Positions 1 to 48,991 of a DNA stretch of 48,991 nt are shown here, piece after piece. The position numbers were made by a program, and so were the translations under genes. The first letter of the stretch is position 1, and each line of letters opens with the position of its first letter. The notes under the pieces were generated by a model that was given only the letters and a program-made list of their open reading frames with translations, had not been told where the DNA came from and searched no databases. Origin of the DNA: Nitrososphaera sp. (lineage in GTDB: Archaea; Thermoproteota; Nitrososphaeria; Nitrososphaerales; Nitrososphaeraceae); assembly GCF_013388945.1 (NCBI RefSeq), contig NZ_JACAEH010000020.1, positions 1 to 48,991 on the forward strand. Reading direction: 5' to 3'.

Positions 1-1
1 G

Positions 2-997
2 CTGCGCGCGCTTCGCATAAGCGTTGACGTGCCCGGGTACGACGTGCTCCAGCTGACCATCGACAGGAACCTGCTTGACGCAAGGGCTTCCGGCAAGGAC
101 ATGCCGTTTTCGATACGCGCCGGCAGCAGCACGCTCAGCTACGACGAGACTGGCGCCGATCCAGAGAGCAGGTCCCTGAGGGTAACCGTGCCTGCAGGCA
201 CAGAGTCCATAATCATCAGGGGCAACGCGGTTGCCGCAGAGCCGCTCGGATACCAGAGCGCGTACTCGACCCTGAACGAGGCGGCATCAGTCATCGCCTC
301 GTACAAGGCAAAAGGCGTCGTGACAGGCGAGGCCGATGACCTGCTTTTGCAGGCAACAGACGCCGCGTACCTTGGCAAGTACCACTTTGCTACCGACCTT
401 GCAGGCGAGGCCATCGAGGCCGCGCATAGGGCCGACAGGATTGCAGTCGTCGCCAATACAGTCATGAACGAGGCCGAGACTTCCATCATGGCGACAAAGA
501 CGCTTGGAGGCGACGTCTCACAGGCAGAGGAGCTGCTTGATCACACAAAGGAGGTCTACTCGTACGGAGGCTATGAAGAGGCCCTGAACCTTGCCAACTA
601 TGCAAGGGACGCCGCGACGACGAAGATAAACCCCTTCCTGATAGTCGCCGCAATTGGGATGTCCGCTGCTGCGGTGCTGTATGTGCTGTACAGGAGGCTG
701 CCGGGCGCAGGAAAGGCTCCCGCGCAGGAAAGCGTCGTCCAGGACGACGGCTCCAACCTCCAGTCAGTGTTTGTGGAAAAGCCCCACCTGAGAGAGGACG
801 ACAGGATGGTCCTCAAGTACATAGTCGACAGGGGCGGCGAGGCGCTCCTGGCGGAGATAAGAAACAAGTTCGGCCTTCCAAAGAGCACCGCATGGAGGCT
901 GATGAGGCGGCTTGAGCGCGAGGAGCTTGTCGAGATAACAAAGTTCGGCAACCAGAACATGGTGCGGTACAAGCTAAAGCCTGAAGCGCATCAGTAA
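2..997 (+). CDS. Membrane-anchored winged-helix protein, 5' end cut off by window
   Basis: The frame is open to the left edge of the window, so the GTG at 29 is probably internal and the gene is partial. Most of the visible protein is extracytoplasmic-looking and helical. Numbered from the GTG, one membrane helix (about residues 205-225, INPFLIVAAIGMSAAAVLYV) is followed by a basic stretch and a C-terminal winged helix (about 258-318, with KSTAWRLMRRLEREELVEI as recognition helix and wing). The arrangement, outside domain, one TM and cytoplasmic wHTH, resembles archaeal one-component membrane regulators. Its ligand is unknown. The membrane-plus-wHTH reading is secure; the sensor role is inference. 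Confidence 0.8.
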   Translation: MRALRISVDVPGYDVLQLTIDRNLLDARASGKDMPFSIRAGSSTLSYDETGADPESRSLRVTVPAGTESIIIRGNAVAAEPLGYQSAYSTLNEAASVIASYKAKGVVTGEADDLLLQATDAAYLGKYHFATDLAGEAIEAAHRADRIAVVANTVMNEAETSIMATKTLGGDVSQAEELLDHTKEVYSYGGYEEALNLANYARDAATTKINPFLIVAAIGMSAAAVLYVLYRRLPGAGKAPAQESVVQDDGSNLQSVFVEKPHLREDDRMVLKYIVDRGGEALLAEIRNKFGLPKSTAWRLMRRLEREELVEITKFGNQNMVRYKLKPEAHQ

Positions 998-1031
998 AAA
1001 AGAAAAAAGATGGGCCGGGCCCGTTGGGCCC
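995..1031 (-). terminator. Hairpin plus oligo-T terminator of the surface protein gene
   Basis: Read on the minus strand just past the stop of the gene at 1041-3200, GGGCCC-AAC-GGGCCC (1017-1031) forms a hairpin and is followed by two T6 runs (995-1011). Oligo-T tracts terminate archaeal RNA polymerase; the hairpin is a bonus. Confidence 0.5.
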
Positions 1032-1040
1032 TTTATTCCA

Positions 1041-3200
1041 TCAAGGTGTTGTTGTCTCTGGCGTAGTCGATGTGGTGTTCTCTGGCAGTACTGGTGTCGT
1101 GGCCTCGGATCCAGGCAGAGTGGCTGACGCTCCTCCTTCAGGAGTCGTTGTCTCTGGTGTCGTGACTTCTGGCGGTGTGACAGTTGCTCCTGCCGCTGCC
1201 TCTATGGTAAAGCTCGCAGATGCAGAGACTCCTGTCGCGTCTTGCGCCAGTATCTCGTGCGAACCTTCTGCAGCGTCTGCAGGAATGGTCGCAGTTGCAG
1301 AGAAGGCGCCGGTCGCGTCAGCAGTTGCTGGACTTGCGTCCACCGGCACTCCGTCGAACATCAGGTCGACAGTTGCGTTGGCGCCAAACCCTGAGCCGTC
1401 TATTGTCACCGAGCTTCCTGCAGCCCCTGACGTTACGTCAAGGGTCAATGTAGCAGCTGCGGTTGCCTCTGGTGTCGTTATGGCAGGCGGCGTAGGTGTG
1501 ACAGTCTCAGGAGCTGGGGTTGTTGTCTCTGGTGTTGTCGGTGCCGGGGTAGCAGGTGTTGCAGGGGTCGGTGCTGCTTCTCCGGTCACGGTTCCCGTTA
1601 CGGCAAAGTTCGTGACCATGCTGTTGCCCGAACCGTCGGTTGCAGTCAGCTGGTGGTCACCCGGTGCCGCGTCGGCAGGTATCGATACTTGCGCAGAGAA
1701 CGAGCCGGTTGGGTCGGTTGTTATTGGGTCTGTGACGATTGGTGCGCCATCGAAGGCAAGGGTTATGCTCTGGTCTCCCGCAAAGTCCACTCCGCTTACC
1801 GTCACCTGGCTCCCTGCAATGGCAGATTCGGGTATGATGGTGACTGTAGCGCGCGTTACTGTCGGAACGGCCTCAGTCGGCGCGGGTGTTGTTGTCTCTG
1901 GTGCTATAGGTGTCGGCGTGATGGGTGCTGGCGGTACCGTCGTCTCTGGTGTTATCGGTGCAGGCGCTGGCGGCACTGTTGTCTCTGGTGTTATCGGCGC
2001 AGGTGTGGGCAGTGTTACGCTTCCTTCAGCAGCAAAGGTGACTTGTACCGTTATGGTAAAGGTCTCGCCTTCTGCCTCGGACGCGGCTTCTTCCTCAGGT
2101 GCCGGAGTTACTTCTTCCGGAGCTGGTGCTGGTGCGAACGGCTCTGGTGTGATTGGTTCAGGCTCTGCCTCTTCCGGCGTTGTCAGGTTGCCTTCCGGAG
2201 CTGGTGTCATTTCTTCTCCGGGTAGCGGCGTTATTTCACCGGGTACTTCTGGTGTAGTCAGGTTGTCTTCTGGAGTTGTCGATTCTTCAGGTGCGGGCTC
2301 TGTTGGAGCCGGGAACTGGGTTGGTGTTATGGTAGAGGTTGGGGAAGTCTCTTCAGGCGTGGTTGTTTCCTCGCCCGGAGCCGGCATGGTCTCTTCTTCC
2401 GTAGGCGTTCCCATCGACTGGTTGACAGACATGCCCTGTACCGTCAGCCCAGTGCCTTCGATGATGAGGTTTGCCCACGAGCCTGTCGCCGGCGAGAACG
2501 TCACGGCATTGAAGAATCCGTCGCTGCCGTCTTCTCTCTCCGGAGCTATCGGCTCGACAGAGCCATCAGGCTCTACAGAGAACGTTGCCACCACCTTGGC
2601 TGTGGGGTTTGCACCTTCCAATCCCTGCTCAAAGTCCATGTTCTCTATCTTCAGCCCTGCCCCTTCTATGGTAACAGTACCTTCAGAGTCAGGGGTTGGA
2701 GACATGGTCATTGAAGTGGAGAACATCCCTTCAGGATTTTCTTCCGTCATTGCGCCTTCCGGCTCTTCGCTCGGTGTTGTCTCTTCCTCACCGGGTGCCG
2801 GCGACGGCACGCCAAACGGTGTTGGCTCCTCGCTCGGTGTCTCTTCTTCAGGTGCCTGCACCGCGAATGGCTCGGGCTCTTCCGGCGTTGTCAGGTTGCC
2901 TTCCGGAGCTGGTGTCATTTCTTCTCCGGGTAGCGGCGTTATTTCACCTGGTGTAGTTGTGTCTTCACCTGGTGCCGGTGTCTCTTCACCGGGTAATGGC
3001 GTCTCTTCACCTGGTGCTGGTTCCTCAGTCGTCTCGTTCTGCGCCTCCTCACCCGGCAGGGTGGGAGCTGGGAACTGCACCGGGGTTGTATCGTACGATT
3101 GGCCGCTGGCCGCAAAGCTTGGCACCATAACCATTCCGATTATGGCTGCGCCAACTACGGCTACCAACGCCAACTGGAGTTTGTTGTCAAAGATTCCCAT
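1041..3200 (-). CDS. Large Pro/Thr/Glu-rich secreted or surface protein with Ig-like (IPT/TIG-type) domains
   Basis: 719 residues. An N-terminal hydrophobic segment (about residues 9-30, LALVAVVGAAIIGMVMVPSF, ending in A-A) is a signal peptide or anchor. Residues about 35-100 and 260-350 are low-complexity repeats of the type PGEETPLPGEE and TTPEE. At about 445-530 and 575-660 are two beta-sandwich repeats containing GSQVTVSGVDF and GSSVTIDGSGF, typical of IPT/TIG or similar Ig-like folds. The opposite strand is open through the whole gene but encodes only a low-complexity mirror, so I take the minus strand as real. It is likely an exported cell-surface or S-layer-associated protein. Internal DNA repeats make its length likely to vary. 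Confidence 0.8.
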   Translation of the reverse strand: MGIFDNKLQLALVAVVGAAIIGMVMVPSFAASGQSYDTTPVQFPAPTLPGEEAQNETTEEPAPGEETPLPGEETPAPGEDTTTPGEITPLPGEEMTPAPEGNLTTPEEPEPFAVQAPEEETPSEEPTPFGVPSPAPGEEETTPSEEPEGAMTEENPEGMFSTSMTMSPTPDSEGTVTIEGAGLKIENMDFEQGLEGANPTAKVVATFSVEPDGSVEPIAPEREDGSDGFFNAVTFSPATGSWANLIIEGTGLTVQGMSVNQSMGTPTEEETMPAPGEETTTPEETSPTSTITPTQFPAPTEPAPEESTTPEDNLTTPEVPGEITPLPGEEMTPAPEGNLTTPEEAEPEPITPEPFAPAPAPEEVTPAPEEEAASEAEGETFTITVQVTFAAEGSVTLPTPAPITPETTVPPAPAPITPETTVPPAPITPTPIAPETTTPAPTEAVPTVTRATVTIIPESAIAGSQVTVSGVDFAGDQSITLAFDGAPIVTDPITTDPTGSFSAQVSIPADAAPGDHQLTATDGSGNSMVTNFAVTGTVTGEAAPTPATPATPAPTTPETTTPAPETVTPTPPAITTPEATAAATLTLDVTSGAAGSSVTIDGSGFGANATVDLMFDGVPVDASPATADATGAFSATATIPADAAEGSHEILAQDATGVSASASFTIEAAAGATVTPPEVTTPETTTPEGGASATLPGSEATTPVLPENTTSTTPETTTP
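2169..2240. repeat. 72-bp direct repeat, copy 1
   Basis: Identical to 2877-2948, inside the surface protein gene. It encodes one PGEE/TTPEE low-complexity unit. The spacing is 708 bp, a multiple of three, so recombination between the copies would keep the frame. Confidence 0.85.
2877..2948. repeat. 72-bp direct repeat, copy 2
   Basis: Second identical copy of the repeat at 2169-2240, same orientation. Confidence 0.85.
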
Positions 3201-3308
3201 GTGCGTTCAGCATATTTTTAACAAGAATTCGAGTTAAGGGACTCCACGGATAGAAGGTTCCATCACGAAGGGCGCAAGATTCTCACTTGCCCATCATACA
3301 GAGAGCGG

Positions 3309-3647
3309 TTACTTGCCGAGAATCGACTGGAGGAGCACGAACAGGGGCTTCATCTTTGAAGGGGAGCCGGCGAGGTCAAGTTTTGTGTCAGAGAGGACGG
3401 AAATCGTGGCAGTTCCGAGAAGGAACCCCTTTTCCTTATACTGGAGCTCGCTTATCGAGTCGAGCCTCTTGCTTATCATGTCGTCTGACCGGAACAAAAG
3501 CCCGCGCCTAGAATACAGCATGAAGCGCCGGTCTGTTACTATCACCCGGTACCTTTTTTCTCCAAACAGCACGTCGTCGTCGCTCATGAACTCTATGTTC
3601 TCCGACGGGAGAATAAAGTCTGCAAGTGCCACGTGGTGAATAAACAT
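3309..3647 (-). CDS. PH-domain-like small protein
   Basis: 112 residues, a single compact domain with alternating beta strands (DDVLFGEKRYRVIVTDRRFM, then LYSRRGLLFRSDDMISKRL) ending in an amphipathic helix. This pattern fits bacterial/archaeal PH (bPH, YdbT-like) proteins: short beta-barrel, conserved hydrophobic VTDRR strand, C-terminal helix. The plus strand is also open here (3313-3639), but that translation has no such order. The function of these domains in archaea is mostly unknown; lipid or peptide binding at the membrane is the family expectation. Confidence 0.65.
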   Translation of the reverse strand: MFIHHVALADFILPSENIEFMSDDDVLFGEKRYRVIVTDRRFMLYSRRGLLFRSDDMISKRLDSISELQYKEKGFLLGTATISVLSDTKLDLAGSPSKMKPLFVLLQSILGK

Positions 3648-3821
3648 CGATAGCCTTTATCAGCAGGGGTCATCAGGGTTTGGCAATATGGACAAGAATC
3701 CAGACCCTGATTTGCCGGACTCTCAGCATTTCCGGAAAAAGATCCGGAAGATAGATCCGATGCACGGTTATAGAGCTCTTGCAGGCAAGCCGTATATCCT
3801 CGCAGTGGCCGGTAGCGCAGC

Positions 3822-4010
3822 ATGGAGCAAAAAGACTTGCAGAGGCTCCTTGAAAAGAGATGGAAGCGCTACAGGGCGCGCCAGAGACGCAGCCAGTGGA
3901 AGGCCGGAATCGCGCTTGCAGCCATCAGGGCGGCAGGAACAGGCGCAGGGTTGTTGAGGAAAATCCGCGTACTAAGGCAGGCACGGAAAGAAAGCGTGGC
4001 GGTAGAATAA
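3822..4010 (+). CDS. Possible small very basic protein
   Basis: 62 residues, rich in Arg/Lys/Gln (RLLEKRWKRYRARQRRSQ), followed by a short Ala-rich helix. A TATA-like box (TATATC at 3792) lies 30 nt before the ATG, which fits a leaderless start. Another frame from ATG 3688 (89 residues, with its own weak TATA) runs over the same bases. I prefer the 3822 frame because its composition is more protein-like, but neither can be proven by eye. No known domain seen. Confidence 0.35.
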   Translation: MEQKDLQRLLEKRWKRYRARQRRSQWKAGIALAAIRAAGTGAGLLRKIRVLRQARKESVAVE

Positions 4011-4151
4011 CGGCCTTTCGGGGTTTTTGCCCCATCCTAGAGGGTTTGAGGGTTCTGGGCCCCATTCTTGCAGGCAGATCCTAATTAATGATTCGATTCT
4101 TGGCTGAAATTACCAATTTCTTTTTATTTTACCCCGCAAGAGTATAGGGAA

Positions 4152-4991
4152 ATGGTAAAGGATATTGTTGTAGTGGCAAATGACATAAAACTTTACTATA
4201 AGGGCTTTGAATTGGCGCTTAACAGGGATAACCTTGACGATGCGATACATTACCTCAAGGAGATCCAGCGCGAAGTCAACGACTATCTCGATTACATGCA
4301 GGTAAAGAAGGAGCGCGCGGCCGTTGAAGAGGCGGTGAGAAAGAACCTCAAAGAAGCGCTCAAGGAGCACAAGACCCACGTCAAGAAGCTAAAGCGCGAG
4401 CTCAAGAAGCACAGGTTCCCGCTTTCTGCCACGCCTGACGAATCCAAAACAGCCAAGAAGCGGTCAAAGGTCACCACCGTGTTCCCGACGATACTCAAGG
4501 CCGTGCAGATCTCCCGGTCAAACCCCGAGAAAGAGCCCGAAGATGGCGAGCCGCTTGCAAGCGTGCCTGTCGACCCTGCAGAGCTGAGAAAGCCGGTGGT
4601 CGTGTCCAACACTGGCGAGGAGATGCAGGACCAGGACGGCGAGCCGGAAGAACCGGCAGGGCCTGTTGAAGCAAAGGAATCTGAAACCATCGGCGCGCCT
4701 GTAAAGATGGTTCCGGAAAAGGCCCCGGCGGAAAACCCCGGCGAGGTCCAGATCCAGCGCGCAGACCGCGAAAAGCTCGCCAAGGTGGCAGACGTGACCG
4801 GCTCCCTGAGCCTTTCGCAGTGGTCAGAGATCCTGGGATTTCGGCGCTCCTCTTCTGCGCACCAGTTCCTTGAGCGGATGAGCGAGAAGGGGCTTGTCGA
4901 CCTGCAAAAAAGCATGGAAGGCGTAGAGGTCAGGCTCAATGCCAAGGGCAGGAGCGCGCTCGAGTCGGTCGAGGTAGCCGGCGCCAGGTAG
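4152..4991 (+). CDS. Coiled-coil protein with C-terminal winged helix
   Basis: 279 residues. Residues 1-90 are helical and charged, probably coiled coil (LKEALKEHKTHVKKLKRELK). Residues about 110-200 are an acidic Pro/Glu-rich linker. The last 70 residues form a wHTH (DVTGSLSLSQWSEILGFRRS, then HQFLERMSEKGLVDL). The box TTTTTATTTTA lies about 27 nt upstream of the ATG, fitting a leaderless transcript. It is probably a thaumarchaeal DNA-binding or chromatin-associated factor; I do not recognise a named family. Confidence 0.7.
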   Translation: MVKDIVVVANDIKLYYKGFELALNRDNLDDAIHYLKEIQREVNDYLDYMQVKKERAAVEEAVRKNLKEALKEHKTHVKKLKRELKKHRFPLSATPDESKTAKKRSKVTTVFPTILKAVQISRSNPEKEPEDGEPLASVPVDPAELRKPVVVSNTGEEMQDQDGEPEEPAGPVEAKESETIGAPVKMVPEKAPAENPGEVQIQRADREKLAKVADVTGSLSLSQWSEILGFRRSSSAHQFLERMSEKGLVDLQKSMEGVEVRLNAKGRSALESVEVAGAR

Positions 4992-5027
4992 TTTTTCGCA
5001 AAGCTGAATACACGCCTGAGTGCAGCT

Positions 5028-5480
5028 GTGCATGTGCCGTTCAAGTACGTCGACGATGGTCACAGGATAGGCATGATAGAGGACGTGATGTCCCACGCAA
5101 GGCAGGTCTTTGAGCAGGGGCTGCAGCTTGAGGCCATACTCCTTGCCCACGAGTACCTCGAGCAAAAGCTCAACGCGCTGCACAGGAAGGCCTACGGCCC
5201 TGACACGATACACAGGAGGTTCAAGCAGCTGATAGACATGTTCAGGTCAGAAGGCCTGCTGCGGGCGGAGGACTATGCCGTCCTGAACGAGTTCAACAGG
5301 CTTCGCAACGTCAACGCAAACCAGATCCTGGATTTTTCGCTCACGCTTCGGGGCGCAAAAAAAGGCGACATGATAAAGGCGATGGATTTGGCCGTCGAGT
5401 CTGAGCAGATTATATCAAGGCTGTCGCAGGAAAGCGGAGAAAGACCGCGAAAAAGCAGGAAAAAGCCTCGCCACGGCTGA
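5028..5480 (+). CDS. All-helical HEPN-like protein with degenerate motif
   Basis: 150 residues from a GTG. The helices (ARQVFEQGLQLEAILLAHEY, then FKQLIDMFRSEGLLRAEDY) and the motif FNRLRNVNANQIL look like a HEPN/DUF4145-type domain, in which RN-x3-H would be the RNase motif. Here the histidine position reads Asn, so catalysis is doubtful. The C-terminus is a basic tail (RPRKSRKKPRHG). It starts 36 nt after the preceding wHTH gene and may be co-transcribed with it. The HEPN link is inference. Confidence 0.6.
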   Translation: MHVPFKYVDDGHRIGMIEDVMSHARQVFEQGLQLEAILLAHEYLEQKLNALHRKAYGPDTIHRRFKQLIDMFRSEGLLRAEDYAVLNEFNRLRNVNANQILDFSLTLRGAKKGDMIKAMDLAVESEQIISRLSQESGERPRKSRKKPRHG

Positions 5481-5555
5481 CATGACAAAAAAGACAGCTG
5501 CCTAGGCTGCCCATACGCGGGCAGTGCTGAAAAAAAGGCAACCTTGGGATATGGT

Positions 5556-5768
5556 CTAGATTTTCGCCGCAGTGGCAAAACGCGGGCCGACGCTTTCAAT
5601 CCTTACCTTGCACTTGTCGCCCACCTTGCCGCCCTTGACGAATATCACAAAGCCTTGTACCCTTGCGATTCCGTCGCCTTTGCGGCTGATCTCTGTCACT
5701 TCGACGTCATACTCTTTGCCCTGCTCTACTGGTTTTGGGCCACCAAAGTCGCCTCTTCCGTAACTCAT
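5556..5768 (-). CDS. Stand-alone TRAM domain protein
   Basis: 70 residues, almost entirely one TRAM domain: VEQGKEYDVEVTEISRKGDG, then IARVQGFVIFVKGGKVGD. TRAM is an OB-like RNA-binding fold found in tRNA modification enzymes. Single-domain archaeal versions are thought to act as RNA chaperones (cold-shock-protein-like). The minus-strand TATA box TATATATTAG lies about 25-30 nt before the ATG, and the gene is monocistronic. Family call is firm. Confidence 0.92.
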   Translation of the reverse strand: MSYGRGDFGGPKPVEQGKEYDVEVTEISRKGDGIARVQGFVIFVKGGKVGDKCKVRIESVGPRFATAAKI

Positions 5769-5920
5769 TAGCCGGCGTGAGGGCTTTCCCTAATATATAC
5801 TGGACAGAAAGCCCTTGGCTAACAATCGCACCTGGTGCGAGGTACAGAGACCGGGAATATAGCGAAAATACTGTCGGGTTAAATCCGATGGCGGCCTAAA
5901 ATACGCAGGCAACGCTTGAG

Positions 5921-6085
5921 ATGAACGCCCCTCGGCGCAAACCTGCGTGTGTGCACCAGTGCACCAAGTGCGGCCTGATATACCAGTGCGGCGAAGCGCG
6001 GTGCGGCAGGCCCTTTTACAGCGGCGTCTGCGCCCAGTCCGCGGCTTTTGCCAACAAGACCAAATCGCTGTTTGCACTATCGTGA
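5921..6085 (+). CDS. 54-residue zinc-ribbon-like protein
   Basis: Short ORF with six Cys (C10, C14, C17, C23, C28, C37; core CTKCGLIYQCGEARC), suggesting one or two structural zinc sites. The box CCTAAAATACG lies 24 nt before the ATG, as expected for a leaderless archaeal gene, and the ORF fills the gap between the TRAM gene and the methyltransferase. Function unknown. The promoter position and cysteine pattern are the support. Confidence 0.6.
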   Translation: MNAPRRKPACVHQCTKCGLIYQCGEARCGRPFYSGVCAQSAAFANKTKSLFALS

Positions 6086-6127
6086 CCGGCCACAATTCTT
6101 TAATAATTTCACGCGCCTACACAAGGC

Positions 6128-6985
6128 ATGTCGTCGCCTACTCCGGAGCAGTTCAAGCAGATACAGAAGCAGGCCTGGGATACCGCCGCCGAGGGCTGGA
6201 AGAAGTGGTGGCCCATTTTTGAAAGCGGCGCCCAAAAGCTGTCCGACAGGCTGGTCGAGCTTGCCGGCATAAAGCAGGGAGACACGGTGGTCGACCTAGG
6301 AACCGGCACTGGCGAGCCTGCCGTCACGGCGGCAAAAAAAGTCCGACCCGCAGGAAAGGTGCTTGCAATAGACATCTCGGCCAAGATGCTCTCAATCGCA
6401 AAAGAGAGGGCAAAAGAGCACGGCCTTGAAAACACTGTAGAGCTTAGGGAAGGCGACGCCGAGTCTGTCGCGCTGCAAAAGAACGCGTTTAACGCAATAC
6501 TTTCAAGGTGGGGGCTCATGTTCCTGCCAAACCTGCAGGAGTCGCTCAAGTCGGTGCGCGAGGCGCTTGTGCCCGGAGGCAGGATAGCAGCAGCCGTCTG
6601 GACGGAGCCGGAAAAGGCGCCCACCATAAGCACACCCATCGGCGTTGCAAGAAAAGTCCTTGGGCTTCCGCCGATGCCGGCAAACATGCCGCCGTTCAAC
6701 CTTGCAGATGCAAAGATGCTCGAGCGCGTTTTTGCCGGCGCAGGGTTCAAGAACTTCAGGGCTGAAAAGATGACTTTGACTTTTACCTTCGGGTCTGCCG
6801 ACGAGTACTCGCGCTTTCACATGGAGATAAACGGGCCGCTTATAGCGCTGCTTGCAGACAAGCCCAGGGAAAAGCGGGAGGAGGTCTTGAATGCGATAAG
6901 AGATGCTGCCGCAAAATACGCGGGCCCTGACGGCAGGATAAAGATGGACAACGAGACGATGTGCGTCGTCGCAGAACGCGGCTAG
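6128..6985 (+). CDS. Class I SAM-dependent methyltransferase
   Basis: 285 residues. Motif I VVDLGTGTGEP (about residues 56-66) with the downstream acidic residue in VLAIDIS, motif II/III in VELREGDAESVAL, and NAILSRWGLMFL as the motif IV region. The pattern is that of the UbiE/Methyltransf_11/25 group, which methylates quinones, sterols or other small molecules. The substrate cannot be told. TTTAATAATTT lies about 28 nt before the ATG. Confidence 0.88.
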   Translation: MSSPTPEQFKQIQKQAWDTAAEGWKKWWPIFESGAQKLSDRLVELAGIKQGDTVVDLGTGTGEPAVTAAKKVRPAGKVLAIDISAKMLSIAKERAKEHGLENTVELREGDAESVALQKNAFNAILSRWGLMFLPNLQESLKSVREALVPGGRIAAAVWTEPEKAPTISTPIGVARKVLGLPPMPANMPPFNLADAKMLERVFAGAGFKNFRAEKMTLTFTFGSADEYSRFHMEINGPLIALLADKPREKREEVLNAIRDAAAKYAGPDGRIKMDNETMCVVAERG

Positions 6986-7062
6986 ATGGTCGCGCGCTAG
7001 CGAAATCTCCTCTATAGCACAACTTCAGCAGTCTTAAAAGAAATGGTGCAGGGATTCTGGTC

Positions 7063-7563
7063 ATGAAGGAGCGAACAGTAGCCCTGGTGCCGGTGATGTT
7101 GCTGGTGCTGCCTTTTGCATACGCACAGGGAGGGATGCCTGACCCCGGGATGCTGCCCGACAGTCCCTTCTATAGCTTGAAGCTGTTTGTCGAGTCCATA
7201 GGGACGACCTTTACTTTCGGGGCCGAGGCCCGGGCCGAGCGGGCGCTCGAGCTTGCAGAGGTGAGGCTGGCAGAGGCGCAGGTCATGGCAGACATGGACA
7301 AAGATGACCTGGCAGTAAAGGCAGTCGCGGATTACGAAGCCAAGATTGAAGAGGCGCATGAAAATGCTGCGGACATTGAAGATGCAGAAAAACGGGCAGA
7401 AGTAACGGACCGCATCGAGGCGGCAACGTCTGCGCACATCGATGTCTTGAATGAAGTGAAACTCAAAGTGCCGGCTTCCGCAAGGGCTGCGATTGAAGGC
7501 GCCATCGACGCGTCGATGAAGGGCGGAGAAAGCGCCACGGACGAAGACGATGAATCGGAATAG
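7063..7563 (+). CDS. Secreted DUF5667-type protein
   Basis: 166 residues. A signal peptide (residues 1-21, ending AYAQ) is followed by PGMLPDSPFYSLKLFVES and AEARAERALELAEVRLAEAQ, the hallmark of DUF5667: Pro-Asp-Ser-x-x-Tyr, then a long helical hairpin. It ends in an acidic tail. These exported proteins are common in Thaumarchaeota and their role is unknown. The box CTTAAAAG lies 31 nt before the ATG. Confidence 0.8.
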   Translation: MKERTVALVPVMLLVLPFAYAQGGMPDPGMLPDSPFYSLKLFVESIGTTFTFGAEARAERALELAEVRLAEAQVMADMDKDDLAVKAVADYEAKIEEAHENAADIEDAEKRAEVTDRIEAATSAHIDVLNEVKLKVPASARAAIEGAIDASMKGGESATDEDDESE

Positions 7564-7664
7564 TTAGGCCGATCCAGAATTGAAGTAAGTTTCCTAGCAG
7601 GCACATCTTCTCGAGCCAGATTTTCCCAGAAAGGCTAAATACTTGGAATATTGTCCACTGCGAC

Positions 7665-7943
7665 ATGGCCGAGCCTGTAATCAAATTCGACACGCAAGGA
7701 AAAGCAGCCGTCATAAGCTATAACGTTCCTGAACCGACGTCTTACTCGGGCAAGAACGTCATCGAGCTTGTCTTTCCAGACGAATATTTCACGCCAGCCG
7801 CAAAAAAAGTTCCCGAGAAAGAACGCCTGTCCGGGACCGCTTCAACCGCCAAAGTGCCGACATTCAAAACTCTGTCTGGCATAAAGTTAGGGCTAAAGTC
7901 CGCTACAGCAGCCAAGCCTTCGGCCACCGTTGCCGGAAAATAG
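7665..7943 (+). CDS. Hypothetical protein, first gene of the toxin operon
   Basis: 92 residues with a beta-rich first half (VIKFDTQGKAAVISYNVPEP) and a Lys/Ala/Thr-rich tail. The box GGCTAAATAC lies about 30 nt before the ATG. It leads an operon with the 419-residue protein (9-nt gap) and the nuclease-toxin-like protein (2-nt gap). No family recognised. Possible roles are immunity, adaptor or chaperone, but nothing in the sequence decides this. Confidence 0.65.
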   Translation: MAEPVIKFDTQGKAAVISYNVPEPTSYSGKNVIELVFPDEYFTPAAKKVPEKERLSGTASTAKVPTFKTLSGIKLGLKSATAAKPSATVAGK

Positions 7944-7952
7944 GTGGTCGTG

Positions 7953-9209
7953 ATGCCTACAGAAAAGATGCTAGAGATAGACGAGAAGGAGATGCAGGCC
8001 AACCTTGCCGCTGGCAAGCGGTTAAACATTTACACCTCGCTTTCCGGAAACCTGAAGTACAATTACCTGCCAGAGCCAAAGGTCGAGCCGAGAATACTGA
8101 TAGTGGAATCCTACAGGCTCTCCACCTATCTCGGGCAATATGGCGCGGGCAGAACTATCAAGACATACTCGCTCCTGCCGGGCGAGAAGACCACTATCAG
8201 CATCTCCACGTACAAGCGCACTGAATCCACGTCCAAAGAGGCCTCAAGCATACTTGACTCGTACACCGAGGAGAGCGCCGAAGAGTTTGAAACGTCGGTG
8301 ATGAACGAACAGTCAAGCAAGGAGAACACCACGAAGAGCTTTGAATACTATGCAGACGCCGAGGCAAGCGCAACTTGGGGCTGGGGTTCTGCCAAGGTAA
8401 GCGGAGGCGTCAGCGGGAGCTCCACGTCTGCAAGGGAGGAGTTTGCCAAGAACGTATCCAACTCGACTTCGAAACATGCAGCAAAGGCTTCTGCGCAGCG
8501 CAACGTGGAGATAAACACGAGCTTTGAAACGACAGAGCAGACCGGCGAGGAAACAGCAATTTCGAGGGAGATACAGAACATCAACGTCGGAAGGACGCTC
8601 AACTTCACATTCCGGCAGATGAATCAGGAGTTCATCACCATACTGCACCTCGTAGATGTCCGGGTGGCGTTCTTTAACGGCTACGGCGAATCGCGCGACG
8701 AGGTGCCGCTTGCAAAACTGGACGACCTGCTCGACAAATACATCCTCCCTGCAAAAAAGAAGGAAGTCAAGGACGCCATCATCAACGAGCTGCTTTACAT
8801 CAAAGACTACCAGGACAAAGAGCACTCGTTTATCGAAGAAGTAAAGCTCAGGGGCACGGGATCGTACTGGCGCGCCAAGAAGGAATACGTGTCGGTGTAC
8901 AAGGACGCTGCCACCGGAACCGAGATAGCTGTGCCCGGGATAATTCTAAAGGCAACGAAAAACGTGATGCGGACTGACGGCGTAATAGTCGAGGCGCTCC
9001 TGGGCCAGGCAGACGCGCTGGACGACTATTCCAGGGGCCTGCAGGACGAGAAAGTGAAGGGACAGAGGCTGGCAAACGAGAGGCTCGCGCTGGAAGTGGA
9101 GCGTGAAAGGATCAAAAACGACATACTGAAAAGAAAGGACATGGATGCCGCAAAGGTCTACGAGCTTTTGTTCCCGCCCCCTGAAGAGGAAGAAGAAGAA
9201 GAGTCCTAA
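7953..9209 (+). CDS. Large unknown protein, middle gene of toxin operon
   Basis: 418 residues. I start at ATG 7953 because AGGTGG (7942-7947) is a Shine-Dalgarno 5 nt before it; GTGs at 7944 and 7950 are less likely. Residues about 20-75 contain YRLSTYLGQYGAGRTIKTYS and a turn LLPGEKTTISIST. Residues about 75-190 are Ser/Thr/Glu-rich with Gly-Trp-Gly. The middle is alpha/beta, and a C-terminal coiled coil ends in an acidic run of Glu. No signal peptide or TM. I do not recognise the family. Its tight coupling to the nuclease-like gene suggests a carrier, scaffold or delivery partner. Confidence 0.75.
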   Translation: MPTEKMLEIDEKEMQANLAAGKRLNIYTSLSGNLKYNYLPEPKVEPRILIVESYRLSTYLGQYGAGRTIKTYSLLPGEKTTISISTYKRTESTSKEASSILDSYTEESAEEFETSVMNEQSSKENTTKSFEYYADAEASATWGWGSAKVSGGVSGSSTSAREEFAKNVSNSTSKHAAKASAQRNVEINTSFETTEQTGEETAISREIQNINVGRTLNFTFRQMNQEFITILHLVDVRVAFFNGYGESRDEVPLAKLDDLLDKYILPAKKKEVKDAIINELLYIKDYQDKEHSFIEEVKLRGTGSYWRAKKEYVSVYKDAATGTEIAVPGIILKATKNVMRTDGVIVEALLGQADALDDYSRGLQDEKVKGQRLANERLALEVERERIKNDILKRKDMDAAKVYELLFPPPEEEEEEES

Positions 9210-9211
9210 AG

Positions 9212-10261
9212 ATGCCGTCTGACATGTACCTTAACCGGCACGAGCTGGCCCTTGAAAAGTCGCAGCTCGTGACCCACGACGAAGCGCTTTACGCGGAATG
9301 CCTGACCGACGAGCCGCTTGCAAACGACGAGCTCCTTACCGAAGAAGACGAGCAACTGATTTTGGAGTGCCTTACAGTCGTGGCGGATGTCGCCGGGATA
9401 GTCGACCCGACGGGCGCCTCCGACGTTGTTGGCGCAGGCCTTTCACTTGCCAGCGGCGATTATGTCGGCGCGACACTGAGCGTCATAAGTATCTTTCCTT
9501 ATGCCGGCGACCTTGCAAAGCTGGGCAAGGTGGGCAAGTGGGTTGAGGTGGTAGTCAAGATTGTGAAGCGGGCAGGAGAGTCCCCCACATTTTTCAAGTA
9601 CGTCAGGGAGCCGCTTGAACAGCTGTACTCTGTGCTGAGCGCAATTCCCGACGGGCTGATGAGCGAGCTTGACGAGCTCAAGGCAATAATCAAAAAGTTC
9701 TTTGACGAGCAGGGGATAAAACTCGGCACCGATGCAGTGGAATGGTCCTGGAAGAGCTTTTACAGGTTCTCCAAAGACGAGACCGAGAATTTCACCTACA
9801 AGATAGCAGAGGGCAGGCTTGTCCCTCCCAGCCTGGCGCAGAAGCACTACAACGCCGCTGCCCGCAGCGAATTGTCAGAGGGCACCAAGGAGCATGCAGG
9901 ACACATCATAGGCCGCAGGTTCGGCGGACCGGAGATAGAGGACAACCTCTTCCTCCAAGACCCCACCATGAACGTGGGAGAATGGAAGGCTCTTGAGAAC
10001 GAATGGGCCAGGCTGCTTGAAGACGGGACGGGGGTAGAGGTCAACATCAGGGTTGTTTTCCCCAAGAACAACCCGGACATACCGGCAGGGAGGGCGTCAG
10101 GGCTCGTTGCAAAATGGAAGAAGATACTTCCAGACGGCACTGAAGAGGAGTTTACGCACTACTTCCTGAACCCCATGAAGTCAGGCGCAAAGAAGGCGCA
10201 GGACGCGACGACATCTCTTGGCGAGGATCACACAGCAGAAATTATCAAGCTGTACGAATGA
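9212..10261 (+). CDS. Polymorphic-toxin-like protein with C-terminal nonspecific nuclease domain
   Basis: 349 residues. Residues 55-110 form an Ala/Gly-rich hydrophobic pretoxin-like segment (GIVDPTGASDVVGAGLSLAS, then VISIFPYAGDLAKLGK), a pattern typical of bacterial polymorphic toxins just ahead of the toxin tip. Residues about 225-300 match the layout of the Endonuclease_NS_2 (DNA/RNA nonspecific nuclease) toxins of LXG/YeeF type: HAGHIIGRRFGG (228-239), NLFLQDPTMNVGEW (245-258), then LENEWARLLEDG. H231 is the likely catalytic His. It is the third gene of an operon, 2 nt after the preceding stop. No signal peptide and no obvious downstream immunity gene. The domain call is strong; delivery and target are inference. 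Confidence 0.75.
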   Translation: MPSDMYLNRHELALEKSQLVTHDEALYAECLTDEPLANDELLTEEDEQLILECLTVVADVAGIVDPTGASDVVGAGLSLASGDYVGATLSVISIFPYAGDLAKLGKVGKWVEVVVKIVKRAGESPTFFKYVREPLEQLYSVLSAIPDGLMSELDELKAIIKKFFDEQGIKLGTDAVEWSWKSFYRFSKDETENFTYKIAEGRLVPPSLAQKHYNAAARSELSEGTKEHAGHIIGRRFGGPEIEDNLFLQDPTMNVGEWKALENEWARLLEDGTGVEVNIRVVFPKNNPDIPAGRASGLVAKWKKILPDGTEEEFTHYFLNPMKSGAKKAQDATTSLGEDHTAEIIKLYE

Positions 10262-10436
10262 GCGCCGAGGAAGGTAAAAGTAATGAACTGCGATGCCCCT
10301 TACAGCATTTTCTTGGATCTTGCCGCCTATGCACCTCATTTACAGCTTAAAAAGTAGGAACTGGGTGCGATTAGAAAACAATACGCGGATTCGACCCTTT
10401 TACAGACCGATATCCGAGTCTATTAACTTGGCATTA

Positions 10437-11270
10437 TCATGGCATAATTCGCTCTTCTTTATCTATGAAGTATGTGGTGTTGAAAAACCCACGGAAAATG
10501 CCGTTACTTGGTAGCGGATTATTTACATCGACACCACTGTTATAATCATAGTTCGTAAATCTGTCCGAATCCACTTTTCTTGTCTGCATTCGAATGACCT
10601 TCTTGCCTTCCTTATGATGATGCAGTGTATGCACTTCGTCAGGATAATTCGGGTCATAGATATCAACATCCCAGTGTGCAAGCTGACCGGCCGGCTCATG
10701 TCGGCGATACCCAATCGCTAGGACTTGGTGGTTGGTGTATAGAGCTTTGGCGAGACTCTTGTTCTTAAGAAGAGATTTGTAACCGTAGGCCTTCCTCACT
10801 AGTAACAAGGGTACAGGCACTCCACCGTCGATTCTTGGCGCAATTTCGTACTTAAACCGGTCAGTACTCCATCCGATAACTTCACCCTTAGTTTGTCGAA
10901 ACACCCAGTCAAGCATTTTCTTGACGGGTCCCCATCCGTCATCGTCACTTCGCAAGCTATCCATCTGCCGGGCCCAGATGTATTTCTTTATGGGCCGGGT
11001 AGCCGCATCTAGAACTAATCTCCCATAAGCATCACAACGCTGGTCAGGAATTTCACGACCTTCAAGAAAAGAATCCAGAGCAGAATAAATCATACCGCCG
11101 CAAAGTCCATACGACATATTCTTCATTATCGTAACCTCGCCAAGATCTATTTTGAGCGGTCCGATCGAAAGTTTTGGTATCTTGATAGTGATGTTGCCTT
11201 CCCAAGAATTGACAAAGTTGAACCCGTGTTTCTTTATATCGAACAAAGTTTGAGTTTTTTGCTGTGGCAT
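10437..11270 (-). CDS. Putative papain-like cysteine peptidase
   Basis: 277 residues. YGLCGGMIYSALDSF (54-68) places a Cys (C57) at the N-terminus of a helix, NHQVLAIGYRR (180-190) supplies His (H181), and WDVDIYDPNYP (200-210) an Asp/Asn. This C-H-D order and spacing fits papain-fold peptidases. The gene is convergent with the toxin operon and more AT-rich than its neighbours, suggesting transfer. The minus-strand box ATAAATAA lies about 25-30 nt before the ATG. It may be a second effector or an unrelated enzyme. Moderate confidence in fold, low in role. Confidence 0.55.
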   Translation of the reverse strand: MPQQKTQTLFDIKKHGFNFVNSWEGNITIKIPKLSIGPLKIDLGEVTIMKNMSYGLCGGMIYSALDSFLEGREIPDQRCDAYGRLVLDAATRPIKKYIWARQMDSLRSDDDGWGPVKKMLDWVFRQTKGEVIGWSTDRFKYEIAPRIDGGVPVPLLLVRKAYGYKSLLKNKSLAKALYTNHQVLAIGYRRHEPAGQLAHWDVDIYDPNYPDEVHTLHHHKEGKKVIRMQTRKVDSDRFTNYDYNSGVDVNNPLPSNGIFRGFFNTTYFIDKEERIMP

Positions 11271-11657
11271 AGAACAGATAATTCTACATAATTATTTATC
11301 AATAGGGCAATTAACAGATATAGTTGTACGACAGAGATTGGCGCCATGCAGCAGATTTGGCATGAGTCGCAAGCTGTCTTAGACAAATGCGCAGTGTTCG
11401 TCTGATCGGACAAACTATTTCTCAACTATCGCGGACAGCGTGGTAGGCAACCTACGCGGACCTACGTAAAATCGCTTTCGTAGTCGAGTCCGCGTAAGTA
11501 ATGGACTGGGCGGGATTTGAAACAGAGACCTAGCGCTCAGAGAGCGATCGTTTCCACCGCTCTGAATTCAATTCAGAACAGCAGTTCAGGGTGTAGAACT
11601 ATGCGAGTAAACTACTCGCTTTTATCCGCGAGCACTCGCACTTTGCGCGGGAATGCT
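11271..11657. other. Noncoding stretch with tRNA-end copy and hairpin
   Basis: No credible gene. It holds the cysteine-peptidase promoter at its left end, a 20-bp tRNA-Ala 3'-end copy at 11502-11521, the near-palindrome CTGAATTCAATTCAG, and a perfect hairpin GCGAGTA-AAC-TACTCGC (11603-11619) followed by TTTT. Confidence 0.5.
11502..11521. repeat. tRNA-Ala 3'-end copy, outer (old att site)
   Basis: TGGACTGGGCGGGATTTGAA is identical to the 3' end of the tRNA-Ala gene at 38409-38428. Beyond it only scattered similarity remains (GACCT and a GCGCTC-like stretch). It lies outside the present element and is best explained as the attL of an earlier integration at the same tRNA. Confidence 0.7.
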
Positions 11658-12065
11658 CTAGCTCTCCAGCTTTGACAGCATGTCTGCAACTCCGACTATC
11701 TTTATGCCCTTGTAGACTGAGAGACGGAGCAAGTGCGGATCCCCTGATACAATATAGTCGGCTTTTGCATCCAAGGCGGTGTTTATGACAACATCATCGT
11801 CCGGGTCCTCTTTTACGACCTTTCTTTTTGACGTTACCTTGTAGAGTTTGGCCGTCATGAGTAGCGCGTTTCTTGCCGTGCGAATTTCAGAACGAGTCTT
11901 CTTAAACTGAGATCTTCCCAGTACTTCAGTAAACTCATCCACTATCTCTTCTGACGCAATCAGAACAAATTTTCTCTTGGCTGCTAGCGTTACAAGTTCT
12001 CGGGGTTTTCCAGAAAATGCTGCTGCACTGACAAGTACGTTGGTGTCAAGAACTATGCGCAGCAT
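11658..12065 (-). CDS. PIN-domain toxin of a toxin-antitoxin pair
   Basis: 135 residues. The PIN acidic residues are visible: IVLDTNVLVSA (first Asp, residue 7), SEEIVDEF (Glu/Asp), KEDPDDDVVINTALDAKAD and YIVSGDPHLL. It belongs to the putative TA toxin PIN family (TIGR00305-like): an Mg-dependent RNase acting on RNA or tRNA. It follows its antitoxin with a 3-nt gap on the same strand. The pair sits between two tRNA-end copies, so it is probably cargo left from an older element. Confidence 0.88.
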   Translation of the reverse strand: MLRIVLDTNVLVSAAAFSGKPRELVTLAAKRKFVLIASEEIVDEFTEVLGRSQFKKTRSEIRTARNALLMTAKLYKVTSKRKVVKEDPDDDVVINTALDAKADYIVSGDPHLLRLSVYKGIKIVGVADMLSKLES

Positions 12066-12068
12066 TTG

Positions 12069-12344
12069 TCAGGCTTTTCTCTTCTTTTCTGCCCTGTGCG
12101 CCTGGATTTCGTCGTAGACTTGTTTTTCACTTAATTGCAGATTCTTCTTGTCGGCTGATGCGAACACCTTTGCCCATTCGCTTTCGATGTCAGGAAGCTC
12201 AAACGCCTTCATGATTATGACATCGTCCTTGGCAGACACTAGCAGCTTGGTCTTGGGCTTTATCTTGAGCTTTTTCCTTATGGTTTGCGGGATGACTACC
12301 TGCCCCTTCTCGCTCATGGTTGTGATTTCGGTTTCTTGAGCCAT
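12069..12344 (-). CDS. AbrB/SpoVT-family antitoxin
   Basis: 91 residues. TTMSEKGQVVIPQTIRKKLK is the classic swapped-hairpin AbrB DNA-binding strand pattern, followed by KPKTKLLVSAKDDVIIMKAF. The C-terminal half is helical and basic and would wrap the PIN toxin. It is translated just ahead of the toxin and probably autoregulates the pair. Confident family call. Confidence 0.9.
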   Translation of the reverse strand: MAQETEITTMSEKGQVVIPQTIRKKLKIKPKTKLLVSAKDDVIIMKAFELPDIESEWAKVFASADKKNLQLSEKQVYDEIQAHRAEKKRKA

Positions 12345-12526
12345 GTTGCTTTACCTGTAATAATGTTTTACATTCCTACTATTTATATGGATGTGTTGCG
12401 GTCAGCCCTGTAATACAAGAACTTGTCGACTAAATGGTTGAATGCCGCGAGTAGAGCTTGATCGAAATTAGTTTGGTCTAACGACAAAACTGCAAAACCC
12501 ATGTTACCTTCTATTTAAAGGAAGGA

Positions 12527-12650
12527 CCATGGTTCCATGGGCGGTGTCCATGGTACCATGGATTCTTGCGAAACGCGAAAAATGGTACCATGGATGATAC
12601 CATGAAGCTGCATCAGCGCAGGCCGAATTGTGCTTTTTCTGGTACCATGG
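12527..12650. repeat. Cluster of CCATGGTACCATGG-type palindromes
   Basis: Four copies within 125 bp: CCATGGTTCCATGG (12527-12540), perfect CCATGGTACCATGG (12548-12561), ATGGTACCATGG (12582-12593, followed by a weaker ATGATACCATG) and GGTACCATGG (12641-12650). No gene overlaps them. The spacing is irregular. They may be operator or iteron sites for an unknown protein. Confidence 0.7.
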
Positions 12651-12701
12651 AGGCCAAAATCGTATTCAAAATCTGCGGTTCTACGTACCGCTAAAAGAGT
12701 G

Positions 12702-12721
12702 GTGGACTGGGCGGGATTTGA
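12702..12721. repeat. attL of the 25.7-kb element
   Basis: GTGGACTGGGCGGGATTTGA, identical to 38408-38427 in the tRNA gene. Similarity stops on both sides. Confidence 0.85.
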
Positions 12722-12754
12722 GTGCATATGAGTATGGAGTGTAGGTAAGAAAAA

Positions 12755-13024
12755 TTAACCCTTGCGCATCTTTGCCCGTCGTTCCTTACTTTGGCTGGCG
12801 TTGCTCTTAGGTGTTTCTGATGTCACGACGGAGGACGCGCGAAGCTCATGGTCCAGCAACTTGGCATAGAGCTCAACTTTCGGCCCTAGCTCCTGCACAG
12901 GTAGCTCATCAGGCTCTGACATGATAAGGTTGCGGAGAGCACTCGAAGGTTTCAGGTGCTTCTGTGCCAGTCTTTTCAAGCCATCGAGGCTGACCTTCTT
13001 TGTTGTGACGGCCGCAGTTGACAA
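12755..13024 (-). CDS. Hypothetical small protein at left end of element
   Basis: 89 residues from TTG. Lys/Ser-rich with a helical core (LDGLKRLAQKHLKPSSALRN) and a basic tail (KERRAKMRKG). The minus-strand box GTTAAAGATAGATAG lies about 25-30 nt before the TTG and nearly repeats the box before the RHH gene at 13975 (TTAAAGATAGATA), supporting this start and a common transcription programme. No family recognised. Confidence 0.5.
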   Translation of the reverse strand: MSTAAVTTKKVSLDGLKRLAQKHLKPSSALRNLIMSEPDELPVQELGPKVELYAKLLDHELRASSVVTSETPKSNASQSKERRAKMRKG

Positions 13025-13081
13025 GGAAAAAGAGAGAAACTATCTATCTTTAACGATTGCGGTGAGCATCAAACCGGGAGC

Positions 13082-13807
13082 CTAGGCCACGTAGACATAA
13101 TCAAGAACAACTTTGTTAATCCCGGCATCATGTAGTACCTCGAAATAGATCTTCCCTTTCGGAGCAAAATCTTCGGTGACTTCAAAACTCACCGGAATAA
13201 AGACAGGTTTGTAATTAGGTTCGAGAAAGGTTTCGAGTCTGATTTGTGGCATTGTCTTGAGTTGAGTTTCGTCTGTACCCAGCTCCGGAACGACCGAAAA
13301 TCGATACGAGTACAGGTTGGCAATGCTCGAGCCGGCGTTTGAGAGGACGATCTCGACCGAGGCCACCTCTCCCTTATGCAGACGCATGGTACCAATCAGA
13401 GGAGCCGAGTTGACATCTATTATTGAAGCCGTGTCGTTCTCGCCCCCTTGAACTACCGTGGAAATAGTGTCCTGCCATTCAAAGCCAGTGTGGGGTTGGA
13501 CAAACATCACAATGTATGACTTCTTTTCCACCGCCTGACGCATTATTTCTGTCTGGTCCCTAAGTTCTTGAAGCTCGGCTTCTTGGATTTGGTTCCTATC
13601 TTCCTGTTTCTCAAGGTCTTGCTGCATAATGTCGGCCTGTCTTCTTACCTCATCAAGATGTTCTTTTTGGGTAACCAGTTCGGACTCTTGTTGCCTCAGT
13701 ACTTGGTCTTGTCTGGATAACTCCATGTAGGATGGAAGACCTGAAATGATGGCGCCAATTAATCCGCCAGCTAGTCCAACCAATGCGTACTTCATTCCGG
13801 CCTTCAA
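13082..13807 (-). CDS. Membrane-anchored coiled-coil protein with beta-rich C-domain
   Basis: 241 residues from TTG (ATG at 13795 also possible). The N-terminal TM (about residues 7-24, ALVGLAGGLIGAIISGLP) is followed by a long coiled coil (about 30-95, heptads of Gln/Glu/Leu) and a beta-rich domain (about 98-241) that looks Ig-like. The minus-strand box CTTTATTAG about 28 nt upstream supports TTG 13807. It would be a single-pass anchored protein displaying a beta domain on a stalk. Function unknown. Confidence 0.65.
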   Translation of the reverse strand: MKAGMKYALVGLAGGLIGAIISGLPSYMELSRQDQVLRQQESELVTQKEHLDEVRRQADIMQQDLEKQEDRNQIQEAELQELRDQTEIMRQAVEKKSYIVMFVQPHTGFEWQDTISTVVQGGENDTASIIDVNSAPLIGTMRLHKGEVASVEIVLSNAGSSIANLYSYRFSVVPELGTDETQLKTMPQIRLETFLEPNYKPVFIPVSFEVTEDFAPKGKIYFEVLHDAGINKVVLDYVYVA

Positions 13808-13878
13808 GACAATTCAAAATGTAACATTCTTCTAATAAAGTCAGCTCCCGCCAGCCGCACCTCTAGTTATGAAAATCG

Positions 13879-13903
13879 TGTTAGCATTATAACATGTTAG
13901 CAT
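13879..13903. promoter_or_regulatory. TGTTAGCAT direct-repeat operator
   Basis: TGTTAGCAT occurs at 13879-13887 and 13895-13903 (16-bp period, about 1.5 turns) between divergent genes. AACATGTTAGCA here (13891-13902) is identical to 17279-17290, so the two sites probably bind the same regulator. Confidence 0.55.
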
Positions 13904-13956
13904 AATTTGTGCTCAAAATCGAGGATTGTGCGCCCCGTAAAGCTTAAAGATAGATA

Positions 13957-13976
13957 ATTTCACGCATTGGTGAAAT
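13957..13976. promoter_or_regulatory. Inverted-repeat operator over the RHH gene start
   Basis: ATTTCAC-GCATTG-GTGAAAT, perfect 7-bp arms, covering the expected transcription start and first bases of the 13975 gene. Its TATA-like box CTTAAAGATAG lies just upstream. Position fits autorepression. Confidence 0.55.
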
Positions 13977-14100
13977 GCCTGCAGCGGAAATGACTACGAT
14001 GACGGTGCCCCGCACTCTTCGCGACGCCATAGCTGAAAGAGGAAAGGCTGGAGAGAGTTTGGCAGACGTGCTGAGGCGCGAGCTGGGCATCCAGAAATAA
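13975..14100 (+). CDS. 41-residue ribbon-helix-helix-like protein
   Basis: MTTMTVPRTLRDAIAERGKA reads as a short beta strand followed by a helix, and ESLADVLRRELGI as the second helix, the layout of CopG/Arc RHH regulators or TA antitoxins. CTTAAAGATAG lies about 28 nt upstream. An inverted repeat overlaps the start, as expected for an autoregulated dimeric RHH protein. No toxin gene adjoins. Confidence 0.6.
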   Translation: MPAAEMTTMTVPRTLRDAIAERGKAGESLADVLRRELGIQK

Positions 14101-14561
14101 TGCATCGGAACTGACAGCCACCGACGGTTCTCTGACGATGAAGGACCATCGAACAGAGTGAGCAAAATTGGTGGTTTCAGGAAGAACGGGAAGCGGAGCA
14201 ACTTCAGCTCAAATACCCTTCATTTTTGAAGGGAGTCTTGGGCTAATACAGTACGCGGGAAAAAGGGATGTGGCAGGGAGCCAAGAGATGGACCTTGGCG
14301 CCCGCCATAGGAAGACAGAGTTAACAGGTCTTCATTATTCTAGCCTAGCTAAATACTTTCGCAGCACAGCGCGCCGGCTGAAGACGGCGCCATGTTGGCA
14401 AGAAGAACACCGCGGGGGCTTCGGCATCGGGCCATCAACCACTACGCCGAGCCCCCGCCAAGGGTTGACGTCCAAGGTTGGGACGATAGTATTTTCTTAC
14501 TTAGTCCTAGCTTTAAACTTTCGACCTGTTGACATTTTGTGTGCGCGCGAGGGGACCTACC
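14101..14561. other. Noncoding region with two strong hairpins
   Basis: No convincing gene; the open frame at 14168-14569 lacks a good start and composition. It contains two stem-loops (listed separately), a possible box CTAAATAC at 14349-14356, and the promoter (CTTTAAACTTT, 14511-14521) of the HNH gene. It is a candidate for a noncoding RNA or an origin. Confidence 0.5.
14371..14458. ncRNA. Tandem hairpins, possible structured RNA or origin element
   Basis: Hairpin 1: GCGCCG (14371-14376) and CGGCGC (14385-14390), 8-nt loop. Hairpin 2: GCGGGGGCTTCGGC (14412-14425) and GCCGAGCCCCCGC (14446-14458), 13 pairs with one bulged T and a 20-nt loop. GC content is far above the surrounding sequence. 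The RNA interpretation is inference. Confidence 0.35.
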
Positions 14562-15377
14562 ATGGCTAGGTATGCTCCGACAAGGACCGAGCAGCGCCGC
14601 CTGATACGACACTTTGCTTGGAAGGCCCAGGGTGAAAAATGTAAAATCTGCAATCAACCGCAGCGGGAAGATGATGGAATTGTAGAACATGCAAACGGCA
14701 ATCCTGCCGACTACCGCCCTGAAAACATCGGCTTTGTCTGCAATTCCTGCAATCAACGAAAAAGGCCCGATTTTGTGTCGAATGGTCCGCTGCCAACTGG
14801 TATAGATGTGTGTGTGAATACGAGCGGGCCTGAGCTGATAGCGACGGCGGCAGCTCTGAACAGGTCGTCGCGCGAGATGCAGATAAGCGAGCGTGAAGAC
14901 TTGTTCAGAGTCTTTCTTTGGAACAATGTAGGCAGGAAAGACGAGCTCACGGTTCCTGAAGCCATAGCCGAAGGGGCAGAGTACTGCGACGTTTCGCCGG
15001 CCACAATCGAAGCGAGATGGCTACCGAAGGCCACGAGCAGACTTAGCCCCTTCATCGTCCTTCCAGGGACCCGCGGCAACAGCCCCACACTCATCATCAA
15101 ACTGCGGCCTCGCTGGAAGCCAGTCGATAACGAGCGCGGAAGAAAAGACAGGGAACTGATGCTATTGCGGCAGGAACGAGAAGCGCAGAACATCGCCAAG
15201 TCCCTACAGGAACGCGAAGCAGAGGTCATGGACAAAGAGGCGGCGCAGCGCGTTGCAGAACATCACAAGCGCGACAAGTTTGCACTAATCGACGCGCTCA
15301 AGGCGAAGGGGATGTCCGATGATGAAATAACAAAGATCCTCCAAGATGCAGCGAATAGTCAAAGGGGATCGCAGTGA
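14562..15377 (+). CDS. HNH-type zinc-binding protein, possible endonuclease
   Basis: 271 residues from ATG 14562, which has GAGGGGA a few nt upstream; a TTG at 14529 gives an 11-residue extension. CKICNQPQREDDGIVEH, then NPADYRPENIGFVCNSCNQR gives two CxxC pairs around His and Asn, the HNH/McrA-type zinc-finger nuclease layout. The middle contains a possible HTH-like segment, and the C-terminal third is a charged coiled coil. It overlaps the next gene by 4 nt (GTGA), so the two are co-translated. It may be a homing, restriction or regulatory nuclease. Confidence 0.7.
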   Translation: MARYAPTRTEQRRLIRHFAWKAQGEKCKICNQPQREDDGIVEHANGNPADYRPENIGFVCNSCNQRKRPDFVSNGPLPTGIDVCVNTSGPELIATAAALNRSSREMQISEREDLFRVFLWNNVGRKDELTVPEAIAEGAEYCDVSPATIEARWLPKATSRLSPFIVLPGTRGNSPTLIIKLRPRWKPVDNERGRKDRELMLLRQEREAQNIAKSLQEREAEVMDKEAAQRVAEHHKRDKFALIDALKAKGMSDDEITKILQDAANSQRGSQ

Positions 15378-15958
15378 ACCAAAAGGACTGTACTTTCATC
15401 GTCTGGTCCTGTGATTGTGGCTGTGGCGTTGTCAAGAAGATTGACATCAGCAAGTATAAGAAATCTGTGCAACGCGGCCTCCAGCGCGACTATGGCATCA
15501 GGGCGGCCCCGCCGCCCCAGGACCACGGCGAGCGACATCAATGCCCTGTTTGTCATCAGTGGTGCAAGTCTGCAAGCGGGACAGGCACCGTGGCCGCGCT
15601 AGAAATCGAGAGATTTAGCGAAGTGCATCAGTACATTATGAAGGCCCTTGCCGCTCAGGGTCCTGCCACTGTCGACGAGATCCGGCTTTACATTGACGTT
15701 AACTTTGATTACAAGACCCCTGCCAGGGCAGTAGCGACGCGCATCAGTGAGCTTCGAGCCTGGCGCTTAGTTGAGGCAATAGAGCTCGACAAGGTTGGCA
15801 AACCCACAGGAACAAGGTATGAATCCGGACCGGTAGTAGCGTACAAACTCGACAGGACCCGGGCAGAGATCGTTGAATTTGACGATTGGCTAACCTGGCG
15901 TCTAAAAGCCATGGACGCAGGTGCCTCCTTCACTTTGGAGGCATTTACGGCAGGATAA
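15374..15958 (+). CDS. Zinc-ribbon plus winged-helix protein
   Basis: 194 residues from GTG, overlapping the HNH gene stop by 4 nt. The N-terminus has CDCGCG and CPVCHQWC (about residues 13-64), likely a zinc ribbon. Residues about 80-160 read as wHTH (HQYIMKALAAQGPATVDEIR, then ARAVATRISELRAWRLVEAI). It is probably a transcription factor or a DNA-binding partner of the HNH protein. Confidence 0.65.
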   Translation: MNQKDCTFIVWSCDCGCGVVKKIDISKYKKSVQRGLQRDYGIRAAPPPQDHGERHQCPVCHQWCKSASGTGTVAALEIERFSEVHQYIMKALAAQGPATVDEIRLYIDVNFDYKTPARAVATRISELRAWRLVEAIELDKVGKPTGTRYESGPVVAYKLDRTRAEIVEFDDWLTWRLKAMDAGASFTLEAFTAG

Positions 15959-16010
15959 GTCCTGACTTTTCGTAAGAAAGTTTATTCATCCTTGCCGCAT
16001 TCTTGGATGC

Positions 16011-17246
16011 GTGGCATTAACCTTCACCGTAAAGCCGCACAAGGATGAACCAGTCGACAATGCAACTCTACTAGGAGCCGGAAAGATGGTCTCTACATTG
16101 GCCGACTTCTTGGCCTCTAAGGACCTGATCTCTCCCTTGGTAATTGCGGTGAATGGGGAGTGGGGTTCGGGCAAGACTAGCCTAATAACGACAGTGAAAA
16201 AGGAAATAGAAAAGAAGGGCACGGTTACGGCCATTTTCAATGCTTGGCAGTACGAGTACTCGGAGCCAGCCGGCGCGATGGTCTACCAGATCGTAAGCCA
16301 AACCGGTCCAAATAAGGAAATCCGAAGGAAGGCCAAAGAGATGGCAGGCTTGGCTCTGGACATCTTTGCGAGGAAGACGGCCGGTATTGATCTGCCGGCA
16401 ATCAAACAACATTTTGAAGGTTCTGTCTCCGCCGTAACGACTCTGAGTAACCGTTTGGAAAAGTATCTGCAGGAAGATGTCCAGGCGGAGAGAATGGTGG
16501 TTTTTATTGATGACTTGGATAGATGCAGCCTAGAAAATGTTATTCAACTCCTTGAAGCGGTAAAGCTCTTTCTGACAGTGCCGAAGGCCGTGTTCGTGCT
16601 TGCCGTCGACATTTCTAAAGTAAAGCTCGCTTGGAGTCTAAAATACGGCAGGGTTGAGCAGTCCATCGACGAGGGCCCAGTACACGGCAAGGCGGACCGC
16701 CTCACCGAGGAGGGATTGAAGTATCTCGAAAAGATCATCCAGATCCAGCTGGAACTTCCGAAACCCAGTAATGAGCAGCTCAAGGAGTACCTGAAGAGTT
16801 TGGACCCTGGCTACACCGACGATTTCTGCAACTTGATAGCTGCGCTAAACCTGACCAATCCGCGCTCTATAAAGCGATTCTTGAACCTCGTCAGTTTTAG
16901 AGCGAACATACCAGAAACAGGTGGAATGAAGACTGAAGCAGCTCTAGTTTGGACGGCGATGGAACATGCGGCCGGTGAAGAAGCAGCTGCCAAGATGTAC
17001 AATGCATATGGAGATCCTAGCATGTTTTTGCAGGCCATAAACGAGCTCGGTGGTTTTTCGGAGAGCTCATGGGAGAACCAGCTCAAGTCTAGTAGCAAAC
17101 TTTCACTATTCTCAAATGTATCACTGGGTAAGCTTAGTCTGCGAGATTTTTGGCATTTCTCTAAGGCCGTCCGGCCCTTCTCTGGAAAGGGAGGAGACAT
17201 TTACACGGCCCTGGGTCAGATAGTTGCATTCTCTAGAAGGGCTTGA
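16011..17246 (+). CDS. KAP-family P-loop NTPase
   Basis: 411 residues from GTG; TTTATTC lies about 30 nt upstream. Walker A NGEWGSGKTSL (48-58), the KAP signature FNAWQYEYSE (76-85), and Walker B RMVVFIDDLDRCS (161-173). KAP NTPases are STAND/AAA-like; PifA of plasmid F excludes phage, and others sit in defence islands. Unlike most, no membrane insertion is seen within the NTPase. It is the only clear NTPase of the element. An exclusion or defence role is inferred; help in replication is an alternative. Confidence 0.88.
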   Translation: MALTFTVKPHKDEPVDNATLLGAGKMVSTLADFLASKDLISPLVIAVNGEWGSGKTSLITTVKKEIEKKGTVTAIFNAWQYEYSEPAGAMVYQIVSQTGPNKEIRRKAKEMAGLALDIFARKTAGIDLPAIKQHFEGSVSAVTTLSNRLEKYLQEDVQAERMVVFIDDLDRCSLENVIQLLEAVKLFLTVPKAVFVLAVDISKVKLAWSLKYGRVEQSIDEGPVHGKADRLTEEGLKYLEKIIQIQLELPKPSNEQLKEYLKSLDPGYTDDFCNLIAALNLTNPRSIKRFLNLVSFRANIPETGGMKTEAALVWTAMEHAAGEEAAAKMYNAYGDPSMFLQAINELGGFSESSWENQLKSSSKLSLFSNVSLGKLSLRDFWHFSKAVRPFSGKGGDIYTALGQIVAFSRRA

Positions 17247-17272
17247 CCTAGATTCTCCCTTTAACGGTTACA

Positions 17273-17292
17273 TGTGCTAACATGTTAGCACA
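17273..17292. promoter_or_regulatory. Perfect 20-bp palindrome TGTGCTAACATGTTAGCACA
   Basis: It lies between the KAP gene and the next gene (17350). The right half shares AACATGTTAGCA with the operator at 13879-13903. Probable binding site for a dimeric regulator. Confidence 0.6.
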
Positions 17293-17349
17293 CACCCCCT
17301 CCCCCTTAGGTGCTAGCTACATTAAATCAGCTGGCAAGATCCCGGGTGC

Positions 17350-17613
17350 ATGGAACTGGAATCCATCATCCAAACCCATCTGACATATGAAAGAAAGCGC
17401 ATCGAGTTTGACCCTGCTGCCAAGGAGAAATCCAAGATTTGGATAGAAACCATCAAGAACGCTCCTCGCTCGGTAGAGGCAATACAGACCCTCATGGATG
17501 CCAAGGAAGTGGCAATGAACCAGACAAACGATATTTTGCAAGTGCGACGACTCGATTGGGAATGGTCCGCTCTCCTCTGGTTACAAGGCGTCATACAAAG
17601 GTCGCGGCGGTGA
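17350..17613 (+). CDS. Hypothetical small helical protein
   Basis: 87 residues, mostly helical and charged (YERKRIEFDPAAKEKSKIWI), with a Trp-rich end (LDWEWSALLWLQGVIQ). It lies downstream of the palindromic operator and 4 nt ahead of the next gene. No family recognised. Confidence 0.5.
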   Translation: MELESIIQTHLTYERKRIEFDPAAKEKSKIWIETIKNAPRSVEAIQTLMDAKEVAMNQTNDILQVRRLDWEWSALLWLQGVIQRSRR

Positions 17614-17617
17614 GCTT

Positions 17618-17881
17618 ATGGGCAGGACCTTGCCGACTGCGACCGACCTGCTCCGACGCGGAATAGAGGAATGGCGGCCGTTTCGTGCCATGCTACCAAG
17701 GGCCGACAGGAAGGACTTTGACGCCATGATGCAAAGCGCAAAGCTGCTTCGGTACGCGATTATGATGGCACTGCCAAGTCATCCTGTTGCTTTCCGACCC
17801 ATGATCATGGCCATCATTTTCCGGCACTACCAACAGCTGAAAGAAGTGGAAGAGGCGCTTGAAGGCACGGAGAAGGAATAG
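17618..17881 (+). CDS. Hypothetical small helical protein
   Basis: 87 residues. GGTGAG a few nt before the ATG and the 4-nt gap to the upstream gene argue for a shared transcript. It is helical with a hydrophobic middle (YAIMMALPSHPVAFRPMIMA) that could be one membrane helix or a buried core, and an acidic C-terminus. No family recognised. Confidence 0.55.
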   Translation: MGRTLPTATDLLRRGIEEWRPFRAMLPRADRKDFDAMMQSAKLLRYAIMMALPSHPVAFRPMIMAIIFRHYQQLKEVEEALEGTEKE

Positions 17882-17969
17882 CTGCCACAAATGCGGCAAA
17901 CACTTGAAGTTCAGAGGCCCTACCGAGTTCCCTCTAGTTTGCTGGAAGTGTGTAATCGTGGACCATTAG
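17859..17969 (+). CDS. 36-residue zinc ribbon, TTG start
   Basis: The frame overlaps the end of the previous gene by 23 nt. It starts at TTG 17859 with GGAAGAGG just upstream and reads CHKCG (C9, C12), 15 residues, then CWKC (C28, C31), ending at TAG 17967. Two CxxC knuckles at zinc-ribbon spacing are unlikely by chance. It is one of several tiny zinc proteins in this arm. Confidence 0.5.
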   Translation: MKARRRNSCHKCGKHLKFRGPTEFPLVCWKCVIVDH

Positions 17970-17987
17970 ATTCCTTCGTCCACTTAT

Positions 17988-18110
17988 TCATTCGAGGCGC
18001 ATCCCTGGACACCCTGCACAAGATGAGGGCTTGCGGTCAAAACGCGAGCGCCACCGGTAGCCGCAGTGTGTGCATGTGAGCCAAGGTCGGCGCTTCTTTA
18101 CTGTTTGCAA
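17988..18110 (-). CDS. 40-residue zinc-ribbon protein, paralogue A
   Basis: Starts at TTG 18110, aligned with the ATG of its paralogue at 18426-18590. It reads CTHCGYRWRSRFDRKPSSCA then GC, i.e. CxxC-14-CxxC, the common archaeal short zinc-ribbon form. Minus-strand TATAC lies about 25 nt upstream. It diverges from the 18158 gene across 47 bp. It may bind DNA, RNA or a protein partner. Confidence 0.6.
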   Translation of the reverse strand: MQTVKKRRPWLTCTHCGYRWRSRFDRKPSSCAGCPGMRLE

Positions 18111-18157
18111 ACAGTATTCCGCGCAAAAGGTATAACGAAAGATAGCATCCAAAGTCC

Positions 18158-18421
18158 ATGGAACCACGTGAACGAGTAAGAATCCTCCTGGACCTGTACT
18201 TAGACCATACAGATCATCGTGATGCATTCGACGCGTCGTGCGACTTGTGTCTCTTCACTGCCGCGTGGCATATACAAAATAACGGGGCAAGAGAAGTGGA
18301 AGCACGAAGTTTTCTTTCAAATACCTCGACCGAGAACGTGAATCATAGCATACACCGAATTTCAGAACTCTTCAAGGATTACCAGACAGTGAAACCACTC
18401 GGTCTCACAAATGGCACATAG
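18158..18421 (+). CDS. Hypothetical small protein
   Basis: 87 residues, helical and acidic (VRILLDLYLDHTDHRDAFDA), with two Cys close together (CDLC). GGTATAACG lies about 28 nt before the ATG, supporting a leaderless start. It stands between the two zinc-ribbon paralogues, which run the opposite way. No family recognised. Confidence 0.5.
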   Translation: MEPRERVRILLDLYLDHTDHRDAFDASCDLCLFTAAWHIQNNGAREVEARSFLSNTSTENVNHSIHRISELFKDYQTVKPLGLTNGT

Positions 18422-18425
18422 CCGG

Positions 18426-18590
18426 TCACAAATTCTCGGCCTTCTTCATTCGCTTGTTCATACGAGGGACGTCCCACGTTGCGACATGACAGCCAGCACA
18501 AGAGGATGGTTTTCTCTCAAATCGCTGGCGCCACCGGTAGCCGCAGTGGGTACACGTCAGCATCGGGCGGCGTTCCTTCACTATTTGCAT
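18426..18590 (-). CDS. 54-residue zinc-ribbon protein, paralogue B
   Basis: CTHCGYRWRQRFERKPSSCA then GC, nearly identical to paralogue A (17988-18110) over about 35 residues, followed by a 20-residue basic tail absent in A. The element-type promoter AAAGCTATAA lies 20-26 nt upstream on the minus strand. A plus-strand frame across the same bases (18411-18872) reads as junk until residue 88. Confidence 0.65.
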   Translation of the reverse strand: MQIVKERRPMLTCTHCGYRWRQRFERKPSSCAGCHVATWDVPRMNKRMKKAENL

Positions 18591-18609
18591 GAAACCGCGG
18601 ATTGGCTTA

Positions 18610-18616
18610 TAGCTTT
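18610..18616 (-). promoter_or_regulatory. AAAGCTA promoter box
   Basis: Minus-strand AAAGCTA, 20-26 nt before the ATG of zinc-ribbon B (18590). Confidence 0.5.
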
Positions 18617-18650
18617 TGCTAAGCAGCCGTTAGTAGCAAGCCCTATAGCT

Positions 18651-18670
18651 TCTGAATCCGCGGATTCAGA
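18651..18670. promoter_or_regulatory. Perfect 20-bp palindrome at an RHH-like gene start
   Basis: TCTGAATCCGCGGATTCAGA, ending one base before ATG 18672. A TATA-like CTATAGCTT lies about 28 nt before the ATG, so a bound repressor would cover the transcription start. Confidence 0.7.
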
Positions 18671-18671
18671 C

Positions 18672-18872
18672 ATGGGAGACTTGACTATACGTCTGTCACG
18701 AAATCTACTGTCTGACGACGACATACGACAAATCCATCGCCTTCGCAAGTTTGCAGATGGCAAGAACAGGAGCCTCGAAGAGTTTACTGCGGACGTCCTG
18801 AAGGAGCACATTGACACTCTGCTCAACAACCCGGAGCGACTTGAGCGCGGACTAAGGAAACTGATGACATGA
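18672..18872 (+). CDS. 66-residue RHH-like regulator
   Basis: Starts at the ATG directly after the palindrome. LTIRLSRNLLSDDDIRQIHR is a strand plus helix and RSLEEFTADVLKEHIDTLL a second helix, consistent with a ribbon-helix-helix dimer. It overlaps the membrane protease gene by 4 nt (ATGA). The likely target is the palindrome over its own promoter. A longer frame to 18411 exists but crosses a real gene on the other strand. Confidence 0.6.
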   Translation: MGDLTIRLSRNLLSDDDIRQIHRLRKFADGKNRSLEEFTADVLKEHIDTLLNNPERLERGLRKLMT

Positions 18873-19342
18873 AAGCCAGACTCTTGACGGGGAAACAGGG
18901 AGTGGTCGTTCACTCCTTTCTTTTCTACTTCGCACTCTTGATACCGATAAGCGCTCTTCACGAGTTCGGCCACGGTGTAGTCTGCTGGATGGAGGGAGAC
19001 ACCTTCCGCATTGGCCTGACAATGAGAGGGATGTGGCTTGATTGCTTGGCCGACGTCGACGGAAACACCTTCTTTCTTGCAATAGGAGGCGTCTTTGGTT
19101 TAGCCGGCTCGCTTGCAATCATCGTGGCATCCAGGGCGGTCCGTAGCGTGGCCCTCCTGACAGTAGGTTTGGCGTTTAGTGTCGACCACGGAGCAAAGAT
19201 CTTCCTGGAGGGATTCCTAACAGAGTTCTATTTCACGTCGACGTCTGACATCGTCGTCACAGCAATTCAAGTCGGCTCCCTTGGCGGCCTACTGTGGTGG
19301 TTCATTGTGAGGCAGGCCGCAGTACCTAAAGCTAGGAGCTAA
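18869..19342 (+). CDS. Small membrane protein with HEFGH zinc-protease motif (M50-like)
   Basis: 157 residues with four or five TM segments. SALHEFGHGVVCW places HExxH (31-35) inside the first membrane segment, as in site-2 proteases (M50). A second conserved motif (NxxPxxxLDG in typical S2P) is not seen; SVDHGAK might supply the third ligand. It is co-translated with the RHH-like gene. S2P enzymes release membrane-bound regulators, so this pair could form an element switch, but that role is inference. Catalysis is not certain. Confidence 0.55.
   Translation: MKARLLTGKQGVVVHSFLFYFALLIPISALHEFGHGVVCWMEGDTFRIGLTMRGMWLDCLADVDGNTFFLAIGGVFGLAGSLAIIVASRAVRSVALLTVGLAFSVDHGAKIFLEGFLTEFYFTSTSDIVVTAIQVGSLGGLLWWFIVRQAAVPKARS
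19327..19334 (+). promoter_or_regulatory. TAAAGCTA promoter box
   Basis: TAAAGCTA starting 27 nt before ATG 19354, inside the 3' end of the membrane protease gene. Confidence 0.6.
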
Positions 19343-19353
19343 TATGATAAGAT

Positions 19354-19575
19354 ATGACGGAAACCAAATCCGAAGTGAAAGATGAAGCATACTGGATATG
19401 CCCGTTCTGCCCCAAGCTCTTTCTTGACGAGACATATCTTGGCAATGGATTGCACAAATCGGCCGGGGGCGAGAGCAAATTTGACGAGCATGTTCGCACT
19501 GTGCACCACAAAGTCCGAGGAAGAATCTACATCTGGGAAGATGTCGAGCTCCGAAGTGGCGCAATGCCTACCTGA
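19354..19575 (+). CDS. C2H2-like zinc-finger protein
   Basis: 73 residues. ICPFCPKLFLDETY gives CxxC, and FDEHVRTVHHKVRG gives His pairs at finger spacing after a long loop; the single finger has an insert. Its own TAAAGCTA promoter lies 27 nt upstream. It is probably DNA- or protein-binding. Such small fingers are common in archaeal viruses and plasmids. Confidence 0.6.
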   Translation: MTETKSEVKDEAYWICPFCPKLFLDETYLGNGLHKSAGGESKFDEHVRTVHHKVRGRIYIWEDVELRSGAMPT

Positions 19576-19735
19576 ACAGGCAGGCCAAGCAAGAAGATTC
19601 GACCGAATCTAAATTACCTTAGATGGGTGCTCACGTCCCTAGGCGAAATCGACATACTCAAACGCGTAGAAGGTAACTGGCAGACCTAGCATCCACTGTT
19701 ATTGGACGGCCGCGCCTCGTTCGCCCTGGAGAAGT
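19576..19735. other. Gap without visible gene
   Basis: 160 bp between convergent genes; nothing recognised. Confidence 0.4.
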
Positions 19736-21001
19736 TCAGTTCCCCGTAAATCCTCGATTTCCTTGGCTCTTTCCCTCATAGATCTTGTCTAAATCAGGCC
19801 GCTCGATGGGATAGTCCCCATCGCCATTTCTGATAAATCCGCCACTCCCTCGAAGAGTATAGGGCTTATTCGTACCTTCTGGCACCTTTATTATCAACAG
19901 GGGTCTTCCGTCAAGCTCGGTCCACTCCAGCTTGGGCTCAATGGCTGGATAGCACTGAGTGTTTGCCCGGGACTCCACCGACTTTCTAGTTCGCTCTTCA
20001 TCTGCCTCAAAGCCGATCACCTTCTTGTCATCTGTTACACCCACGATAATCGTGCCGCCATCCGTGTTTGAAAAGCTCACTACGGTTCTGAAGAGGTCTT
20101 CACCTGTTCCCGTCTTGAACTCTACTGTCCTTGACTCTCCTGACGCGATCATGTCTCTCAAATCAGATTCAGGCGTTCTGACTATTATTCCACCTTGGCC
20201 AGGAATCCACCCTCCCAGGTGCTTTTCATCCAGTATCTCGTTAGTCCCCTTCCTCACTAGTATGGCGTTAACAAGGTCCGGCTCGAAAGGTACGGAATAT
20301 GTTGCCTTGCGGCTAGAGACTGGAATATCAAGAGTGGCGTCGCTTTTCTTTTCGCCTTTCCTGCAATAAAACTGAACGTAGAGGCTTTCATCCGTTGCCG
20401 TGCCGTTGACCTCGACAGTCAGGTTCTTTCCTACTATCTCCAGCTTCGCTATTTTTCCTCTCAATTCGTGCACCGAAAGGATGAGTTCGCTGGTGGATTG
20501 TGCTATTTGACGGAGACCCATAAAATCTACCACTGCCTGAATCTTGGTTGTATAATGCGGAGTTCCCGGCCTGCTTTCTAGTGAATCATATGGCACTTGT
20601 CTATTGCCACCGGCCCCGGTAAAGATTACATGCTGCGGCCCGTCGGCGTCGATGACACCCCAGTTCGATTCAGATGGGATGAAGCGATGTGAGTCCCTTC
20701 CACCTGTCCTGTCCAAGTTAATCGGAGTGCCGTCAATAGTCAGTGCGCCCGACTGAATTTGGCCAATTATGTTTGTAAGTTGGTCGATGGGAACAGTCCG
20801 GCGGATTAACCTGAAGTTGCCGTAGTCGTAGGTGACATCATCTAGTGTCATTGATTGCGGTATGAAATCTATCTTTCCGAAGCAGAACGTGTTTGGATTG
20901 CCATTTCTATTATCCAGCGCCAGGCGAATCATTATGTGCGAATGCCCTATGCGGGCAGTCATCTGCGGGATGAAGGTGTTCAGGTCTACCGTAGCGCTCA
21001 T
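19736..21001 (-). CDS. Schlafen AlbA_2-domain protein with novel N-terminal region
   Basis: I start at ATG 21001 (421 residues) because the minus-strand box CTTAAATCATAA lies about 27-32 nt before it; the frame extends 49 residues further upstream without support. Residues about 278-405 are an AlbA_2 (Schlafen-type, formerly AAA_4) domain: SGESRTVEFKTGTGEDLFRT, then GGTIIVGVTDDKKVIGF, then LIIKVPEGTNKPY. Residues 1-275 are beta-rich and unrecognised. AlbA_2 proteins range from transcription regulators to Schlafen-like nucleases and antiviral factors. Likely a defence or regulatory gene of the element. Confidence 0.8.
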   Translation of the reverse strand: MSATVDLNTFIPQMTARIGHSHIMIRLALDNRNGNPNTFCFGKIDFIPQSMTLDDVTYDYGNFRLIRRTVPIDQLTNIIGQIQSGALTIDGTPINLDRTGGRDSHRFIPSESNWGVIDADGPQHVIFTGAGGNRQVPYDSLESRPGTPHYTTKIQAVVDFMGLRQIAQSTSELILSVHELRGKIAKLEIVGKNLTVEVNGTATDESLYVQFYCRKGEKKSDATLDIPVSSRKATYSVPFEPDLVNAILVRKGTNEILDEKHLGGWIPGQGGIIVRTPESDLRDMIASGESRTVEFKTGTGEDLFRTVVSFSNTDGGTIIVGVTDDKKVIGFEADEERTRKSVESRANTQCYPAIEPKLEWTELDGRPLLIIKVPEGTNKPYTLRGSGGFIRNGDGDYPIERPDLDKIYEGKSQGNRGFTGN

Positions 21002-21167
21002 CGGAATATGGAATTTGGCGTTATGATTTAAGGGTGATGTTTGCCGGCGCCAAAGAGAAAGTTGGTATCTGACGGCGGCAGGACTGTTGACACGTTGCTT
21101 TAGTAATGATGTGAAGTTAAAAGGTTGGCAGTTAGAGGCAAAAAACAAGCCTAGTTTTTAATTCAGA

Positions 21168-21602
21168 TTATCTATTTTCGAGTGAAAAGCCACCGCCAAC
21201 ATCGCCGGAGATGGGGTTAATCTTGCCCTCTACCTGCAATTTCCTTTTGCCGTCAAGGCGTACGTGTACTGTATTTGCGTTCGTAAGCCACCATTCAGTC
21301 TGGGGAATCTTGTTCAACCCGAGATGAAACACGTTTGAAGCGTTGACGAGCCAGAGCCATTGCTCCTGCAATTGCTCGATCTCATTGTCCATCTTTTGTG
21401 AAGCTCCCCCACCCACGATCGCTGCCATTGAAGTAAGGCAACCAAAGATTTCGTCAGCCTTCTTCTTGATTTCTAACGAGATTATTTCCTGATTACTTTC
21501 CATCGGTTTCGCTATCAAATCACGTATCTCCTGGATGGCCTTTGTTTTCCTATCCATGAATGCAAGAATTTGACTGAGCTTCCCATCCTCAGATTCTGTC
21601 AA
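21168..21602 (-). CDS. Hypothetical protein with N-terminal helices
   Basis: 144 residues from TTG 21602. The minus-strand box CTTAAATG lies 25-30 nt upstream, which fixes this start. It has a helical first half (MDRKTKAIQEIRDLIAKPME) and a beta-rich end (VHVRLDGKRKLQVEGK) after a Gly-rich turn. It is on the same strand as the AlbA_2 gene with a 166-bp gap. No family recognised. Confidence 0.5.
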   Translation of the reverse strand: MTESEDGKLSQILAFMDRKTKAIQEIRDLIAKPMESNQEIISLEIKKKADEIFGCLTSMAAIVGGGASQKMDNEIEQLQEQWLWLVNASNVFHLGLNKIPQTEWWLTNANTVHVRLDGKRKLQVEGKINPISGDVGGGFSLENR

Positions 21603-21999
21603 TGCCGAACATCAGCATCCCGCTCATTTAAGAAGTAGGATGTACTGGAAACCTCACCACATCAATGCTCTTAGGCCAGCCGCCTCAGTGGATTCACCGT
21701 GAGACGGCCAAAAAGCAGGCTTAGTCGCTATTGTACCGCGTTTACCACTTCCCCAGAATTTTTTGACTCCCCGAATGCGTAACTCATAGCTATACAGGCA
21801 TTATCTGCGCAATTCCACGCTCATATTAGGCCATTTTGCAAGAAAACAAGAGATCGCAGGTCTCCCTCCTGATTCTTTATCATAAAACAATATAGAGAAT
21901 TATTTTGTACCTTTGTACATTTAATTTAAGCGTGTATGATGTCCTTGCTGTAGCCACCCCTCTATTCGTCGCGCATTTTTACCGATGAAGCGGAGCAGT
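21603..21999. other. AT-rich intergenic region
   Basis: No gene seen. It contains an AT-rich tract (about 21880-21935) with TTTGTACCTTTGTACATTT, two TTTGTAC copies 8 bp apart, upstream of the recombinase promoter. It could be regulatory or an origin; nothing proves it. Confidence 0.35.
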
Positions 22000-22007
22000 T
22001 AAAGCTA
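22000..22007 (+). promoter_or_regulatory. TAAAGCTA promoter box
   Basis: TAAAGCTA starting 28 nt before ATG 22028 of the recombinase. Confidence 0.65.
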
Positions 22008-22027
22008 GACATTCTGCAATCAAAGTG

Positions 22028-23314
22028 ATGAGTGCGCTACAGATAACCACTGAGCAGGATGGCCAGCAGCCAGAAATTGGCAAGTTCGATCGGTCGATCC
22101 TGAATCTGCTCAAACAACACGGCCGTACACCGGCAGAGATTGCAGAAGAGCTAAACGTCTCAAAGCGTACCGTGCATAGCGCCCTAGAGCGTCTCGAAGA
22201 TAAGGTGGCTAAGGTGCCGTTCACCCACTACTACCTGCTAGCGCATGGAGCCTATGGTGATAAGTGCTTCGTTTATCGTGCTCATTTTGACCAGTGCTCA
22301 GAAGGTATGAAGCAATGGAGCGACCGAGCTGGAAGCAACCCGACAAGGCGCTCATACATCAACATGATGTATCGCGTATGCGCTGGCAAGCTCGTACCTG
22401 ACTTTGTCATGCATCCAGGCGGATGGGAGTGGCCAAATACGTTCTATGCGTTTCGTTCCGCTTGGGACAAACACTATCACAAACGTGCCATGCCTGACAT
22501 CCTTGTCAAGTCACTCCGGGCCTTTGCTGCCAACGCGTTAAATATCGATTTGAAAAGCGAATACAAACGGGTTGAATCGCTAGAGCTGAAACCACCAAAG
22601 CCGCGCGGAAAATACAGACACATCAGACTCTCATTGCAAGAGATAGACAAGGCTATCGCTTGGATTGAGGGGCCCTCCGGGAGGGAAGCCGCAGAGAAGT
22701 ACATCCTTGATTCGCCAGTACAACCGACGCCTGATCAAATTGATTCAGCACACGATGAGCTCAAGGCACACTTTGCATTTTCGCTTGAAGGGTGCATCAG
22801 GCCTTCCCCGCTATTATGGGTCAAGGTCGAGCAGGTAGCCTTGTATGCAAACAAGAACAGCGACGGCTCCCATGTGCGCTTTGTCGCGTATGAACCGAAG
22901 ACGGGGGACATCTTTAACAAGCGAATCATACATCCCATTCTGGCAGAGTGGGCGTGGCACTGGAAGCTCAGACGTCTGAAGTTTCACTATGCACACCTGT
23001 TCGTAGACAGCAACTACTATCAGCCTGAAAAGTACGAATCGGCTAGACTCGCAGAGGTCCGTGAGCGCTTCGGTGCGTGCTATAGAGAGCTCTTTGAGTA
23101 TCTGGGTAAGCAGGAGGACATCTACTTCCAAGATACACTCTACTGCATGCGACACATCAGCGCCTGGTTCTGGATTGACAGGTACGGCATCGCAATCATT
23201 CCGCGCCTGCGCAGTATGGGATGGCGTTCTGAGTCGACACTGCTTAGTCATTACGTGGACATAGACGATGCAAGTGAGGACATGCTTGACCCCGGAAATC
23301 AAGTGAAAGCCTGA
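22028..23314 (+). CDS. Second tyrosine-recombinase-like protein with N-terminal HTH
   Basis: 428 residues from ATG 22028 (GTG 22025 is one codon upstream). Numbered from the GTG, residues 20-60 are an HTH (RTPAEIAEELNVSKRTVHSA). The C-terminal half follows the tyrosine recombinase order: EGCIRPSPLLWVKV (R259), CMRHISAWFW (R376, H377), MGWRSESTLLSHY (Y410 as possible nucleophile). Trp replaces the usual His after Gly, so activity is uncertain. It lies far from the att sites, so it is not the integrase. It may resolve dimers, invert DNA, or be a decayed integrase turned regulator. Confidence 0.65.
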   Translation: MSALQITTEQDGQQPEIGKFDRSILNLLKQHGRTPAEIAEELNVSKRTVHSALERLEDKVAKVPFTHYYLLAHGAYGDKCFVYRAHFDQCSEGMKQWSDRAGSNPTRRSYINMMYRVCAGKLVPDFVMHPGGWEWPNTFYAFRSAWDKHYHKRAMPDILVKSLRAFAANALNIDLKSEYKRVESLELKPPKPRGKYRHIRLSLQEIDKAIAWIEGPSGREAAEKYILDSPVQPTPDQIDSAHDELKAHFAFSLEGCIRPSPLLWVKVEQVALYANKNSDGSHVRFVAYEPKTGDIFNKRIIHPILAEWAWHWKLRRLKFHYAHLFVDSNYYQPEKYESARLAEVRERFGACYRELFEYLGKQEDIYFQDTLYCMRHISAWFWIDRYGIAIIPRLRSMGWRSESTLLSHYVDIDDASEDMLDPGNQVKA

Positions 23315-23334
23315 GTGCCAGGCTCAGCCCAAGG

Positions 23335-23664
23335 TTATCTGACAAAAAAGCCTAGCAACGCCGACACTATCTCCCATCCCCTGAGGACTATGGCGACTGT
23401 GATACCTACTCCTAGGATGATGAACGCAAGTGCAACGTTGGAAAACATGGGTTGCATTTTGGCGCATGTTTCCGGAGACACACCATCACAGTCTGATAGC
23501 TCTTGGCGAATGTCGTCCCCTTTTTCCAGCACCTGCTTCGCTTGACCCAGAGTGATCTTGGACTTTCTGTCATCGGTGGACTGTGCATAAACAAAGCTCG
23601 GGATCAAGAGCATGGTGCCGATGGCCACGACTGCAACTACCGACAGAACCGCTCTTGAGAGCAC
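23335..23664 (-). CDS. Small secreted/membrane protein
   Basis: 109 residues from GTG. A signal peptide or TM (residues 6-27, ending VYAQ), a short soluble loop with one Cys pair (CDGVSPETC), and a second TM (about 78-98, ALAFIILGVGITVAIVL). TTTAAAG lies about 25 nt upstream on the minus strand. It faces the plus-strand membrane-protein block. Two hydrophobic helices in about 100 residues is also the form of spindle-virus coat proteins, but no sequence match can be claimed. Confidence 0.55.
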   Translation of the reverse strand: MLSRAVLSVVAVVAIGTMLLIPSFVYAQSTDDRKSKITLGQAKQVLEKGDDIRQELSDCDGVSPETCAKMQPMFSNVALAFIILGVGITVAIVLRGWEIVSALLGFFVR

Positions 23665-23694
23665 GGATAATCTGGACGTTCCACATCTTTAAAC

Positions 23695-23703
23695 TTAAAG
23701 CTA
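23695..23703 (+). promoter_or_regulatory. TTAAAGCTA promoter box
   Basis: 31 nt before ATG 23727 and head of the plus-strand block. The neighbouring TTTAAAG read on the other strand serves the 23664 gene, so this is a divergent promoter. Confidence 0.55.
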
Positions 23704-23726
23704 TGAACTTTCTAGGCTAGGCGGTC

Positions 23727-23807
23727 ATGGCCAAGGCTCCCTCGTCCTTCTTGTGCATTCGTAGCCGGTGCGCTAATGACCAGCGAGGGAGCGATAACCA
23801 TGATTGA
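23727..23807 (+). CDS. 26-codon leader ORF overlapping the next start
   Basis: ATG 23727 is the first start after the TTAAAGCTA promoter. The 26-codon frame ends with TGA 23805-23807, overlapping ATG 23800 of the membrane protein. The Shine-Dalgarno GAGGGAG of that gene lies inside it. Its composition is not clearly protein-like; translational coupling is its likely effect. Confidence 0.35.
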   Translation: MAKAPSSFLCIRSRCANDQRGSDNHD

Positions 23808-24060
23808 ATCACTAGCGCTTCTTTCAGTCTGGGCGGCTGGTGTTTTCATCCACAGTCTACTTTCCAAAAACGTCTGGCATGTAGCAATGATGGGTGCCAT
23901 CACGGCTGCTTTAGTTACTGTGTCGGTCGGCGTCGACGCGGGTTTGCAACAAGGCCTTGAGACCGGAGCGATACTCTTCGCCGGAGAGACGGCGTTCTTA
24001 CTGTCTCTGCTGTATCGCCTTAGAAATAGACCAGTGAAGATTCAGGAGGAGATGCGCTGA
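23800..24060 (+). CDS. Small three-helix membrane protein
   Basis: 86 residues from ATG 23800, chosen for GAGGGAG 8 nt upstream; ATG 23776 gives eight extra residues. Hydrophobic segments: SLALLSVWAAGVFIHSLL, AMMGAITAALVTVSVGVDAG and GAILFAGETAFLLSLLY. It overlaps the next gene by one base (TGATG). Function unknown; membrane or envelope component of the element is the simplest reading. Confidence 0.65.
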   Translation: MIESLALLSVWAAGVFIHSLLSKNVWHVAMMGAITAALVTVSVGVDAGLQQGLETGAILFAGETAFLLSLLYRLRNRPVKIQEEMR

Positions 24061-24443
24061 TGTCTGCGTCTGAAACGATCACGCCAGCGACCACAGTCAA
24101 AAATACAATTTTGCTGTCAGTTTGCATTAGCGTGGGTTTCGCACTGATAACAGAGTATGCCGGCATAGATGTACCACTCCCAATAGATCTCCAGTCATTT
24201 CTTGATGAGCAACAAAATGAAGCAGAAACTCTCTCAGACAGCGATGGCTTTAACACCGCCTTTATCTTCGGTGATTTTTTGCGAATCACACAAGCCATCA
24301 TTTATGCGGTCTTCCAGCAATATCTACCCGGAGTTCTAGAGATGTTAGGGTTCAACCCAACATTTGTGATGGGCATGCGTGTCATCGGATTCCTTTATGG
24401 CGCCTGGACAGTCTACTATCTGGTATCTGGGAGGATGATGTAA
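24060..24443 (+). CDS. Membrane protein of the large-protein operon
   Basis: 127 residues. TMs at about 15-33 (KNTILLSVCISVGFALITEY) and near the C-terminus (MGMRVIGFLYGAWTVYYLVS), with an amphipathic middle (FLRITQAIIYAVFQQYL). It is start-stop coupled to the gene before and ends directly at the ATG of the 1,329-residue protein. No family recognised. Confidence 0.65.
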   Translation: MSASETITPATTVKNTILLSVCISVGFALITEYAGIDVPLPIDLQSFLDEQQNEAETLSDSDGFNTAFIFGDFLRITQAIIYAVFQQYLPGVLEMLGFNPTFVMGMRVIGFLYGAWTVYYLVSGRMM

Positions 24444-27400
24444 ATGTCCAACGTATCTGCCGCAACCAAAGCAGCCCTCTCATCCAGCCCTCTGGCAGGC
24501 GTGCTCGGTCTCTCCAAACCGACGACCGCCATCTCTACGCCTGCGCAGGCGGCAGCAGCATTTGGCGCACCGGCGCCAAGGTCTGGAGGCGGAAGCTCGG
24601 GACCTGCTGTGTCATCGCCAAGCGTCAGCAGCCCATCTGGTGGCGGTTCGGGCAACACGCAGGCGCAGGCCACAAATGCCGCCTACGCACAGTTCAAGGC
24701 AAAGACCATCGCAGACGCGGGCGGCAAAGCAACAGCATTCACAATATCTCCGTCAGACCGGGCCCTACTGGAAGCGACGCCGACAGGTAAGGACCTGCTG
24801 GCAAAGGCAGAAGCCGCCAACCCTTCAGTAGTTTCAAAGACCAGCACACAGCCCGTCACCGTCGACCAGACACGAGTCGCAACGGAATATGCAAAGCTGA
24901 AGGCGCAGACCATAGTTGACGCAGCCGCCAAAGGAGAGGCGTCAGCTTTCATGCTCTCCGATCATGATAGAGAACTCTTGACAAAAGCCGCCTACAGCGG
25001 ACAGGGAGACCAGCTAGTTTACAGAGACCTACTGACAAAGGCGCTCACAGCAGAGCGTGCGCCGCTTGTTGAGGCAAGCAAGAAGGGCTTTGCCGAGTTC
25101 GCTCTGGGTTCGGCTGACGCCTCAAAACAGGCAGAACAATTGCTCGAAGCCTACAACAAGTCGCCTGCGATCATGACTGACACGGGCAAGCCGGTAGATG
25201 TTGGGACATCCGCCGACCGCGCGGCTCTTGCCGTGTCACTTGCAAAAGAGTTCTATCCGCAGTACGTCCAGACCATGACGAGCAGGAATTGGGGCGTCTA
25301 CATGACAGAGCAGGACCTTGCGCGGGGCATCCTTGCTACTGCTCTGAGTACAGACAAGGACCTTGACAGAGCTCTGGCAGGGAACTCGTATTACTCTGGC
25401 GGCATTTCCTTCAACATCGGGGCATCGCAGTCAGTGGCAAAATACAAGGACTACCTTGTAGAGCAATCGACACCCAAGCCCGAACCCGTCAAGGCCATGA
25501 CCCCACAAGAGTCGACGGCATACATCGACAAGCTGCTGGAAGGTGTCCCGACCGTCAAAGAGACGCAAGCAGAGGCGTCAAGGCAAGAGGCGCTTGAAAA
25601 GAAAGCAGAGCAGCAGGTACGGTATGAGGCGTTCCAGGAGGCAAGCAAAGAGGCACAAAAGGAAGCACTTGCTTCGGGTTCGCCAGTCACTATTACCACG
25701 GAAAGGATTGCCGAGAAGGCCGCAGAGCTCGTATCGCCTGGAGGCAAGTATGAAGCTGGCGTCCCTGTCGTCGACGACAAGGCGGCCGCCGATGCGCTCA
25801 ACATGAACTACGCCGGCATGAAGGCAGGAGCCATCGTTGAGGGTGCCAAGGCCGGCACAGGCTCCGCATTCACACTTTCAGACGCCGATGTCAAGGCACT
25901 TGAAAAAGGCGGGGTGTCGACAGAAATTGCCAAAGATGTCCAGGCGCTTCCAGAGCAGATGAAGGATTACAACGTCGCGGCGGGCAAGGTCGAAAAGATG
26001 CTGGCCTCCGCCGCACAGGGCCAGTCACCTACCATCCAGCTCACAGATCAGGACGTCAAGTCTCTTGAAGCGGTTGGCTTTGAGGGCCTGCAAGACAAGA
26101 CTGGCCTCGTAGTCGCCAAGCCGAGCGAGATAAACAGCTACGTCGACTATCTCACTGGCAAAGGCGCGGCAGACGACGCATACTGGCAGCCGAGCAGGGG
26201 AGTGGGCTTGCAGCCCAAGTCACCGTTCGTTTACGAGGTGCTAGGCCCAAGAGGAGAAATCTTGAAGGGCAGCACCGCCATAGTGGAGTATGAAAGACCT
26301 GACCCTACGAACCCTTGGAAAACTATCAAGGTCTACAAGGCTCCCCCGTACGGCCCGCAACCTAAAGCGGTTGAACAAGGTCCGAAGGTCCCTGACCCTT
26401 CAGGCAACGTCGTCGCTGACCTGATTGCCGGCGGTAGGGCACCACTCGAAAATCTGTTCAAGCAGGTGGGCGAGATAGGCAGCGGCATTGGTCTGGGCTT
26501 TGAGGCTATCGGTGAGATAGCCGCCGGGAAAGGACCTGCTGAAAGTAGAGCAGCACAAAAAGTGGGAGAGCTCGAGTCTCCAAAGTACGGTTATGACGTT
26601 GAAATGGAGCTGGTCTCAACAGGGGTCAAAGGCGCGTCGGACCTAATTCAAAAGGGTGAGACAGATGTTGGCGTGAATGACTTCGGGAAATTATCTGAAG
26701 CATTCATGAAGAATCCTTTCTATGTGGCTGGCAACGTCGCCGCATCGGCGGTCACTTGGGTCGGTCCGCAAGCCGTGACAAAGGGTATCAAGCTCGCTAG
26801 GACCGGCGCCTCTGTCGTCAAGCCCTTGCGCGTCTATGAATCTGAAAGACTCGCAGCCACGGCGGCCAAGCCACTTGGCATTGAGGAGCCAGGCATCCAA
26901 GCGTTAAGGCAGGACACACCACTTGCGGCAGGACCCTTCGGCTATTTCCTTCGACCCGCGGGCCCGGCAAGTGGCAGGATAATTTATCCAGAGCTGCAAG
27001 TCGTCGGTGATGCTGCCAAGCTCGGGATAGGTAAAACGCCAATCAAGATCCCGACGTCACCGGAGAGCGTCATCATCCGTTCCGGCGTCGACCCTGCGGC
27101 TCAGGAGATAGGTGTTATCCTGCCAAAAACACAGGAGATTAAGATGGTCACCGCCCCTCTCACTGAGGAGGAAAAGATACTACTGCGTGGCCTTGAGCCT
27201 CCGAAGATTGGCATAGGCCCTCCTGCCCCGCGCAAGTTGCAGGCTGGAGAAATTGCCGCCACGAAAATCGAGGAGGTGTACGGCGAAGGCTTTACTGGCG
27301 CAAAGGCAGGGGAGATCCTGGGCACCAACGTGAAGGTCTCAACGCTGGCCGAGGATATTAAGCTGATTCAGGAATCATCGTCTTTTGAGGTGGACCTTCC

Positions 27401-28433
27401 GAAGCTCGGCAAGGTTGGTATCGACCTCGTCGAGAAGGCGCCTGAACACATCATCCGTGGCAGCAAACTTGTCAAGTATCAGGGCAAGGACCCCGTAGCG
27501 TCCATCATCACTTACTCGCAACCATCGGTGAGCCAAGCCGCCAAAGTCGGAGCCAAACGCGCCGAGCAGATTCGGAAGGCTAACGAGGCCCTCGAGCAGA
27601 TCTCGAAACTGCCAGCACCCAAAACTGTGCCAAAGGTGCAGGAGCGCGGCCTTGCCGCAATAGTCCAGCAGCTCGAAAAAGATGCAGCAAAGGCACCCGA
27701 CCTTAGCGTGCTGAAGTCAAGCAAAACGGCGGAGTCGACAACCAAGGCCGCAGAAGCGGCAGCCTCAGCGATGCTTGGGGCCGGCGCAGCCGTTGCACGT
27801 GGGCTAGGTCACGGCGGTGCGACGGGAGCCGAAAGACTGCACGGCGGTACTAGCACTTTTGATTATGGTTATGACGTCGTGCGTTATCCTCCTGGCGTCG
27901 AAATGCCCGAGATGGCAAAGAGTATCTTGGACCTGAGCCGCTTTAGGGTAGACCTGCCGCTGATGTCGAAGCCGGGAATCAAGGTCAACTTGTCGGACCT
28001 GTACGGCTTGAAAACGGTGCCGACTGAAAGGGAGGACATTGCTGACTTGCTTGGCCTCAGCCGGCTACTTGACACGAGTACTCGCCTCGACGAAGGAACG
28101 AGGCTTGACACTGGTCTGCGAGATTTGACAGCCACAAAACAAGATACAAAATTAGAGCTCGAATTTGGCAGAACGACTGTTACCATCCCCCGACCCGACA
28201 TACCTCCATGGCGAATACCAAGGCCCCGCCCACTGCTGACCGACAAGAAACGAGTGCGTAAAGGAGACTATGAATCTGAACTCATAACTCCCGGCTTGAA
28301 AGAATGGATGCTTTTATCACTGGAAAGTATTGTCGGGGGTGGACCGGGACGACTAGAAGGTTACGGTTCCGGAGCACCAGATTTCAACAATTTCATGTTT
28401 GGCGGCAAGAAAGGAAGGGGCCGCAGACGATGA
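24444..28433 (+). CDS. Giant 1,329-residue protein, possible virion or surface protein
   Basis: The largest gene of the window. GGGAGGATG supplies an SD just before the ATG. The N-terminus is low-complexity Ser/Gly/Ala/Pro (1-75). Degenerate repeats follow at about 79-113, 148-183, 453-488 and 511-545 with consensus YAxxKAxxIxDAxxKGxxSAFxLSDxDxxxL. A Pro-rich linker is at about 620-660, then Gly/Ala-rich helices possibly contacting membrane (GSGIGLGFEAIGEIAAG; NVAASAVTWVG), then helical and Asp/Thr/Leu-rich segments and a basic end GGKKGRGRRR. No catalytic motif. It heads a plus-strand block with small membrane proteins, so tape-measure, spike or virion scaffold are candidates. Function unproven. 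Confidence 0.75.
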   Translation: MSNVSAATKAALSSSPLAGVLGLSKPTTAISTPAQAAAAFGAPAPRSGGGSSGPAVSSPSVSSPSGGGSGNTQAQATNAAYAQFKAKTIADAGGKATAFTISPSDRALLEATPTGKDLLAKAEAANPSVVSKTSTQPVTVDQTRVATEYAKLKAQTIVDAAAKGEASAFMLSDHDRELLTKAAYSGQGDQLVYRDLLTKALTAERAPLVEASKKGFAEFALGSADASKQAEQLLEAYNKSPAIMTDTGKPVDVGTSADRAALAVSLAKEFYPQYVQTMTSRNWGVYMTEQDLARGILATALSTDKDLDRALAGNSYYSGGISFNIGASQSVAKYKDYLVEQSTPKPEPVKAMTPQESTAYIDKLLEGVPTVKETQAEASRQEALEKKAEQQVRYEAFQEASKEAQKEALASGSPVTITTERIAEKAAELVSPGGKYEAGVPVVDDKAAADALNMNYAGMKAGAIVEGAKAGTGSAFTLSDADVKALEKGGVSTEIAKDVQALPEQMKDYNVAAGKVEKMLASAAQGQSPTIQLTDQDVKSLEAVGFEGLQDKTGLVVAKPSEINSYVDYLTGKGAADDAYWQPSRGVGLQPKSPFVYEVLGPRGEILKGSTAIVEYERPDPTNPWKTIKVYKAPPYGPQPKAVEQGPKVPDPSGNVVADLIAGGRAPLENLFKQVGEIGSGIGLGFEAIGEIAAGKGPAESRAAQKVGELESPKYGYDVEMELVSTGVKGASDLIQKGETDVGVNDFGKLSEAFMKNPFYVAGNVAASAVTWVGPQAVTKGIKLARTGASVVKPLRVYESERLAATAAKPLGIEEPGIQALRQDTPLAAGPFGYFLRPAGPASGRIIYPELQVVGDAAKLGIGKTPIKIPTSPESVIIRSGVDPAAQEIGVILPKTQEIKMVTAPLTEEEKILLRGLEPPKIGIGPPAPRKLQAGEIAATKIEEVYGEGFTGAKAGEILGTNVKVSTLAEDIKLIQESSSFEVDLPKLGKVGIDLVEKAPEHIIRGSKLVKYQGKDPVASIITYSQPSVSQAAKVGAKRAEQIRKANEALEQISKLPAPKTVPKVQERGLAAIVQQLEKDAAKAPDLSVLKSSKTAESTTKAAEAAASAMLGAGAAVARGLGHGGATGAERLHGGTSTFDYGYDVVRYPPGVEMPEMAKSILDLSRFRVDLPLMSKPGIKVNLSDLYGLKTVPTEREDIADLLGLSRLLDTSTRLDEGTRLDTGLRDLTATKQDTKLELEFGRTTVTIPRPDIPPWRIPRPRPLLTDKKRVRKGDYESELITPGLKEWMLLSLESIVGGGPGRLEGYGSGAPDFNNFMFGGKKGRGRRR

Positions 28434-28615
28434 TGGACCCACGCCAACACCTTTACGGAGTGATTGCGAATGCATTCAACTTTTGCGAGCGCAACTTCAA
28501 AGGAGAATACAAAATCATCGTGATGAATTATGTTATGTGGCGGTGCATCAAGATTCACAATGCCGTGTGGAAGGATAATCTTCCAGAGCGTCAGTACGCT
28601 GTCATGGGAAATTAG
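28430..28615 (+). CDS. 61-residue protein coupled to the giant gene
   Basis: The start ATG overlaps the giant gene's TGA (ATGA), with GGAAGGGG just upstream. Residues: MMDPRQHLYGVIANAFNFCE, and a Trp/Tyr/Met-rich second half. The frame is open back to 28304, but that extension lies inside the giant gene and reads as shadow. Probably a partner or chaperone of the giant protein; no family recognised. Confidence 0.6.
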   Translation: MMDPRQHLYGVIANAFNFCERNFKGEYKIIVMNYVMWRCIKIHNAVWKDNLPERQYAVMGN

Positions 28616-28618
28616 CCA

Positions 28619-28626
28619 TAAAGCTA
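28619..28626 (+). promoter_or_regulatory. TAAAGCTA promoter box
   Basis: Starts 34 nt before the inferred GTG start (28653) of the CAP gene. Confidence 0.5.
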
Positions 28627-28652
28627 TTAGCCGGAGTAATCTTCTATCTGCC

Positions 28653-29165
28653 GTGGTAGGTCCCTTTGCGTGGGCCGCAATCGCCGCCGTAGTGGCAATC
28701 TTGGGAGTGTACGCGGTGTATCTTTATCAGAATCCATACGTGCTTAACCCTCCAACCACTGACCAGATTGCGCTTGCCATTCATGAGAGAGTGAATGAGG
28801 AAAGAGAGAAGGCTGGCCGCCCCGTCTTGGTGTGGGACCCGACGTTAGCGACGGTGGCCCAAGGCTGGTCCGACGAGATGGCAACGCGCAACATTTTCCA
28901 GCATCATGATCCTAACACGCAGTGGGCGCACGAGCATCGTTATGCAAAGGCCGGCTACTATTGCGAAGCAAGCGCTGAGAATCTTTTTTGGCATGGCGAA
29001 ACAGGCCCCATAAGCTCTGAGCGGCTAGCGAAAGAAGTTGTGCAAGGTTGGATGGAAAGCACCGAGGGCCACAAGGAGAATATCCTCTTCCCATTTGCGC
29101 GTGAGGGCATCGGCGTTGCATTCAACGATGAACGCGGGTACTACGTCACACAGAACTTTTGCTAA
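28653..29165 (+). CDS. Membrane-anchored CAP/SCP (PR-1-like) domain protein
   Basis: 170 residues from GTG 28653, placed by the upstream TAAAGCTA box; longer starts run into the previous gene. An N-terminal TM (about 5-25) precedes a full CAP domain: IHERVNEEREKAGRPVLVWD, then AQGWSDEMATRNIFQHHDP, SAENLFW, GWMESTEGHKENILFP, and GYYVTQNFC. The CAP cavity residues His and Glu are kept (FQHHDP, AENL, GHKENI). Bacterial and archaeal CAP proteins are extracytoplasmic and bind lipids or peptides, or act as proteases or adhesins. On a mobile element it may act at the cell envelope. Confidence 0.85.
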   Translation: MVGPFAWAAIAAVVAILGVYAVYLYQNPYVLNPPTTDQIALAIHERVNEEREKAGRPVLVWDPTLATVAQGWSDEMATRNIFQHHDPNTQWAHEHRYAKAGYYCEASAENLFWHGETGPISSERLAKEVVQGWMESTEGHKENILFPFAREGIGVAFNDERGYYVTQNFC

Positions 29166-29185
29166 CAAGGACAAGGAGTAACAGC

Positions 29186-29193
29186 TTTAGCTA
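29186..29193 (+). promoter_or_regulatory. TTTAGCTA promoter box
   Basis: Variant of the TAAAGCTA box, 27 nt before GTG 29213. Confidence 0.5.
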
Positions 29194-29212
29194 GGTAGTT
29201 TCTCCACAATGT

Positions 29213-29461
29213 GTGAGCGTCAACCTCATCATTCGGACTATCGCCGCGTTGATGGCCGTTGGCATGGGGATCTACATTGCATTGCCGATGATGCACGGCA
29301 TGAAGATTGGCCAAGACTGGAGCAACGTTCCAGATGAAGGCATTGTAGTCCGGGACGGAGTCTACACAGTATTTCTGATGCTCGCCGTGCCGTTGCTTGG
29401 CATCGTTTTCCTTTGGGGATTTATCGCGTCAGGGAGGAAGGACGGCCAAGAAGCATGGTAA
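29213..29461 (+). CDS. Two-TM small membrane protein
   Basis: 82 residues from GTG. TMs at about 5-25 (IIRTIAALMAVGMGIYIALP) and 52-72 (VFLMLAVPLLGIVFLWGFIA) with a short outside loop. It overlaps the next gene by 7 nt (ATG 29455 before TAA 29459). Element-type promoter upstream. Function unknown. Confidence 0.6.
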   Translation: MSVNLIIRTIAALMAVGMGIYIALPMMHGMKIGQDWSNVPDEGIVVRDGVYTVFLMLAVPLLGIVFLWGFIASGRKDGQEAW

Positions 29462-29841
29462 TGATAGCAGAGCTGCAAGTAATCTTCTCCCTCATCACAC
29501 TCGTAGGACTTGAAGGCACTTGCATTGAGACAGCAACATGCTCCTTGAATCCGGATGGACAGGGCGTTTTGGGATGGCTTCAGCAACCCATCTTGCTGAC
29601 CCTGGGAGATTTTGCGTTCCCCCTGGTCTGGGGTCTCGTAGTCGGCATTTACTATCGCAGGACCGGCAACATGATGTATGCAGGATTTATGGGGGTCTTT
29701 TTGATGGCAGCGATGAACGCGGGCAATGCGATCCTGGTAGCGCAGCGAGCCTTCTACATCGGCTGGATAATGCTGGCAGTGGCAATCGGGTTCACTCTCT
29801 ACGTTGTATGGAAAGTGCGTCTCCATAATCCCGCGGCCTGA
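29455..29841 (+). CDS. Multi-TM membrane protein
   Basis: 128 residues from ATG 29455, overlapping the upstream gene by 7 nt; an upstream frame to 29413 is less likely. Four hydrophobic segments (e.g. LTLGDFAFPLVWGLVVGIYY, GFMGVFLMAAMNAGNAILVA, GWIMLAVAIGFTLYVVW) and one Cys pair in the first loop (CIETATC). Part of the membrane-protein block. Confidence 0.65.
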   Translation: MVMIAELQVIFSLITLVGLEGTCIETATCSLNPDGQGVLGWLQQPILLTLGDFAFPLVWGLVVGIYYRRTGNMMYAGFMGVFLMAAMNAGNAILVAQRAFYIGWIMLAVAIGFTLYVVWKVRLHNPAA

Positions 29842-29850
29842 CTTCATCTT

Positions 29851-29858
29851 TAAAGCTA
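29851..29858 (+). promoter_or_regulatory. TAAAGCTA promoter box
   Basis: Starts 30 nt before ATG 29881. Confidence 0.65.
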
Positions 29859-29880
29859 GGATTACCAAACGTGAATAGGC

Positions 29881-30180
29881 ATGGAGCTCCGAAAGAATGA
29901 GTCGATCTTCAGGGTAGGTGCATGGAACCTTGCCTACTGGAAGGCGCCGTGGCTTCTAAAGGCGCTTGGCGGCACAGCCACCATTGAACAGATTGCAGAG
30001 CAGGCCCGCAAGGATTATCCAGGAACAGACTTTACAAAGAGTCTCTTGCCTGCTCTCAAACGTCTGTCCCGGGGAGACCTTGTCAACCGAAAACCGATTG
30101 CGCGTCTGAACTACGACAAGTCTTGGACGCTTCTTGAAGAACCATCTATCGATGGCAAGTGCCACACATGCAAGCGATAG
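29881..30180 (+). CDS. Winged-helix DNA-binding protein
   Basis: 99 residues: LLKALGGTATIEQIAEQARK as helices 1-2, FTKSLLPALKRLSRGDLVNR as recognition helix and turn, LNYDKSWTLLEE as wing, and a CHTC pair at the C-terminus that may bind zinc. Its own TAAAGCTA promoter. Probably a transcription regulator of the element. Confidence 0.65.
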   Translation: MELRKNESIFRVGAWNLAYWKAPWLLKALGGTATIEQIAEQARKDYPGTDFTKSLLPALKRLSRGDLVNRKPIARLNYDKSWTLLEEPSIDGKCHTCKR

Positions 30181-30252
30181 CTCGAAGAGGGGCATCTTTG
30201 CCACAGACTTTCAAAATGGAATGGTACCGCACACCGTCATGTTCTATGCGCA

Positions 30253-30498
30253 ATGGATGTCGGTGTTCTTAACATGACCAAAACCGACTACAAAATCTGG
30301 GCGGCTGGCCTGAAACGCGAACACGAGTTCTATGAGAGCTTGATGAAGGAAAGGCTGGCAGAGATCACGCAATTTACCAAGACCTCTGTGAGACTTGGTC
30401 GCGGGCTGGTAAGTGCGATACCGCACGATTATCGTCGGCTCAACAGAATAGCAAGAGATGAAAGTAGTCTCAGAGAACTACGGGAGCATAAGACCTAA
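30253..30498 (+). CDS. Hypothetical basic helical protein
   Basis: 81 residues from ATG 30253 (or 74 from ATG 30274). Charged helices (LKREHEFYESLMKERLAEIT, then RRLNRIARDESSLRELREHK). No clear promoter; perhaps read from 29851. Its stop codon is part of the next promoter box. No family recognised. Confidence 0.5.
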   Translation: MDVGVLNMTKTDYKIWAAGLKREHEFYESLMKERLAEITQFTKTSVRLGRGLVSAIPHDYRRLNRIARDESSLRELREHKT

Positions 30499-30503
30499 AG
30501 CTA
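30496..30503 (+). promoter_or_regulatory. TAAAGCTA promoter box
   Basis: Starts 28 nt before ATG 30524 and includes the TAA stop of the previous gene. It is followed by TTTCTAGCCTAGG, resembling TTTCTAGGCTAGG at 23709-23721. Confidence 0.65.
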
Positions 30504-30523
30504 TCATCTTTCTAGCCTAGGAC

Positions 30524-30832
30524 ATGGGCCTATTCCGCAAGAAGCGCGAGGAGGACAAGGAGAAGGACGACATTGTTATCGAAAGCAGCGGCTCGACACA
30601 CGAAGAGAAAGCAGGAGTTACCTATCGCTCACATCTAGACGATGCCGGCAACGTCACCAAAAGAGAAGTCTATGACAAACCGGCGCCGGCTCCAAAGGCG
30701 GAAGAGCCGGTCATCGACGAGGTCAAGTCGACTGCGACTGCAAAGGGGTTTGCGAAGGTCAGAGCACAGCTCGATAACGTCTCTGAAAAGCTCGGGGAGC
30801 GCTTTCGTCGACGGGAGCTGAGCGATGATTAA
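30524..30832 (+). CDS. Charged protein ending at an in-frame TAA
   Basis: 102 residues. A highly charged start (LFRKKREEDKEKDDIVIE), a Pro/Ala linker, and helices at the end (AKVRAQLDNVSEKLGERF). Element promoter 28 nt upstream. The TAA at 30830 is followed in the same frame by 170 more codons that look coding (next entry), so this may be the first part of one longer gene, or a product with regulated readthrough. Confidence 0.6.
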   Translation: MGLFRKKREEDKEKDDIVIESSGSTHEEKAGVTYRSHLDDAGNVTKREVYDKPAPAPKAEEPVIDEVKSTATAKGFAKVRAQLDNVSEKLGERFRRRELSDD

Positions 30833-31345
30833 CGTGCCGACGAGCTGAAGGCGCTAGAGTATAGAGCAAAAAAATCAGAGTTAAAAAACAGGATAGCTAG
30901 GGCCCGCAGTCAGAGGATAGCGGCGGGTGTACGCTCATTCACAGGCGGTCAAAGGGCAGCAAGAAGGCCGGCCAGTGTCGACCCGATGGCTTTTACGGGT
31001 TTGAGTACGGAAGCATGGTTCTTTGGCTCTGATGGCGCAGGCGGCGGGAGTGGCATGGCAGAGTTTAACCCTGCCGCATACGAGAACTTGTTCACATCCG
31101 GTTTTGGAGGTCCCGCGAAGAAGCCTCAGGGCGCGAGCCCTGTCGATATGGGCGGCGACTTTGCGAAGCAGATGCTAGGAAGCAGCGGAGGAAAGAAGCA
31201 CTCTCCCAAAGAGGCCATGAGCGGCTCCGGTGGCTTTAGCATGGATGCATACAAAGAGATCATGTTGGCCGGCATGGGCGGTGGTGACGGCAAGAAAGGA
31301 AAGAAAGGATCTGACGACTTCATGAAGAGCTTTTATCATGGCTGA
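30833..31345 (+). CDS. In-frame continuation after TAA, Gly-rich protein
   Basis: 170 codons in the same frame as the gene before, with no ATG/GTG/TTG until ATG 30986 (119 residues). The stretch before that ATG looks coding: DELKALEYRAKKSELKNRIA, then RARSQRIAAGVRSF. The later part is Gly/Ser-rich with two related units (FNPAAYENLFTSGFGG and FSMDAYKEIMLAGMGGG) and a basic KKGKKG run. Options: nonsense-split gene, stop readthrough, CTG start at 30845, or start at 30986. Confidence 0.5.
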   Translation, partial: RADELKALEYRAKKSELKNRIARARSQRIAAGVRSFTGGQRAARRPASVDPMAFTGLSTEAWFFGSDGAGGGSGMAEFNPAAYENLFTSGFGGPAKKPQGASPVDMGGDFAKQMLGSSGGKKHSPKEAMSGSGGFSMDAYKEIMLAGMGGGDGKKGKKGSDDFMKSFYHG

Positions 31346-31538
31346 CATGTCGCGTCGTTCAGGACTCAGTCCTACAAAGAAATTCTGGTTAAGGCTCAGG
31401 AAAACGCGAGCAAAGATGGTTTTTGGTCGATGTCCGTCGTGTTGGGCAATTGGCTATTTGGAAATGCGGGGCGATTTCGCATCTCCCCGGTATCGGTGTC
31501 TCCATTGCCGGCTATGGATTCCTTTTGAAGCATTCTAG
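31338..31538 (+). CDS. 66-residue zinc-ribbon protein
   Basis: Starts within the last 8 nt of the previous gene. A basic N-terminus (RRSGLSPTKKFWLRLRKTRA) then CPSCW, 14 residues, then YRCLHCRLW: CxxC...CxxC zinc ribbon. Its last 143 nt overlap the end of the convergent gene at 31396-32097. Confidence 0.6.
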   Translation: MADMSRRSGLSPTKKFWLRLRKTRAKMVFGRCPSCWAIGYLEMRGDFASPRYRCLHCRLWIPFEAF

Positions 31539-32097
31539 CCTCCTTTTTGTGTTGTCGTTCAAGCCGCTTGTACTGTCGTTCATATTCGCGAACCCTTTCA
31601 AGGTTCCTTCGTCTATAGCGCCGTTTCTGTTCTAATATTGCATCGCGGTGTTCCTGCAGGTATCTTTTTGTGTATGCCTTGAACTCCTCCTTATGGGTCT
31701 CGCGCCAGCGGCGAGTGCGTTCTATTTCTTGCCCTCTGTGCGCCAAGTAGTACCGCCGTTTACTAGCAGCTATCTGCACCTTGTGCGATTCACGATAAAC
31801 CCGGCTCTTTTTGGATTTCTCCTGCTTGTGCTCCTCGTACCAGCGACGCGACCTTTCAATGATTTCTTCCCTGTGTCCTTGATAATAGCGCCGCCAACAC
31901 TCTCTTAACTTTTCATAGCGTGGGTCTTTCTCTACAATGAAATTGGCGAGCTGCATTCTTTCCTTGATGCTCATTCTGACGCGTCCGCCGCAGCAGGCAC
32001 ATCGGCCTCGCTTGTCAACATCGACACGCTTCCCACAGCCGACGTTGCAACGATATGTCCCGCGAGCAGATGTCCGACACAGGTCCCTGCAGGCCAC
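31396..32097 (-). CDS. Zinc-binding protein with repeated Arg/Tyr/His helices
   Basis: 233 residues from GTG. The N-terminus has CNVGCGKRVDVDKRGRCACC, likely zinc-binding. Residues about 60-190 hold at least six repeats of about 20 residues with consensus RRYYxxHRxEIxERxRRW, i.e. long basic helices. Such repeats accompany HNH or zinc domains in phage and plasmid proteins and probably bind nucleic acid. The last 45 residues (overlapping a plus-strand gene) are low-complexity. Promoter AAAGCTA about 27 nt upstream on the minus strand. Confidence 0.65.
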   Translation of the reverse strand: MACRDLCRTSARGTYRCNVGCGKRVDVDKRGRCACCGGRVRMSIKERMQLANFIVEKDPRYEKLRECWRRYYQGHREEIIERSRRWYEEHKQEKSKKSRVYRESHKVQIAASKRRYYLAHRGQEIERTRRWRETHKEEFKAYTKRYLQEHRDAILEQKRRYRRRNLERVREYERQYKRLERQHKKEARMLQKESIAGNGDTDTGEMRNRPAFPNSQLPNTTDIDQKPSLLAFS

Positions 32098-32123
32098 GCT
32101 TCGCTAATGGAAGGCGTTGCTAA

Positions 32124-32130
32124 TAGCTTT
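32124..32130 (-). promoter_or_regulatory. AAAGCTA promoter box
   Basis: Minus-strand AAAAAGCTATTAGC; the AAAGCTA core lies 27-33 nt before GTG 32097. Confidence 0.6.
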
Positions 32131-32134
32131 TTAC

Positions 32135-32824
32135 TCAAGAATTTGATTTCAGCTTTAGGTCGAGCAGTGTCTTCAGATCCTCTATGAGCTTGTCAAACGT
32201 CTTAACACGCTCACTTTCTTCAATGCTACTCTCGCTCATTACGTAGCTGCCGTCAGTATCGACTTCTACAATAGCTCGCCCTTTTTTGGCAGGGGTCTTT
32301 ATCGATAGCGTTCCATCTTCATCAGGTGTCACAAAGAATACCTTGATGTTCTTGGTGACAGGTCCTGCTAGTAACTTTAGCTTCCAATAGCCTGTTTGCG
32401 CAATTCTCTCCCGAAGTGTGACCTTAACCGATAACACTGCCAGTACGCTGGAGTCTGTGGGGTCGAAAACTATGATGTCTACGTCAGGAAGATGCATTCC
32501 ATGAGAACCATAGTCGATAACTAGGTTGCGTTTCACTTTATCGAGGCTGTGAGAAAGATTGGAATTGCGTTCCAATGTGTGGCCCTGGACAAGCTCCAAG
32601 CCCAATTCGCGAATCTCCCTATCCAGAATGTAGACAATCAGCTTTTCAAGATTCTTGCCCTTGAAAGCCCTCCAGGATTGCTCGTGGTCATCTCCATCGA
32701 AATGCTTCTTATGCAGTAGTTTTGCTTCCTTCAGAATCCCTGAAATATATCGATAAGTCTGGGTGCCATGTTTTTCTCGTTTCCTTTCATACAATCGAAC
32801 TAGGTCGTCAAAAGTGAAAGGCAC
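32135..32824 (-). CDS. Type II restriction endonuclease (PD-(D/E)XK)
   Basis: 229 residues. GMHLPDVDIIVFDPTDSS then VLAVLSVKVTLRERIAQTGY is a PD-(D/E)XK core (Asp of PDVDI, Lys of SVK) with the K-x-[ST]-[IL]-R-[DE]-R sequence seen in BsaWI-like and other type II enzymes. GTG start overlaps the methylase TAG by one base, with GGAGAAAG about 10 nt upstream. It cuts DNA unprotected by the partner methylase. The recognition sequence cannot be read from sequence. Confidence 0.8.
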   Translation of the reverse strand: MPFTFDDLVRLYERKREKHGTQTYRYISGILKEAKLLHKKHFDGDDHEQSWRAFKGKNLEKLIVYILDREIRELGLELVQGHTLERNSNLSHSLDKVKRNLVIDYGSHGMHLPDVDIIVFDPTDSSVLAVLSVKVTLRERIAQTGYWKLKLLAGPVTKNIKVFFVTPDEDGTLSIKTPAKKGRAIVEVDTDGSYVMSESSIEESERVKTFDKLIEDLKTLLDLKLKSNS

Positions 32825-34116
32825 TAGGCTTTCTCCATTATTATGATGTATTCTGTCGGATAGGCCATCCTGTCAGCGGCGGCGGTTCTGGCAAACTTGC
32901 CAGTCTTTTCATCCCGGGTTAGCGGCAGAATCTTGCTTGGGATTGGGCGCTTGATTATCTGGTGTTTCTTGAACCCTATGTGTTCCATTCCTTCGATAAA
33001 GACCTCTCCGTTTCTGATTTTCACCTTCTTCAGGTCCGTATCTCCTATTACGATGGCTGCCCTGCCGCCTTTCTTGAGAACTCTGTGCATCTCTTCAAAG
33101 CATTGTTGCATTTCAAAGAAGTAGCGTTCGGCACCGGTGGCCTCTCTTCTATCTTTGTCCCGCAGTTCCTTTATTGTTTCCTTTGCAATGGAGCTGTACA
33201 GATCAAGCTCTCCATCTTCCTTTTGTATTGAGCCTATGAATTTCGCTCTAAATTCCTTCAAGCTGTCAACATATCCAAGCCACAATCCGGTCAACTGGTG
33301 TAGGTCAGCATATTCATAGGACGTTACATAAGGAGGACTCGTAACAACTAGCTGTGCTGAATCGTTTGCTAAAGCCAGATTCCTCGCATCTCTGCCGTCA
33401 ACTGTACATTCGATTTCTTGGTTGCGGATAGCGCTCCAGAACTCTTCATTCCTCTTGACCATCCTCTTTGTCTGCAACAAAAAGCTCTGGTATGGGGGCG
33501 CTGGCACCTTGTGCTTGTCTATGGTAGGCTTGACAGACTTCATCATCCATCTTGAGCATCCCTTCAGAATGTTTGAGAAAGAGCAGAGTAGAAAAGCCTG
33601 CACATCTTCATCGTTGACAGCCATGATCCTTCCAAGAATGAGAGCTAGGTCGTGCTTTTGTTTCTCGGGGAACCAATAATCGATTCTGGAATGGGCCGGC
33701 AAATGCACATCAAAGCTTTCAGAAGTAAGGAGCGCCTGACCTTCCTGTTTCACTATGGCCGCCTTCAGATACTCAAAGACAGCACCGACTTCCCGCTTCA
33801 GCTTTTCGGGCTCGATGGCAGTCGTTTTTGCTGTGGAAATCAACACGGCCACGGGATTGACATCGGTTCCATAAGCCCTGCGACCGTTCACTATGGCTTC
33901 CACCAGGGTGGTTCCTGAACCCATGAAGGGGTCGCAAACTAGGTCCCCCGGCTGCGTATTCTCCCTGATGACCCTTGCTGCAAGCTGTGGGATAAACTTG
34001 GCAGGGTACCGGTGATAACCATGCGTAAGATAGGAAGTTTCTGTTCTTGTGGCGTCCTTGAACGACCAGGAATCGTCGACTTCCAGAGACAGCACACCGA
34101 CCTTGCTAGAACTCAA
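32824..34116 (-). CDS. DNA methyltransferase of the restriction-modification pair (N4-cytosine/N6-adenine, beta class)
   Basis: 430 residues from TTG; GTG 34095 (423 residues) sits better, 22-27 nt after the minus-strand box TTATAG. FMGSGTTLVEA (64-74) is the FxGxG SAM motif and LVVTSPPYVTSYEY (256-269) motif IV; the order FxGxG before SPPY and the TSPPY form suggest an m4C methylase of the beta-like group. The adjacent nuclease makes a complete type II system. It could stabilise the element by post-segregational killing and exclude other elements. Confidence 0.88.
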   Translation of the reverse strand: MSSSKVGVLSLEVDDSWSFKDATRTETSYLTHGYHRYPAKFIPQLAARVIRENTQPGDLVCDPFMGSGTTLVEAIVNGRRAYGTDVNPVAVLISTAKTTAIEPEKLKREVGAVFEYLKAAIVKQEGQALLTSESFDVHLPAHSRIDYWFPEKQKHDLALILGRIMAVNDEDVQAFLLCSFSNILKGCSRWMMKSVKPTIDKHKVPAPPYQSFLLQTKRMVKRNEEFWSAIRNQEIECTVDGRDARNLALANDSAQLVVTSPPYVTSYEYADLHQLTGLWLGYVDSLKEFRAKFIGSIQKEDGELDLYSSIAKETIKELRDKDRREATGAERYFFEMQQCFEEMHRVLKKGGRAAIVIGDTDLKKVKIRNGEVFIEGMEHIGFKKHQIIKRPIPSKILPLTRDEKTGKFARTAAADRMAYPTEYIIIMEKA

Positions 34117-34160
34117 CTATAACAGTTTTTTGTTTGTTACTGTCGTCATTAATAATAGGC

Positions 34161-34736
34161 TCACCTTGGCAATCGCGGAAACCGCTTTCTCAACTTCCGG
34201 TAAGTGCACTCAATAATGTCTCGTTCCACCGTGCTGAATACCATATAGTTCATCCAAGTTGACATCACAGTCCAGCCTCCCTTCAGGACTAGTAGGTTAT
34301 AGTAACGTTCATGGTATTCCTCCCAGGAGATCTCTCCCCTGATGTATGCAAAGAAATCAAAGCCGGCGTCGTACATTCCATAATCAAGCGCACTTGTCAC
34401 AAACGTTATCGCTACAGTGCCTCCCACATTGGCAAAGGCAATGGCCCCAACCATGGCCATTCCGCCTATCAAGATGGCTTTGGGATAGCGGTATCGCATC
34501 TTGATGATGTCCTTGTAGTAAAAGTAGAACAGAAACATTGAAACAGCCATTATGGCGGCCAGTATCAACGGGTTGATGATCGGACTGACCAAGGGGGCCA
34601 TTTCAGATGGTCCGAGGTGGGAGAATGCAAGAGGTGCTATTATCAATCCCGCAAGGCTAAAGGGCATACTCTTCTGTCGAAGGTCCTGGGGCCTTCTACG
34701 GAGCAGAGCCAGTACGAGAGAAACGACCTCGAACAC
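34161..34736 (-). CDS. Multi-TM membrane protein
   Basis: 191 residues from GTG. Hydrophobic segments at about 5-14, 27-40, 52-73 (INPLILAAIMAVSMFLFYFY), 86-110 (AILIGGMAMVGAIAFANVGG) and a possible one near 150-165, with a basic C-terminus (RKLRKRFPRLPR). It lies upstream of the methylase on the same strand but 44 nt apart. No family recognised. Confidence 0.55.
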   Translation of the reverse strand: MFEVVSLVLALLRRRPQDLRQKSMPFSLAGLIIAPLAFSHLGPSEMAPLVSPIINPLILAAIMAVSMFLFYFYYKDIIKMRYRYPKAILIGGMAMVGAIAFANVGGTVAITFVTSALDYGMYDAGFDFFAYIRGEISWEEYHERYYNLLVLKGGWTVMSTWMNYMVFSTVERDIIECTYRKLRKRFPRLPR

Positions 34737-34884
34737 CTTCTCTATGTAGGTCTCTCAGCCATATCCCTTTCGGATGCCTTTTTGTAGAGGACTTTTATAG
34801 TAATATTCACTATCGTGGTGGCGCCTGAAATGTTCTCGTGTCAAACTAAGAATCCTTTTATTATACTAGGTTGAAACTTCCATT

Positions 34885-35073
34885 GTGGTAACTGGTTCTG
34901 ACATGGCTGCGGAGTATGACGAGGTAGTAAAAAAGGCACAACAGCAACCTGGCATAGCAGAACTGATGAAGGCGTATGGCAGATACGACGAGCTCGTGAA
35001 ACGAGCTAATGCATATTTGTCTAGGCCCGGCACGAAAGTTATAATATCTACATCCAACTCATCCTCACAGTAG
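34885..35073 (+). CDS. Small helical protein upstream of the SDH-type protease
   Basis: 62 residues from GTG 34885; TTTTATTATAC lies 30 nt upstream and supports it (ATG 34903 is the alternative). Helical, YDEVVKKAQQQPGIAELMKA, then a Ser/Asn-rich tail. It precedes the protease by 18 nt and may be a partner or substrate. No family recognised. Confidence 0.5.
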   Translation: MVTGSDMAAEYDEVVKKAQQQPGIAELMKAYGRYDELVKRANAYLSRPGTKVIISTSNSSSQ

Positions 35074-35091
35074 CAGGATGAAGTTAACCTA

Positions 35092-36066
35092 ATGCCTACC
35101 TGGGGCGAGATAATAGAAGAGCTCCAGCAGGTTGCGAGCAGAGAAAACATAATCCCTTTTGACAGCGTTCGCAAGAAATACCTTGCCAAGCTGCAGCAAA
35201 AGACGGGCAGAAACGTTATTCTGTACGCAACAAAGTGGATGCAAACAGACGTCAACGTAGACCCTAACAGCCTGAGTATAACCTTCGAGGACCTGCAAGG
35301 GTTGATGGAGGTGATCCATGGCCTAAACGGCGGGGCACTGGACCTTATAGTGCACAGCCCCGGCGGTTTGGCAGAGGCCACGGAAGCAATGGTCTCTTAT
35401 CTTAGGACAAAGTTTCAGAATATCCGGGTCATCATCCCACAGGCCGCAATGTCTGCTGCCACCATGCTCGCTTGTTCTGCAAACTCGATTGTGATGGGCA
35501 AGCATTCCTTTCTGGGCCCTATTGACCCGCAGATGATGGTACTCACTAAATTGGGGCCAAAAGCCGTGCCGGCGCATGACATTCTAAAGCAATTCCAGCT
35601 TGCCAGAACTGAATGCCGAGATCCTGCTAACCTCGGCTCTTGGATGCCCATTCTGGAACAGTACGGGCCTGCTTTGCTGGTAGAATGTGATAACGCTATA
35701 CAGCTGTCTGAGAGCCTTGTCTCTGAATGGCTTTCCAACTACATGTTTTTGGGTGCTGGAGATGCAGAAGAAAAAGCGAAAAGGATCGCGCAATATCTGT
35801 CGAACCATGACAATTTCAGGACTCACTCAAGGCCCATTAGCAGAACTAAAGCCAGAGAACTTGGGCTTTACATAGAAGACTTAGAGAGAGACCAAGAATT
35901 TCAGGACCTTGTATTGTCTATTTACCATGCTACAACTCACACCTTCAACGGCACCAATGCCCTCAAAATCATTGAAAATCACCGAGGTAAGGCGTTCATG
36001 AAAACAATGAACTTGCCGCCTCCCCCGGTTCAGCCACCTGAACCTGCTGGTCAGGGAAGGTCGTGA
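35092..36066 (+). CDS. SDH/ClpP-like serine protease (SDH_sah family)
   Basis: 324 residues. LIVHSPGGLAEATEAMVSYL (85-104) gives the oxyanion/HSPGG turn. VIIPQAAMSAATMLACSANS (113-132) carries the nucleophile Ser121 in the ClpP/SppA fold. SFLGPIDPQM (139-148) is the conserved GPIDPQ of SDH_sah proteins. The third triad member is not obvious. The family (serine dehydrogenase proteinase, membrane-associated or soluble) has unclear substrates. A Pro-rich tail follows. In operon with the small gene before it. Its placement in the cargo arm suggests defence or host-interaction duty. Confidence 0.85.
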   Translation: MPTWGEIIEELQQVASRENIIPFDSVRKKYLAKLQQKTGRNVILYATKWMQTDVNVDPNSLSITFEDLQGLMEVIHGLNGGALDLIVHSPGGLAEATEAMVSYLRTKFQNIRVIIPQAAMSAATMLACSANSIVMGKHSFLGPIDPQMMVLTKLGPKAVPAHDILKQFQLARTECRDPANLGSWMPILEQYGPALLVECDNAIQLSESLVSEWLSNYMFLGAGDAEEKAKRIAQYLSNHDNFRTHSRPISRTKARELGLYIEDLERDQEFQDLVLSIYHATTHTFNGTNALKIIENHRGKAFMKTMNLPPPPVQPPEPAGQGRS

Positions 36067-36107
36067 TAAGAGCCGGTCGCTATCCTAGCAGTATCGTCGA
36101 GTGATGT

Positions 36108-36956
36108 CTAAGGTTTGTTCTTGACCATCCAGTCTACCAACTGGTAGAACCTACGTGCCTGCATGATAAAGATCAGAAGATAGCCGTGCATTTCTTCCCT
36201 TGTCATTCTTTTCCCGGTCGGGTGGCCAGATTCATTCCTTTGGTAGCGGATCAAAGTGAAGATGCCCTGAATCTGGGTTTCCAGTGCATCCTGCAATTCA
36301 TCTGGAAAGTGTTTCTTGAAATCATTCACCACCTTCATTGTCAGGTCAAACTTCTCCTTTGTACTCCCACGCTCTTTGATTTTCTCTAGCTTCGCTTTGT
36401 CAGGACCAGTTGTGTAATTGTGAAGGGCCTCGAAGAATCTGTCAAAGGTGGCCTCAGAAGCAACTCCGAGCATCACAGAAGCGGCCAACAAATTGTTGTT
36501 TCTAAAGCATTGTAGACTCTCTTCTAGATACATGAGTACGATTGGGTCCGGATTAGGGACTTTATCTTTGAATTGCCTTATGTAACCCTCCGGGTCGTGG
36601 GGATTGGGATCTCCTTTCAGAACCGACTCCCCATATTCTGTAATTGTGAACCATGGCGAGTCCCATTCGGAATGAATGTTCAACCCCCAAGCTAGTATTC
36701 CTTCATTGAAGAGATGCGATACAGCCGTCAAAACCCTGCGCCCATTCGTTGGATGTCGCATTCGGGCATTTCGGGCTTCGCCGTTCGGTGAATCAATCCG
36801 GCCTTTCTCGGCAGCTATTATCTGAATTGTCGTATAGAGGTTTGCAAGCTGCGAGCCCCCACCTTCATTTGGTCTCGCATGCAATATTCGGTTAAGGGCC
36901 TCGAAAGCGAAGGTTCTGATCTCGCTGATCTCGAAGATTGGTTCCACGCGTGACAA
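36108..36956 (-). CDS. HEPN-like protein with N-terminal winged helix
   Basis: 282 residues. Residues about 60-115 look like a wHTH (GRRVLTAVSHLFNEGILAWG, then WFTITEYGESVL). Residues about 140-280 are helical with RYQRNESGHPTG (237-248), a match to the R-N-x3-H motif of HEPN RNases, here intact (R240, N241, H245). HEPN domains act in Abi, toxin-antitoxin and CRISPR systems. Convergent with the protease gene. Domain call moderate; RNase activity inferred. Confidence 0.6.
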   Translation of the reverse strand: MSRVEPIFEISEIRTFAFEALNRILHARPNEGGGSQLANLYTTIQIIAAEKGRIDSPNGEARNARMRHPTNGRRVLTAVSHLFNEGILAWGLNIHSEWDSPWFTITEYGESVLKGDPNPHDPEGYIRQFKDKVPNPDPIVLMYLEESLQCFRNNNLLAASVMLGVASEATFDRFFEALHNYTTGPDKAKLEKIKERGSTKEKFDLTMKVVNDFKKHFPDELQDALETQIQGIFTLIRYQRNESGHPTGKRMTREEMHGYLLIFIMQARRFYQLVDWMVKNKP

Positions 36957-37046
36957 TTAATTTCCGTTTTCATATGGAACCTAATAAAACTATAGAACAT
37001 TTGCCCTGCATTTCGATTGGGCGATAGGGTTGAAGCGCGCAGGTTC

Positions 37047-38354
37047 CTAGCTTGGCAGTTTGATTATTGCATCGCCAGGAGGAAGGTCCCTCACATACTC
37101 CCATCCATCCATTATGTGAGTGCGAACTTCCTCAAGGGGTACAACCTTCTGAGTATTGCCGTTCAGGCCAAGATTCCTTTTTGTTTTTTCCTGAAAGAGC
37201 TTGTTGATCTGGGCGGGTGTCAGCGATGAAAGGTCACCCATTGCATCTATCTCCTGCGCGGAATAGCCGGCCATCTCGAGGAACTGACGGTTCCACTGCG
37301 CTCTTATCAAATCCTGCGACATTACTTCTCGCTTTGTTGTCGTTACCAGATGCTTCTCGGCCGCTTTGGCGAATGCCTCTCGCATCTGCTCGATAAGGTC
37401 CTCAGGCAACTTCTTCTTGTTTAAAGTATAGACGTGCTCGATGTCTCCTTTATGACCCATCCAGAATACGCGCCAGTCCTCGATGATTATCCTGTCTCCC
37501 TCCGCCATCATCATTCTTGTATCAAAGTAGGTCCGAAGGATGTATGGCCGCCAGTCAAAACCGGCCTTCCTTATGGCAGTTCTCATAGAGTCTCCGATGT
37601 TCGTAGTCCTGATGTGGCCTGGATGCTTGTTATACTTGATCGAGTTAACGATTGGTGACTCTGGCTTTATCTTCTCTCCTCGTCGGAGGCGAAGCTCCAG
37701 GAGCTCCCTGATGTACTGGCATCCTTCGTCGGGCATGAATGTGATATACTGGTGTCCTGCCTTTGACAGATTCTCGCGTACCATAACAAGAGTAGGAATC
37801 TTCTCGAACTCTACAGTCTTTTTCTTGTGGTTTACCTTCATTTCTGGCAGGTCCCGGACTTGCAGGCCATCATCCCCTAGGTAGTTCCCGACGACCTCTG
37901 GCCTCAACCCTGCAAAGCCAACAAGAGTACATTCGACCTTCTGCTTCTGGTCCGCTGCGTTGAGGACCCTTCTAACCTGATCGGGGGTAGGGGATTGCTC
38001 GTCTGAGACCTTTGTCGAAGACTTGCTCTTTGGCAGTTTGAATTTTTGAATGATTTGAATCTGATTATGGAAGAACCACGATTTTAGAGACTTGACATAA
38101 TCCTGCATGTAGGTTGGTTGCTTTCCTTCTTTCTCTAGCGCAGAAAGCACATCGTAGATGAGATCTGCGGCCTCTTTTGCAGTCATGGTCGCCATCTTTG
38201 CCGTTGTCGTGTTAAAGACTCTGCAAACATATCCGACGCGCTGAAGGCTTTTGTCGGCATTTGCCGGACTAGAGCGCTTTAGATTGTTGTACCAGCGCTC
38301 AAGATTCTTGTCTTCAGCAAGCAAGCCCTTGTAGTTGTATCGTTCCCCAGACAC
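37047..38354 (-). CDS. int: Tyrosine integrase of the 25.7-kb element
   Basis: 435 residues. Catalytic order: R151 (GFAGLRPEVVGN), R274 in RPYILRTYFDTR (Tyr at the usual HxxR His), G300-H301 in FWMGHKGDIEH, and Y309. An N-terminal SAM-like core-binding domain (about 15-105). It lies 54 bp from the tRNA 3' end, inside the element and intact (not split by integration as in SSV-type elements). It recombines attP with the 3' end of tRNA-Ala. Firm call. Confidence 0.92.
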   Translation of the reverse strand: MSGERYNYKGLLAEDKNLERWYNNLKRSSPANADKSLQRVGYVCRVFNTTTAKMATMTAKEAADLIYDVLSALEKEGKQPTYMQDYVKSLKSWFFHNQIQIIQKFKLPKSKSSTKVSDEQSPTPDQVRRVLNAADQKQKVECTLVGFAGLRPEVVGNYLGDDGLQVRDLPEMKVNHKKKTVEFEKIPTLVMVRENLSKAGHQYITFMPDEGCQYIRELLELRLRRGEKIKPESPIVNSIKYNKHPGHIRTTNIGDSMRTAIRKAGFDWRPYILRTYFDTRMMMAEGDRIIIEDWRVFWMGHKGDIEHVYTLNKKKLPEDLIEQMREAFAKAAEKHLVTTTKREVMSQDLIRAQWNRQFLEMAGYSAQEIDAMGDLSSLTPAQINKLFQEKTKRNLGLNGNTQKVVPLEEVRTHIMDGWEYVRDLPPGDAIIKLPS

Positions 38355-38407
38355 GGCTAGATGTCATAAAAGGGCCAAATAGATAAGGGTTCTGAATACA
38401 TATAGGA

Positions 38408-38427
38408 GTGGACTGGGCGGGATTTGA
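38408..38427. repeat. attR of the 25.7-kb element
   Basis: GTGGACTGGGCGGGATTTGA, covering the 3' acceptor and T-arm end of tRNA-Ala; identical to 12702-12721. Confidence 0.88.
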
Positions 38428-38481
38428 ACCCGCGACCTCTCGCTTGCGAAGCGAGCATTACTACCCCTGAACTACCAGCCC
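38409..38481 (-). tRNA. tRNA-Ala(CGC)
   Basis: 73 nt on the minus strand. Acceptor GGGCTGG with CCAGTCC (one wobble pair) plus discriminator A, no encoded CCA. Anticodon arm CTCGC-TTCGCAA-GCGAG, anticodon CGC (codon GCG). T arm GCGGG-TTCAAAT-CCCGC. The D stem is weak (GTTC against GTAA). The 3' end is the attachment site. The minus-strand box GTTTTATATT lies about 27-36 nt upstream. Confidence 0.92.
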
Positions 38482-38507
38482 GGCAGGTCTGTCGTTGCTG
38501 GCGCCCG

Positions 38508-38517
38508 AATATAAAAC
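38508..38517 (-). promoter_or_regulatory. TATA box of tRNA-Ala
   Basis: GTTTTATATT on the minus strand, 27-36 nt before the mature tRNA 5' end. Confidence 0.6.
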
Positions 38518-38563
38518 ATCGGAGCGATAAAATCATAAGCACAAGCCATCCAGCTGTAGCGGG

Positions 38564-39970
38564 ATGCAAAACTCGTGCGACGTGCTGGTAACAAACGCCC
38601 AGGCAGTCGTCCCGAAGGCGGGCGTCGTCGAGACAAACATCCTGATAGAGGACGGCAGGATAAAGGCGCTAGAAAAGTCGGCAGAAAACGTGCAGGCGTC
38701 AAGGAGGATAAACGCAGCCGGCAGGTACGTCCTGCCCGGCGCAATTGACCCGCACGTGCACTATGGCGTCTACACGCCGATAGAAGAGGCCGCAAGGACA
38801 GAGTCGCGCTCTGCAGCTGTCGGCGGCGTGACTACGATGGTGCGCATGCTCCGGCTTTATGACGACAGCTACCGCGCAATTGAAAAGCAGCTGCAGGCAA
38901 GCAAGGGATCACACTACATCGACTACGCCATACACGCGTCGATACTGAAAAAGGAGCAGGTAAAGGACATCCCCTACCTGAAAAGCATCGGCGTCAATTC
39001 TCTAAAGATATACATGAACCTCGGCGCGGACCTGAACCACATCTACATGGACCTTGACCCCGGCGAGCACAGGGTCAAGGACGGCGAGGTGAACATGGAC
39101 GACAGCCTGCTCTCGTCTATTGTTAAGCAGGGAGCCCGCGCGCACTCGACTGTTCTTGTCCACGCGGAGGACCCGGCGGTATGCGCCGAGCACATCAGGC
39201 GCGGCAGGGAAACGAAAATGTCGGGACTGAAGGCGTGGTCCGACTGCAGGCCGCCTTCGTCAGAGGCTGCAAGCGTCGCCAAGATTTCTGAGATTGGTCG
39301 AAAATTCGGCGCCAGCCTGTATTTCGTCCACATCGGATCAAACGCCGCAATTGACGCAATACTGAACGAGCGCCAGAAAGGAAAAGCAAACTATTACATC
39401 GAGACCTGCCCGCAGTACCTGACCCACACGTTTGACTTTGACAGTTTAAAAGGCAAGGTGGTCCCGCCCATCCGCTCAAAAAGCGACGTGCAGAGCGTGT
39501 GGTCTGCACTCAGAAACGGCGTGATTGACACAATCGGCACGGACCACGTCGCAAACAGGCTCGATATGAAGATGGGCGACGGCGACCTCTGGTCCGCGCT
39601 TGCAGGCTTTCCCGGCATAGCGACGATGATTCCGGTGCTTTTGCACCACGGCGTCAACCAGGACAGGATAGGGATAGAGCGCGTCGCAGAGCTGACAAGC
39701 TACAACACTGCAAGGATACTTGGCATGTACCCCAAAAAGGGCGCGATTCAGCCGGGCTCCGACGCCGACCTTGTGATAGTCGACATGGATCTTGAGCAAA
39801 AGGTGACGCCGGAATTGCTGCAGTCATATTCAGACTATACGATTTACGACGGGCAGAAGATGAAGGGCTGGCCGGTCCTGACGATGGTGCGCGGAAAAGT
39901 CGTGATGGAAGACGGAAAGGTAGCAGGCGACGCGCTGGGCCACGGCCAGTTTGTAAAAAGGCCGGCCTAG
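38564..39970 (+). CDS. Dihydropyrimidinase/dihydroorotase-type cyclic amidohydrolase
   Basis: 468 residues. The metal-binding motif is GAIDPHVHYG (about 59-68). SLKIYMN (about 146-152) supplies the Lys that is carboxylated in this family. VLVHAEDP gives the next His, VHIGS the fourth, and DTIGTDHV (about 318-325) the catalytic Asp. The end AIQPGSDADLVIVDMDLEQK is the small beta domain. Family: hydantoinase/dihydropyrimidinase (opening cyclic ureides) or dihydroorotase. Length (about 460) favours the hydantoinase side. Zn-dependent, cytoplasmic. ATAAAATC lies about 30-35 nt upstream. Confidence 0.88.
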   Translation: MQNSCDVLVTNAQAVVPKAGVVETNILIEDGRIKALEKSAENVQASRRINAAGRYVLPGAIDPHVHYGVYTPIEEAARTESRSAAVGGVTTMVRMLRLYDDSYRAIEKQLQASKGSHYIDYAIHASILKKEQVKDIPYLKSIGVNSLKIYMNLGADLNHIYMDLDPGEHRVKDGEVNMDDSLLSSIVKQGARAHSTVLVHAEDPAVCAEHIRRGRETKMSGLKAWSDCRPPSSEAASVAKISEIGRKFGASLYFVHIGSNAAIDAILNERQKGKANYYIETCPQYLTHTFDFDSLKGKVVPPIRSKSDVQSVWSALRNGVIDTIGTDHVANRLDMKMGDGDLWSALAGFPGIATMIPVLLHHGVNQDRIGIERVAELTSYNTARILGMYPKKGAIQPGSDADLVIVDMDLEQKVTPELLQSYSDYTIYDGQKMKGWPVLTMVRGKVVMEDGKVAGDALGHGQFVKRPA

Positions 39971-40030
39971 ACACCGACCGGATGTATCTTCCTGAATGCT
40001 TAATAGAATAATTTTCGGACAACGTGCCTG

Positions 40031-40273
40031 ATGAAAAAAGAGGTTGTAGAGAAGTTTGCAGCCCTCATAACGGCGGCTTTTGGCCTTGTTGCGGCGCTAG
40101 CGTGGAACAGCGCCATCCAGGAAGTGTTCAAGGTCTTTTTCGGCTAGAGCAGCGGGCTGTGGGCGATGATAACCTACGCCGTGGTGGTGACGATAATCGC
40201 GGTGTTTGTGACGCTGTGGATTGGAAAGGTCTCTAGCAAGGTCGCAGGACCGGCTGACGAGACCAAGTCCTAG
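40031..40273 (+). pseudogene. DUF5654 membrane protein interrupted by in-frame TAG
   Basis: The frame reads LITAAFGLVAALAWNSAIQE (TM1), then TAG at 40145-40147 (codon 39), then SSGLWAMITYAVVVTIIAVF (TM2) to TAG 40271. The two halves together match the usual two-TM DUF5654 protein in order and length (about 80 codons). Replacing TAG by GAG (one base) restores a continuous protein. TTAATAG lies about 31 nt before the ATG. Options: recent nonsense mutation, readthrough, or restart at ATG 40166. Overlaps rpiA by 4 nt, tail to tail. Confidence 0.7.
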
Positions 40274-40947
40274 GGCTTGACTATTTCAAAGGTCCCGTCG
40301 GCCTGCGCCCTGTAGTAGGCGTCGGCGCGCCGGGTGAACAGCCCCACTTCCATGACGCCGGCGATGCTTTTCAGCTCTACTTCCATGCGCGGCACGTCGG
40401 CGATTGAAGCAAAGGTAGTGTCAAGTATCACGTTGCCGTTTTCCGTGATAAACGGGTAGCCCTTGTCAAGGGTGCGAAGCACTGGCTTGCCTCCCACGCT
40501 CGACAGTTTTTTGGCGACAGACACGCGGGCAAGCGGGTGCACCTCTATCGGGACGGACCTTGAGAACGACTTGACAAACTTGGAAGAATCTGCCGCGATT
40601 ACTACTGTCTTTGCGGAGCTTATCAGGATCTTTTCGCGCAATAGCGCGCCGCCCCCGCCCTTTATCATGTAATAGCTTGCGTCTATCTGGTCGGCGCCGT
40701 CAAACACGACGTCGATGTCAGGTATACGGCCCTCGTCGGCAAACCGAAGGCCGCTCTTTTCAGCTTCTGCCTTTATCTGGAGCGAGGTGGGTATGCACGC
40801 AAGCGAGTCCTTGAACCCGAGGCTTGCCATCTCCCTGACGATTACTGCCGCGGTGCTGCCGCTGCCAAGGCCGATAACCTGGCCGGGCTTGACAAATTTT
40901 TCGACGGCGTCCTTTGCGAGCTTGCTAATCGCGTCCTGTAAAGACAC
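40270..40947 (-). CDS. rpiA: Ribose-5-phosphate isomerase A
   Basis: 225 residues from GTG 40947, which lies about 25-30 nt after the box TTTTTATACC; a TTG at 40959 adds four residues. GQVIGLGSGSTAAVIVREMA (phosphate loop), FDGADQID (catalytic Asp/Glu region), MIKGGGGALLREKI (Lys and Glu) and the C-terminal small domain are all present. It interconverts ribose-5-P and ribulose-5-P in the pentose phosphate pathway. Standard length; intact. Confidence 0.95.
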   Translation of the reverse strand: MSLQDAISKLAKDAVEKFVKPGQVIGLGSGSTAAVIVREMASLGFKDSLACIPTSLQIKAEAEKSGLRFADEGRIPDIDVVFDGADQIDASYYMIKGGGGALLREKILISSAKTVVIAADSSKFVKSFSRSVPIEVHPLARVSVAKKLSSVGGKPVLRTLDKGYPFITENGNVILDTTFASIADVPRMEVELKSIAGVMEVGLFTRRADAYYRAQADGTFEIVKP

Positions 40948-40979
40948 AGGAAACCGCAAGCAGCATTTGGTATAAAAAG

Positions 40980-41306
40980 CTAGAACCTGCGCGTCTTTCT
41001 CAGGTCAAAGCGCGCCGGCCCGTTTATGCCCGGGTTCAGGTACCTGCTTGACAGATATTTTGCGATGTCATTTGCAAGGTCGGCCTTTTTGTTCATCCGA
41101 GAGACGCTTGCAGAAAGGTCAGTGACGCCCTGCTGCAGGTCGTCGCTTCCCAAAACGTCGCAGAACATGGCAGTAGGCGAGCACACTGCCTGGATCCCGG
41201 TCCCCTTCTTTGTCCACTTTAACATGCCGATGTCGGTGTCTATGGATTTTTCCCACGACGGGTCGCTTTCGACAAGCCAGCGCGGAATCCGGTTCTGGTT
41301 CTGCAT
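40980..41306 (-). CDS. Conserved-looking protein of unknown function
   Basis: 108 residues from ATG 41306, chosen because the minus-strand box CAATAAATG lies about 28 nt upstream; the frame is open further but reads as shadow there. PRWLVESDPSWEKSIDTDIG, then GIQAVCSPTAMFCDVLGSDD, a helical middle and a basic end (FDLRKTRRF). It is divergent from the 33-residue gene at 41387. Its order and composition are protein-like. No family recognised. Confidence 0.6.
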   Translation of the reverse strand: MQNQNRIPRWLVESDPSWEKSIDTDIGMLKWTKKGTGIQAVCSPTAMFCDVLGSDDLQQGVTDLSASVSRMNKKADLANDIAKYLSSRYLNPGINGPARFDLRKTRRF

Positions 41307-41386
41307 CGCATTACGCATGCAGCGTATGCCATTTATTGTTTTTGTTACGACAGAATATATAGCGCGGGTATCGCTAGACTTGCAAG

Positions 41387-41488
41387 ATGGCAAAACGCGA
41401 CAAGAGGACGCATGCGTACAGCGCGCAGAGGTCCGGCAGCAAAAAGTACGCCAAGGCAGAAAGGCGCAAGCGCCACAAGCCAAGGTAA
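41387..41488 (+). CDS. 33-residue very basic protein
   Basis: Starts MAKRDKRTHAYSAQRSG and ends KRHKPR: 15 or so Lys/Arg/His in 33 residues. TATATA lies about 27-32 nt before the ATG, a perfect leaderless position. Composition suggests RNA or ribosome binding, but it is not eL41-like in sequence. It lies just outside the 5.1-kb transposon. Confidence 0.6.
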   Translation: MAKRDKRTHAYSAQRSGSKKYAKAERRKRHKPR

Positions 41489-41584
41489 GAGCTATAATTT
41501 TCAGCCTTTGCATCAGTGGCTGGAATTTCTTGCAGGTTTAGCGCGCTGACTGCGTGCATTTTCCACCGCGGTTCGCGGAATTCG

Positions 41585-41592
41585 GCCTGGCG
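41585..41592. repeat. 8-bp target site duplication, left
   Basis: GCCTGGCG directly before the left 60-bp inverted repeat; same as 46671-46678. Confidence 0.9.
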
Positions 41593-41652
41593 GGTACTGG
41601 TAAGTTATCGGCTCATGCATGCGAATTTCGTCACTGTTAACTGTCGGCGCAC
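41593..41652. repeat. 60-bp terminal inverted repeat, left
   Basis: Begins GGTACTGGTAAGTTATCGGC and ends GTCGGCGCAC; exact reverse complement of 46611-46670. Confidence 0.95.
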
Positions 41653-41728
41653 GGTGCGAAAAAGTTACTGTCTGAGATTCGCCTAATGTAACAATGTTCT
41701 TAAACTAGTCTCTGGGATTAAGCTGAAA

Positions 41729-42709
41729 GTGTCTGCATCGCCGAAAGTGGAGATTATCAGGCAATATCACATATACGAAATTATGGATTCTTGTGTGATG
41801 AAAGTCCAAGTTAAACTTACCATGTTAATTCCTGCCAAAACACAATTCTATATCTATCCATTTAGGAAATATTTGCCGCATCTAAATGCTCGACTACAAG
41901 ACGGTACTGAATTACCAATCTTGCCATATACTGAACTTTCTAGATTGCTTGGACGCAACATTACGTTAGATGAAATAAAGAAAATTGCTACTGATTTGAC
42001 CAAAGGTGTGATAGAAGAAGAAGTTTTGGCGTCTGAAAACTTTGCTTTGATAATTCTGCCGTACCGAGAATCAGACTACTATGAAGAATTAGAATTGAAT
42101 TGGAAAGAACCAATAGGGCATAAACAATCTAATGATATTCTCACTCTCGATGTGCCACTAAATAGGCAATTCTCTCCAACAGAAGAATCTAGTCTTTATG
42201 TAGAAATAAAAGTTAGCGAAAAATATGAACTGACAGAATTACCGACCACTTTTTCACTTGATGATGAGCACCCAGAGACTATAGGCATTGACAACCCGCG
42301 CTTCATTTATCCACTTAGAAGATTAGAGGACACGAAAGATTACGAAGTAATTCTCAAGGACAAAAGGAACTATGTTTTGCGTTTTGGTCGAAAGTTTCCC
42401 CAAACTATTCAGATTCAGTACAAGGTGGGTGTCCCACTTATGGTCAGAAATTGGGCATGGTTTGGAATACTTGCGGGCGGGTTGCTGATACCGTTTAACT
42501 TGTATATCTTCGTAGCAGTTATAGAGAGCTTCAAATTTTCTGCGGCATTAACGGCAGGAATTGTTGCGGCTATGATCGGTCTTAGGATTATCCTCTTCCA
42601 CGATGTTGAATTAATGGCTAGATGGAATTGGGTATATATTGCTCTAATTTCGGCTAACTTGCTAATTCTCGTAGGATTAGCTGTGCAATGTACTAGTCAA
42701 TGTTTCTAG
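41729..42709 (+). CDS. Transposon-borne membrane protein, unknown
   Basis: 326 residues from GTG; TTCTTAAACTAG lies about 25 nt upstream, downstream of the left inverted repeat. Residues 1-235 are soluble and beta-rich (e.g. YVLRFGRKFPQTIQIQYKVG). The C-terminal third has three TMs (WFGILAGGLLIPFNLYIFVA; AALTAGIVAAMIGLRIILF; WVYIALISANLLILVGLAVQ). AT-rich codon use unlike the host. No family recognised; it is cargo of the transposon. Confidence 0.65.
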   Translation: MSASPKVEIIRQYHIYEIMDSCVMKVQVKLTMLIPAKTQFYIYPFRKYLPHLNARLQDGTELPILPYTELSRLLGRNITLDEIKKIATDLTKGVIEEEVLASENFALIILPYRESDYYEELELNWKEPIGHKQSNDILTLDVPLNRQFSPTEESSLYVEIKVSEKYELTELPTTFSLDDEHPETIGIDNPRFIYPLRRLEDTKDYEVILKDKRNYVLRFGRKFPQTIQIQYKVGVPLMVRNWAWFGILAGGLLIPFNLYIFVAVIESFKFSAALTAGIVAAMIGLRIILFHDVELMARWNWVYIALISANLLILVGLAVQCTSQCF

Positions 42710-42773
42710 AGCTATCCTAGAGAGTTTGACGACCTCGTACAATTATATCCATGAACCTTAATGGAAAAGATGT

Positions 42774-42911
42774 ATGGGTCTGCCTGTTCCAAAGTTTGAG
42801 CTTAAAGATAAGGATGATTGTACAAAAGTCATCAAAGCTTCTATGGGCAATATGCTCGCTGTCGGTTATTCGATTAACCGACAGATAGGTAAGGAAATGC
42901 GCAGCCATTAG
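42774..42911 (+). CDS. Possible 45-residue ORF
   Basis: Starts MGLPVPKFELKDKDDCTKVI and is protein-like in composition, with AATTATAT about 23 nt upstream, but it contains the perfect hairpin at 42859-42884 and ends inside the transposase stop. Doubtful. Confidence 0.3.
   Translation: MGLPVPKFELKDKDDCTKVIKASMGNMLAVGYSINRQIGKEMRSH
42859..42884. terminator. Perfect hairpin after the SWIM transposase gene
   Basis: CTGTCGGTTA-TTCGAT-TAACCGACAG, 10-bp stem and 6-nt loop, 24 nt past the transposase stop on the minus strand. It could stop or protect the transposase mRNA; no T run follows. Confidence 0.4.
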
Positions 42912-44026
42912 TTTAGATCGACACTCGCATTCTGAATCACTGTCATCCACTTGTTTCTACCCTCAATCTTGATGTTCGCCGCTTCCGCCGGTGTCTGACC
43001 ACCTAGCCCCTCATGCGGTCTGAAATAATTGTGGTATAACTGATAGCCTTTCAGCACGGCAGTGTCCTGCTTTTTCAGTCCGCGCATGACCTTTTCCCTG
43101 TCTCTGACTTCCCCGTTCATTCTTTCCATCTTGTTGTTGTTCATGTCCCCCGCAATGTGGATGTGCCTAATGTGGCTAGTTCTTGGCGGAACCTTTGACC
43201 AGAACTCCTTAAGATATGCTTCATGAAAGTTGTGTGCGCCGTCGCTTATCAGCATGTCAGGCTTTTTGCCTGCTACTTCTTTGCCCTCTTTGAACAGTGG
43301 CCTGACATCTTGCGTGTATTTCGTATCTGCTATCTGCTGCGCTATCCAGAACCTAGTTTCATCATCCATGAGAGCATAAAGATACTTTGTATTCCCTTTC
43401 ACTTTTAGGTAGAGCTCGTCAGTACGCCAGGTGCCGGATACTTGCGGAGTTATCTGATCCAAGTATTCCTGCATCAAAGTTACATACTTGCCAATCCACT
43501 TGTACACAGAAACGTGGCTGATTTTTATGCCCTGCAAGTGCAGAAACTTTTGCACGTTTCTTAGGCTTTCGCCGCTAAAGTATAGCTGCATGGCTGTCGT
43601 TATCATCTGAGGGGATGCGTGCATCTTTTCAAAGCCTATGTTGAGAGTAAACCAGAACTTACATTCTTTACAGAAATAACGCTGAATTGTGCCAGATTTG
43701 TTCTTGCGGACGCCATGACGTACAACCCGTTCAGACTTGCATCGCGGGCAATTGCCAATAGGTACAGGCGCGATAACAATCTGGCTTTCCACCTTTTTGC
43801 GTATTGTCAGGGAAAACTCTACCGCATGGATGTGCTTGCATTTCTGGCTGCGGTATGTGTGGTCGGGGCAGGAGCAACCCCATCCAAATTCGCTTGAAAT
43901 AACCTCATAGTCTCCCTTTCCTGACTGTGACTTTACACGGTAAGAATATTCGTTGACGCGCTGAATTGCACCTTCGAGCCTGGCTATTTCCTGACCTTTT
44001 ATCTGTCGTTCATTCTGCGCTTGCAT
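42908..44026 (-). CDS. DDE transposase with N-terminal SWIM zinc finger
   Basis: 372 residues. Residues 51-65 are a SWIM finger (CSCPDHTYRSQKCKH, CxCx9CxH). CPRC (93-96) and CKEC (119-122) form a zinc ribbon, followed by an HTH (LRNVQKFLHLQGIKISHVSV). The DDE core is D203 (TWRTDELYLKV), D262 (MLISDGAHNF) and E301 (NNNKMERMNGEVRDR), like IS6/IS240. No separate inverted repeats bracket this gene, so it is likely the transposase of the whole 5.1-kb unit. An operator palindrome abuts its start; minus-strand TTTATAGC about 30 nt upstream is its TATA. Confidence 0.85.
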   Translation of the reverse strand: MQAQNERQIKGQEIARLEGAIQRVNEYSYRVKSQSGKGDYEVISSEFGWGCSCPDHTYRSQKCKHIHAVEFSLTIRKKVESQIVIAPVPIGNCPRCKSERVVRHGVRKNKSGTIQRYFCKECKFWFTLNIGFEKMHASPQMITTAMQLYFSGESLRNVQKFLHLQGIKISHVSVYKWIGKYVTLMQEYLDQITPQVSGTWRTDELYLKVKGNTKYLYALMDDETRFWIAQQIADTKYTQDVRPLFKEGKEVAGKKPDMLISDGAHNFHEAYLKEFWSKVPPRTSHIRHIHIAGDMNNNKMERMNGEVRDREKVMRGLKKQDTAVLKGYQLYHNYFRPHEGLGGQTPAEAANIKIEGRNKWMTVIQNASVDLN

Positions 44027-44094
44027 TAGGCACCTAATACTACAAACAACTTAGCTATAAACCTTTAGGTGCCTAATTATAGTTAGGTGCCTAT
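44026..44094. promoter_or_regulatory. Three TTAGG(T/C)(G/A)CCTAA operators in a divergent promoter
   Basis: TTAGGCACCTAA (44026-44037, directly before the transposase ATG), TTAGGTGCCTAA (44065-44076) and TTAGGTGCCTAT (44083-44094). The first lies between the transposase TATA and ATG; the others lie just upstream of the AbrB TATA (TTTATTAGG). Fits repression of both genes by one regulator. Confidence 0.7.
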
Positions 44095-44127
44095 GTTTAT
44101 TAGGAACCGGTGTGTTCTTTAGAATAT

Positions 44128-44334
44128 ATGAAGCTACAGAAGCGCTTCAACCGCAAGGTAGGCAATAAAGAGTATAACAAATGGGTTTTAGTCCTACCTC
44201 AGGATGAGGTTGAAAAACTTGGATGGAAAGAGGGTGTTGAACTTGAACCAAATATCAAGGATGGTAAATTAGTCCTTACACCAAAAGGAAAGGAAAAGAG
44301 AGATTCTAAATCTGGTGCTGCATCCGCTTATTGA
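44128..44334 (+). CDS. AbrB-type regulator of the transposon
   Basis: 68 residues from ATG 44128; TTTATTAGG lies about 30 nt upstream, and a 6-residue upstream extension is unsupported. QKRFNRKVGNKEYNKWVLVL and LPQDEVEKLGWKEGVELEPN fit the swapped-hairpin AbrB/SpoVT fold, followed by a basic tail. The TTAGGTGCCTAA palindromes in three promoters are its natural candidate targets. Confidence 0.75.
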   Translation: MKLQKRFNRKVGNKEYNKWVLVLPQDEVEKLGWKEGVELEPNIKDGKLVLTPKGKEKRDSKSGAASAY

Positions 44335-44434
44335 TGGTTTCACGAACAAGCCTCTTTATTATTTCCTCAATTGGCTCGCTGTTATAGTATGAGTCAGATT
44401 TCTTAAGCTTATCCGTCACCGATCGCCCAACCAT
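44306..44434 (-). CDS. 42-residue ORF after the proteasome-like gene
   Basis: Starts 14 nt after the hydrolase stop on the same strand with GGAGA/GAGAG purine runs upstream. VGRSVTDKLKKSDSYYNSEP then EEIIKRLVRETINKRM reads as charged helices. Its last 29 nt overlap the convergent AbrB gene end. Possible antitoxin-like or partner peptide. Confidence 0.4.
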   Translation of the reverse strand: MVGRSVTDKLKKSDSYYNSEPIEEIIKRLVRETINKRMQHQI

Positions 44435-44448
44435 TATTCTCTCACTCT

Positions 44449-45213
44449 CTAGTCTCCTAACTTCGATATATCTTCTTTCTTAATTTTACCTTTTAAGACC
44501 TGTGGTATCAGATTCTTGTCAATATAGTCTAGAACCGAAACAAGCTCAGTTCGGATCGTTTGAACTACCTCAGGAGGCAATTCCTGATATTCGTTCTTGA
44601 CTACGCCGACTCTGGTTTCACCGCCACAGTTGGGATCAATCTGTTTCACCTCATCTATTGCGTAGATTGCCATTGGGATTGCCTCGTCAACTGTTATCTT
44701 ATCATGGTAGTAATTTTTTAAGATGTATTCTGCATAGGCCGCACCGCTTCCAATCGTAGCGTAGTCTTGAGTAGGTTCAACCAAACCTGCAGAATGGAGA
44801 ACTGAAAGGTAATGATTTTGCTTACCATCTGCACAAGGGCAGATCCCGCCACATAGAAGAATCGGCTGGAAAAAGTCTCTCTCACTACCATCTTCGAGTT
44901 CCCTTGCTCTGTCTAGGTTGTACCGCTTATGCGCCGCAGTTAAGGTTTTCTCGATTATGTCTGTTATGATAATGTCTGTTAACTCATCCTTACTCGCTTC
45001 TTCTTGAGCCTGTCGCATTGCTAACCTGATTAGCTCGACGGCTCGTACTATGTGTGCTACTGCACCTGCTCCTGCAACCGCGAATTTGCCGTTGAGTGGG
45101 TGTATTTTAGTCACATTCAGCCTTTTGACTGAAACACCCCTATCAAATTCGGATTGCGTATCTGTCGCAATCACGACACCATCAACACAGCGTATTCCTA
45201 CAACAATAGTCAT
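44449..45213 (-). CDS. Proteasome-beta-like Ntn hydrolase on the transposon
   Basis: 254 residues from ATG 45213, which puts Thr directly after Met: TIVVGIRCVDGVVIATDTQS. With Thr as residue 1, Asp17 falls in ATDT and Lys35 in NVTKIH corresponds to proteasome Lys33, so the catalytic Thr/Asp/Lys set seems complete. FAVAGAGAVAHIVRA and YATIGSGAAYAEYILKNYY are the typical core strands and helix. It is longer at the C-terminus than a 20S beta subunit and is not in a proteasome operon. It may self-assemble (HslV/Anbu-like) or cleave a specific target. An operator lies just upstream. Confidence 0.82.
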   Translation of the reverse strand: MTIVVGIRCVDGVVIATDTQSEFDRGVSVKRLNVTKIHPLNGKFAVAGAGAVAHIVRAVELIRLAMRQAQEEASKDELTDIIITDIIEKTLTAAHKRYNLDRARELEDGSERDFFQPILLCGGICPCADGKQNHYLSVLHSAGLVEPTQDYATIGSGAAYAEYILKNYYHDKITVDEAIPMAIYAIDEVKQIDPNCGGETRVGVVKNEYQELPPEVVQTIRTELVSVLDYIDKNLIPQVLKGKIKKEDISKLGD

Positions 45214-45224
45214 ACCGGTCGGTT

Positions 45225-45236
45225 TTAGGTGCCTAT
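45225..45236. promoter_or_regulatory. TTAGGTGCCTAT operator before the proteasome-like gene
   Basis: 12 nt upstream of ATG 45213, between a minus-strand TATA (ACTTAAATAG, 45241-45250) and the start. Same motif as the three sites at 44026-44094. Confidence 0.65.
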
Positions 45237-45261
45237 TACAGCTATTTAAGTACTTCATAAA

Positions 45262-45280
45262 TAGAGGGCTGTGAATAACT
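45262..45280. repeat. Nested IS inverted repeat, left
   Basis: TAGAGGGCTGTGAATAACT; matches 46550-46568 in reverse complement. Confidence 0.85.
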
Positions 45281-46566
45281 GCTCTCTCACTATTTTGTCA
45301 ACCTGAATCGCTCGATAAAGCTATGACCCGTCCCAGAGGATTGGCATTGGTAACATGCAAATACCAAGGGACGGCCATAGCAGAGGAGTTATCCACTCCT
45401 GTCACGGGGAACCAAGCGTAGTAAATAAGGACCGCGCTAACAACAAACCAAAACCGGTCAGGGAGGACGCGTTTCCTTCCGAGCTGGTGTTCCAAAAGAC
45501 AGACCTTTCATTTGTAGACAGGATAGTAGACCCTGACAGAGAGAAGAGGTCTGGCCCCAAAGGCTACCGCCCAAGCTCTATCTTTATGGCACTGCTGCTC
45601 ATGTACCTGCAAAGCATGGACAGCGTACTTGCATTGGTACGCTTCCTCAACACACACCCACAGTGGCTGGTAACACTTGACCTGAGAAAGGCGGTACGTG
45701 GAAATATACAGTACAAGGTGCCTGACAGGACTACCTTTTACAAGTTTGCAGAGAGGCTTGGGCGTGAAAAGATGCTGGACATATTCATCTCCATGGTTGT
45801 CCAGCTGATACAGCTCGGCATAATCAAGGGAGATAAGGTTAGCCTTGATTGCTCCATAATATGGGCTTGGTTCAAGGACTGCAAGTGGAGCAACAGCCCC
45901 AGGCATGACAAAAAGAAATGCAGGCGCAACAAGAGCAGGGACAAAGACGCTTCATGGACGTGGGACAGCCACAGGGAAAAGTTCGTCTACGGCTACAAGG
46001 TTCACATAATGATAGATTCGGCGTCCGGACTGCCGGTTATGATTACAGTAACTACTGCCGCCTACGGCGAGAACAGGACTGTTTCGTGGTTTGTAAGGAT
46101 GGTATTGCGGCTTGGCGTCAGTGTCAGCAAGTTCCTTGCAGACGCAGGATACGACAGTAACGAGACGAGGCTGAAGATAATCCGGAGGCTCAAAGCAGTC
46201 CCTTTCATACCACTCAATACAAGGAACGCTTCGGGCTCTACCATTGAAGAAAAGAAGGCCAGAAGGAAGGAACTGTGCCTGAAGTTCTATGTAAAGAATC
46301 TCGTCAGGAATTTCTGGGTAGACCCTGATTCTGAAGAGTTTGATAGGGAGTTTGATGCAAGGACGTTTTCGGAGCAAGGGTTCTCTGTCGGGAAAGGCTC
46401 CCTGAATCTTGACTCCTTGAAACATGTGGGAATAGAGTGGGCTACGCTGCACTCCGTGTGTATCTGTATGGTGATGTTACTGGTGGCAAAAACGGCTGTA
46501 GAAATAGGAAGGCCGGACTTGAGTAGGTGTGTAAAATGCTTCCAAGGATAGTTATTCACAGCCCTC
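45264..46566. mobile_element. Nested IS (IS4/IS5-superfamily-like) with inverted repeats
   Basis: TAGAGGGCTGTGAATAACT at 45262-45280 is the reverse complement of 46550-46568 (19 bp). If the flanking TA is the target duplication, the IS is 1,303 bp with 17-bp repeats. It carries one transposase and lies between the proteasome-like gene and the right end of the larger transposon, upstream of that gene's TATA. Confidence 0.85.
45355..46551 (+). CDS. DDE transposase of the nested IS
   Basis: 398 residues. Its N-terminal half resembles the DUF772/IS5-type region (GPKGYRPSSIFMALLLMYLQ). DDE core: VSLDCSIIWAWF (first Asp), KFLADAGYDSNETRLKIIRR (second Asp), and a C-terminal region with Glu candidates near VKNLVRNFWVDPDSEEFDRE. 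Fits the IS4/IS5 DDE_Tnp_1 superfamily. It appears intact and ends inside the right inverted repeat. Confidence 0.85.
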   Translation: MQIPRDGHSRGVIHSCHGEPSVVNKDRANNKPKPVREDAFPSELVFQKTDLSFVDRIVDPDREKRSGPKGYRPSSIFMALLLMYLQSMDSVLALVRFLNTHPQWLVTLDLRKAVRGNIQYKVPDRTTFYKFAERLGREKMLDIFISMVVQLIQLGIIKGDKVSLDCSIIWAWFKDCKWSNSPRHDKKKCRRNKSRDKDASWTWDSHREKFVYGYKVHIMIDSASGLPVMITVTTAAYGENRTVSWFVRMVLRLGVSVSKFLADAGYDSNETRLKIIRRLKAVPFIPLNTRNASGSTIEEKKARRKELCLKFYVKNLVRNFWVDPDSEEFDREFDARTFSEQGFSVGKGSLNLDSLKHVGIEWATLHSVCICMVMLLVAKTAVEIGRPDLSRCVKCFQG

Positions 46567-46568
46567 TA
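46550..46568. repeat. Nested IS inverted repeat, right
   Basis: AGTTATTCACAGCCCTCTA; matches 45262-45280 in reverse complement. Confidence 0.85.
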
Positions 46569-46610
46569 AATATCATATGAAAAATCTATAGATTTCTTGC
46601 CCCGAGAGGT

Positions 46611-46670
46611 GTGCGCCGACAGTTAACAGTGACGAAATTCGCATGCATGAGCCGATAACTTACCAGTACC
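46611..46670. repeat. 60-bp terminal inverted repeat, right
   Basis: Begins GTGCGCCGAC and ends TACCAGTACC; exact reverse complement of 41593-41652. Confidence 0.95.
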
Positions 46671-46678
46671 GCCTGGCG
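46671..46678. repeat. 8-bp target site duplication, right
   Basis: GCCTGGCG directly after the right inverted repeat; same as 41585-41592. It is 71 bp before the tfb start. Confidence 0.9.
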
Positions 46679-46680
46679 TA

Positions 46681-46715
46681 ATATTTATATATTAGAATAA
46701 AATATAAATATAGGC
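46681..46715 (+). promoter_or_regulatory. AT-rich tfb promoter region
   Basis: About 35 bp of nearly pure A/T (ATATTTATATATTAG then AATAAAATATAAATATAGG) between the transposon edge and tfb. It contains at least two TATA-box candidates. Confidence 0.55.
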
Positions 46716-46749
46716 CTACAAAGGGAACAGGAATTTTGGTGGAGAGAAA

Positions 46750-47664
46750 TTGGTAAAAGACATTTCCGTGTTTGGCGACCGCTGCCCGCGTTGCGGCAGG
46801 GGTTCGATGGTGACAGACAACTCGAGCGGTGAGATGTTTTGCGGTAACTGTGGATTCGTCGTCAGCGAGAGGATAGAGGAGCTCGGCCCGGAATGGCGTG
46901 CCTTCTCAAAGGAAGAGCACGAGGACAGGAGCAGGGCAGGCATCCCCACGTCGCTTGCAATGCACGACATGGGCCTTGCTACTATCATAGGTCCAGTCGA
47001 CAAGGACGCGTCGGGCAAGCCGCTCTCTGCTTCCATGAAGAGCACAATTGAGAGGCTCAGGACGTGGGACAGCAGGAGCCAGGTGCACGAGCCGGTGGAC
47101 CGCAACTTCCGCCAGGCTTTCTCTGAGCTTGACAGGCTCAAGGACAAGCTGGCAGTCGGCGACGCGGTCATCGAAAAGGCAGCCTACGTGTACAGGAAGG
47201 CACTTGAGAAGGGCCTGGTCCGCGGCCGGTCGATATCCGCGCTTGTCGCAGCCGCGCTGTACGCGGCGTGCCGCGACACAGAGACTCCAAGGACGCTTAA
47301 AGACATCGCAAACGCAAGCAACATCAAGAAGAAGGACGTCGCAAGGTGCTACCGTCTGCTCATCCGCGAGCTGGACCTGAAGATGCCAGTGGTTGACCCA
47401 GTGAAATGTGTCGCAAGGATTGCAAGCAAGGCAGGGCTGTCTGAGAAAACCAAGCGCAAGGCGCTTGACATCCTGAAAAAGGCAGAAGAGGGCAAGATCT
47501 CTGCAGGCAAGGACCCGATGGGGCTTGCAGCAGCCGCGCTTTACGTCGCGTGCGTCATGAACGGAGAGAACAAGACGCAGAAGGACGTGGCCGAGGCAGC
47601 AGGCGTCACCGAGGTAACCATCAGGAACCGCTACAAGGGCCTAAAGACGCACCTCAAGCTCTGA
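46750..47664 (+). CDS. tfb: Transcription initiation factor TFB
   Basis: 304 residues from TTG 46750, supported by GGTGGAG 8 nt upstream; no ATG is available. Zinc ribbon CPRC (12-15) and CGNC (31-34). B-reader/linker with WRAFSKEEHEDRSRAGIP. Two cyclin repeats (about 105-195 and 200-300), with AAALYAACRDTETPRTLKDI in the first and AAALYVACVMNGENKTQKDV in the second, and a recognition helix VTEVTIRNRYKGL. It binds TBP-TATA and BRE and recruits RNA polymerase. Thaumarchaeota often carry several tfb copies. The transposon inserted just upstream may affect its expression. Confidence 0.95.
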   Translation: MVKDISVFGDRCPRCGRGSMVTDNSSGEMFCGNCGFVVSERIEELGPEWRAFSKEEHEDRSRAGIPTSLAMHDMGLATIIGPVDKDASGKPLSASMKSTIERLRTWDSRSQVHEPVDRNFRQAFSELDRLKDKLAVGDAVIEKAAYVYRKALEKGLVRGRSISALVAAALYAACRDTETPRTLKDIANASNIKKKDVARCYRLLIRELDLKMPVVDPVKCVARIASKAGLSEKTKRKALDILKKAEEGKISAGKDPMGLAAAALYVACVMNGENKTQKDVAEAAGVTEVTIRNRYKGLKTHLKL

Positions 47665-48085
47665 GGGCGTCCACAAACTTTTTCCTTTCTTGAACCAGCT
47701 CTCTTAGTGCCTTTAGCGAGTCTGAAGGCGCGCTGTTGTTTTTCAGTTCCGACTCGATTATGCCAAGGTATGTAACAATGTCCGCGTCTATCGACAGAAG
47801 CCGGTCCAGCCTGTCCTGCCTCACGTTGCCGTTTGGCGTAAGCACGTCGGTATAGCCTTCAGACAGTTCGGCAGGCAGGATTTTGATGATATCATCATCC
47901 AGATATTCCAGAATTGCGCGGACCTTGGGCCTCAGGTTGCGGTTTGTGGTCCGGGCTAGCGCCCTCATCTCGACGTAGCTTGACCTGCCGGTGTCCACGC
48001 CTTTTTGCACAATGGACGCAATCCTGACAGTCTCACCGAGGTTGCCTTCCAGCTTGCGCCGTCGCCGGACGTTGTTCCTGTGCAC
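47654..48085 (-). CDS. Conserved-looking helical protein of unknown function
   Basis: 143 residues from GTG 48085, about 27 nt after the minus-strand box CATTTAAG; TTG 48091 adds two residues. Helical throughout, with a basic start (HRNNVRRRRKLEGNLGETVR) and a C-terminal LKALRELVQERKKFVDAL. It overlaps the end of tfb by 11 nt, tail to tail. No family recognised. Confidence 0.65.
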   Translation of the reverse strand: MHRNNVRRRRKLEGNLGETVRIASIVQKGVDTGRSSYVEMRALARTTNRNLRPKVRAILEYLDDDIIKILPAELSEGYTDVLTPNGNVRQDRLDRLLSIDADIVTYLGIIESELKNNSAPSDSLKALRELVQERKKFVDALRA

Positions 48086-48131
48086 TGTCAAGCTGAAGCG
48101 CCGGCCGGCTTAAATGCCTTGTCGAATAATA

Positions 48132-48440
48132 TTACTGAACCTCTATAGCTGCTTCGTTAAACCCAAGCTTGACCAGGTAGTTCTTGACGTCGTCGCGGTG
48201 GTCGCCCTGCAGCATGATAAAGCCGTCCTTTGCCGTGCCGCCGCACGCAAAGGTGCTCTTCAGGTCCTTGACAATTTTCTGCATGTCGGACAGCTTGGGG
48301 TTTATGCCTTCAATCAGCGTCGTGGTCTTGGAAAATCTTCTGGTTTCAAGGCGGACTACGACTCGGGCTTCTTCCTTGTCGAGCTCTCCGCAGGCGCAGA
48401 GGTCGTCAGGGAGACCGCATTTTTTGCAGATAACCGCCAT
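48132..48440 (-). CDS. Translation initiation factor aIF1 (SUI1 family)
   Basis: 102 residues from ATG 48440, fixed by CTTAATAAG about 30 nt upstream (an upstream seven-residue extension is unlikely). An N-terminal zinc-ribbon-like CKKCGLPDDLCACG, then the SUI1 fold: RRFSKTTTLIEGINPKLSDM, LKSTFACGGTAKDGFIMLQG, and DHRDDVKNYLVKLGF. It binds the 30S subunit and checks start-codon selection. Standard archaeal length. Confidence 0.92.
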   Translation of the reverse strand: MAVICKKCGLPDDLCACGELDKEEARVVVRLETRRFSKTTTLIEGINPKLSDMQKIVKDLKSTFACGGTAKDGFIMLQGDHRDDVKNYLVKLGFNEAAIEVQ

Positions 48441-48536
48441 CGAGTAACACGCTTTTCGCAATTCCTCTTATTAAGCCTTGTTGTGTCTCACGCACAGGTC
48501 GAAGAAGATATTTGCAGGCTCGTGCAACTCTGTAGC

Positions 48537-48872
48537 ATGTCTGCTGAAGACGGCTCCAAGATAAAGAGCGCTGCGTCCATTCTGCTAAAGGGTGGCACGC
48601 TTGTGAGCGAGCAGTGCCCAAAATGCGGCGGCGTGCAGGTACGCTTTGGAGGCAAGACGACCTGCATCAACTGCGGCCAGGAAAGCAAGGAGGAAAAGCC
48701 GGCGCAAGCAGTAGCCGCCACTGATTCTGCGGCAGCAATCGAGCGCAGGATAAGCGCGCTTGCGGCAGAGCTTGCAGACGAAAAAGACCTTGCAATCCAG
48801 AAGCAGAAGGCAGACCTGCTTGAGACGTACCTCAGGATACTTGAAAAGATGAGGAGCCTGTCAGTCAGGTAG
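48537..48872 (+). CDS. Zinc-ribbon protein of the Sjogren's autoantigen/UPF0148 type
   Basis: 111 residues from ATG 48537; AAGATATTTGC lies about 28 nt upstream, while the frame's upstream part is antisense to aIF1. SAASILLKGGTLVSEQCPKC then FGGKTTCINCG is the conserved leucine-rich helix plus CxxC-x13-CxxC zinc ribbon of the family. The C-terminus is a coiled coil (QKQKADLLETYLRILEKM). Function in archaea unknown. Confidence 0.8.
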   Translation: MSAEDGSKIKSAASILLKGGTLVSEQCPKCGGVQVRFGGKTTCINCGQESKEEKPAQAVAATDSAAAIERRISALAAELADEKDLAIQKQKADLLETYLRILEKMRSLSVR

Positions 48873-48991
48873 CGGCTTTGCAAAAAAAGTCCGCCTTAAA
48901 AGAACTAATTCTGCGCACGAGATTGTTTTTTGCCTCCTGCCATCATGCAAAATTGTATCATTTTTTCGTGCTCAAAATGTTACACAATGTA

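Follow-up and report, generated by a model that had tools for sequence, protein, structure and literature searches.

A cargo-carrying archaeal transposon with an IS6-related transposase belongs to a family inserted at a fixed register upstream of predicted core promoters

We analysed a stretch of 48,991 nt from Nitrososphaera sp. (the window), in which a 5.1-kb unit is, as judged from its ends and genes, an autonomous transposon; it belongs to a broad family of archaeal elements that combine an IS6-related SWIM-DDE transposase with exchangeable cargo. By comparing insertion sites across this family, we show that its GGnnCTG ends, accompanied by an 8-bp target duplication, are joined in either orientation at a fixed register just upstream of predicted BRE/TATA elements, and that the BRE, the TATA box and the host gene are left intact by the insertion. 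We consider it likely that the overall picture holds, namely an autonomous transposon of this family with promoter-register targeting, in which TBP-TFB would guide the choice of target, an AbrB-like protein would act as repressor and a proteasome-like hydrolase would be carried as cargo. This widespread family is apparently undescribed in the open-access literature, in which we found no paper linking SWIM, IS6 and archaea, and none on promoter-targeted transposons of archaea.

The two terminal inverted repeats of the window element are perfectly complementary over 60 nt, with the similarity ending abruptly at base 61, and the octamer GCCTGGCG flanks the element on both sides (Table 1). The absence of any mismatch in the ends and in the duplication is consistent with a recent insertion. 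The full 60-mer was found only at these two places in the 2.0-Mb draft genome (a third match, on contig C31, is weak, with 23 bp at 87%), and the element is present as a single copy. The initial annotation had described a recently inserted archaeal transposon with exact 60-bp inverted repeats and an 8-bp duplication just outside them; both structural claims are confirmed, and the recent transposon reading is supported, with an IS6-related transposase and non-transposition cargo. The organism's own genome showed no instance of the 60-bp repeat separate from these genes. Two related units, ACTGGTAAGTTATCGGCTCAT and ACTGTTAACTGTCGGCGCAC, the second 37 nt inward of the first, lie in the left repeat and are probably transposase-binding sites.

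Table 1. Features of the window element and its insertion site (positions in the window)
Feature	Position	Strand	Remarks
Target duplication, distal copy	41585-41592	.	GCCTGGCG
Left terminal inverted repeat	41593-41652	+	60 nt
326-aa protein	41729-42709	+	No Pfam/NCBIfam match
Transposase, 372 aa	42908-44026	-	SWIM, zinc ribbon and DDE
Operator-like site	44027-44036	.	TAGGCACCTA; start of transposase gene
Operator-like site	44066-44075	.	TAGGTGCCTA; adjoins transposase TATA-like box
Operator-like site	44084-44093	.	TAGGTGCCTA; immediately before the regulator's TATA-like box
AbrB/MazE-like regulator	44128-44334	+	By profile; probable start ATG 44128 (mechanical ORF from 44110)
Proteasome-beta-like Ntn hydrolase	44449-45213	-	By profile; probable start Met45213 (mechanical ORF to 45258)
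Operator-like site	45226-45235	.	TAGGTGCCTA; between hydrolase TATA-like box and start
Nested IS5/IS1182-type element	45264-46566	+	Transposase 45355-46551
Right terminal inverted repeat	46611-46670	-	60 nt
Target duplication, promoter-proximal copy	46671-46678	.	GCCTGGCG
TATA box of host tfb	46684-46691	+	TTTATATA; 5 bp past the duplication; insertion anchor
Host target gene tfb, TFIIB-type initiation factor, 304 aa	46750-47664	+	Named by eye from sequence

Profile searches bore out the SWIM-DDE transposase, the AbrB-like regulator and the proteasome-like hydrolase of the initial annotation, whereas a nested IS5/IS1182-type element had been overlooked. This 1303-bp element has its own inverted repeats with 17-bp matching ends, is flanked by the 6-bp duplication TAAATA (45258-45263 and 46567-46572) and is also single copy in the genome; it arrived after the window element had inserted, and without it the latter measures about 3.77 kb. 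Its insertion point lies a few bp upstream of the TATA-like box of the hydrolase gene. What had been called a membrane protein is the 326-aa protein, whose C-terminal third is hydrophobic as judged by eye and which could be assigned to no family. Its relatives were found in only 2 other genomes among 300 (L282 and L283, distant at 34% and 25%).

The transposase carries SWIM residues C51, C53, C63 and H65, zinc-ribbon cysteines C93, C96, C119 and C122, and the DDE triad D203, D262 and E301, all of which are invariant in an alignment of 17 sequences whose members are 38-63% identical to the window protein. Residues 199-336 match PF13610 (DDE_Tnp_IS240) with 54.5 bits (cut-off 27), and the best NCBIfam model is that of IS6 (NF033587), at 112.4 bits below its cut-off of 125. 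The initial annotation had named IS6- and IS256/MULE-type enzymes as known makers of 8-bp duplications; relatedness to IS6 stands, but membership of the IS256/Mutator group does not, the IS256 model scoring 23.8 bits, far under its cut-off of 150. A simple IS, already doubted in the initial annotation, and a composite transposon are both ruled out, because the cargo sits between a single pair of inverted repeats. Of 300 genomes of the order, 128 encode relatives of the transposase at E<=1e-20, and several other families of the phylum have relatives at E<=1e-40. A scan of named organisms found them in Nitrosopumilus, Nitrosocosmicus, Nitrosotalea devanaterra, Bathyarchaeota, Methanoperedens and Methanoregula, and also in a Thermoplasmata bin and Asgard bins, labels that may reflect contaminated bins. 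Two IMG/VR contigs (L275 and L276) hold full-length relatives, 56% identical, and are possible viral or plasmid vehicles.

The comparison covered about 1,300 genomes, mostly drafts, in which a script delimited elements near these transposases by GG-starting ends that are mutual inverted copies flanked by an identical octamer. We were able to delimit 54 elements with an exact 8-bp duplication, the window's included, of 2.1-6.5 kb; more were delimited in other groups of the phylum and 25 in the named-genome set, and the family as a whole spans 2-7 kb. As the initial annotation had anticipated, relatives share the type of end, the length of the duplication and the transposase while differing in cargo. 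Their ends are typically GGTTCTGT, with CTGT at +4 in 77 of 108 ends (the window element shows ACTGG at this position, with ACTGTT in the second unit) and commonly a second CTGT at +31, +32 or +41; in several relatives the inverted repeats are perfect over at least 30 bp. Nearly all delimited elements contain cargo ORFs, which vary from element to element. Among 89 larger cargo ORFs we recognised type I, II and IIG restriction-modification systems, Mrr, HNH, PIN and NYN nucleases, HEPN-AbiV, RelA/SpoT, a response regulator, a ParA-like ATPase and nested ISs. Most have no family, and the cargo is rich in restriction-modification, nuclease and toxin-like genes; the most recurrent group is proteasome-like (7 ORFs in 6 elements).

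On one side of the elements, the duplication is followed by a BRE-like A and a TATA-like box, mostly at offset 5. Scoring a box as a TATA score of at least 6 at offset 3-7 on the better of the two flanks, we found a strong box at this register in 37 of 52 elements. The controls, scored alike, had it at 4.9% of positions drawn at random from the same loci and at 5.2% of those lying 20-120 bp upstream of ORFs (binomial p 6e-36). When identical promoters are merged, 26 of the 40 distinct promoters have the box. About 30% of the elements lack a clear TATA score, though many of them show a weaker TATA-like box at that offset. The motif TTAWA occurs 19 times at offset 6, as against 0.3 times per offset further off. 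In a logo of 49 distinct sites the octamer is nearly uninformative while TATA stands out at +5 to +12, and an A occupies +2, the expected place of the archaeal BRE and a position not used in choosing the flank, in 36 of the 49. A sequence-specific octamer target is ruled out by this near lack of consensus. The host start codon often follows at +36 to +44 (22 of 42 fall in the bins +35 to +44), and the elements point toward the promoter in 25 cases and away from it in 23. The box was found in 14 of 24 elements of the named-genome set, with good boxes in Bathyarchaeota, Methanoregula and the Thermoplasmata bin. Target genes, named by eye from their N-termini, include radA, tfb and the genes for ribosomal proteins P1 and L3 and RNA polymerase subunit P. 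A further recurrent target in the order is the promoter of a conserved 128-aa gene (MPK.GFKSITVSE; L147, L150 and L152), and L274 has a similar promoter. One element (L176, 9341-15390) has an IS6-like transposase match that begins past the SWIM region; it adjoins a SWIM-bearing element with a related duplication (possibly 9 bp), and it may be that promoter anchoring predates the SWIM domain.

The window element itself sits on the tfb promoter, a position, fixed family-wide, that the initial annotation had missed in its account of the insertion. The same base is occupied in six genomes of the genus, the window's included, by different elements. In G074 the element at tfb has a transposase 62% identical to that of the window and a duplication of CGCAAGCG in the same register, and four further genomes (G131, G056, G092 and G211) show element-type ends at the tfb register, each with an octamer of its own. 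The window's own element was found at the tfb site of no relative. Empty sites, which the initial annotation had proposed as a check, exist in related genomes: G086, G083 and others have no insertion at this point, and the uninterrupted tfb site of a relative is 78% identical. The occupant of the tfb promoter in G056 is a 608-bp non-autonomous, MITE-like member of the family (L101, 3451-4058) with perfect ends (30/30 checked) and a 100-aa ORF, but no transposase.

A similar reuse of one base is seen at radA. Of 60 genomes of Nitrosopumilus, the genus of G126, 37 match a query made of the joined flanks without a break and 11 are split at the octamer; seven of the 22 uninterrupted sites that were read carry the identical octamer once, one (G640) with a remnant of an element end. 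Pairwise identity among the transposases of elements at radA promoters is 40-93%, which points to separate arrivals of several lineages. Head-to-tail arrangements are found too, in which neighbouring elements are separated by the same octamer. L054, for example, reads promoter, octamer, restriction-modification element, octamer, hydrolase/AbrB element, octamer and old upstream DNA, and the stack in L171 comprises at least three units. Tandem stacks sharing one octamer are expected if newcomers reuse the promoter-proximal octamer.

Within the element, a pattern search of the 49-kb window for TAGGTGCCTA returned four exact copies, all of them inside the transposon and close to the starts or TATA-like boxes of its genes (Table 1). 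With one mismatch allowed, at least 4 matches arise in 14 of 100 shuffles, and the count alone is weak. The motif is an imperfect palindrome and, for that reason, was not picked up by a search of the window for exact repeated palindromes. Other AbrB-bearing elements contain TAGGTACCTA 2 or 3 times between regulator and transposase. The arrangement suggests that the AbrB-like protein may repress the transposase, itself and the hydrolase through these putative operators.

The hydrolase resembles HslV and proteasome beta subunits in its PF00227 domain, in a T17 whose counterpart in mature beta subunits is residue 1, in conserved Asp17 and Lys33-like columns (save in one truncated row) and in the MT with which most of its relatives begin, as HslV does; it differs in being transposon-borne and in scoring far under the equivalog cut-offs of every proteasome and HslV model. 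Met16 lies 37 nt downstream of a TATA-like box, which suggests it as the translation start. Removal of this Met would expose Thr1, as in HslV, and the hydrolase may expose its putative catalytic Thr1 in this way. A single-protein scan of genome contigs with the hydrolase gave no match. Several genomes of genus g2 encode HslV-like proteins starting MTT (L040, L042-L045 and L047-L049), mostly with no transposase of the archaeal transposon family nearby; these are an uncharacterised archaeal Ntn hydrolase group. We favour the reading that the hydrolase is cargo, possibly with an accessory role. That it functions in transposition, for example by degrading the regulator or the transposase complex, would agree with the operator it has in common with transposase and regulator, with its recurrence as cargo and with its presence in elements of distant families; we regard this as unlikely, given that most delimited elements lack such a gene and that similar genes also occur away from these transposases.

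As for the choice of target, we propose that the transposase contacts promoter-bound TBP-TFB and that this contact sets the target, much as TFIIIB guides Ty3 in yeast; strand transfer would then fall one footprint upstream. Direct reading of TATA/BRE DNA would give the same picture, and it is quite possible, though not probable, that the transposase alone recognises the sequence or bendability of these elements with no host protein involved: the insertion signal is flexible, AT-rich DNA, elements keep a fixed register relative to AT-rich boxes, and the SWIM domain and zinc ribbon are available for DNA binding. Yet the cut octamer is almost without consensus, and the TATA sequences vary widely while the distance is kept. 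Moreover, the polarity of the signal (A at +2, box, start codon) is that of a promoter although the ends are symmetrical and both orientations are used, and only a minority of sites have a TATA-like sequence with no close gene start. Survivorship, in which insertion is random and only events just upstream of core promoters are tolerated, appears highly improbable. All sampled insertions do come from living genomes, where intergenic ones are expected to survive best, but positions upstream of ORFs have a box at the register in just 5%, and selection alone can neither put different elements on the same radA or tfb base in many genomes nor yield stacks with one octamer. The several different element ends at tfb within one genus could also point to a recombination hotspot at which elements are swapped by homologous recombination; we find this extremely improbable, since every site has an octamer of its own, the ends are not alike, and the same register is found across several phyla at dozens of promoters that are unrelated.

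Within the scope of the open-access literature, promoter-anchored integration appears not to have been described in archaea before, and the present case extends over several archaeal phyla; otherwise such integration is known from yeast retrotransposons and a few bacterial elements (PMC8632968, PMC3942029). Tethering of the transposase by TBP-TFB is now directly testable, and the insertions provide a natural map of core promoters. They explain how defence genes and genes of unknown function pile up upstream of essential archaeal genes while the host survives, and could yield a tool for promoter-targeted insertion in ammonia-oxidising archaea and Methanoperedens.

Among mobile elements of the same archaea, a thaumarchaeal survey describes IS-like transposons of 1-2 genes, and tandem integrations at one site for casposons and proviruses; AbrB and SWIM are absent from its text, and the passages considered describe no promoter targeting (PMC6563490). 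Casposons use Cas1, to which none of the five genes of the window element gave a match, and this assignment was rejected. The likeness to IS6/IS26 (reviewed in PMC7986276 and PMC6807381) lies in the DDE_Tnp_IS240 domain, the GG tip with its CTGT motif and the 8-bp duplication. The archaeal family differs in the SWIM domain and zinc ribbon in front, in a window transposase under the curated IS6 cut-off, in inverted repeats of 60 bp in the window compared with 15-20 in IS6, and in its cargo and promoter-anchored insertion; IS6 elements are described as having short ends and a single passenger-carrying member, ISDsp3 (PMC7986276).

Closer in behaviour are the bacterial TnGBS, ISLre2 and ISKra4 elements (p-MULT 3 and 4), which likewise keep a fixed distance to the promoter, inserting upstream of it and sparing the gene; they make short duplications and include some large elements (PMC3942029). 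TnGBS-type elements lie 15-17 bp upstream of sigma-A promoters, the distance being measured from the -35 box, with a Mutator/IS256-type transposase and mostly in one orientation, as holds for most of p-MULT 3 (PMC3942029), whereas the archaeal family uses TATA promoters, an IS6-related enzyme and both orientations (25 versus 23). The yeast retrotransposon Ty3 likewise integrates beside promoters, its integration complex contacting TBP and Brf1, the minimal targeting factors, which are homologous to archaeal TBP and TFB (PMC8632968). Ty3 uses an integrase and inserts only at Pol III genes, 2-3 bp from the start site (PMC8632968), whereas the archaeal elements are DNA transposons that insert upstream of the BRE and whose docking we infer. 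A broader proposal, which we hold to be evenly balanced, is that pan-archaeal cargo transposons dock on the TBP-TFB core promoter, integrate one footprint upstream as a counterpart of Ty3, and build tandem arrays of defence and toxin genes at the promoters of genes that are essential, such as radA and tfb.
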